DNA of 29,757 nucleotides from a virus: positions 1-29,757 of IMG/VR virus record IMGVR_UViG_3300021093_002354; one strand, 5' to 3'. The stretch's first letter is position 1. Every line of letters starts with the position of its first letter. Shown here in pieces: positions 1-29,757 of the stretch. Position numbers and translations under genes: made by a program. Below the pieces are notes generated by a model that did not search any database, was not told where the DNA came from, and was given only the letters and a program-made list of their open reading frames with translations.

Positions 1-432
1 CTTATGGTCTGGAATGACTCGATCAAGCGCAACTCTTAGCATACCGTTAATGAGTTCTGCATCTTTGATCTCAATTTGATCATTGACACCGAACGAACGA
101 GTAAAGCTTCGTGTAGCAATTCCCTTGAATAGGTAATCGGAAGAGCTGTCGTCTTTTGTGTTACCTTTAATGATAAGCTTATTATCGGCAAGCTCAATAT
201 CAATTTCGTGCTTAGCGAATCCCGCTACAGCAATCTCAATTGCGTAGGAATTATCACCAGTCTTTTTGATATTGTATGGAGGATAGTTAGGAATGTTTTT
301 TGTTACATCGTCATGCAGCTTGGCAAGACGGTTAATTTGATCTTCAAACCCTACAAAGAACTTGTCTGCGTCTTTGAAGAGAACCTCTGGGTTAAGCATA
401 TTATTAGCAACAAAGTGTTTTAGTCCAGTCAT
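1..432 (-). CDS. Small heat shock protein, Hsp20/alpha-crystallin family (3' end cut by window)
   Basis: ATP-independent holdase chaperone that binds unfolding proteins. The 144 codons present begin at an ATG preceded by AAGGAG and run off the left edge without a stop. An alpha-crystallin domain starts near residue 47 (NYPPYNI), with the strand pattern typical of the family: AIEIAVAGFAKHEIDIEL, then DNKLIIKG, then a Phe/Arg-rich stretch (ATRSFTRSFGV) and the segment ELINGMLRVAL. The C-terminal I-x-I tail would lie outside the window. It sits about 10 bases downstream of the phasin-like gene and is probably co-transcribed with it. Hsp20 genes are common in marine T4-like phages, where a role in capsid assembly or host stress has been suggested but not settled. 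Family assignment is firm; the role here is inference. Confidence 0.9.
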   Translation of the reverse strand, partial: MTGLKHFVANNMLNPEVLFKDADKFFVGFEDQINRLAKLHDDVTKNIPNYPPYNIKKTGDNSYAIEIAVAGFAKHEIDIELADNKLIIKGNTKDDSSSDYLFKGIATRSFTRSFGVNDQIEIKDAELINGMLRVALDRVIPDHK

Positions 433-442
433 AATATTCTCC

Positions 443-670
443 TTACTTAGTAGTTGTAAAGACGCGCTTGGCGTCCATATTCATAGCAGCCATGCCTACT
501 GTAGTGAAGAAGTTAAATGTCTCTTGTCCCATCTTTTTAGCAAAAGATGTTTGAGCATCAATGTATGTCTGGAGGGGCTTTTTAAGTTCGTCGTTTGTTA
601 CGACTGTATTGACAAATTCTGTCTTGACGTTTTGGAATGAATCCACAAAATGGTTGTATACCGATAGCAT
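443..670 (-). CDS. Phasin-like small protein
   Basis: A 75-residue amphipathic, largely helical protein with no signal peptide. The central block TYIDAQTSFAKKMGQETFNF resembles the helical repeat of phasins, the proteins that coat polyhydroxyalkanoate granules, although cellular phasins are usually longer (100 residues or more). It starts with ATG after a good AAAGGAG site and ends about 10 bases before the Hsp20 gene. The long structured leader at 703-768 lies just upstream. If the assignment holds, the phage may act on host storage granules, or use the protein as a general amphipathic chaperone alongside Hsp20. The similarity is by eye and short, so another helical phage protein is possible. 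Confidence 0.45.
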   Translation of the reverse strand: MLSVYNHFVDSFQNVKTEFVNTVVTNDELKKPLQTYIDAQTSFAKKMGQETFNFFTTVGMAAMNMDAKRVFTTTK

Positions 671-702
671 ACGTTTCTCCTTTATTAAGCGAGTTTAAAA
701 TT

Positions 703-768
703 AACTACCCTAATATTAGGCATAGTTGTGTGAGGTGTTTCTAGACTGGCACATCCTCACAAGCCAGT
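703..768 (-). promoter_or_regulatory. Structured leader: H-type pseudoknot plus hairpin
   Basis: Read on the minus strand, ACTGGC (768-763) pairs with GCCAGT (750-745), and TGTGAGG (761-755) in that hairpin loop pairs with CCTCACA (735-729) downstream. This gives stems of 6 and 7 perfect base pairs with connecting loops of 1, 4 and 9 nucleotides, a textbook H-type pseudoknot geometry. Next comes an inverted repeat AACTA / CCTAATATTAGG / TAGTT (727-703). The ribosome site of the phasin-like gene follows about 20 bases later. No T-run follows, so a simple terminator is unlikely. The element could be a riboswitch, a protein-binding leader or an RNA-processing site. I recognise no known class in it. 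Confidence 0.5.
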
Positions 769-787
769 TCCCATCCCGGGGATAATA

Positions 788-1162
788 TTATATAGCTTTT
801 CGTACAAAAGGTTTCAAGTCCGGAGGTGAAAAAGTATCCGGCTTTACCACTTTACCAGTCTCTGGATTCTTGATTGCTTTCTTTGTCATGGGATCTAGCT
901 TAGACATATTGCTTCTGAACACTTCGTTCCATGCATTATGAATATCATATCCTTTGGCATGAGCGTATCCAATAGTAACCCAAATTAGATCGCAGATAGC
1001 ATCAAGCTGTTCTACGTCATCATTATTCATAACTGCTTCTAAAAATTCGTTGTACTCTTCCTCCATTAGACTCCTATACAGTCCAGGAATAGACTTATCT
1101 CCTAATGAAAGTTGATCAACAGCCTCCATAAAGGCTCTTACGTCAAGAAAAGGCAATGCCAT
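788..1162 (-). CDS. MazG-like nucleotide pyrophosphohydrolase (all-alpha NTP-PPase)
   Basis: A 124-residue all-helical protein with the metal-binding pattern of the MazG/PRA-PH superfamily: acidic helix EEEYNEF at residues 34-40 and a second acidic site D54-AICD58 in DAICDLIWVTIGYAHAKGYD. Such enzymes hydrolyse nucleoside triphosphates to monophosphates and pyrophosphate. In marine phages they are suggested to adjust nucleotide pools or ppGpp. The C-terminal region (NPETGKVVKPDTFSPPDLKP) looks like a substrate-lid extension common in phage members. It starts with ATG after GGGGG and overlaps the end of the small membrane gene upstream. The substrate cannot be told from sequence. A second member of the superfamily lies at 10691-11077. 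Confidence 0.75.
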   Translation of the reverse strand: MALPFLDVRAFMEAVDQLSLGDKSIPGLYRSLMEEEYNEFLEAVMNNDDVEQLDAICDLIWVTIGYAHAKGYDIHNAWNEVFRSNMSKLDPMTKKAIKNPETGKVVKPDTFSPPDLKPFVRKAI

Positions 1163-1277
1163 ATAATAACCCCCAAAATTTTGCTCCAGGAAAACCTAGT
1201 AGCCATAGAATACTAACTACCATAATGAATATGTAGAATGAAAGTAAAGCTACGAAAGCTTTAGTAAGTAAGTTCAT
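1143..1277 (-). CDS. 44-residue single-span membrane peptide
   Basis: Found by reading the gap between neighbours. An ATG at 1277 opens 44 codons ending in TGA. Residues 8-28 are almost entirely hydrophobic (FVALLSFYIFIMVVSILWLL), a single transmembrane helix, followed by a short tail GFPGAKFWGLLYGIAFS. It overlaps the end of the upstream gene by 17 bases and the start of the MazG-like gene by 20 bases, the tight packing seen throughout this genome. No clear Shine-Dalgarno site is visible, so translation may rely on coupling. No function is recognised. It could be a chance ORF, but without it this stretch would be an unusual gap. Confidence 0.5.
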   Translation of the reverse strand: MNLLTKAFVALLSFYIFIMVVSILWLLGFPGAKFWGLLYGIAFS

Positions 1278-1413
1278 CTTTTTTATATTTTGGTTTTCGA
1301 GCATATCTTTTTTTGCTCTTTACCATCTTAGGCTTAAAGGGTGTGTTAGCACCATACAGCTCCACCGCTCTACGTTTAAACCTCGGTACTCGAATTGTTA
1401 TCGTTGTTTGCAT
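1261..1413 (-). CDS. Small basic hypothetical protein
   Basis: Fifty residues and very basic, with the tail KPKMVKSKKRYARKPKYKKDE. The chosen ATG (1413) follows GGAG with a 6-base spacer. Longer versions would need a start further inside the dCMP deaminase gene, with which the 5' end already overlaps by 38 bases in another frame. The charge suggests nucleic-acid or ribosome binding, and short Lys/Arg-rich proteins of this kind recur in phages of alphaproteobacteria and cyanobacteria. I do not recognise a domain. Its neighbours are nucleotide-metabolism genes, but that says little about its job. Confidence 0.6.
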   Translation of the reverse strand: MQTTITIRVPRFKRRAVELYGANTPFKPKMVKSKKRYARKPKYKKDELTY

Positions 1414-1921
1414 TTGTTTCTCCATCTGATGATTCATTATATTCGAATTCATCAAATAAATCCAGAGAATTATATACTCTAAGTGAGATACCTGCCTCTT
1501 TAAACATCCTAACTGTGACTCCAGAATTAAACCTATCAGTCTCCTGCCCTGACTGTACTGTGATCACATTTTTGATTCCGCGCTGTACGATAGACTTGGC
1601 GCACTCATTGCAGGGAAAAAGAGTTGAGTAAAGAGTTGCACCCTCTACGCTATTTGGCGCATTATCTAATGCGTTGCGTTCTGCATGACAAACGAAGAGT
1701 AATTTTGTCTCTCTATCTTCATACATTTCAGGCTTGTCTTCTACTCCTCTAGGAAAACCATTATAACCTAAAGACAGTACTCTCTTCTTATCATCTACGA
1801 TGACACATCCAACTTTACGAGAAGGGTCTTTTGACCAAGTAGATACCTCGCGAGCCAGTCTTAGGTATCTTCCATCCCATTTGTACTCATTGTCATGAAG
1901 GCGTAAATATTTTTTACTCAT
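1376..1921 (-). CDS. dCMP/deoxycytidylate deaminase
   Basis: Zinc-dependent deaminase converting dCMP to dUMP, the precursor of dTMP. The cytidine-deaminase signature is complete: HAE at residues 79-81 (His ligand and catalytic Glu) and PCNEC at 103-107 (two Cys ligands). An N-terminal arm (YLRLAREVSTWSKDPSRKVG) matches T4 Cd-type enzymes. The final 25 residues are low complexity (ETNANNDNNSSTEV) and overlap the next gene in another frame. The start MSKKYL (1921) is preferred over an ATG three codons earlier because it leaves about 10 bases to the GGGAAG site. It overlaps the end of the SGNH gene. With the dUTPase/dCTP-deaminase family gene at 8734 it belongs to pyrimidine supply for replication. 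Confidence 0.93.
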   Translation of the reverse strand: MSKKYLRLHDNEYKWDGRYLRLAREVSTWSKDPSRKVGCVIVDDKKRVLSLGYNGFPRGVEDKPEMYEDRETKLLFVCHAERNALDNAPNSVEGATLYSTLFPCNECAKSIVQRGIKNVITVQSGQETDRFNSGVTVRMFKEAGISLRVYNSLDLFDEFEYNESSDGETNANNDNNSSTEV

Positions 1922-2543
1922 ACACTTCATCTTCCCAATCTTTGAAGAACTTAACTAGACCTTTACGTGCCTTAGCATATGTTTCTGGTCTGTAGTGAAT
2001 TGCATCTGGACTATTGTGCATGGTGAGACAGGCTTTCTCATACTGCATCAAATCGAAGAAACGAACATCTCCTTCTTCCCATCGTGTCATGTATGCACGA
2101 ATACGTTCAGTACGATCCCCCGTTGGATGAAAGGTGCATGGAGGAGGAATGTATGCTACACGAGCCCCTTTCTGAGCAAGAGCGCTTAGCAGCTGTTCAA
2201 TATTAGCGAAAGTTTCAGCTGACTTCCACCAGTCATTATGACCGATGCTTATAGCAACGTTTGCTCCTGCTGGGATAAGCCTTACTTGTTCTTTAAGTTC
2301 CTTAGCGCGTGTATTGCGTCCAGACTTAGCCCAATTAATGTAACACTTGTCATTCAATGCAATACCCACACCATGACTATCTCCTAGAATGTAGATGGGA
2401 TTCTTGGAGCAGGGTTTTTGTTCTTTTGCTTTAGCGGTTACTACAACCGGGGAAGCTTGTAGCTGGGATGCGCGTTGATGAGTAAGATCAGCGCATGCTG
2501 CTATAGGGAATAGAAGTGCCAGGGTGAGGATAATTTTATTCAT
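1914..2543 (-). CDS. SGNH/GDSL-type hydrolase, predicted lipoprotein
   Basis: A 209-residue exported protein. The N-terminus is a lipoprotein signal (MNKIILTLALLFPI) with lipobox I-A-A-C, placing lipidated Cys17 at the new N-terminus. The mature part carries the SGNH esterase blocks: GDSHG (54-58, nucleophile Ser56), Gly in SGRN (74-77), SIGHND (99-104, block III) and D180-AIH183 (block V). SGNH enzymes remove acyl or acetyl groups from polysaccharides, lipids or peptidoglycan. Anchored in the host envelope it might deacetylate a surface glycan or cell wall during infection, as an exclusion or lysis factor. It overlaps its neighbours on both sides by ATGA-type junctions, so it belongs to the P1 transcript. 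Substrate unknown. Confidence 0.8.
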   Translation of the reverse strand: MNKIILTLALLFPIAACADLTHQRASQLQASPVVVTAKAKEQKPCSKNPIYILGDSHGVGIALNDKCYINWAKSGRNTRAKELKEQVRLIPAGANVAISIGHNDWWKSAETFANIEQLLSALAQKGARVAYIPPPCTFHPTGDRTERIRAYMTRWEEGDVRFFDLMQYEKACLTMHNSPDAIHYRPETYAKARKGLVKFFKDWEDEVYE

Positions 2544-2854
2544 AATGTATTGAGCGAGGCGCCCATCTCCTTAGTAAGTTCACGTTCACGGGCATGGGCG
2601 TTTTTACGTCCACGCACTTTTTCTAGTACCGACATCTCAAATACTTCAGGACCATACTCACGAATTTGATCATCGAGAGTGCGGTCAAAGTTTTTCTTAA
2701 GGGAGCGAAACACGTGCTGACGAGTTCTGATCTTCAGCGTCTTCGCGATAGATTGTTCTCTAATAACAGTTACACCAATGTAGATCTCTTCGGTGAGAGT
2801 ATTGGTGTATTGATATATTAGATAACTGCGGTCTGATCTCTTTTTCCTTATCAT
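2540..2854 (-). CDS. GIY-YIG domain protein, putative endonuclease
   Basis: A 104-residue protein with the minimal GIY-YIG fold signature: YLIY at residues 11-14, YIG at 25-27, a conserved R45/H47 in TRQHV, and a candidate metal-binding Glu (E90/E92) in HARERELTKE. GIY-YIG enzymes nick or cut DNA; phage examples include homing endonucleases and the T4 Seg proteins. This one lacks a separate DNA-binding domain, so it may be a stand-alone nuclease. I chose ATG at 2854. A longer reading frame would begin with TTG inside the promoter P1 -35 region and is not credible. The ATG is so close to the P1 -10 box that the mRNA would be nearly or fully leaderless. Confidence 0.7.
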   Translation of the reverse strand: MIRKKRSDRSYLIYQYTNTLTEEIYIGVTVIREQSIAKTLKIRTRQHVFRSLKKNFDRTLDDQIREYGPEVFEMSVLEKVRGRKNAHARERELTKEMGASLNTL

Positions 2855-2860
2855 ACCACT

Positions 2861-2889
2861 ATTATGGCTGATCACAGATATTAAATCAA
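2861..2889 (-). promoter_or_regulatory. Promoter P1, sigma70-type
   Basis: On the minus strand TTGATT (2889-2884), a 17-base spacer beginning TAATAT, and CATAAT (2866-2861). The -35 sequence and spacing are shared with P2 and P3. It faces the GIY-YIG, SGNH and dCMP deaminase genes. Transcription should start about 7 bases past the -10 box, at or next to the ATG at 2854. Confidence 0.65.
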
Positions 2890-2902
2890 CTGTTATTTTC
2901 CT

Positions 2903-2947
2903 CAATAAAATCAAGGAGTTAGCGAATCAGAACCACGGATTCTGTGG
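2903..2947 (-). repeat. Promoter-upstream repeat, copy 1
   Basis: A 45-base element upstream of P1 that matches 17745-17789 upstream of P2 at 39 of 45 positions. On the minus strand it reads: imperfect palindrome CCACAGAATCCGTGG, 8 variable bases, CGCTAACTCCTT and GATTTTATTG. The gap between GATTTTATTG and the -35 box is 13 bases here and 23 bases at P2, a difference of one helical turn. It lies after the methyltransferase stop codon, so it is not coding. Confidence 0.75.
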
Positions 2948-2952
2948 GTATT

Positions 2953-3591
2953 TTAGGGCTTTTTCCAGGTTTCTTTAGCGTTTATCGTCTCAATATGCCT
3001 ATATCCTAGCTCTATAAGTCTATCGGTTATCTTCTTATGGTTGTAATACTCTTTATTAACATCATCAAAACAGAATGTTGTTCCTGATCTTGATCTATCA
3101 TTACACCATATTATCTCATCTAGCACTGATTGTGTTGAATGAGGCCCGTCAAAAAATACTAATGCGTATTGATTAATTATATGACCTTCTGAATCGTCAA
3201 ATACTGGAACACCATCTTTAAAGTACTCCATGTATTGAGAATCAAGCATGTTATAAAATATTATATTATACTTGCAATGCATGTTTAGCTTTTGTATGTT
3301 AAGAACATAATCGCAAACATCACGCATCATCTCTAACTTCATATCGTTAGTATAGTTGTTATTGTATCCACCAGACAATACGGATGTATCAGATCCAATA
3401 TATGGAATCTGCCCGTACGGATCTACACTGATGATTGTTCTTTTAAGATCGCTTGCAGCAAATAAGCCATCGATGATATATTTAAGCGAGCCTCCAGCGC
3501 GTGTTCCGATCTCTAATATTAGACCAGGTACGTCTTTTACACCTTCGGCTGCTCGCTGTAGCACGTCATAATTGGTACTATCACAATCCAT
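2953..3591 (-). CDS. Class I SAM-dependent methyltransferase
   Basis: A 212-residue Rossmann-type protein. The SAM-binding loop is LEIGTRAGGS near residues 26-35, followed by strand and acidic turn IISVDPYGQ and a later VFFDGPHS motif, the arrangement of the Methyltransf_24-like group. No DNA-methylase motif (DPPY or PCxx) is present, so the target is more likely a small molecule, glycan or protein. It is the last gene before the P1 module and its start overlaps the preceding secreted-protein stop (TAATG). Methylation of a 7-deazaguanine side chain is conceivable in this context, but there is no specific evidence. Substrate unassigned. Confidence 0.75.
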   Translation of the reverse strand: MDCDSTNYDVLQRAAEGVKDVPGLILEIGTRAGGSLKYIIDGLFAASDLKRTIISVDPYGQIPYIGSDTSVLSGGYNNNYTNDMKLEMMRDVCDYVLNIQKLNMHCKYNIIFYNMLDSQYMEYFKDGVPVFDDSEGHIINQYALVFFDGPHSTQSVLDEIIWCNDRSRSGTTFCFDDVNKEYYNHKKITDRLIELGYRHIETINAKETWKKP

Positions 3592-3887
3592 TAAATCTTT
3601 ATTCCTAACTGTAACTCTGATTTTTCACCTGTTCCGAGAACGCATGCGACATTGCCGTTTGTTTGAACAAATGTCCAAGAGCTGGTTTTTGGATTAGTAA
3701 AAAGAATATAATAAGTGTCGTCATATAAATCTTTGCCAGTAAAGATAGCCTTTTCTTCATACTGAGAGGCAAGGTTGACCACGACATCTTGATAACTACC
3801 GCACGTGATCCGCTTGGTGCTTTCGAAGGGAACAGCCATGGCTGTTCCCGCTATTAATAGGATAACAGCAAGAAACAGCTTACGCAT
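3591..3887 (-). CDS. Secreted or periplasmic hypothetical protein
   Basis: Ninety-eight residues with a clear Sec signal peptide: basic start MRKLF, hydrophobic core AVILLIAGTA, and a likely cleavage site after AMA. The mature part of about 80 residues has two cysteines (in ITCGSY and VACVLG) that could form a disulfide in the periplasm, and a beta-rich pattern (YYILFTNPKTSSWTFVQT). The ATG at 3887 is chosen because the signal peptide begins there and it follows the RegA stop by one base; GGAAGG lies just upstream. No domain is recognised. Together with the SGNH lipoprotein it shows this phage exports several proteins to the envelope. Confidence 0.75.
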   Translation of the reverse strand: MRKLFLAVILLIAGTAMAVPFESTKRITCGSYQDVVVNLASQYEEKAIFTGKDLYDDTYYILFTNPKTSSWTFVQTNGNVACVLGTGEKSELQLGIKI

Positions 3888-3888
3888 T

Positions 3889-4281
3889 TTACTTCCTTCC
3901 GATGTTGTATTTGGCAACTAGCTGCCAGCTATCCTTTTCTTTAAATGGAAGAATTTTAATCATTGTGATTGGTAGTACTGGATCTTTAGATTTATTAACG
4001 TCTACCAGAGTTACCAGTCCCCACTCAGCAAGAAGGTTAGCAATAGCGTTACGTCTACCAATATCCTCTTCTGTGATGGATGCTGGTTTACCGTCTAGCG
4101 CAAATAGTTCTTTGAAATGTACAATATAATACTTGCCTTGCTTATGTAAGATATGGCAAGATTGATATAGTGTTTGGTCTTTCCGCGAGGCTACACCAAT
4201 ACGTGTTAATGTTTCTTTTACCTTTAAGAAATCTTCTTCATGGCCTAGCTTCGCTTCAATTAATGATTCTAAAATAGTCAT
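3889..4281 (-). CDS. regA: RegA translational repressor
   Basis: RNA-binding protein that, in T4, represses translation of many early mRNAs by covering their initiation regions. At 130 residues it is close to T4 RegA (122). Recognisable features are the N-terminal helix LIEAKLGHEEDFLKVKETL, the core RKDQTLYQSCHILHKQGKYY, and FKELFALDGKPASITEEDIG. The position directly after gp62, with an ATGA overlap, is the T4 order 44-62-regA. It presumably silences early genes of this genome late in infection. Confidence 0.93.
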   Translation of the reverse strand: MTILESLIEAKLGHEEDFLKVKETLTRIGVASRKDQTLYQSCHILHKQGKYYIVHFKELFALDGKPASITEEDIGRRNAIANLLAEWGLVTLVDVNKSKDPVLPITMIKILPFKEKDSWQLVAKYNIGRK

Positions 4282-4682
4282 TTTTCAGTTCCGCCCTGTT
4301 TAAGTTTTTCTTTAATTGAGGCCAGCTGCTTTTTCGTCAGTACCCTCAACGCACTCTGGGCTTTCTCATGACTATAGCCATAGTATTGCTTTATAATATC
4401 TAAATCATGGCTAGTTGTCTTCTTCACCCACTTTGCAAACCTTTTCTTAGGTCTGAGACTATTTAGGAAATAGTAATATTGGAGCCGTGACTCCAAAAAG
4501 TGGGCCATATTCATCTCATTGGCATACAAGATAGTATCAGGATAATAAGATAGCGCTTTATTTGTAATAAAAGGATCATACTCCTTTTCTGCTAGCTCAT
4601 CATTATCCGTACCACTCATCATATCTTTTTTATTATAAGATACAGAATTTACAAAATCGAACGCGTTGATATATTTTCCCAT
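4278..4682 (-). CDS. 62: Clamp loader small subunit gp62
   Basis: Partner of gp44 in the ATP-driven loader that places the gp45 clamp on DNA. The protein is 134 residues, clearly shorter than T4 gp62 (about 187), as is usual in marine T4-like phages. Recognition comes from the N-terminus (INAFDFVNSVSYNKKD), the ALSYYPDTILYANEMN segment and its invariant place before regA. There is no Walker motif, as expected. A hairpin at 4705-4729 lies 23 bases upstream of its start codon and might tune translation, so that the gp44:gp62 ratio (4:1 in T4) is maintained. That role is inference. Confidence 0.9.
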   Translation of the reverse strand: MGKYINAFDFVNSVSYNKKDMMSGTDNDELAEKEYDPFITNKALSYYPDTILYANEMNMAHFLESRLQYYYFLNSLRPKKRFAKWVKKTTSHDLDIIKQYYGYSHEKAQSALRVLTKKQLASIKEKLKQGGTEK

Positions 4683-4683
4683 T

Positions 4684-4851
4684 TCACCAATGCCTTATCA
4701 CTCCTGTGACGATGAATGCATTCGTCACAATATAACATAATATAATAAGAGTTCTTATAAGAGCTATTATATCTGCCTCTCTTACATTAGCTCCAGCTTT
4801 TTCTCCGATTGCTTTAGCCCACAACCGCCAGGCTTTTCGTAACCAAATCAT
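4684..4851 (-). CDS. 55-residue membrane-associated small protein
   Basis: Identified by translating the space between neighbours. The ATG at 4851 overlaps the stop of the preceding gene (ATGA), and its own TGA lies one base before the gp62 start. Residues 1-27 are amphipathic and basic (MIWLRKAWRLWAKAIGEKAG), and residues 29-51 form a hydrophobic helix (IALIRTLIILCYIVTNAFIV). Similar short proteins occur next to clamp-loader genes in cyanophages, as I recall. No function is known. It is likely real because it fills an otherwise empty 165 bases with tight junctions on both sides. Confidence 0.75.
   Translation of the reverse strand: MIWLRKAWRLWAKAIGEKAGANVREADIIALIRTLIILCYIVTNAFIVTGVIRHW
4705..4729 (-). 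promoter_or_regulatory. Hairpin upstream of gp62
   Basis: A perfect 8-bp inverted repeat, TGTGACGA and TCGTCACA, separated by 9 bases that contain part of the palindrome GAATGCATTC. It lies inside the small gene 4684-4851 and ends 23 bases before the gp62 start. No T-run follows, so it is not a classical terminator. Confidence 0.4.
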
Positions 4852-5138
4852 CCAATTAACATCCTTACAAGACCGAATGTGTCTATGGAAGTAAGCAATA
4901 GGTAGTTACCAAGCATACCAAACGATTTCCTAGAATAAGCAGCCCAAGAATACAAGGCACAGCCAGCAATCCAAATAGGGTACAACGCCAGAAGAGGTGG
5001 ATTCGGGACGGTGACTGCCATAGTGATAGCGCACCCAATACTAGCAGCCCAAGCGAGCAACTCAACAACAAAACGGAAAGGATTACTATTCCAATCACTT
5101 CTAATCCATTCAAAAGTAGGCTTTAACAAATCATTCAT
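4848..5138 (-). CDS. Conserved phage membrane protein
   Basis: Ninety-six residues with two or three hydrophobic segments (about 23-43, 47-66 and 74-95) and an N-terminal WIRSDWNSNPFRF motif. The pattern WNSNPFRFVVELLAW, TVPNPPLLALYPIWI and RKSFGMLGNYLL is one I recognise from hypothetical proteins beside gp62/regA in cyanophages. Function is unknown; an inner-membrane location is predicted. It starts with ATG overlapping the previous stop and ends overlapping the 55-residue protein, so it is part of the clamp-loader operon. Confidence 0.8.
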   Translation of the reverse strand: MNDLLKPTFEWIRSDWNSNPFRFVVELLAWAASIGCAITMAVTVPNPPLLALYPIWIAGCALYSWAAYSRKSFGMLGNYLLLTSIDTFGLVRMLIG

Positions 5139-5353
5139 TGAAATCCGTTCTCAACTTGCCATTGGTAGTGCGCTTTAAGCTCATTGTAAGCATCTAAAAC
5201 TTCCTTTGGCATAACGTTGTAGCTGTTTATACGTGTTAGATTAATATCTATTGCGCGCGCAAGATTCCTACTCAGTCTAACCTCATTGAGCTGACTGAAG
5301 TAAAAATCCTCTCGTTCATGTCCCTTCATAGGAATTTGTGCATCTTCATTCAT
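5135..5353 (-). CDS. Hypothetical protein, 72 residues
   Basis: A soluble, charged, mostly helical protein with no recognised motif (segments EREDFYFSQLNEVRLSRNLA and MPKEVLDAYNELKAHYQWQV). Its ATG overlaps the stop of 5346-5504 in the arrangement ATGAATGA, and its own stop overlaps the next start. The reading frame fits the packing of the clamp-loader operon, which supports it as a real gene. No function can be proposed. Confidence 0.65.
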   Translation of the reverse strand: MNEDAQIPMKGHEREDFYFSQLNEVRLSRNLARAIDINLTRINSYNVMPKEVLDAYNELKAHYQWQVENGFQ

Positions 5354-5504
5354 ATTTAAATCCTATTAGTTTAAATAAAAACTTTCGATACCATGGCATT
5401 TCAATTGACTTTATCGTTATATTACCTGCACTACTGTAGTCGAGGTCTAAAGGTATCTGTTCGGTAAGAGGCCAGAAAAATTTAAATTCAAGCTGTTCTG
5501 TCAT
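5346..5504 (-). CDS. Hypothetical protein, 52 residues
   Basis: Found by reading the space between two neighbours. ATG at 5504 opens 52 codons (beginning MTEQLEFKFFWPLTEQIPLD, ending FKYE) that stop at TGA inside the next gene's start. AAGGGTGCT just upstream can serve as ribosome site. The C-terminal half is basic and aromatic (MPWYRKFLFKLIGFKY), possibly membrane-associating. It fills the 160-base space between 5353 and 5514 exactly, which argues for a real gene. No domain is recognised. Confidence 0.65.
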   Translation of the reverse strand: MTEQLEFKFFWPLTEQIPLDLDYSSAGNITIKSIEMPWYRKFLFKLIGFKYE

Positions 5505-5513
5505 AGCACCCTT

Positions 5514-5741
5514 CTAATCGTTAATTATAACATTGCTAGTAGTTTCTATCCACACCCTTGCACCACAGCTCAGAGGTTTATCTGGAGAGTATACTATCCT
5601 ACTAGGACCCTCTATTGTTACGTTATTAGCGTAAGTATTTGTCTTGTATGTCTTAACAGTTAGAACCGGTACTCTTTCATCTGGCTCTACTTTCTTATTA
5701 CTACGAATGTACGCTTGATTTACATGAATGAATGTTTTCAT
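5514..5741 (-). CDS. Conserved hypothetical protein next to gp44
   Basis: Seventy-five residues, beta-rich, with segments MKTFIHVNQAYIRSN, YANNVTIEGPSRIVYS and PDKPLSCGARVWIETTS. I recall close look-alikes directly downstream of gp44 in cyanophages, with the phrase CGARVWIET especially conserved. Function is unknown. It overlaps the gp44 stop codon by a few bases, so it is translated with the clamp loader. Being small, soluble and always in this place, it could be a replication accessory factor, but that is only an inference. Confidence 0.8.
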   Translation of the reverse strand: MKTFIHVNQAYIRSNKKVEPDERVPVLTVKTYKTNTYANNVTIEGPSRIVYSPDKPLSCGARVWIETTSNVIIND

Positions 5742-6685
5742 TTAAACTCACATTCAACCATCACTTCAGTTAAACATGCAACTAGGTTAAGTTCCTGATC
5801 AGCAACAAATGCTGCTTTATATTGATAGTTGGCAACGATTAGTACTAACTGAGGAATAGAAGACGGTTTGAGAAAGTCGCTTGCAGTGTCGTACAATCGA
5901 CGCATGATAACTACAGACTCATTATCTATATTCTCTGCTACCCACTTACGCACATTTGTAAATGACTTGTCTTTCATAGCTTGCATCAGCTCTTTCATCG
6001 ACACTTCAGTAAGGTTGGTTAGAATACCTGTATCGATCTTACCAGTAGCTGAATATCGCTGAAGCTCGTTTAGGATGCGTCTCCAGTCAGGAAAATGTTT
6101 TTCTAGTACTGCGGCAACAGCTTTACTATCAAACTCAATTCCTTCGGCTTGAAGAATATCGCCCACTCGCTTGAAGAAGCGTGTAGCCATCTTTGCTTTT
6201 TCTTGTTTAGGAATCTTAAACTCTACAACAGAGCAACGAGAGTGAAGAGGCTCGATGATCTTATTCTTAAAATTGCAAGTCAGAATAAAGCCGCAGTTCT
6301 TCGAAAACTCTTCCATAAAGTTACGAAGAGCTGGTTGAGTAGAGTTAGCGTTCAGGTAGTCTGCTTCATCTAGAATAACATATTTACGGCCTCCTGTAAA
6401 GGAGATAGATGAAGCAAAGTTCATGATCTCATTACGAAGGGTGTCAATATTACCCTTAAGAGATCCGTTGATTACAATATAATCACATCCTAGTTCTTCA
6501 CACATAGCGCGAGCAACTGTAGTTTTACCTACCCCTGCTCGGCCAGATAGAAGAAGATTAGGAATGTTTTGCTGGTTAACAAATTCTTGAAATGTAGCTT
6601 TCAGCTCAGCTGGTAAAACACAATCCTCTACCTTACGTGGTCTATATTTCTCGACCCACAAAAATTCTTCGTTCGTCAGACTCAT
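5738..6685 (-). CDS. 44: Clamp loader large subunit gp44 (AAA+ ATPase)
   Basis: ATPase subunit of the sliding-clamp loader, 315 residues (T4: 319). Visible motifs: N-terminal LWVEKYRPRKVEDCVLP typical of RFC/gp44 proteins, Walker A SGRAGVGKTT (47-56), Walker B with DEAD-type box VILDEADY (103-110), and the SRC arginine-finger motif at 149-151 (LHSRC). A C-terminal helical collar follows. I start at MSLTNEE (6685) because GGAG lies 9 bases upstream; an ATG two codons earlier is too close to it. The first 44 bases overlap the membrane-protein gene upstream. It works with gp62 and gp45 here. Confidence 0.96.
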   Translation of the reverse strand: MSLTNEEFLWVEKYRPRKVEDCVLPAELKATFQEFVNQQNIPNLLLSGRAGVGKTTVARAMCEELGCDYIVINGSLKGNIDTLRNEIMNFASSISFTGGRKYVILDEADYLNANSTQPALRNFMEEFSKNCGFILTCNFKNKIIEPLHSRCSVVEFKIPKQEKAKMATRFFKRVGDILQAEGIEFDSKAVAAVLEKHFPDWRRILNELQRYSATGKIDTGILTNLTEVSMKELMQAMKDKSFTNVRKWVAENIDNESVVIMRRLYDTASDFLKPSSIPQLVLIVANYQYKAAFVADQELNLVACLTEVMVECEFK

Positions 6686-6881
6686 CTTCATTCACTCCAT
6701 CATAAAATAGTTCACGCCAGGCTTTAGGTTTAAGCTGTGCTCCTGACATGATGATCATTAATACGACCCACCACGGACTCCAGCTATAGACCAAAATAAT
6801 ATAGAAACCGCCAAACCAAATTATTGACTCCCATACAAGAGTATAGATTAGAAAGGTTATGGCTAGTACAGAGTCTTTCAA
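6642..6881 (-). CDS. Small membrane protein with TTG start
   Basis: Seventy-nine residues. Two hydrophobic segments (about residues 5-18 and 24-45, the second rich in Trp: YSWSPWWVVLMIIMS) are followed by a charged tail (FYDGVNEDESDERR) that overlaps gp44 in another frame. There is no ATG in a usable place. The frame opens with TTG overlapping the stop of the DsbA gene as TTGA, and GAAGGTGG lies about 7 bases before it. Function is unknown. Membrane proteins recur between the clamp and clamp-loader genes in this genome. Confidence 0.6.
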   Translation of the reverse strand: MKDSVLAITFLIYTLVWESIIWFGGFYIILVYSWSPWWVVLMIIMSGAQLKPKAWRELFYDGVNEDESDERRIFVGREI

Positions 6882-7117
6882 TCTACCACCTTCTCATAGA
6901 TTTCCTGAAACTCGGACATCTCAGTAATTTCTTGCTGGAAGTTTTGTTTATGATATACACGAGCCATTCTCTTGAGAATCTTCTTATCAAGAGTAAAGCG
7001 CTCACTTGCGTTCTTGATTGCTTCTTTTTGAAAGTCTCTTTCAGCCTCAGCCCTAACCATGCTTGCAGACATTTCACGCAACCACGACATCACATCTTTC
7101 TTATCTTCTTCAATCAT
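6878..7117 (-). CDS. dsbA: DsbA-like double-stranded DNA-binding protein
   Basis: T4 DsbA is an 89-residue dsDNA-binding protein that binds near late promoters and modulates late transcription. This 79-residue protein shares its layout: a helical N-terminus, then a segment of the form DKKILKRMARVYHKQNFQQE, followed by an acidic tail (EMSEFQEIYEKVVD). T4 DsbA has the corresponding MFNRLLALYHKDN and an EVVELYDTVF ending, quoted from memory. The gene follows gp45 by a few bases, with the ribosome site GAGGG formed by the end of gp45. The clamp is itself the late-transcription activator in T4, so the neighbourhood fits. Assignment is by eye. Confidence 0.65.
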   Translation of the reverse strand: MIEEDKKDVMSWLREMSASMVRAEAERDFQKEAIKNASERFTLDKKILKRMARVYHKQNFQQEITEMSEFQEIYEKVVD

Positions 7118-7119
7118 AA

Positions 7120-7779
7120 TTAACCCTCGTACTTAGAATTAGCTTCAGTAGCTATCCAATATTCTATATTATCTGCTTTAAAATGGCCAATACCTTTTGA
7201 TGAGATACGAACACTATACTGCTGTTGCATTAACTTCATATTCTCAGATTTAAAGATCATACGAAACTTTTTGTCAGTTTCTCCTACTTTAATCTCAAAC
7301 GTATCGTTAGTAGAGTTCTTAGAATCAACACCCTGAAGAAGAATATCTTCTCCATCACCGGCAATAGCAATCTCAGGCAACTGTAGTACTCCAAGAGCAC
7401 GCATTAGCGATTGAAGGTGCGCAGGCTCGAGAGTAAACTCAATCTCAGCACTCTTGATGTCGATATCTTTTTCAGGTGGTTGAACGATCATATCAGGAGA
7501 TGCAAAAGTATAGTTTACACTTTGACGTCCATTAGTGATCTTCGCTTGCTCCTTACCAACTTCTAACTCAGGCTCGTCAAACAAAGAAAGGACGCCGAGG
7601 AATCGACTCAAGTCATATACACAGAACGATGCTGGAATATTTTCCTGAATGATAGCCTTGGCGAGCATTGTCTTAGTAGGCGATACCGTACGAATAGTAT
7701 TGCCTGCCTTGAACATGATAGATGGATTGATGGAAGAGAAGTTCTTTAAAATCTGAGTAGTTTGTGCACTAATTTTCAT
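7120..7779 (-). CDS. 45: Sliding clamp gp45
   Basis: Trimeric DNA polymerase processivity clamp and, in T4, the mobile enhancer of late transcription through gp55 and gp33. It has 219 residues (T4: 228). Characteristic stretches are TTQILKNFSSINPSIMFKAG at the N-terminus, FCVYDLSRFLGVLSLFDEPE and FTLEPAHLQSLMRALGVLQL. It starts with ATG after GAGGAAAT. The short gap in front holds a ten-codon open frame (7798-7830). The partners gp44, gp62, DsbA and gp55 are all in this window. Confidence 0.96.
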   Translation of the reverse strand: MKISAQTTQILKNFSSINPSIMFKAGNTIRTVSPTKTMLAKAIIQENIPASFCVYDLSRFLGVLSLFDEPELEVGKEQAKITNGRQSVNYTFASPDMIVQPPEKDIDIKSAEIEFTLEPAHLQSLMRALGVLQLPEIAIAGDGEDILLQGVDSKNSTNDTFEIKVGETDKKFRMIFKSENMKLMQQQYSVRISSKGIGHFKADNIEYWIATEANSKYEG

Positions 7780-7797
7780 AATAAAATATTTCCTCTG

Positions 7798-7830
7798 TTA
7801 GTTGACAGCTTTTAATTTATAGACGTTCAT
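7798..7830 (-). CDS. Possible ten-codon leader peptide before gp45
   Basis: ATG with AAGGAG upstream opens MNVYKLKAVN followed by TAA. The ATG overlaps the glycosyltransferase stop as AAATGA, and the stop lies 19 bases before the gp45 start. It may be a remnant of a longer gene or a translated leader that couples ribosomes to gp45. The length is too short to judge by coding statistics. Confidence 0.3.
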   Translation of the reverse strand: MNVYKLKAVN

Positions 7831-8720
7831 TTCTTCTCCTTATCTTTCTTACCTTTGCCACCAAGTGCACCTGGATCAGCAGTGGCTGATGCACCAATAG
7901 AAGCAAGATCAGCTAAGGAGCCACCAAACACATACGTACCGACGTGCTGCATTTGCATCCAAGGACAGAACCAAACTTTCATACCAGCTTTTTGTACGTT
8001 GTAGCAGAACATATAGTCTTCTGACAAGTAGCGCTTAGTTTGTGGATCAATAATACAATCGAAATATGCCATGATTTCACGGCTACCATCAAAGTGCTCG
8101 GTGCGTACATGATCAGGCTTATAATGTAGATGAGGGAATGCAGCCTCATACTTTTCTAATGTACGACGACGAATCATCATAAAACCAGTACCAATCTCGA
8201 GAACCTCAACAGGCTTACCAATTGGAATTTCTTTAGTATTGGCTTTTGGATTGAACACATAGTCGCCAACAAACTTTTCTAGTTGATTAGGATCTTCATC
8301 TGCCACACCCTTATCAACCGCTAGTTTAATCTTCTCCCACGAGATACACTTCTTAGGATATGGACCTCCGATAACATCAAACTCTGATGCATCGTCTTGC
8401 ATGGCAAGAAGCGCGAGTACGTCTTGTGGATTAAATCCAATGTCAGAGTCAATAAACATTAGATGAGTAGCACCAGAGCGTAGGAACTCATCTACGCAAT
8501 AGTTACGCGCACGTGTAATTAGAGACTCGTTAAACAAATAATATAGTTGTAATGGAATCTTATACGATGCGCACATAGCAGAAAGATCGGCAATAGATCT
8601 AGCGTACATACCCGCACATTGACCTCCATACATTGGAGTAGCTACAAAGAGCTTACGTTTTTGAAGTTCCTCGATTGGAACATGAATCTGAATGCCATTT
8701 TCTTGCTGTTGAATAGTCAT
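7827..8720 (-). CDS. GT-A type glycosyltransferase
   Basis: A 297-residue protein with the nucleotide-sugar-binding N-terminal fold (KRKLFVATPMYGGQCAGMY), a metal-binding DxD motif at 91-93 in LMFIDSDIGFNP, and a later acidic site in KRYLSEDYMFCYNVQKAG. The C-terminus is low complexity (ASATADPGALGGKGKKDKEKK). Family-2-like transferases of this type are frequent in T4-like marine phages. Possible acceptors are host surface polysaccharide or phage structural protein. DNA glucosylation in T4 uses unrelated GT-B enzymes, so a role on DNA should not be assumed. It is co-directional with gp45 and ends 47 bases before it. Confidence 0.75.
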   Translation of the reverse strand: MTIQQQENGIQIHVPIEELQKRKLFVATPMYGGQCAGMYARSIADLSAMCASYKIPLQLYYLFNESLITRARNYCVDEFLRSGATHLMFIDSDIGFNPQDVLALLAMQDDASEFDVIGGPYPKKCISWEKIKLAVDKGVADEDPNQLEKFVGDYVFNPKANTKEIPIGKPVEVLEIGTGFMMIRRRTLEKYEAAFPHLHYKPDHVRTEHFDGSREIMAYFDCIIDPQTKRYLSEDYMFCYNVQKAGMKVWFCPWMQMQHVGTYVFGGSLADLASIGASATADPGALGGKGKKDKEKK

Positions 8721-8733
8721 TATATGTCCTCAC

Positions 8734-9231
8734 TTATGCGTTATATTGACCTTGATAAAGGTTATAAGTATCAGCTGATACTAAAACGAATTGCCCCACT
8801 CTTGCATTTTCTTGAATATACGAGGTCCCGCACATTACATGAATAACACCGCCGATGTAATTATTGAATCCGCTATCGTATAGACCGGATGTAATAAACA
8901 CACCATTACGGTTTAGAGTAGATCTTGGTACAATCCAGCCGGCATAGCCTTCTGGAAGGTTTACAAAATGATTTGTTAAGAATTGATAAGAGCCTGGCTC
9001 AAGCTTCCACATCTTGACTTGCTCTTTTGCTCCTAGGTTGAGGCCTCCACTAACCAACTTGACGGGTTTATTCTTACGAGCGAGTTTAATATCTTCGCCG
9101 ACTGCAAATGGAGTGTCTAGGATTCTTTCTATGGCAGTGATTCGAATGTCCACTGCGTTGGGTTGAATGCACTTATCATCTAGATTAGTGATCACTTCAA
9201 CACCAGTTACCATCTTAGGGTGCTTTAACAT
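8734..9231 (-). CDS. dUTPase / dCTP deaminase family protein
   Basis: A 165-residue member of the trimeric dUTPase fold. Recognisable parts: N-terminal CIQPNAVDIR (like the QPxSxDLR start of dCTP deaminase), motif PRSTLNRNGVF (102-112), SGLYDSGFNNYIGGVIHV corresponding to the uracil-binding hairpin, and NARVGQFVLV near the end. These proteins either deaminate dCTP or hydrolyse dUTP. The N-terminal form favours the dCTP-deaminase branch, but in the hairpin the usual Gly-Tyr is replaced by GFNNYIG. With dCMP deaminase at 1376 it would feed dUMP/dTMP synthesis or keep uracil out of DNA. Confidence 0.78.
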   Translation of the reverse strand: MLKHPKMVTGVEVITNLDDKCIQPNAVDIRITAIERILDTPFAVGEDIKLARKNKPVKLVSGGLNLGAKEQVKMWKLEPGSYQFLTNHFVNLPEGYAGWIVPRSTLNRNGVFITSGLYDSGFNNYIGGVIHVMCGTSYIQENARVGQFVLVSADTYNLYQGQYNA

Positions 9232-9258
9232 AATTATACCTCACTTAATCATACTATC

Positions 9259-9945
9259 TTAAATATGTAGCTCGTCGGCAAAGAAGTATGGGTTCTCTAC
9301 CGTCTTAAATTTTGCTCGTGGCTTAAACTCTTTTGAATTAAACAAAAACTCATACACAACGTTTGGCTCAGTTGCCTCACTTCCTTGAAACTTAGTAGAT
9401 GATATGTTCATCTCACTATCAACATAAAGGGGAGATATTTCATTTCTAAAAATATAGAGGGTTGGGTTATTATAGTATAAACAGCTAAAGCTGCCATCAA
9501 CACTACTGAGATTGTCAAAACTATTTCCCACCTCTTTGAGAAGAAGCGCTGTATCCCATTTTTCATCTGTACTGTATTTCTTTTGAAGATGCTTAACACA
9601 GTCCTCCTTAATGATGCCATTATGCCAAAGACATCTTGAATAGTAATTTGTTTCGTTATATTTGTTGTGCCTAAATGAGTTAAGCCACAAAGCAGTGGCT
9701 GGATGTACTGACTCAACTGATCGAGCTTCAGTAGTAGGTGCCTGTACGTGCACGATACCGTAAAACCCTTTAGGGATTTTAATATCGTCATAATTAACTG
9801 AGCCGATTTCTTTCTTGTGTACACCGAGACGTCCAATATACGTCTCGATAGTGGAGAAAGAATAAGAGTGCGATCCTCTATACGAATTCAGCTCGATTAG
9901 TTCGATAAGCTTATCCCTATCAAACGATCCTACGATAGCACACAT
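9259..9945 (-). CDS. Class II glutamine amidotransferase domain protein (stand-alone Gat)
   Basis: A 228-residue N-terminal-nucleophile (Ntn) glutaminase domain. Catalytic Cys2 follows the initiator Met directly (MCAIVGSFD). Other family features are the RG loop in NSYRGSHSYSF, GIVHVQAPTTEA (usually H-x-R region) and LWHNGIIKED (the HNG oxyanion motif). No synthetase domain follows, so it must donate ammonia to a partner. QueC starts 10 bases upstream and is the obvious candidate. In archaea, and in some phages as I recall (for example 9g), a Gat-QueC fusion converts preQ0 to archaeosine-type amidine. Here the two halves are separate adjacent genes. Whether it feeds QueC or makes an amidine is open. 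Confidence 0.8.
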   Translation of the reverse strand: MCAIVGSFDRDKLIELIELNSYRGSHSYSFSTIETYIGRLGVHKKEIGSVNYDDIKIPKGFYGIVHVQAPTTEARSVESVHPATALWLNSFRHNKYNETNYYSRCLWHNGIIKEDCVKHLQKKYSTDEKWDTALLLKEVGNSFDNLSSVDGSFSCLYYNNPTLYIFRNEISPLYVDSEMNISSTKFQGSEATEPNVVYEFLFNSKEFKPRAKFKTVENPYFFADELHI

Positions 9946-9954
9946 AGAGTCTCC

Positions 9955-10704
9955 TTACTTGATGAGTTTATCCCACGGAATGTTGATTGAGTATAGAATA
10001 GGATCTGCCATACCCGCTTTAGCAAAATTAGAAATACGTTCACTACAGGAAGGACATTTACCGCATGAACGACCCTCTTCATCAGGATCATAACATGTTA
10101 AAGTAAACTCGAATTTAACTCCACCTAATTCTTTAGCAATTTCAATCTCTTGATGCTTAGATAGATGACTAAAAGGAGCTTCAAGTTTAACCTTATGTGT
10201 ACGGTTTTGCGCAGCTACCGCATTCATACTATCAACAAAGCGTTGACTGGTATCCCAATAACCATACTCATCATGAACTTGAAGACCAGTAAAGACATGA
10301 GATGCCTTATTAGCTTCAGCAAACGAGAATGCTAAAGAGTTAAGAATCATATTACGAAACGGTACGTAAGTTTTAGGCTGAGGGTCTCCTAGAACCTCTT
10401 TAATCGTAGGCATAGCGACACCACTACCGCCAATATTAGCAGAAACGTCACGAACAATCTCCCCAAGGATACTAAGATCCAATACATGGTGCTTGATATC
10501 GAGATAGTTACAAGTAGAGGCTGCCATAATCAGCTCTTTCTTCTGCTTCTGTCCATAGTTATAAGACAGCGCATATACTTTATCTACTCCATACTTCTTG
10601 GCTAAAATATATGTCATAATAGTACTATCCAGACCACCAGATAGTACTGATACAACATTGTGATTAGTCTCAGGAAGTAAATTTAGCGCTTCACTTAGAT
10701 TCAT
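9955..10704 (-). CDS. queC: QueC, 7-cyano-7-deazaguanine (preQ0) synthase
   Basis: Converts 7-carboxy-7-deazaguanine and ammonia to preQ0 with ATP. The 249 residues contain the PP-loop SGGLDS (22-27), the VPFRN motif (114-118), and the C-terminal zinc site C204, C214, C217 and C220 in CYDPDEEGRSCGKCPSC. All catalytic and metal residues I know for QueC are present, so the enzyme should be active. Its start overlaps the end of the MazG-like gene and its stop is 9 bases before the Gat gene. It is step four of the 7-deazaguanine pathway encoded across 9.2-20.4 kb. Confidence 0.95.
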   Translation of the reverse strand: MNLSEALNLLPETNHNVVSVLSGGLDSTIMTYILAKKYGVDKVYALSYNYGQKQKKELIMAASTCNYLDIKHHVLDLSILGEIVRDVSANIGGSGVAMPTIKEVLGDPQPKTYVPFRNMILNSLAFSFAEANKASHVFTGLQVHDEYGYWDTSQRFVDSMNAVAAQNRTHKVKLEAPFSHLSKHQEIEIAKELGGVKFEFTLTCYDPDEEGRSCGKCPSCSERISNFAKAGMADPILYSINIPWDKLIK

Positions 10705-11077
10705 CTTTAAGTTCCTGCTTTAATCGTTCAACATAAACAGCTGCATCAAGCAGTTCTTCTTGAAGGTGCTGTAACCAATCCATAAGATTTAAATCGTTAC
10801 GTTCAGTTGTAGTACCATACTTATTATAACCTTTTTCCATTCTAGAAATCAACTGATAGGTTACATTAAGTACGTTCTGATCTGGCAACTTTTGCTCGGT
10901 TAAGTTACCTGTAGGCAACGGCTGATTTATTGCTACTGTATGTTTAGTCTCAGGTCTATACCCTCGAGAAATCTTAAAATCTCCGTTAATGTTGGTATCT
11001 GAAACATACCAAGCTGATTCACCTACCATGTTATCATACACGTCGCGAAAATTATTGTCTGAGAGTTTTGTTGTCAT
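10691..11077 (-). CDS. MazG-superfamily-like protein between queF and queC
   Basis: A 128-residue protein. The chosen start is the ATG at 11077; longer frames would begin with non-ATG codons deep inside queF. The C-terminal third, EKGYNKYGTTTERNDL followed by DWLQHLQEELLDAAVYVERL (residues 81-119), is a pattern common in phage all-alpha nucleotide pyrophosphohydrolases, with the E-E-x-x-D metal motif at E107-E108 and D111. The N-terminal half is unassigned. Sitting between queF and queC, it could remove a nucleotide that competes with the modified base or act on a pterin-type triphosphate such as the FolE product. Both ideas are inference. Confidence 0.55.
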   Translation of the reverse strand: MTTKLSDNNFRDVYDNMVGESAWYVSDTNINGDFKISRGYRPETKHTVAINQPLPTGNLTEQKLPDQNVLNVTYQLISRMEKGYNKYGTTTERNDLNLMDWLQHLQEELLDAAVYVERLKQELKDESK

Positions 11078-11972
11078 AGTCAAGCACCATTCCAAGAGGT
11101 TGAGGAAGAAGATTAGGAGCAGTTGCGCGTGCAGGGCAAATATCCCAACCACCACGACGAGTATAAAGAGCAGTTACCATCAACTCGTCAGGCTCTAAAA
11201 CATTCAACAATACCGTATATACACGCTCAACAATCTCTTCATGGAAGTGAGATTCTTTTCGCATGGATACGATATATTGTAGAATAGAAGCAGGGTCAAC
11301 AGTCTTATGACCTGCAATATGAATAAAGATATCACCAAAGTCGGGCTGATGGGTTACACGACAATTAGATCGAAGAACATTAGTTCTGATTCTCTGCATA
11401 CCAGGCTTTTCTACACCCTTAACAAGAGATGGATCATCAGTATAGGTATCAAACTTAATAGTATTAACATCTACTAAAGCTTCAATCATAATAAATTCAT
11501 CTTGCCATTGCCGTGCGCTAGTAATTTTAGGTTCATACCTAAAGAACTTTACATCAACATGTGCACCAGCTGCACGAGAGAGATGCTCCGAGCCAATAAC
11601 TTCTAAATTCTTAATAACATCATCTACAGTCTTTCCTAGCTTAACCATATTGAATGAGTTCCAAAATAGCTTCATAGACTTCGATTCAACCATACACTCA
11701 CTATCAGATGGATAGGCAAGCTTAACCATGCCAGATACAGGATATCCGTTCTCGGTTAGAGCTGATACTTCATACCCATGCCATGTATCAAATCCAACGA
11801 ACGGAAGCGCATCATCTCTTACTCCGATATCCACTCGGTTAAGGCGGCGGGGAATAGGTACTAGAAAGTCAGGTCTGACTTCTGTAATGTCTACGAAGTC
11901 AGAATAGTCGCCCGCCTTCTTGCCTAGCTGGGCACTTGCAATCTTTACTACGTCATCTTGATTATTACTCAT
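11052..11972 (-). CDS. queF: QueF, NADPH-dependent preQ0 reductase
   Basis: Reduces the nitrile of preQ0 to the aminomethyl group of preQ1. The 306-residue length and layout match the bimodular (E. coli-like) QueF subfamily: NADPH/substrate motif ESKSMKLFWNSFN (96-108), nucleophile C204 in LRSNCRVTHQPDFGD with the acid D211, HEEIVE (244-249), and the C-terminal TRRGGWDICPARA. The thioimide-forming Cys and Asp are both conserved, so reduction to preQ1 rather than amidinotransfer is expected; the archaeal QueF-like amidinotransferase is a shorter protein. This is central to predicting that the DNA base is preQ1-derived. It overlaps the kinase stop (ATGA) and the MazG-like start. Confidence 0.93.
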   Translation of the reverse strand: MSNNQDDVVKIASAQLGKKAGDYSDFVDITEVRPDFLVPIPRRLNRVDIGVRDDALPFVGFDTWHGYEVSALTENGYPVSGMVKLAYPSDSECMVESKSMKLFWNSFNMVKLGKTVDDVIKNLEVIGSEHLSRAAGAHVDVKFFRYEPKITSARQWQDEFIMIEALVDVNTIKFDTYTDDPSLVKGVEKPGMQRIRTNVLRSNCRVTHQPDFGDIFIHIAGHKTVDPASILQYIVSMRKESHFHEEIVERVYTVLLNVLEPDELMVTALYTRRGGWDICPARATAPNLLPQPLGMVLDYDNKTLRQ

Positions 11973-12508
11973 AATTGCTCCATGTTTACTTTATCGATTA
12001 CTTGTTGTACTCGTTCACGAACCGAGCCACTTAGTTTGGTTACGTATAGCTGTTCTCTGCTAATAGTTGCCTGAAAGATACTAACGATATCCTTCTGAAA
12101 TTCTTTATTAGCACTACGCACTCCATCGTCCTCTATTTCAAATTCTGGATCGATATAGAACATAATTTCATACTCAGAGATTGTACGCATAAAAACTTTA
12201 CGCACAAAATCCATAGTTTCTTTACTGATTTGATTTCGATCGAACAAATACTGACTATAAACATAACCATCCAACGAAGTACGATCAGTAATCATGTCAG
12301 TATGCATATACAGATTAACGATATGCTCTTGCATGATTAAACGCTGAGTGGTGTTATTGCCATCCTCATTGATCGGAAGACCATAGCTCTGTACGCGTCG
12401 TGTTACTTCATTACAGACGCTATAATCTTTGAACACACTTTCCGAACGCAATGCATTTAATAGAGTAGTCTTACCTACTGATTGCGCCCCACTAATACCA
12501 ATTCTCAT
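11969..12508 (-). CDS. P-loop ATPase/kinase (AAA_28 / NadR-like)
   Basis: A 179-residue P-loop protein with Walker A GAQSVGKT (7-14) at the extreme N-terminus and a kinase-type DRTSLDGYVYSQYL segment, as in NadR-like ribosylnicotinamide kinases and deoxynucleoside kinases. The tail contains VRERVQQVIDKV. The ATG at 12508 forms an ATGA overlap with the formyltransferase stop, which settles the start; an earlier in-frame ATG lies inside that gene. It lies between the formyltransferase and QueF and so may act in the modification pathway, for example phosphorylating an unusual nucleoside, or in NAD(P) or dNTP metabolism. Substrate unknown. Confidence 0.75.
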   Translation of the reverse strand: MRIGISGAQSVGKTTLLNALRSESVFKDYSVCNEVTRRVQSYGLPINEDGNNTTQRLIMQEHIVNLYMHTDMITDRTSLDGYVYSQYLFDRNQISKETMDFVRKVFMRTISEYEIMFYIDPEFEIEDDGVRSANKEFQKDIVSIFQATISREQLYVTKLSGSVRERVQQVIDKVNMEQL

Positions 12509-13062
12509 ATTTTTAACTTCTCTTTCAAAAAGAATATCCATGCCTCAAGAGATGATTGCTTAAGCTTATCATATAACTCATCTAGAGTATCGCATCTATT
12601 AGTATAGTGAACAGACTTAACTATGTTACCCGCATCTAATTCAGGTATACACCTATGTACTACTGATCCTATTATAGGATAATTCTGATTTGATTGCCAT
12701 ACTTTTTCTTGAGGATCTTTACCCTTAAGTTCTGTATAGATGTCAATGGCACCAGGATGCCCATTATAGATCTCAAATGCATTACAAACTGCATCAGGCA
12801 CAATTCTTAGATACCCGTGTAATGTAACTAATGCTGTCTTGTCAACATATGGTGACTTTAGAAAGTATTCCATCAGCGAGTTATGCCGAGCGGAAACAAT
12901 AGGAGCCACCCCTGATAGCTCTCCTATCATAGGATGGCGTTTATACTTTGACTCATCTACATTGTTGGTAAAGATCATATCTGGTACCCGACCTAACTCG
13001 GCTACCAGATTAACAATCTCAGATCCTGTTTGACTAAAAAATACGTACCAGGGTCTATCCAT
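12505..13062 (-). CDS. PurN/Fmt-type formyltransferase, candidate dPreQ1 formyltransferase (DpdN)
   Basis: A 185-residue protein with the 10-formyltetrahydrofolate-dependent formyltransferase fold. The catalytic triad of PurN (Asn, His, Asp) is conserved in spacing: N100-G-H102-P-G and D143 in GSVVHRCIPELDAGN. The N-terminal SQTGSEI corresponds to the PurN SGxGSN loop, and LVTLHGYLRIVPD to the segment before the active site. It overlaps dpdA by 8 bases and is followed by the kinase and queF. From the literature as I recall it (Cui et al. 2023), a formyltransferase named DpdN is predicted to turn dPreQ1 into N-formyl dPreQ1 in phages. The context here fits exactly. A purine-pathway GAR transformylase is the main alternative. 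Confidence 0.8.
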   Translation of the reverse strand: MDRPWYVFFSQTGSEIVNLVAELGRVPDMIFTNNVDESKYKRHPMIGELSGVAPIVSARHNSLMEYFLKSPYVDKTALVTLHGYLRIVPDAVCNAFEIYNGHPGAIDIYTELKGKDPQEKVWQSNQNYPIIGSVVHRCIPELDAGNIVKSVHYTNRCDTLDELYDKLKQSSLEAWIFFLKEKLKI

Positions 13063-13843
13063 TTACAATCTTTCGAAACTTTTTAATATTGTTAAAGATA
13101 AGTTCTTTAACATCCTGAGTTGGTTTCTCTTTAATAAGAGTAAACAGCTTTTGAGATGGCTTGTCTTGTAGTCCATTTAGCCCATCATATCGCATACCCT
13201 TGATACCTGCTACAACCGGATTAGATGTATCAAGGGAGTCAACCCACTTATAGTCTTTATATACGGCAAACTCTTGAGGTAGGCCGCAACCTAATAGGTG
13301 ATGAGGTTTATCTTGATTGATGATATTATTCTCAAGAAGCATCTCAATCATCTTACGACGACCCAGCATATAGTAATGGTATTGAGTAGGCATCTTACCA
13401 AACATACTCTCTGATATAAAGAATGAATAATCAAACGAGATGGCAACCTTATCAACTAAAGGTTCCACCTCAAGATAGCATTGCGCAATCTCTTCAATAG
13501 ACTTGCCTTGCACTACACCAATAGTCTTAGCTGGGTGATCAAAGTCCCAATCCTTAACATACTTAACGGTAGCCTCTGCATCTTCAAGTACGTCGGGAAT
13601 AATATACCAGTCCGGGTTAAGATCAACAATCCACTCTTTATACTTGTCTGGATCAAAAGAGGTGCCTAGTTCAAAGATAGAGTTATCGAGAAGTACCTCG
13701 CGCCCCTGCTTCTTAGCTTTTTTAAATTTATTTCGATAGCTTGTATTCTCATCAAGAAGATGAACCAAAGCATAGTCATAGTCAGTCATCATTTGCACTT
13801 CATCAAATAGTGCAATAGGAGCTTCGTGTGCTATTTTAATCAT
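13055..13843 (-). CDS. dpdA: DpdA-type DNA guanine transglycosylase
   Basis: Predicted to exchange guanine in DNA for a 7-deazaguanine base, by analogy with tRNA-guanine transglycosylase (TGT). The 262 residues form a TGT-like TIM barrel: LLDNSIFELG with candidate active-site D53, IIPDVLED (81-88), the TGT-like GVVQGKS loop (109-115), ISFDYSF, LGCGLPQE (184-191) and SLDTSNPV with candidate nucleophile D205 (or D202). The four-Cys zinc site of tRNA TGTs is absent, as in phage DpdA proteins. It has a strong GAGGT ribosome site and sits between a nuclease-like gene and the formyltransferase. The subfamily (DpdA1 to DpdA4) cannot be set by eye. It decides how much of the genome is modified. Confidence 0.85.
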   Translation of the reverse strand: MIKIAHEAPIALFDEVQMMTDYDYALVHLLDENTSYRNKFKKAKKQGREVLLDNSIFELGTSFDPDKYKEWIVDLNPDWYIIPDVLEDAEATVKYVKDWDFDHPAKTIGVVQGKSIEEIAQCYLEVEPLVDKVAISFDYSFFISESMFGKMPTQYHYYMLGRRKMIEMLLENNIINQDKPHHLLGCGLPQEFAVYKDYKWVDSLDTSNPVVAGIKGMRYDGLNGLQDKPSQKLFTLIKEKPTQDVKELIFNNIKKFRKIVNG

Positions 13844-13846
13844 TTG

Positions 13847-14365
13847 TTACCTCATATTAGTGTGCATAAAATCTGGCCAGTCTTCTCGTCTAATTCTATA
13901 CCCATAGTCATCTTTAATCAATCTCTTTTTATTTTCGTCGCTAGACATCCAATTGATGAGGTCAGTTTTAGAATACATAACGTAAACATCACCCTTAGGA
14001 CCTAGATGCATAAAGTGAGTATTAACCTTTTCAGGTTTAAAGAATTCTTCTTTAATAGTAATATACCAATAACTACGATCTCTATTCCAGTAAAGGCCCG
14101 TCTTACCAGACTTGACATCTATAGTTCTTATCTTATCGCCAACTACAGTTAAGTCGACTCCCAGAAGCTGCATCAAAGCATCCTCTGAGTGGTCGACTAT
14201 ACTTTTAGGCGACATAATCTCAGTGAGCAGTTTAATAGCGTTTTGCTCTCCTCGCTCACCAATAGCTCCGCTATTGCCATGCTTGTCTACATTCGATTTC
14301 TTGAATGAGTACCACACAGCCTTTCTTATATCATCATTATAAGGAGACTTGATCACTTGAGTCAT
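13847..14365 (-). CDS. PD-(D/E)XK-like putative nuclease
   Basis: A 172-residue protein of unknown family. It shows a pattern like the PD-(D/E)XK nuclease core: a helix with E37/E40 (GERGEQNAIKLL), then GVDL with D71, and TIDVKSGK with D83-V-K85. The C-terminal part is basic and aromatic. I place the start at MTQVIKS (14365), 10 bases after AAAGG. An ATG at 14383 that overlaps the upstream stop (ATGA) is an alternative. It lies 3 bases before dpdA. A nuclease beside a base-modification enzyme could degrade unmodified host DNA or resolve junctions, but the assignment rests on short motifs only. Confidence 0.55.
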   Translation of the reverse strand: MTQVIKSPYNDDIRKAVWYSFKKSNVDKHGNSGAIGERGEQNAIKLLTEIMSPKSIVDHSEDALMQLLGVDLTVVGDKIRTIDVKSGKTGLYWNRDRSYWYITIKEEFFKPEKVNTHFMHLGPKGDVYVMYSKTDLINWMSSDENKKRLIKDDYGYRIRREDWPDFMHTNMR

Positions 14366-14379
14366 TATGAACATACCTT

Positions 14380-14496
14380 TCATAGAATGATTATTATAAT
14401 CACTCCCATAATAAAAATCCACTCCATAACCGTAAAGTTACAATTGTATTTTACATACAGGTCGTAAATACGATCACGGAGTGAGGGCTTGTACAT
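14380..14496 (-). CDS. 38-residue membrane-anchored peptide
   Basis: Found in the gap between S21 and the nuclease-like gene. ATG at 14496 overlaps the S21 stop (TAATG). The first 22 residues are polar and aromatic ([17 protein letters not shown]) and the last 16 are a hydrophobic helix (EWIFIMGVIIIIIL). The stop TGA overlaps a possible start of the next gene as ATGA. Both junctions being of the coupled type supports translation. No function is recognised. Confidence 0.55.
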   Translation of the reverse strand: MYKPSLRDRIYDLYVKYNCNFTVMEWIFIMGVIIIIIL

Positions 14497-14726
14497 TAGT
14501 AGTTCTTCTTTGGAAGTTCTGACATACGAAGTTGCTTTTGCCAACGTTTTACTGCGGCTGCTTTTTGACGCTTTCTTTTTGCAGATGGCTTTTCGTAGAA
14601 CTCTTTCTCTCTTAGATCATTGAGAGTGCCTGCTCGTTCAGTCTTCTTTTTAAAGCGTCTAAGCATTACCTCAAACGGAACCTCTTTCGGAGGTGAATCG
14701 TGTCTTGTAAAACGTTTTAGTTTCAT
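14496..14726 (-). CDS. rpsU: Ribosomal protein bS21 homologue
   Basis: A 76-residue protein with the bS21 signature: [20 protein letters not shown] followed by [20 protein letters not shown]. In the host ribosome bS21 sits near the anti-Shine-Dalgarno end of 16S rRNA and helps initiation. Phage copies are known from pelagiphages and metagenomic phages and may replace host S21 to favour phage mRNAs. A C-terminal extension ([14 protein letters not shown]) goes slightly beyond typical cellular forms. It follows the ligase gene by 7 bases. A competing host-like horizontal origin is plausible. Confidence 0.92.
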
Positions 14727-14733
14727 ATATCTC

Positions 14734-16053
14734 CTATTTTATTGATTCAGATGAATCTGGTTTATCTTTATCGAGCCTTAGCTCGGTGAATACAGGAAGA
14801 AACAAACTTTCTTGTCCTGTGTTTCGATCAGCAATCCTGGCGTTGTACTTGATTGCGACAATCTTGCCGACAGTCTCTTCTCGTGTATAAAGAGTTCTTT
14901 GAGCGTCTGTGAAGCCAGTTCCGACCCCAACCTTAACTTTACCGTCGCTTGATTCGCAAATGATAGCTCCGAGCTTACCTGCATTTTTACCTGTTCCTTC
15001 TTCCCAGTCGGTTACGATAAGATCACATTCAAGTTCACCCTTGAATTTAATCTGATGCTTTACTCGTTTATTTTCCCATACACCATTCTTATCTTTAAGA
15101 ATAATACCTTCATGTCCATTGCCAAGCAACTCTTGAAACAACTCTTTTGCTTGTTCTAAACTATCGACCGTTTGACTATAGACGATATGTATCTTCTTTG
15201 GCAATTTATTATCCTTCCAAAGCTTGTTGATAGGCTCAAAACGACTCTCGTATGAGACATTGTAGGCACCATCTTTAAACTCTTTCAGAGGAATACAATC
15301 CCATAATGAAGCGTGCACCATGGCAGCTTCCTTGGCACTCATAGTGCCTTTTTGTGCTTTAGAAAGAATACCGTTACCGGTCTGACGATCGGCAAACTGA
15401 ATGTCGTCTGGATACATGATCATTAGTTCACCATCAAACACTACACTATCATTACCTATAAGAGATGCTAGCTCGATAAACTCGCTCTCAAGGTTGCCGC
15501 CTAGGTCCATTACCTTACCATTACGGGAACGAAAGGTAACTCCGTTATTGGTAACGATAGCATTAAAGCGCATACCGTCCATCTTCATTTGTGCGTAGGC
15601 AGGATACTTCATCTTACTAACGTTACGCTCTTCATATTGAGAGCATAGCATGCAGGGATATTCTTCTACAAGCCCAGACCAAATCTTATTAGCGGTAGCT
15701 TCTTGTACCCCGCAACGAAGATCTCTCTTTACTACTCGTTCAACAACCTCTGCATCGTCGGCAACGAGAGAAGATAGCAGCTTAGTTAGATAATCAATAG
15801 CTGCATTACCGGTAACCTGGCGGGTAGATAGCATGTTAAGACTATCTAGAACGGAGTCAAGAGAGTCAGCTTGGTTATCGGCTGCAGGAGTATACTTTGG
15901 AATCTTACGAATATAGAACTGCGTGTATGGATCGAGTGCATACTTGATAACACGTTTCAACAGCTCATTATTTTCGTTTGCGCGTAGGATGCTCTCTTTC
16001 TCATTACGAGAAGAAGTACCCTCGAGCTGTTTTAAAATAGAAAGTGTAGTCAT
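14734..16053 (-). CDS. 30: ATP-dependent DNA ligase
   Basis: Seals nicks during replication and repair. The 439 residues have an N-terminal helical domain, then motif I KMDG (K157-G160, the adenylated lysine, at almost the same place as K159 of T4 gp30), motif [15 protein letters not shown], motif [10 protein letters not shown], a motif IIIa-like SLWDCIPL, motif [13 protein letters not shown] and KHQIKFK. A C-terminal OB fold begins about [14 protein letters not shown]. Length and organisation fit T4 gp30 (487 residues) with a shorter C-terminus. It starts with ATG after AAGGAAC. It could also serve to repair breaks left after transglycosylation, which is speculation. Confidence 0.95.
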
Positions 16054-16061
16054 ATTGTTCC

Positions 16062-16328
16062 TTAAACCTTGAAACCCTGTCCTGCGAGCATGTAGTTAGT
16101 CAGCTTCTGAAGCATGGTATCTTTAGATTTCATTTTATTAAATGCTTCGACAAATGTAAACTTTGTTTCTTTCTTACCGTGACTAGCTTCCACTTCTGCA
16201 ATACAGAATTGTCGAAAGCCGTCTACAGTCATATCGTTATAGTTCTTAAACATGCGCTCAAATCCGGTATCACCGAACTGATCGTTCTTAACTCGAGACT
16301 TAGATGTGTGTTGTGTAGCGAGTTGCAT
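16062..16328 (-). CDS. Hypothetical protein, 88 residues
   Basis: A soluble protein starting MQLATQHTSKSRVKNDQF, with NYNDMTVDGFRQFCIAEVEA and a helical C-terminus (MLQKLTNYMLAGQGFKV). The ATG at 16328 follows a near-perfect GGAGGT site. An upstream extension of 11 residues would start inside the neighbouring gene and is rejected. No domain is recognised. It lies 8 bases before the ligase and may be co-translated with it. Function unknown. Confidence 0.75.
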   Translation of the reverse strand: MQLATQHTSKSRVKNDQFGDTGFERMFKNYNDMTVDGFRQFCIAEVEASHGKKETKFTFVEAFNKMKSKDTMLQKLTNYMLAGQGFKV

Positions 16329-16329
16329 A

Positions 16330-16515
16330 TTAGCGACCTCCAGTTTGTTGTACGTGAGCATTTACGCCCCAAAGCATAATCATAAGACCGATTGCTGACT
16401 TAACAATAGTCTCCCAAAGTGGTACTACGATACCTTGCATGGTGTTAAAGTCATCATGACCGATTGCACCAAACACTACTAGGAAGCCTAGCGCGATACG
16501 AATTGAACCTTTCAT
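16330..16515 (-). CDS. Small two-helix membrane protein
   Basis: Sixty-one residues with two hydrophobic segments (about 5-19 and 38-51) separated by a short acidic and polar loop (HDDFNTMQG). It starts with ATG overlapping the upstream TGA (ATGA) and ends just before the next ATG; the GGAGGT of the following gene lies inside its last codons. No domain is recognised. A holin-like role cannot be excluded for a small two-helix protein, but neither sequence nor neighbours point to lysis. Confidence 0.65.
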   Translation of the reverse strand: MKGSIRIALGFLVVFGAIGHDDFNTMQGIVVPLWETIVKSAIGLMIMLWGVNAHVQQTGGR

Positions 16516-16745
16516 AGGAACCTCTCTACGATATATTGTTTAGCTGCACGAGTATTAGTAAACTTGTTACCGTTAACTACGATAGAGCGCCCGGTGATGG
16601 TAAGAATAAGATCTTTGTTCTTGTTAAACACATAGGTCTTTTTGCCCTTAGTCATCTCACGAGTGTACTCTGTATTGAGTCCGGAGAAGAACAATGTATC
16701 CATCAACTCCTCCTTCCACAAACTAGCAATGAAAGCGTCATTCAT
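16512..16745 (-). CDS. Hypothetical protein, 77 residues
   Basis: A small soluble protein. The C-terminal half (KGKKTYVFNKNKDLILTITG followed by SIVVNGNKFTNTRAAKQYIV) looks like a compact beta-sheet with a terminal helix. Its arrangement of a KTYxF strand, a V-NG turn and a final helix resembles the N-terminus of the AAA+ gene immediately upstream (YGYDVNDNLIVKSSSRYYVE), so the two may share a small domain; this is by eye. It has a good AAGGAG site and its stop overlaps the next start. Function unknown. Confidence 0.65.
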   Translation of the reverse strand: MNDAFIASLWKEELMDTLFFSGLNTEYTREMTKGKKTYVFNKNKDLILTITGRSIVVNGNKFTNTRAAKQYIVERFL

Positions 16746-16755
16746 AATATACTCC

Positions 16756-17655
16756 TTATTGAGAAATCATGTACTTGGACAGCTCAATCCAGTTGCCAGG
16801 ATTATTAGCGCAGATCTTAGAGACCTTCACCAGAGTACGGAGCGATATTTCGCGAGCAAGAGTCTTATTCTCTTTTAGCATCTCTAGAGCATTAGTCTTG
16901 ATAGACATATCGTATTCAGGAAGGAACTCAGGAGATTCAACCAGCACTTTCATACGCTCAAGTTTCTGATCGGTAGTCATAGATAAGTCAACGCACATCG
17001 AACGAGTACGCAACGCTTGGTCAATCTTCTCTTTGTTGAGGTTGGAGATGAAGATAACCGAGCCCTTGAATACGAATGTACGGGGTAGTTCATCGCCACG
17101 AAGAGAAGTATTCCAAGTAATGACTCGGCGATCATAAGAGTCAAGAGCGCCCTTAAGCAAGTTCAAGGCGTCTGCATCTTTGAGAACAGAGTCGCAGTCG
17201 TCGAAGACGATAATTGAGTTTTGGTTCTCGTAGAGAACACGATACAAGCCTTTAGCGGTAGAGAAGCCCTTGATGACTCGGAAACACTTTTCCGGAGCAA
17301 CATCCATATCGTCAGGGTCGATTTCTGAGATATCCTGATAGCCGTTATCAACCAAGGTCTTAACAACCGTATAGGTTTTACCTAAGCCACCCTCACCGGT
17401 AATAACAGCAGAAGGAGCAGATCCCGTAGCAACCATCTTAACGAGCTGAGAGACGAACTCAAAACGCTGGTTGATGGGAAACTCTACTCTAGGAGCAACA
17501 GGCTCCGTAATAACAGAAAAGCCAGCGTTACTTGCTACTGCACTAGTATTCATTTTCAACTTACGCTCAACGTAATAGCGACTAGATGACTTTACGATGA
17601 GGTTATCGTTAACATCATAACCGTAGAACTTACCCGACTTCTCGACAATTTTCAT
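16756..17655 (-). CDS. AAA+ ATPase
   Basis: A 299-residue AAA+ protein. Walker A GEGGLGKT at 87-94, Walker B SIIVFDDCD at 147-155, a sensor-1-like VIFISNLN, and RTRSMCVDLS as candidate arginine finger. The N-terminal 50 residues form a small separate domain. The fold recalls phage helicase-loader or AAA chaperone proteins rather than the clamp loader. The start at 17655 is set by AGGAGATGAT directly upstream; the longer frame begins with a non-ATG codon. It is the first gene after promoter P2 and therefore heads the transcript that includes ligase, dpdA and queF/queC. Its specific role is unknown. Confidence 0.8.
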   Translation of the reverse strand: MKIVEKSGKFYGYDVNDNLIVKSSSRYYVERKLKMNTSAVASNAGFSVITEPVAPRVEFPINQRFEFVSQLVKMVATGSAPSAVITGEGGLGKTYTVVKTLVDNGYQDISEIDPDDMDVAPEKCFRVIKGFSTAKGLYRVLYENQNSIIVFDDCDSVLKDADALNLLKGALDSYDRRVITWNTSLRGDELPRTFVFKGSVIFISNLNKEKIDQALRTRSMCVDLSMTTDQKLERMKVLVESPEFLPEYDMSIKTNALEMLKENKTLAREISLRTLVKVSKICANNPGNWIELSKYMISQ

Positions 17656-17692
17656 ATCATCTCCTGTGTGTGTTGTCTCATTCAATATATTG

Positions 17693-17721
17693 ATTATAGA
17701 CCCGTGGGGAAATTAAATCCA
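17693..17721 (-). promoter_or_regulatory. Promoter P2, sigma70-type
   Basis: On the minus strand TGGATT (17721-17716), a 17-base spacer beginning TAAT, and a perfect TATAAT (17698-17693). The -35 box and spacer start (GGATTTAAT) parallel P1 (TGATTTAAT). The leader is about 30 bases and ends in AGGAG before the AAA+ gene. Confidence 0.75.
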
Positions 17722-17744
17722 CTACTTTTTCCCCGGGAATTCCC

Positions 17745-17789
17745 CAATAAAATCAATGAGTTAGCGCAGAAGATCCACGGAATCTGTGG
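17745..17789 (-). repeat. Promoter-upstream repeat, copy 2
   Basis: Second copy of the element at 2903-2947: CCACAGATTCCGTGG, 8 variable bases, CGCTAACTCATT and GATTTTATTG on the minus strand, 39 of 45 positions matching. Between it and the -35 box lie 23 bases that include the palindrome GGGAATTCCC (17735-17744), 10 bases more than at P1. A further TTCCGTGGA lies just beyond the element. Confidence 0.75.
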
Positions 17790-17820
17790 TGTTTCCAGCC
17801 AAAATTCCGTGGACTCTAGA

Positions 17821-17835
17821 TAAGAATGATTCTTA
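17821..17835. repeat. Perfect 15-base inverted repeat after folE
   Basis: TAAGAAT-G-ATTCTTA, directly after the folE stop codon. With a one-base centre it cannot form a full hairpin, so it looks more like a dimeric-protein binding site than a terminator. No T-run follows on the minus strand. Confidence 0.4.
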
Positions 17836-17836
17836 A

Positions 17837-18526
17837 TTAGTCTTTTCTATAGGTCTGCTGTAGCTGGATGTTATCGAAAAACTCCTTCTTCACATCAGCG
17901 CTATTGAATTCACCTCTTAGAACAGTAGTCTGTGTAAGAGATGAATGAGCCATGACACCTCTATTTTCACAGCAGCCATGAGTTGCTTGAATATACACAG
18001 CTACATCAGGAGAGCCGGTTGCTTCAGAGATTGCTTTAGCAATACGATTGCATAGTTCTTCTTGAAGAGTACCGCGACGTGCATGCCATTGAGCTAATCG
18101 AATATACTTGGATAGTCCAATTACCTTTTCATTAGGAATGATACCGATATAGACGGTACCGTTAACTGGTTGATGGTGATGAGAACACATAGAACGAATC
18201 TCTGCGCGAATAACTAGCATACCTTTATATGCATCTCCATCATCGTTAGGGAATGCTGTCACGTCAGGTTGACTAAAGTATCGTCCTTCCATAATCTCAT
18301 AAACATACATCTTAGCCAATCGCTTGGCTGTATCCATCGAGTTAGGGTCAGTTTCTACATCGATAAGAAGAGAATTAAGAACGCCTCTAAACTTAATCGA
18401 CAGCTCATCTACCAACATACTACGCTTCTCATCATCAAGATATTCAGATACGTTATCACAAGCATGGAAGCGCTTTCCATCCTTACGCATCTGATCTTTA
18501 ATAATATCACTTACATTATTTTTCAT
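17837..18526 (-). CDS. folE: FolE, GTP cyclohydrolase I
   Basis: Converts GTP to dihydroneopterin triphosphate, the entry step to both folate and 7-deazaguanine synthesis. The 229 residues hold the type I zinc site C114, H117 (CSHHHQP) and C185 (THGCCENRG), with GLSKYIRLAQWHARRGTLQE and SSLTQTTVLRG as further family motifs. Spacing of the ligands matches E. coli FolE (C110, H113, C181). It lies 2 bases after queD and closes the queE-PRT-queD-folE run. In this phage it would supply preQ0 synthesis and indirectly the folate used by the formyltransferase. Confidence 0.95.
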   Translation of the reverse strand: MKNNVSDIIKDQMRKDGKRFHACDNVSEYLDDEKRSMLVDELSIKFRGVLNSLLIDVETDPNSMDTAKRLAKMYVYEIMEGRYFSQPDVTAFPNDDGDAYKGMLVIRAEIRSMCSHHHQPVNGTVYIGIIPNEKVIGLSKYIRLAQWHARRGTLQEELCNRIAKAISEATGSPDVAVYIQATHGCCENRGVMAHSSLTQTTVLRGEFNSADVKKEFFDNIQLQQTYRKD

Positions 18527-18528
18527 AA

Positions 18529-19098
18529 TTAACCCTCATATACTGCAGAATTACCCGCATGCTCAAAAACTTCTGCTGACTTCAAACGTACACCAACCCC
18601 TACTGGATAGCGGCATTCATACCTATGCACGTGTTGGTTGTTGTCAACATACTCCCAGTGTCCGTGCTTCTGAAATGACTTAAGAATGCTGTCCATCTTC
18701 TTATATACAAGCTCGGCAAACTTTTCGCAACCAACACCTTCAACAATTCGAATATCACATACAGCGCCACGCTTTTGTGGTACCTCGCTGTTAGGGTCTT
18801 CTGAGTCTGTGCGAACTATTGCGTTTAGTTCCTTAAACTTGCTCAGGAAAGGATCATCCTCTGCAATAATAAGAGTATGATCGAACATATACTCGGACCA
18901 CTCCTTGAAAGCTTTTAAACCACCAAAGTCCATGACCCAGTTACGATCATCAAGAGTCTCTGATTCGAAGATCAACTTGATGCCGATAGAGTACCCGTGA
19001 AGAAGCGAACAATGTGAGTGTGTTGAACGCCATTGCCTAAAAGTACACGATAGTCCGCGATCATTACCATAAGTCTTTGTTGAATAATATTTTGACAT
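18529..19098 (-). CDS. queD: QueD, 6-carboxytetrahydropterin synthase
   Basis: Second step of preQ0 synthesis: dihydroneopterin triphosphate to 6-carboxy-tetrahydropterin. The 189 residues match the QueD/PTPS family: catalytic Cys C30 in SHCSLLHGYS, zinc-ligand candidate H34, the MDFGGLK segment (56-62), FDHTLII (72-78) and the late acidic region. It is longer than E. coli QueD (about 120 residues), with extra sequence after residue 85. The usual C-x-x-x-H-G-H zinc motif reads CSLLHGY here, so the third His ligand is replaced by Tyr, while two extra His (27, 29) precede the Cys. It begins with ATG one base after the preceding gene's stop. Confidence 0.92.
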   Translation of the reverse strand: MSKYYSTKTYGNDRGLSCTFRQWRSTHSHCSLLHGYSIGIKLIFESETLDDRNWVMDFGGLKAFKEWSEYMFDHTLIIAEDDPFLSKFKELNAIVRTDSEDPNSEVPQKRGAVCDIRIVEGVGCEKFAELVYKKMDSILKSFQKHGHWEYVDNNQHVHRYECRYPVGVGVRLKSAEVFEHAGNSAVYEG

Positions 19099-19099
19099 T

Positions 19100-19534
19100 T
19101 TACTTCTCCCACCAAAAGTTAACCCAGTCTACATTAGTATCTCTATCAATCGTCTTATGATAGATGACTGGATGAATTAAATCTACACCCTTATTGAATA
19201 TAAGACACGACAACTTGACGTTTGCTAGCTCATGTGCATCCCAATCTCGTAAGATACCTCTAAAGGTTTTTCCTGAGTCGCAGATATCATCTACTAGTAG
19301 AATCTGTTTGCCTTCGTGTGCATAATCGCACATCCATGCATTATGTTCTTGATTCTCTACATCACGCGTTTGCCAATGCAGTGCAACGAAAGGTACTTTA
19401 AGTTGATGTGAAAGTATTACTCCAGGAATAACACCTCCACGCGCAATACCTACTACATAATCAAACTTGACATCCTCAAAGGTTTCTCTAATATGCTTTA
19501 CACCTTCAAGCATGTCATCAAAAGTATAATCCAT
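19100..19534 (-). CDS. Type I phosphoribosyltransferase
   Basis: A 144-residue PRTase of the hypoxanthine/xanthine/guanine-like group. The PRPP-binding motif is VDDICDSGKT (81-90), preceded by VVGIARGGVIPGVIL (27-41). The start at 19534 (MDYTFDD) is chosen because it overlaps the queE stop as TAATG; an earlier candidate is not ATG. Its substrate is probably a purine base. Placed between queE and queD, it could recycle the guanine that DpdA releases from DNA into GMP, and so into GTP for FolE. This role is inference. A general purine-salvage function is the conservative reading. Confidence 0.82.
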   Translation of the reverse strand: MDYTFDDMLEGVKHIRETFEDVKFDYVVGIARGGVIPGVILSHQLKVPFVALHWQTRDVENQEHNAWMCDYAHEGKQILLVDDICDSGKTFRGILRDWDAHELANVKLSCLIFNKGVDLIHPVIYHKTIDRDTNVDWVNFWWEK

Positions 19535-20388
19535 TAAGTACCCCACTCATTCTTAAACAAAGGTACCTGCAAGCGATCAGAATAACGCCAACCCTTCTTC
19601 ATGGCAAGCTCAGCTACTCGTCTATTATTAAGAGAGTAAACAGATTCAACACCGCCAACAGGCATTAGATAAACAGGACCATCAAAGAAGTGATCGCGAT
19701 AGGCTTCCACCGCACGCTCTACATCTTGTACGTCCTCTTCTGTAGCTACAACAAACTTAAGGTAGGTATAACCAATTGCTGCATACTGATAAACAATCTC
19801 TGGCTTGATAGCTTCTTCCCACACTTCTCCTGAAACGGGAAGCTTAGGAGATACAGAAAATGTTAAATTAGCATATCCCATAGCCCTTTCAAACGTCCAT
19901 TCATTAAGGTAGTCACTAAACTCTTTTGAAAGAGGCTGAGTACCATTGGTCTCAAACGTAATCTCTTTGAGAGAGCTCATTAGAGGGTGATTAAGAAGAT
20001 CGGGATATGCGCGTTGCCATCCTAACAAAGGTTCACCCCCTGTAATTACCAAATGTTCTTCTTCCCACTTTCCGTGAGGAAGCATGCCCATGATAGCCTC
20101 TACAATAGCATTAGACTCTAGCATTGGACTTAGATGCTTGAACGAAGGGTGCCAAGAAGCATACGAATCGCAACCAGTAGATACCAGAGGCAGATCCTTA
20201 TATGATTTGAATGTATCGGCACGCTTGGCAATATCTTCTGCCTCGGTGCTTAGTTGTCCTCTCGGCATACCAAACCCTGCACATTTAAAGTTACATCCAA
20301 AGGTTCGAAGGAAGACAGAAGGCACGCCCATATAGCGACCTTCGCCTTGAATAGAGTAAAATAACTCCGCTACTTTTAGTTTTGACAT
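19534..20388 (-). CDS. queE: QueE, 7-carboxy-7-deazaguanine synthase (radical SAM)
   Basis: Third step of the preQ0 pathway: radical SAM ring contraction of 6-carboxy-tetrahydropterin. The 284 residues begin with the family signature YSIQGEGRYMGVPSVFLRTF, followed by C32-N-F-K-C36. Instead of the canonical C-x3-C-x2-C, the third cluster Cys appears to be C73 in STGCDSYASWH, after about 36 inserted residues. TGGEPLLGWQ and FETNGTQPL are SAM-binding and substrate motifs. The C-terminal part is also longer than in many bacterial QueE. It starts with ATG after AGGAG and overlaps the PRTase start. Confidence 0.93.
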   Translation of the reverse strand: MSKLKVAELFYSIQGEGRYMGVPSVFLRTFGCNFKCAGFGMPRGQLSTEAEDIAKRADTFKSYKDLPLVSTGCDSYASWHPSFKHLSPMLESNAIVEAIMGMLPHGKWEEEHLVITGGEPLLGWQRAYPDLLNHPLMSSLKEITFETNGTQPLSKEFSDYLNEWTFERAMGYANLTFSVSPKLPVSGEVWEEAIKPEIVYQYAAIGYTYLKFVVATEEDVQDVERAVEAYRDHFFDGPVYLMPVGGVESVYSLNNRRVAELAMKKGWRYSDRLQVPLFKNEWGT

Positions 20389-20411
20389 TAGGAACTCCTA
20401 GTTATATTTAC

Positions 20412-20429
20412 GACGTGGAAGGTCACGTC
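20412..20429. repeat. Hairpin at the end of a small gene
   Basis: GACGTG-GAAGGT-CACGTC, a 6-bp perfect stem with a 6-base loop, overlapping the stop codon of 20428-20619. A weaker relative (CGTG-GAAGGG-CACG) lies at 20638-20651 on the other side of that gene. No T-run is present on the minus strand. Confidence 0.35.
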
Positions 20430-20619
20430 AGACCATCTCTTCAACGATGCCAAGAAATTCAGCTACGATCAAGAGTATGCCGGCCCACGTGATGGAACCG
20501 ACCAAAAGGGAAGCTCCGGCAGCAATGCGAATGGCACTCTTACCGAAGCTGATTAGTTTATGTTTGACAGGGTCTGGCTGGTTAGGATCAATACCAGTGA
20601 AAAGAATTTTAGATAACAA
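20428..20619 (-). CDS. Small membrane protein with TTG start
   Basis: Sixty-three residues: a polar N-terminus (KILFTGIDPNQPDPVKHKLI) and a single hydrophobic region (about 30-58, RIAAGASLLVGSITWAGILL). The frame opens with TTG at 20619, placed 6 bases after AGGAGAACATAA begins to read as a ribosome site (AGGAGA, spacing about 6). No in-frame ATG lies nearby. It stands apart from queE by 40 bases and is flanked by two related short hairpins. Function unknown. Confidence 0.6.
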   Translation of the reverse strand: MLSKILFTGIDPNQPDPVKHKLISFGKSAIRIAAGASLLVGSITWAGILLIVAEFLGIVEEMV

Positions 20620-20657
20620 TTATGTTCTCCTAGTTTACGTGGAAGGGCACGGAGCAT

Positions 20658-20939
20658 TTATACCTCTCCTGGATCAAATTCCGTAGGAGGTGTGTAAGAG
20701 GGATCCTCTGTTCTAGTATATATCTTTGAACCTAATGAGTCAACTACTCTATAAAAATCTCCGCATCTTTTACATTGTACTATATCTGAAGAAATAACTC
20801 CAGCAAAAGTTTTAGTTTGGATTGTATCTTGAACTGTGGGCATATTCACAGCAGAAGAAAAGGAATTAGTGTTACCGGTCACAGTAAACGGTTGACACTC
20901 TTCTCCTGGGTTAGGACAAGAAGGTATTTTGAGGCCCAT
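20658..20939 (-). CDS. Hypothetical protein with CxxC motif
   Basis: Ninety-three residues with four cysteines: CPNPGEEC near the N-terminus and CKRC (56-59) in VQCKRCGDFYRVVDSL. The latter resembles a zinc-ribbon knuckle or a structural motif of phage virion proteins. The rest is low in charge and rich in Ser, Thr and Pro, with a Pro-rich tail (PSYTPPTEFDPGEV). ATG at 20939 lies inside the 3' end of the deformylase gene (29-base overlap). No family recognised; a minor structural or zinc-binding role is possible. Confidence 0.6.
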   Translation of the reverse strand: MGLKIPSCPNPGEECQPFTVTGNTNSFSSAVNMPTVQDTIQTKTFAGVISSDIVQCKRCGDFYRVVDSLGSKIYTRTEDPSYTPPTEFDPGEV

Positions 20940-21459
20940 CTTTGTGCTCCTTAATAACTATTTTCTTTAAACCCTTATCTATCTTCTTTTTAAGATTGCG
21001 TGCTTGGTTTAGATGAAAAGGGTTTGCGCGTCTTGTATATACAATACCATCCATATGATCTAGCTCGTGTAAGAAACATCTAGCTGACATACCAATCAAT
21101 TGCTGAGTATGAGTCTCACCAAATGCGTCTTGATAGCGAACTTTAATCATCTTTGGTCTTTTAATCTTGACCCATAGATTAGGAAATGAGAGACACCCCT
21201 CGTCAAGTAAGATTTGTTCTGAGGCGACGTCAACTACGCGTGGATTAAAACATACAAAAGGTTGTTCAGAGAACATTACAAAAACCCTATATGGTAGTCC
21301 GCATTGATTGGCTGATAGACCAATACCTTTATTAGCTACCATAGTTTCAATCAAGTTGTTACCTAACTCAACTGGATCGATAGGGGGATCTTTGAAATTA
21401 AACAACTCTAATCTTTGAGTGAGTATAGAGTGGTTAGATTCAACTAGTTTATAAATCAT
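20911..21459 (-). CDS. def: Peptide deformylase
   Basis: Removes the N-formyl group from nascent proteins. All three motifs are present in 182 residues: GIGLSANQ (45-52), EGCLSFP (87-93) and HELDHMDG (131-138), giving metal ligands Cys89, His131 and His135 and catalytic Glu132. The C-terminus (RNLKKKIDKGLKKIVIKEHK) is basic and longer than in many phage deformylases. Phage Def genes are common in marine myoviruses, where they may speed processing of photosystem or structural proteins. It starts with ATG after GGAGATATT, downstream of gp46. Confidence 0.95.
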   Translation of the reverse strand: MIYKLVESNHSILTQRLELFNFKDPPIDPVELGNNLIETMVANKGIGLSANQCGLPYRVFVMFSEQPFVCFNPRVVDVASEQILLDEGCLSFPNLWVKIKRPKMIKVRYQDAFGETHTQQLIGMSARCFLHELDHMDGIVYTRRANPFHLNQARNLKKKIDKGLKKIVIKEHKDGPQNTFLS

Positions 21460-21468
21460 AATATCTCC

Positions 21469-23181
21469 TTATGCCATTCTCGAGAAGTTTTTATGCTTCT
21501 CAAACTTAATTACAGAATGGAACTTATCGTACAACTGATCACCTTTATGGCTGATAATGAATATGTTAGTATCGCTAGTTAGTGTGCTAAGAATTTTAAG
21601 AAACTCTTCAGTACCAGAATTGTCGAGCGACGAGTCAAAAATTTCATCCATTATGAGTAGATTGGTTGTTGCGCTATTTCTAAGCTTAGCAATCGCACGC
21701 CAAGTAAATAGCAACGATAAATCAATTCGTAGCTTCTCACCTTCACTAAACGACGCATATGTAAACTCATCTCTAAATCTAGACTTGATCGTTTCCTCAA
21801 ACTGCTCGTTCAATTCAAAATTAACAAAGAAGTCCATCGACGCCAGATACTTATTAATTAGCTTGTTCATGATAGGGACGTACTGCTTAATAATTTTAGT
21901 CTTAATGCCAGTATCTTTTAACAATACATGCGCTACTTCATGCAATGATCTTTCTTGAGTGAGATCTTCTTTCTTTTGCATGAGTAAGACAAGTTCACTC
22001 TTTAAACTATTAATCTCGGTATTATTGTCGCTGATGTTAGTTGCATCGCTCTTTAGTGCATCAATCTCCGTATTGAGAGAGTTAATAAAGCTAGTAAATG
22101 CTATTACCTGGGTGTTTAGTTCGGTAACAGTTGAATTGTATCCAGTGATGGAGTCTTGTATTTCTGATATCTCCTTGATACGCGCTTTAACCTGATCGTA
22201 TTGTTCAGTAAGCTTAGCTCTTCCTGACTCAACTTCAGATATAGATTGCTCGTCTTTAGAAACGATTTGATGTTTGTGTTCATGTTCAATACCTTGCCTA
22301 CAGGTAGGACAGCTGTCATGCTCTTCAAAGAACATAATCTCTTTTTTAAGCTTAGTTATTTTATCATCAAGTTGAATCTCTAACTCGCGAATTTTATCCA
22401 GCTTATTATGTGCCTTATCCTTATCCTCAATAGACTTTTTGGCGGCGTCAATTGCTTGCTTAGTAGATGCAATATCAGTCTGTGCTTTATTAATGTTATT
22501 TTGTAGTTCAGAAATCTTATCTTCTTTTTGTTTAATAAGTTCGTCGTTGTTACGTTTTAGCGATTGAATATGCTTCTTTACTAGTTCAATCTTATCAGCT
22601 GTCGTCTTCATCTGATAAGATGTTTCAGTCAGCAGAGTTTTATTTTGTGTAATGCGTTCCTTAAGAAGAACATTCATCGTAGTAAAGATCTGAATGTCAA
22701 GAAGATCCTCAATAACCTCGCGCCTATTCATTGCTGACAATTGCATGAATGGAGTAAAGGAAGCTGAGCCTAGAATGACAATCTGATTAAAGGATTTCTG
22801 ACTGAGTTTAAGAATATGCTTCTCAAGCATCTCTTGATACTCTCTTGCTTCAGCGTTCTGATTAATCAGTTGACCGTTTTGATAGATTTCAAAAATGGTA
22901 GGCTTAGCACCCCTAATAATCTTATACTCTTTGTTGCCTGCATTGAATTCCAACTCTACAACCATTCCCTTCTGGTTAATAGAGTTAATTAGTTGAGGTT
23001 TAGTAATCGATCTAAACGGCTTAGAGTAAAGCGCATACGACAAAGCGTCAAGTAAGGTAGACTTACCAGCACCGTTCTCACCTACAATAAGAGTTGATTT
23101 TGATTTTAGGAAATCGATTTCAGTAAATACGTTTCCAGTTGAAAGAAAGTTCTTCCAACGAATCTTTTTAAAGAGAATCAT
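21469..23181 (-). CDS. 46: Recombination endonuclease subunit gp46 (Rad50/SbcC-like)
   Basis: ATPase half of the gp46/gp47 complex, which resects DNA ends for recombination-dependent replication and degrades host DNA in T4. The 570 residues (T4: 560) show Walker A GENGAGKS (34-41), a long central coiled coil interrupted by the zinc hook C291-P-T-C294, an ABC-type signature FSEGEKLRIDLSL and Walker B NLLIMDEIFD with a D-loop. An early NFLSTGNVF matches other gp46 proteins. The gene starts with ATG 6 bases after gp47 ends and ends close to def. Confidence 0.96.
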   Translation of the reverse strand: MILFKKIRWKNFLSTGNVFTEIDFLKSKSTLIVGENGAGKSTLLDALSYALYSKPFRSITKPQLINSINQKGMVVELEFNAGNKEYKIIRGAKPTIFEIYQNGQLINQNAEAREYQEMLEKHILKLSQKSFNQIVILGSASFTPFMQLSAMNRREVIEDLLDIQIFTTMNVLLKERITQNKTLLTETSYQMKTTADKIELVKKHIQSLKRNNDELIKQKEDKISELQNNINKAQTDIASTKQAIDAAKKSIEDKDKAHNKLDKIRELEIQLDDKITKLKKEIMFFEEHDSCPTCRQGIEHEHKHQIVSKDEQSISEVESGRAKLTEQYDQVKARIKEISEIQDSITGYNSTVTELNTQVIAFTSFINSLNTEIDALKSDATNISDNNTEINSLKSELVLLMQKKEDLTQERSLHEVAHVLLKDTGIKTKIIKQYVPIMNKLINKYLASMDFFVNFELNEQFEETIKSRFRDEFTYASFSEGEKLRIDLSLLFTWRAIAKLRNSATTNLLIMDEIFDSSLDNSGTEEFLKILSTLTSDTNIFIISHKGDQLYDKFHSVIKFEKHKNFSRMA

Positions 23182-23187
23182 TCACAC

Positions 23188-24252
23188 CTACTCAATTGTT
23201 AATGCTTCATTATATAAGCTTTGCATTAATATTTCCAGCTTTTTCTTGTCGACGTTTAGTTCCATTTGGTCAACGAATTTGTTGAGAATAGTAATCGTGT
23301 CTTCAGCTTCATTCACAATATCTTGATCGTCTTCAAGATTAAGATAGAAGTGATCTTCTACTACCTGCATATCAAGTACACCTGCACGTTCAAGTTTCTC
23401 AATTACCATATCAAACCAAAACGGATTTGTCTTGTTACGTACAATTACTTTTACAATTGTATTTTTATATTGAGAGGGGTCGATTGCAACAACCTCGTCC
23501 ATGGACTTGTTGAGATCGTCGTAGTGAATCTTATGGAAGATCTTGAACGGGTTCTCAATGAACTCTATCGTCCTAGTTTCCGTATCAAAGATATGAAAGC
23601 CGCGGGGATCGTTATAATCAGACCAAGTAATTTCGTAAGGAGCTCCAAGATAGTTAATATTATCTCTAGTACTTTTATGATGGAAATGGCCAGTACATAC
23701 CACATCGAACTTACTGAAAATTTTCGCATCAAAGCCATGATCGTTCACACTACCTTTATACATCTCAAAGCCTGCGAGCTCGAGATGTCCAAACAGTACT
23801 TGTGCATTAGTAGTTTTAAGAAACTCCATAGATCGTTCATAATTGTCAGTACAAATCCATGGAAGGAAAGCAATAGGAAGATCGTCAAAATATTCTACGG
23901 TAGGTCCACTATGGAATAAAACATCGCTATATCGATCTGAATATAGCTCTTCCATAGCATTTACCTCATTTGTATTTTTATAGTAGATATCATGGTTACC
24001 GATAATCACATGCAACTTAATTCCATTATTAACGCAAGGGTCAATAAAGTCGCGACGCAATCTGCGCGCAGTTACAAAATTAATATACTTGCGGCGGTCA
24101 ACGATATCGCCAAGATGAATGACAGTACTAATGCCCTGTCGCTCCAAGTAGGGGAAGAAGCAGTCGCGATAAAACATCGCAAAATAGTCTGCAAAGATCG
24201 GGTTGTCATTACGAGCTCCAAAATGTGTATCAGTTATTAGCGCTATCTTCAT
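23188..24252 (-). CDS. 47: Recombination endonuclease subunit gp47 (Mre11/SbcD-like)
   Basis: Nuclease half of the gp46/gp47 complex. Metallophosphoesterase motifs appear in order in 354 residues: DTHFGARND, GDIVDRRKY, GNHDIYY and GHFHHKS. The start is the ATG at 24252 (MKIALITDTH) with AGAGGA upstream; a longer frame starts with TTG and adds six residues not found in the family. Its 5' end overlaps the end of gp55 by 23 bases. The order 55-47-46 with gp46 directly following is shared with other marine T4-like phages. Confidence 0.96.
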   Translation of the reverse strand: MKIALITDTHFGARNDNPIFADYFAMFYRDCFFPYLERQGISTVIHLGDIVDRRKYINFVTARRLRRDFIDPCVNNGIKLHVIIGNHDIYYKNTNEVNAMEELYSDRYSDVLFHSGPTVEYFDDLPIAFLPWICTDNYERSMEFLKTTNAQVLFGHLELAGFEMYKGSVNDHGFDAKIFSKFDVVCTGHFHHKSTRDNINYLGAPYEITWSDYNDPRGFHIFDTETRTIEFIENPFKIFHKIHYDDLNKSMDEVVAIDPSQYKNTIVKVIVRNKTNPFWFDMVIEKLERAGVLDMQVVEDHFYLNLEDDQDIVNEAEDTITILNKFVDQMELNVDKKKLEILMQSLYNEALTIE

Positions 24253-24817
24253 TAAGATCCTCTTTTTCAACTACACCTAGCTCTTCTTCAATAAAAGCTT
24301 CTACACCAGTCTTGCCTTTTTCTTTTTTCTTAGCGGCATTAGCTTCAAAGGTTTTAATGAACTCAGAGATATTATCATTATCAAAGTCATTGTGTGGATG
24401 ATAGGTTACATCATCCCATTCACTTTGCTCTACTAACTGATCAAATAACATCGAGTTTTCAAACGTCTTATGTTTAATATACATTTGCTTCTTCTCTTTA
24501 GCAATTCGTCTGAGGAAAGCAAAGTAAATAATTTGAGTAAAATAAGCAAATGGGTTATCAGACTTGGCAGGATCAAAATTATCAATATAGCAAATACAGT
24601 TTTCAATACCGTCAGATATCATTTCTTCTTTATATGAATAGTTAGCAAAATTGGGCTTCATTGCCAATCGCTTACCAATCAGAAGAATACACTCCCCGAC
24701 ATACCTCGGTATCTCCGGCCTCTTTGTATTGTTAGCTTTAGAACTCTGAACTGCTTCTCTATACTCTTTCATAGCCTGAAAGAGTTTTTTATTATCTACG
24801 TAATGATTATCCGCCAT
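24230..24817 (-). CDS. 55: Late-transcription sigma factor gp55
   Basis: Sigma-like subunit that directs host RNA polymerase to T4 late promoters, with gp45 as activator. The 195 residues (T4: 185) have the conserved SDGIENCICYIDNFDPAKSD stretch followed by NPFAYFTQIIYFAFLRRI, corresponding to sigma region 2. The C-terminus is charged and low in complexity, and ends with an acidic tail where T4 gp55 carries its clamp-binding motif; I see no clear hydrophobic motif there. The presence of a late-type promoter at 29025 fits. Confidence 0.93.
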   Translation of the reverse strand: MADNHYVDNKKLFQAMKEYREAVQSSKANNTKRPEIPRYVGECILLIGKRLAMKPNFANYSYKEEMISDGIENCICYIDNFDPAKSDNPFAYFTQIIYFAFLRRIAKEKKQMYIKHKTFENSMLFDQLVEQSEWDDVTYHPHNDFDNDNISEFIKTFEANAAKKKEKGKTGVEAFIEEELGVVEKEDLNEDSANN

Positions 24818-24834
24818 AATGCATCATTTAACCT

Positions 24835-25257
24835 CTAGTGTAAAGTATTATTAGCTCCTGGATCCATCATACGCTTTAGAAGATCTTTTGCTTGCTCTTC
24901 AGCGTTCTTCGTAGCGTGTTGATCGTCGGCTTCTTGTTTGTTAAGAAGAGCAAAATCATTAGCAATATTTTTGTCAAACGTTTGCTCTATTTGTGATAGA
25001 CAATATGTGTAGTAGTTATTCATACCGTCACTTGGTTCCATCCAGTTCATTATATCATCTTTCTGAAATACAATCAACGGCTCTTTTCCAAACGCCATAT
25101 ATCGTTGCATGGCGATGGTAGGCATGCCTGCGATAGGGTTCCATCTATATAATACTGTGAGTGGATTTTCTACTAGAATTGTACCCTCTTCTTCACCCAG
25201 GACTTTTCCTACTACCTCTAGTCCATTAACCAATTTAAAATAGATTAGATCTTCCAT
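24835..25257 (-). CDS. LSm-like conserved phage protein
   Basis: A 140-residue protein found between uvsW and gp55. The first 70 residues have the strand pattern of an Sm/LSm fold: YFKLVNGLEVVGKVLGEEEG, then TILVENPLTVLYRW, then MQRYMAFGKEPLIVFQKDD. The helical remainder includes MNNYYTYCLSQIEQTF and a Lys/Ala-rich C-terminus. Proteins of this type at this locus are usual in cyanophages and pelagiphages. A role in RNA or DNA binding is only suggested by the fold. It starts with ATG immediately after the uvsW stop. Confidence 0.7.
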   Translation of the reverse strand: MEDLIYFKLVNGLEVVGKVLGEEEGTILVENPLTVLYRWNPIAGMPTIAMQRYMAFGKEPLIVFQKDDIMNWMEPSDGMNNYYTYCLSQIEQTFDKNIANDFALLNKQEADDQHATKNAEEQAKDLLKRMMDPGANNTLH

Positions 25258-25259
25258 TG

Positions 25260-26711
25260 CTACACCTTTAGCTTTACCGTATAAATTTTGTAGTCAAATT
25301 TTTCTTCATTGTATATCTTGATGCGTTCTGCAAAGTGCAAAATTGTATGGTTCTTTTTCGACTTCCATGTAAGATCATCAGCAATATCATAAAGAATGCA
25401 TCGCTCTTTATTATCGTTTAGACGAAGCCCTCTACCTATAGATTGCAAGTTTCGAACTCTTGACTTTGATGGGCTTGCAAAAATAATATTATGAATATTC
25501 TTAACATTGACACCGGTAGAGAATGTTCCGTAGGATGCTAATATAATCATGTCATCATGTTGTTCTGCAAGCTTGCGAATTTCTTCTCTTGCTAAACCAT
25601 CCACTTCACCCGTTACATAGGCGACTTGTTTGTTCGAGTCTTCTATTATCTTTAACAACTCTTTGCCGTGTTTTTCCACAAACTGAAATAGTACGAGGGT
25701 GTTTCCTTTCGTGGATAAGGCAAGGTTCTTAATGAAGTTGTTACGAGCATTATTGCGTACAATATAATCGACTTCGTCATGATAGTCTTGTCCTTTTATC
25801 ATTTGCCTGACTTCATCAGGATAGCTAAGCACAATAGCTTTGATATAGAAATCCGACAACTGCTTCTTTTCGATTAGCTCAGCTGTTGTAGTCACTTGAC
25901 GTACAGCACCAAATAGACCCTCAAGTACTAGTTTATGGGTTTGAGTTCCATCAAGTGTACCAGTAAACCCGTATCTATATTTACAGTTAATAAGCTTAGT
26001 CATAATGGATGTAAGTGACTTAGCTTTGAATAGATGGGCTTCGTCTCCAATACAAACCTCAAACTGCTCAAACCACTTCTTTGGCATCTTATAGATTGAT
26101 TGCCAAGTAGTGATAGTAACTGGCTTTTGAATATCCATCTTCTCCTGACCTGAGTATATCTTATGACAAAACTTTTCAGAGTTAAAGCCATAGTCCTCAA
26201 AATCAGAATACATCTGATGTACCAAGGAAGTAGTCGGTACGATAATGAGAGTCTTTTTACTAAACCATCTAGTAAGAAGGTAGATGATAAAAGATTTACC
26301 AGAAGCTGTTGGTGATACTAATACACCTCTTCTATAACGTACACCGTAAATGAAGGCTTCTAGTTGATAATCCCTCGGAAGAAATTTTGGTTTAAGATCC
26401 TCTACGAACTGTTTAGCTTCTTCTTCAGAAAATTCTTCAGCAGAGAAATCAGTAATATACTCAACATCGTATTCTCTCTCCTTGCAAAACTTTCGCACAT
26501 AGGTAAACAGACCACCGTATAGCAGTCTTGTCGCAGGATTAAAGAGACGAATCTTACCGTCCCAGACCTTCATTTTATACTGGGGTGTAAATTGAGCTCC
26601 GGGTACAGAGAAGGTAAAGTATTCTGCTAGCTCGTATGCGATAGAAGAGTCGCAATGTATACGGTTGTATACCTCATCATACTTTTCTATGCCAACCTTT
26701 TCACGTGTCAA
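25260..26711 (-). CDS. uvsW: UvsW RNA-DNA/DNA helicase
   Basis: SF2 helicase that in T4 unwinds R-loops and branched DNA and switches replication from origin- to recombination-dependent mode. The 483 residues (T4: 503) have motif I SPTASGKSFI, motif Ia PTTSLVHQMY, motif II GDEAHLF (DEAH), motif III GFTGTLDG, motif V ASYGTFSTGVNVKN and motif VI SIGRGLR. The N-terminal substrate domain includes KMKVWDGKIRLF, as in T4 UvsW. The start is TTG at 26711, placed 5 bases after GGAG inside the uvsY end; no ATG is available before the conserved N-terminal domain. Confidence 0.95.
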   Translation of the reverse strand: MTREKVGIEKYDEVYNRIHCDSSIAYELAEYFTFSVPGAQFTPQYKMKVWDGKIRLFNPATRLLYGGLFTYVRKFCKEREYDVEYITDFSAEEFSEEEAKQFVEDLKPKFLPRDYQLEAFIYGVRYRRGVLVSPTASGKSFIIYLLTRWFSKKTLIIVPTTSLVHQMYSDFEDYGFNSEKFCHKIYSGQEKMDIQKPVTITTWQSIYKMPKKWFEQFEVCIGDEAHLFKAKSLTSIMTKLINCKYRYGFTGTLDGTQTHKLVLEGLFGAVRQVTTTAELIEKKQLSDFYIKAIVLSYPDEVRQMIKGQDYHDEVDYIVRNNARNNFIKNLALSTKGNTLVLFQFVEKHGKELLKIIEDSNKQVAYVTGEVDGLAREEIRKLAEQHDDMIILASYGTFSTGVNVKNIHNIIFASPSKSRVRNLQSIGRGLRLNDNKERCILYDIADDLTWKSKKNHTILHFAERIKIYNEEKFDYKIYTVKLKV

Positions 26712-27146
26712 TTATGCTCCAACCTTAAACTTTTCCCAGGTGATTGCTGCGTTAATATTATATCCACGCTGGGTGAGAGATTTAATGATAGACTCAAGCA
26801 GTTCGATCTTTTCGTTCTGCATGGATATCTTCATGCTTACTGTACTAAGAAGAGGATCAGACTCCAAGTGCATAGGAATATCAGCACGCAGGATCTTAAG
26901 TGGATTAGGTTCCCAATCATGCTCTCTTAGAGTGTCTTCATCAATTGTGCCGGAATAGAAAGAGTGTCGTAGCTTATACATCTCCTTGTATTCTGTCTCT
27001 AGCTTGCGCATCAATAGACGCTCGTTGCTAAAGATCTTAAAGTATTTATGATGGAGCTTAGGTATACGGATTGCCTCGTCTCCTAACTCCATCTTATTGA
27101 TCTGTGAGTCTTCTTCCCACAGCTGATAGATTTCTTCTAGCTTCAT
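26712..27146 (-). CDS. uvsY: UvsY recombination mediator
   Basis: Loads the UvsX recombinase on gp32-coated single strands. The 144 residues (T4: 137) start KLEEIYQLWEEDSQINKMEL, followed by IRIPKLHHKYFKIFSNERL, and contain HDWEPNPLKILRADIPMHLE, all typical of UvsY. UvsX and gp32 are outside this window. The gene is first after promoter P3 and is directly coupled to uvsW (TAATTG). A GGAG site precedes the ATG. Confidence 0.94.
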   Translation of the reverse strand: MKLEEIYQLWEEDSQINKMELGDEAIRIPKLHHKYFKIFSNERLLMRKLETEYKEMYKLRHSFYSGTIDEDTLREHDWEPNPLKILRADIPMHLESDPLLSTVSMKISMQNEKIELLESIIKSLTQRGYNINAAITWEKFKVGA

Positions 27147-27199
27147 TCAGTTTACTCCATTATAAACGCATTATATACTCTTCATGGATACACATAGTG

Positions 27200-27228
27200 A
27201 TTATATACCCATTGCAGAATGAAATCAA
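27200..27228 (-). promoter_or_regulatory. Promoter P3, sigma70-type
   Basis: On the minus strand TTGATT (27228-27223), a 17-base spacer and TATAAT (27205-27200), preceded by AACAG as at P1. It lies just beyond the stop of the gp19-like gene and faces uvsY with a leader of about 45 bases. The 45-base upstream element of P1 and P2 is absent here. Confidence 0.72.
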
Positions 27229-27233
27229 CTGTT

Positions 27234-27737
27234 TTATGTAGTTTTGTTTATTGTGTATGATTTAAAAGCAAATGTGGCCGTTGCTTCAAGATACTCAACG
27301 TCTATAGCTCTTGTGTCAAATGTTAGCTCTGTTAGTGAAATAGGATATAGATCTGTGAATAGAATACTGTAGTTGGGATTCTTTGCTGAGTTCAGGATGA
27401 TGAGTGTAGCATCTGAGTATACCCCTAAACCTGAAGCTTGATTAGCAATAGTCTTATATTGATCAAATGAGTCAGGGAAGCCTACAGCAATGAGCCAATC
27501 ATACATCTCTTTATAGTTCTTAAGATCCTCATCTACTTTGAATGTGACGTTAAGGTCACCGAAGACTAAGTGATCACCTGGAATAGGCAATTTGATGAAG
27601 GGTGTCAGAATATTAGATGCACCGAGTGTCAGACTAGGTAAGGTAACTTGCTGCACGTATAAGTTTACTGTAGGTAGCTTCTTAATAGTAAACTGAAAAT
27701 TAATCGGTGATAATGCGTTTTTGATTGTAGCTGCCAT
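27234..27737 (-). CDS. gp19-like tail tube-fold protein
   Basis: A 167-residue, beta-rich structural protein. Its layout (NFQFTIKKLPTVNLYVQQVT at the start, LPIPGDHLVFGDLNVTFKVD, then DLKNYKEMYDWLIAVGFPD, and a final ATATFAFKSYTINKT) matches phage tail-tube (T4 gp19-type) proteins. In T4-like genomes several proteins share this fold, including the baseplate tail-tube initiators. The order here, next to PAAR and away from a sheath gene, suggests a baseplate- or tube-associated paralogue rather than the main tube subunit. Start ATG is 10 bases after the PAAR stop. Confidence 0.65.
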   Translation of the reverse strand: MAATIKNALSPINFQFTIKKLPTVNLYVQQVTLPSLTLGASNILTPFIKLPIPGDHLVFGDLNVTFKVDEDLKNYKEMYDWLIAVGFPDSFDQYKTIANQASGLGVYSDATLIILNSAKNPNYSILFTDLYPISLTELTFDTRAIDVEYLEATATFAFKSYTINKTT

Positions 27738-27747
27738 TTATTATTCC

Positions 27748-28209
27748 TTAAGCCGTTTTAAGAGGAGAGAATCCACTAATAGCCTGACTAATGCCTGTGC
27801 TATTGAATAGCCCTCCTGAAAACATCTGACCTGTTGATACATTGTTAAATACTGGAAGTTGTACTCCAGCAGCGCTTAAAAAGTCACCAGCAAAGGGCAT
27901 CAAGTTACCCAATATACCACCACCCCCAGAAGATACGTTATATGATCCAATAATCAAGCGACCACCTGGTGAGCATTTTGATCCAATAGTAGCTACCGGT
28001 CTCATATTAACAAGTACTGACCATTGACCGGATGCAACAGCATCTGGATGACAACCTTTTTTAGGACAGCAATGAACTGATAGCGCATCCCCAATCCGCG
28101 CTACTGGTATTTTATTAACGAAGACGTTAGAAGACCCACTTACAACAAAATTTGGCCACCAGCATCCGTGTCCTGACGACATTGCTCCTTTGAATGACCA
28201 ACCTGGCAT
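27748..28209 (-). CDS. PAAR-domain spike-tip protein
   Basis: Forms the sharp tip of the central tail spike (T4 gp5.4 equivalent). The 153 residues contain the PAAR repeat pattern: VFVNKIPVARIGD, HPDAVASGQWSVLVNMRPVA and GSKCSPGGRLIIGS, with candidate zinc ligands among H14, H47, C48, C49, C53 and H54 and a later Cys. A hydrophobic Gly-rich extension of about 50 residues (GGGGILGNLMPFAGDF onward) follows, which is more than the minimal domain and may bind the spike or an effector. It lies between an unassigned structural-type gene and the gp19-like gene. Confidence 0.88.
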   Translation of the reverse strand: MPGWSFKGAMSSGHGCWWPNFVVSGSSNVFVNKIPVARIGDALSVHCCPKKGCHPDAVASGQWSVLVNMRPVATIGSKCSPGGRLIIGSYNVSSGGGGILGNLMPFAGDFLSAAGVQLPVFNNVSTGQMFSGGLFNSTGISQAISGFSPLKTA

Positions 28210-28221
28210 ATCTATACTTCC

Positions 28222-28998
28222 TTATGCAGTAATTTTTAAATGTCTGTTTTCACGGTTTTGTATAATTCGTGAAAGGACTTTCTTCATTTCTTCATCAAGA
28301 GAAGAGTATTCATGTTCTCTAGTAATATATAGGAACCCTGTATTAGCTGGAGGATCTCCTCTATCATATTCTGCCCACGTCTTCCACGCCTTACATTCAA
28401 ATTGATAGCTGATTAATCTGGCTGTATTAGCTTCATACTTATAAACATCTTCTACCGTTTGATTATTCAATACACCAACATATATTCGTTCATTACGAAC
28501 GTCGCTTTGTCTATAGTTGTGTACTGGAATACCCGTCCATTGTTTTACTTGAGGTTCGATAGAAGAAGTCCAGTAACTTGCAAGTCCTGGAAATACATCG
28601 TAGAAGGTTCCATATATTAATGCTGATCCGTTTGCATACTCATTAGCTGTATTAGATCTTGCATTAATAATAAAAACGTTAGTAGAAGGAACCTGTTTAG
28701 GGTCTGTCTCTTCCCTTAACCCGCCCCAGACTGTAGCTCCCTGTCCTCCATAACCAACCTTAGCGACTGTTCCTTTAGTTATAACTACAGGACAATAACT
28801 TCCATATACATATGTTACTTGATTATTAACATAGGTTTCGCCGGTTACTACACGCGCCGATTGCTCGTAGTTCGTTACTGAGGTATGCACTGGGTATGTA
28901 AATAAACCATCTCCATAAGATATAGATGGTGGAGTGTTTCCAGTGTTACTGAATGCATCTGCTAAAAAAGGTAAAAAGTGTACGTCACCAATTGGCAT
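28222..28998 (-). CDS. Putative virion structural protein, unassigned
   Basis: A 258-residue protein rich in Tyr, Thr, Asn and Ser with few charges in its first two thirds, typical of virion beta-structure. Its C-terminal part is charged and helical (EHEYSSLDEEMKKVLSRIIQ). It follows gp23 after a terminator and a late-type promoter and precedes PAAR, so it is a late gene. I compared it from memory with T4 gp14, gp53 and gp54 and found no convincing match. Neck, baseplate or capsid decoration roles are all possible. It starts with ATG, with GAGGATATT upstream. Confidence 0.7.
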   Translation of the reverse strand: MPIGDVHFLPFLADAFSNTGNTPPSISYGDGLFTYPVHTSVTNYEQSARVVTGETYVNNQVTYVYGSYCPVVITKGTVAKVGYGGQGATVWGGLREETDPKQVPSTNVFIINARSNTANEYANGSALIYGTFYDVFPGLASYWTSSIEPQVKQWTGIPVHNYRQSDVRNERIYVGVLNNQTVEDVYKYEANTARLISYQFECKAWKTWAEYDRGDPPANTGFLYITREHEYSSLDEEMKKVLSRIIQNRENRHLKITA

Positions 28999-29024
28999 AT
29001 AATATCCTCATCAACGTTTAATAA

Positions 29025-29031
29025 TATTTAG
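29025..29031 (-). promoter_or_regulatory. T4-type late promoter
   Basis: CTAAATA on the minus strand, close to the T4 late -10 consensus TATAAATA. It sits 27 bases before the start codon of the structural gene at 28998 and directly after the gp23 terminator, the expected place. gp55 and gp45, which recognise such sites, are encoded here. Confidence 0.6.
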
Positions 29032-29033
29032 GC

Positions 29034-29064
29034 AAAAAAAAGGGAGCTTTCGCTCCCTTTTCTT
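29034..29064 (-). terminator. Rho-independent terminator after gp23
   Basis: On the minus strand AAAAGGGAGC, loop GAAA (GNRA tetraloop), GCTCCCTTTT, ending in a run of eight T: a 10-bp perfect stem. It lies 24 bases past the gp23 stop codon and should end most capsid transcripts, keeping gp23 mRNA in excess of the downstream genes. Confidence 0.93.
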
Positions 29065-29087
29065 GTAAATCACCTGTGCGGTGGATA

Positions 29088-29757
29088 TTACATAATGTTG
29101 TCTACTAGAACACGGCGATAGTAAACGTTGCTGTCCTTTGTTAGTGCGCCAAGACCAGCTGCTGAGCCTTGTGCAAATGGGTTAGCAACCATACCATAAC
29201 GTGTCTTGAAGCCAATCTTAGGCTGGAATGAACCAGTGTCAACTGCACGAACCATTTGTAGAGGAACGTATGGGCAGTAGAATAGACCAGCGTCGAATGC
29301 GCTTGAGCCCTTATAACCAACAGTCATGTAGTTGCCTGTTGCATATGGGTCGATGTATACGCGAATACGACCGTTTAGAACACCAGCAAATGTAGCGCCA
29401 GTATCGTCAACGTTTAGGTTATTAGAGTTTAGTGCAGGTGCGTAGTCAAGAACACCAGCCATCTGAAGTGCAGAAGCAACGTCTGACGAACAGATGATGA
29501 TGTTACCCTTACCACGGCGAGTAGCCTTGGCAATGGCGTTAGCTTCACGTTCAACTTGGAACATTAGGCCCTTGAACTTTTCAACTGACCAACGACCGTT
29601 AGAATCGGTGTCAAGGTCGAAACGGCCAGATGTGGTTGTGCCTTCTGTAGCACCCTGGGTAGCGGTTACGTTGATAGTACGAACTACTTCACGGTTAATT
29701 TCAGAGAGAATTTCTGCTGAAAGAATGTTGGATAGTTCGGTCTCAGCGTCTAGACCA
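29088..29757 (-). CDS. 23: Major capsid protein gp23, C-terminal part (5' end outside window)
   Basis: Main subunit of the prolate or icosahedral head. About 223 residues are present, entering from the right edge and ending at VDNIM. Recognition rests on segments such as LSAEILSEINREVVRTI, FQVEREANAIAKATRRGKGN, DYAPALNSNN, GRIRVYIDPYATGNY, YMTVGYKGSSAFDAGLFYCP and FKTRYGMVANPFAQG, which are standard gp23 stretches in marine T4-like phages. The N-terminal cleavage site is outside the window. Capsid protein is the best single marker for phylogenetic placement of this genome. A terminator and late promoter follow. Confidence 0.96.
   Translation of the reverse strand, partial: GLDAETELSNILSAEILSEINREVVRTINVTATQGATEGTTTSGRFDLDTDSNGRWSVEKFKGLMFQVEREANAIAKATRRGKGNIIICSSDVASALQMAGVLDYAPALNSNNLNVDDTGATFAGVLNGRIRVYIDPYATGNYMTVGYKGSSAFDAGLFYCPYVPLQMVRAVDTGSFQPKIGFKTRYGMVANPFAQGSAAGLGALTKDSNVYYRRVLVDNIM

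Follow-up and report, generated by a model that had tools for sequence, protein, structure and literature searches.

A candidate ROSE-type RNA thermometer, preceded by an optional pseudoknot, in the leader of a phage hsp20 operon

Genes and features at the locus

The DNA analyzed here, referred to as the window, is a 29,757-base IMG/VR virus record of a T4-like phage whose genes lie mainly on the minus strand. A MazG-like gene is separated by 117 bases from a 75-aa ORF, and hsp20 follows as the second gene of the same operon (Table 1). The 75-aa product had been labeled phasin-like in the original prediction, but Pfam, PHROG and NCBIfam searches gave it no family assignment and the label has no support from them; we use phasin-type below only to refer to this protein and its homologues. 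Relatives of the protein were found in IMG/VR at 5 loci in one search and at 78 loci in another, and no DNA or phasin-type protein match to those of the window was found among cultured phages.

Table 1. Positions of genes and leader features in the window
Feature	Positions	Strand	Basis and remarks
MazG-like gene	788-1162		Upstream of leader
T4-type late promoter -10 element TATATAATA	786-794	(-)	Predicted; overlaps end of upstream MazG-like gene
5' box UCCCCGGGAUGGGA	769-782	(-)	Conserved in most relatives directly downstream of promoter
Pseudoknot stem S1, 5' strand ACUGGC	763-768	(-)	Sequence reading
Pseudoknot loop 1, U	762	(-)	
Pseudoknot stem S2, 5' strand UGUGAGG	755-761	(-)	Sequence reading, pseudoknot scan
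Pseudoknot loop 2	751-754	(-)	
Pseudoknot stem S1, 3' strand GCCAGU	745-750	(-)	Sequence reading, pseudoknot scan
Pseudoknot loop 3, CUAGAAACA	736-744	(-)	A-rich in the family (135/206 bases A)
Pseudoknot stem S2, 3' strand CCUCACA	729-735	(-)	Sequence reading, pseudoknot scan
Hairpin H3, AACUAU[G]CC-UAAUAUUA-GGGUAGUU	703-727	(-)	One base past pseudoknot; bulged G conserved
SD-sequestering hairpin, CUC[G]CUU-AAUA-AAGGAG	677-693	(-)	Bulged G; holds ROSE core U(U/C)GCU; predicted paired at 5-25 C
Shine-Dalgarno sequence of first gene, AAGGAG	677-682	(-)	Sequence reading
75-aa "phasin-like" ORF	443-670	(-)	First gene of controlled operon; homologues behind similar leaders
hsp20	1-432	(-)	Second gene of operon; truncated by window end; Pfam HSP20 3.5e-14, PHROG 432 2.6e-40

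Related leaders shared one order of elements, namely a late promoter, a 5' box, a variable middle, the hairpin H3, a U/A-rich stretch, the sequence ACUCGCU...AGGAG and the gene. The 5' box follows the consensus UCYC-N0-4-GGGAUGGGA, and a TATAAATA/TATATAAT-like promoter sequence was found within 34 nt upstream of it in 68 of the 79 box-bearing leaders. We infer that the leader transcript probably starts at the T4-type late promoter, that the 5' box is probably the 5' end of this transcript, and that the late transcript carrying the phasin-type gene and hsp20 would have positions 671-787 as its 5' leader.

Other elements were observed near some of these leaders. A PqqA peptide (PF08042, 2.7e-10; TIGR02107, 6.6e-11) was encoded just upstream at loci L010, L013, L016, L025, L032, L038, L049, L064, L075 and L079, and an H3-like hairpin was present in at least some pqqA leaders. 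PqqA is the precursor of PQQ, the methanol-dehydrogenase cofactor; because these phages encode it, their hosts are suggested to be methylotrophs or methanotrophs. At the locus of Prochlorococcus phage P-SSM2 (L345), positions 1-151 contained a manA RNA, a known family (Rfam RF01745, 128 bits), approximately 450 bases upstream of hsp20.

The hairpins around the ribosome binding site

Two hairpins with bulged G residues lie between the pseudoknot and the first gene. One of them, H3, is the palindrome that had been reported to follow within a base of the pseudoknot; the other, which pairs the Shine-Dalgarno (SD) sequence, was absent from the original prediction. Across the family the ribosome site forms the hairpin CUC[G]CU-loop-AGGAG, whose loops include GAAA, UUCG and UACG, and compensatory variants of this hairpin were found (GTC[G]CTT/GAGGAC and CTC[G]CTC/GAGGAG). 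The general form of H3 is Y-[G]-CC-loop-GG-R, and a 53-sequence alignment revealed compensatory changes in 5 of its 7 pairs, with the bulged G and flanking C invariant.

Because the sequences used for alignment A2 and model R1 had been chosen for the presence of CTCGCT, and thus carry a selection bias, the counts that matter are those from leaders selected by their proteins. The SD hairpin was present in all 54 phasin-type and all 76 hsp20 leaders of these sets, compared with 37 of 806 control gene starts. H3 and the SD hairpin occurred together in 74 of the 76 hsp20 leaders versus 7 of the 806 control starts, and 3 of those 7 were hsp20-like. For one of the 54 phasin-type leaders our script chose another, AU-rich hairpin as the best, and CTCGCTTAATAGGAG was present nonetheless.

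ROSE elements consist of two to four stem-loops (PMC4166951), and their core is the terminal hairpin, where imperfect pairing of the SD with U(U/C)GCU leaves a bulged G (PMC11182007). The window leader showed the same imperfect pairing around a bulged G (CUC[G]CUU-AAUA-AAGGAG), it contains two hairpins (H3 and the SD hairpin) of which the last carries the SD, and such leaders stand before a small heat-shock gene, either directly or, as in the window, with hsp20 as the second gene of the operon. The Rfam family ROSE_3 aligned with the window leader over its full length, at 17.2 bits (E 0.17 for the stretch), as the best of 4227 families. Neither this score nor those of the relatives (up to 29.6 bits) reached the ROSE_3 gathering score of 43, and we therefore call the leader ROSE-type and not a formal member of the Rfam family. 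The top ROSE_3 match genome-wide (E <= 0.08) fell at the hsp20 or phasin-type leader in C48C1, P-SSM2, Syn19 and three uncultured phages (G001, G003 and G007), and another genome, G015, gave a match of similar score. The match in P-SSM7 was at chance level and elsewhere than the hsp20 leader, and a ROSE_3 search with fast filters gave no match in the window record, P-HM2 or S-SSM7. Folding with ViennaRNA predicted that the window SD is ~90% paired at 5-25 C and opens no more than slightly on warming to 45 C; since its nearest-neighbour parameters are ill-suited to the non-canonical ROSE core and miss it, this result is neutral on thermosensing.

Among cultured phages, the leader was found before hsp20 in P-SSM2, P-SSM7, P-HM2, Syn19, S-SSM7, Melnitz and HTVC008M, and the host groups of these carriers are Prochlorococcus, Synechococcus, Pelagibacter and Methylophilales. 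The best match of model R1 was the hsp20 leader in P-SSM2, P-SSM7, P-HM2, Syn19, S-SSM7, C48C1 and Melnitz. The HTVC008M leader scored weakly and was seen by eye as CUUUGCUUU...AAAGGAGG, and T4, which is without hsp20, gave a weak match only. The genes behind the candidate thermometer were hsp20, phasin-type genes, dnaK (L245, L266, L306, L310 and L314) and rubredoxin (L125, L151, L252 and L332); the rubredoxin, Hsp70 and PqqA identities were confirmed by a protein-family check. Near-complete phages carried one strong copy of the leader, and two were present in G003, where the phasin-type and hsp20 genes lie apart. A general late-gene leader was considered and rejected, as there is usually one copy per genome. 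A narrow pattern for H3 and the ribosome binding site had no match in 84,980 bacterial and archaeal genomes, and therefore these contain no cellular copy with the exact spelling, while a broader pattern gave one chance match there, in Elstera, beyond the end of an unrelated gene. A ROSE-like leader was also observed before a gene for an 83-aa non-heat-shock protein with a probable signal peptide (MKAILAGLMASALIATPASALS..., L262).

Altogether, the conserved structures, the pairing of the SD and the association with heat-shock genes make it likely, in our judgment, that the leader acts as a ROSE-type RNA thermometer to which the pseudoknot adds an optional 5' domain. Its regulatory core would consist of H3, with its bulged G, followed by the hairpin that pairs the SD with the U(U/C)GCU motif. 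We infer that the SD would be buried and translation low at ordinary temperature, and that heating, or other melting of the weak bulged helix, would free the SD and permit translation of the chaperone operon. A thermosensor for hsp20 had been among the alternatives originally listed for the pseudoknot; a thermosensor does fit the evidence, but the likely sensor is the pair of hairpins at 703-727 and 677-693 and not the pseudoknot. The rubredoxin and phasin-type targets, which are not small heat-shock genes, are unusual for ROSE and count against this reading.

The bulged-G hairpins might instead be operators for a phage or host RNA-binding repressor of a chaperone regulon, with the pseudoknot aiding assembly and temperature being irrelevant. 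This would agree with the invariance of the bulged G in both hairpins and with the sharing of the hairpins by several target genes and by the two loci of one genome (G003). However, the SD hairpin alone hides the SD, the core fits the published ROSE motif, and the association is with heat-shock genes, and we consider operators of this kind unlikely.

The pseudoknot and the variable middle of the leader

The middle of the leader contains a pseudoknot (as in the window), module B, both, or nothing. The pseudoknot was correctly placed in the leader of the phasin-type and hsp20 genes by the original prediction, and its geometry was described exactly: minus strand 768-729 reads ACTGGC-T-TGTGAGG-ATGT-GCCAGT-CTAGAAACA-CCTCACA and forms two stems without mismatches (6 and 7 bp) and three loops (1, 4 and 9 nt). 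With a score of 34.0 it ranked first among the H-type pseudoknots of both strands of the 29.8-kb window, ahead of a runner-up at 33.5, and 200 dinucleotide shuffles of the pseudoknot region produced no equal. The runner-up is an intergenic hairpin, CCACGGAAT...ATTCCGTGG, at window positions 17750-17820 on the minus strand, and another inverted repeat, GGGGAATTCCCGGGGAA..TTTCCCC, comes after it.

Conservation of the pseudoknot was assessed by a shuffle test on leaders, using 79 distinct box leaders with the ribosome-site motif downstream, of which 41 had room for a pseudoknot. Thirty of these 41 contained one at a shuffle p<=0.05, and 29 did so at p<=0.01. Stem 1 was mostly 6-7 bp and loop 1 mostly 1-2 nt, and the stem sequences were diverse (ACTGGC, CGTAGTT, AACCAGC, ACATGG, ACTAGC, ACAAGG). 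The two interleaved stems that define the H-type class were kept through compensatory change in the 30 leaders, including the complementarity of S2, such that related leaders have different stems and the same topology. No sequence conservation was found inside the pseudoknot, where stem and loop 1 sequences change without constraint and loop 3 keeps only its A-richness. Judged by these comparisons, selection is acting on the structure of the pseudoknot and not on its sequence, which therefore disfavors a ligand-binding core within it. Two pseudoknots each were read from the sequences of L004 and L035.

Module B is a pseudoknotted RNA with an invariant ACCUUA hairpin loop and a 3' hairpin CUGG..GUAA..CCAG, and it was found in over 50 variants (e.g., L004 3853-3943 and L042 1872-1948). 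It looks aptamer-like in its sequence features; it had no Rfam match, and module A/B leaders searched at a loose cutoff gave nothing relevant. Only the long form of module B would allow kissing between its loops ACCUUA and UAAGGU.

In marine cyanophages, L058 and L209, the leader has H3 and the SD hairpin but neither a 5' box nor either of the middle modules, so that the pseudoknot and module B are additions to the core. The box-pseudoknot unit can also stand alone, since in L162 (2925-3010) the 5' box and pseudoknot lie directly before an ordinary SD, without H3 or the SD hairpin. The downstream gene there is a 92-aa ORF (MSNMTPFEIRLELLKMAKDML...) that differs from the thermometer targets, and this one case suggests that the pseudoknot may have a function of its own. 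In the ROSE-type thermometer that we propose, the 5' box and pseudoknot would be an optional and interchangeable 5' domain. Most likely the pseudoknot would give the mRNA a rigid 5' end that protects it against 5'-dependent decay, and it would also insulate folding by preventing wrong pairings between the thermometer and the sequence upstream of it. We offer this role only tentatively, as the weakest step of the proposal.

Alternatively, the pseudoknot or module B could be a ligand- or protein-sensing domain placed on the thermometer, making it a two-input regulator. The strongly conserved, aptamer-like loops ACCUUA and GUAA of module B, and the mutual replaceability of the pseudoknot and module B, are consistent with such a domain; however, the free variation of stems and loop 1 leaves the pseudoknot no conserved binding pocket, and many leaders have neither module, so that a second input seems improbable. 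Poorer still are the prospects of H3 as an intrinsic terminator that makes the pseudoknot transcript a separate small RNA. Many relatives do have U-rich sequence after H3, but the U-run is missing or broken in others (L012, L021, L209 and the cyanophages), H3 retains the bulged G, and the RBS hairpin lies downstream in every case. Finally, a preQ1 (or SAM) riboswitch aptamer, suggested by the H-type pseudoknot and by the queuosine-type genes that the original prediction ascribed to the phage, has next to no likelihood, given that no Rfam family, riboswitch or other, matched the window at gathering level, that the best preQ1-II match in the leader was a chance one (14.1 bits, E 8.3), that SAM-II had no match in the window or leader, and that the family lacks a conserved core.

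Significance and comparison with known systems

Previous studies reported hsp20 to be core in T4-like cyanophages and common in large freshwater phages, and whether phages have it for heat tolerance or for capsid scaffolding is not settled (PMC7674155). If our reading is true, a ROSE-type switch before hsp20 would mean that phages couple chaperone synthesis to temperature, which is directly testable in cultured phages, e.g., Syn19, P-SSM2, HTVC008M and Melnitz. Such leaders would add a large family of phage thermometers, including pseudoknot-bearing leaders, and would extend ROSE past small heat-shock genes. A wider generalization, which we regard as rather doubtful, is that T4-like aquatic phages near-universally control their chaperone regulon (hsp20, dnaK, phasin-type and rubredoxin genes) by ROSE-type thermometers, and that freshwater lineages have made composite regulators of these by adding interchangeable pseudoknot modules in front, of which one might serve as a second sensor. 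The open-access literature, to which our search was confined (subscription journals and preprints lay outside it), described neither a ROSE element in a phage nor a thermometer at a phage hsp20 gene.

Phage RNA thermometers named in a 2024 paper are lambda cIII, SPbeta blyA and Caudoviricetes sigma70; the paper counts blyA as just the second to be found in a phage genome and adds another (PMC11182007). Like the leader described here, these are phage-encoded 5' leaders predicted to gate translation by temperature. However, none is ROSE-type, cIII being a conformational switch and the other two being relatives of the fourU agsA thermometer, and none is on a chaperone gene.

The autoregulatory pseudoknot of T4/T2 gene 32 is likewise compact and H-type, its loop 1 is also a single base, and it too lies in the 5' leader of an mRNA of a T4-like phage. 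The likeness is in geometry only, as the gene is another one and the window has structured RNA downstream where gene 32 has an open binding tract. The preQ1 and SAM-II riboswitches share the H-type pseudoknot and A-rich loop, whereas the window family is without a conserved aptamer core and without an Rfam match.

The closest resemblance is to ROSE_3 (RF02523), in which a bulged-G hairpin (GAUGCC..GGGUC) is followed by a bulged-G ACUCGCU..AGGAG hairpin that hides the SD in the leader of a small heat-shock gene. In contrast to this bacterial ROSE family, the leaders described here belong to phages and score below the Rfam cutoff, and their thermosensing is predicted from sequence. They also add a 5' pseudoknot or module B and stand before dnaK, phasin-type and rubredoxin genes as well as hsp20.
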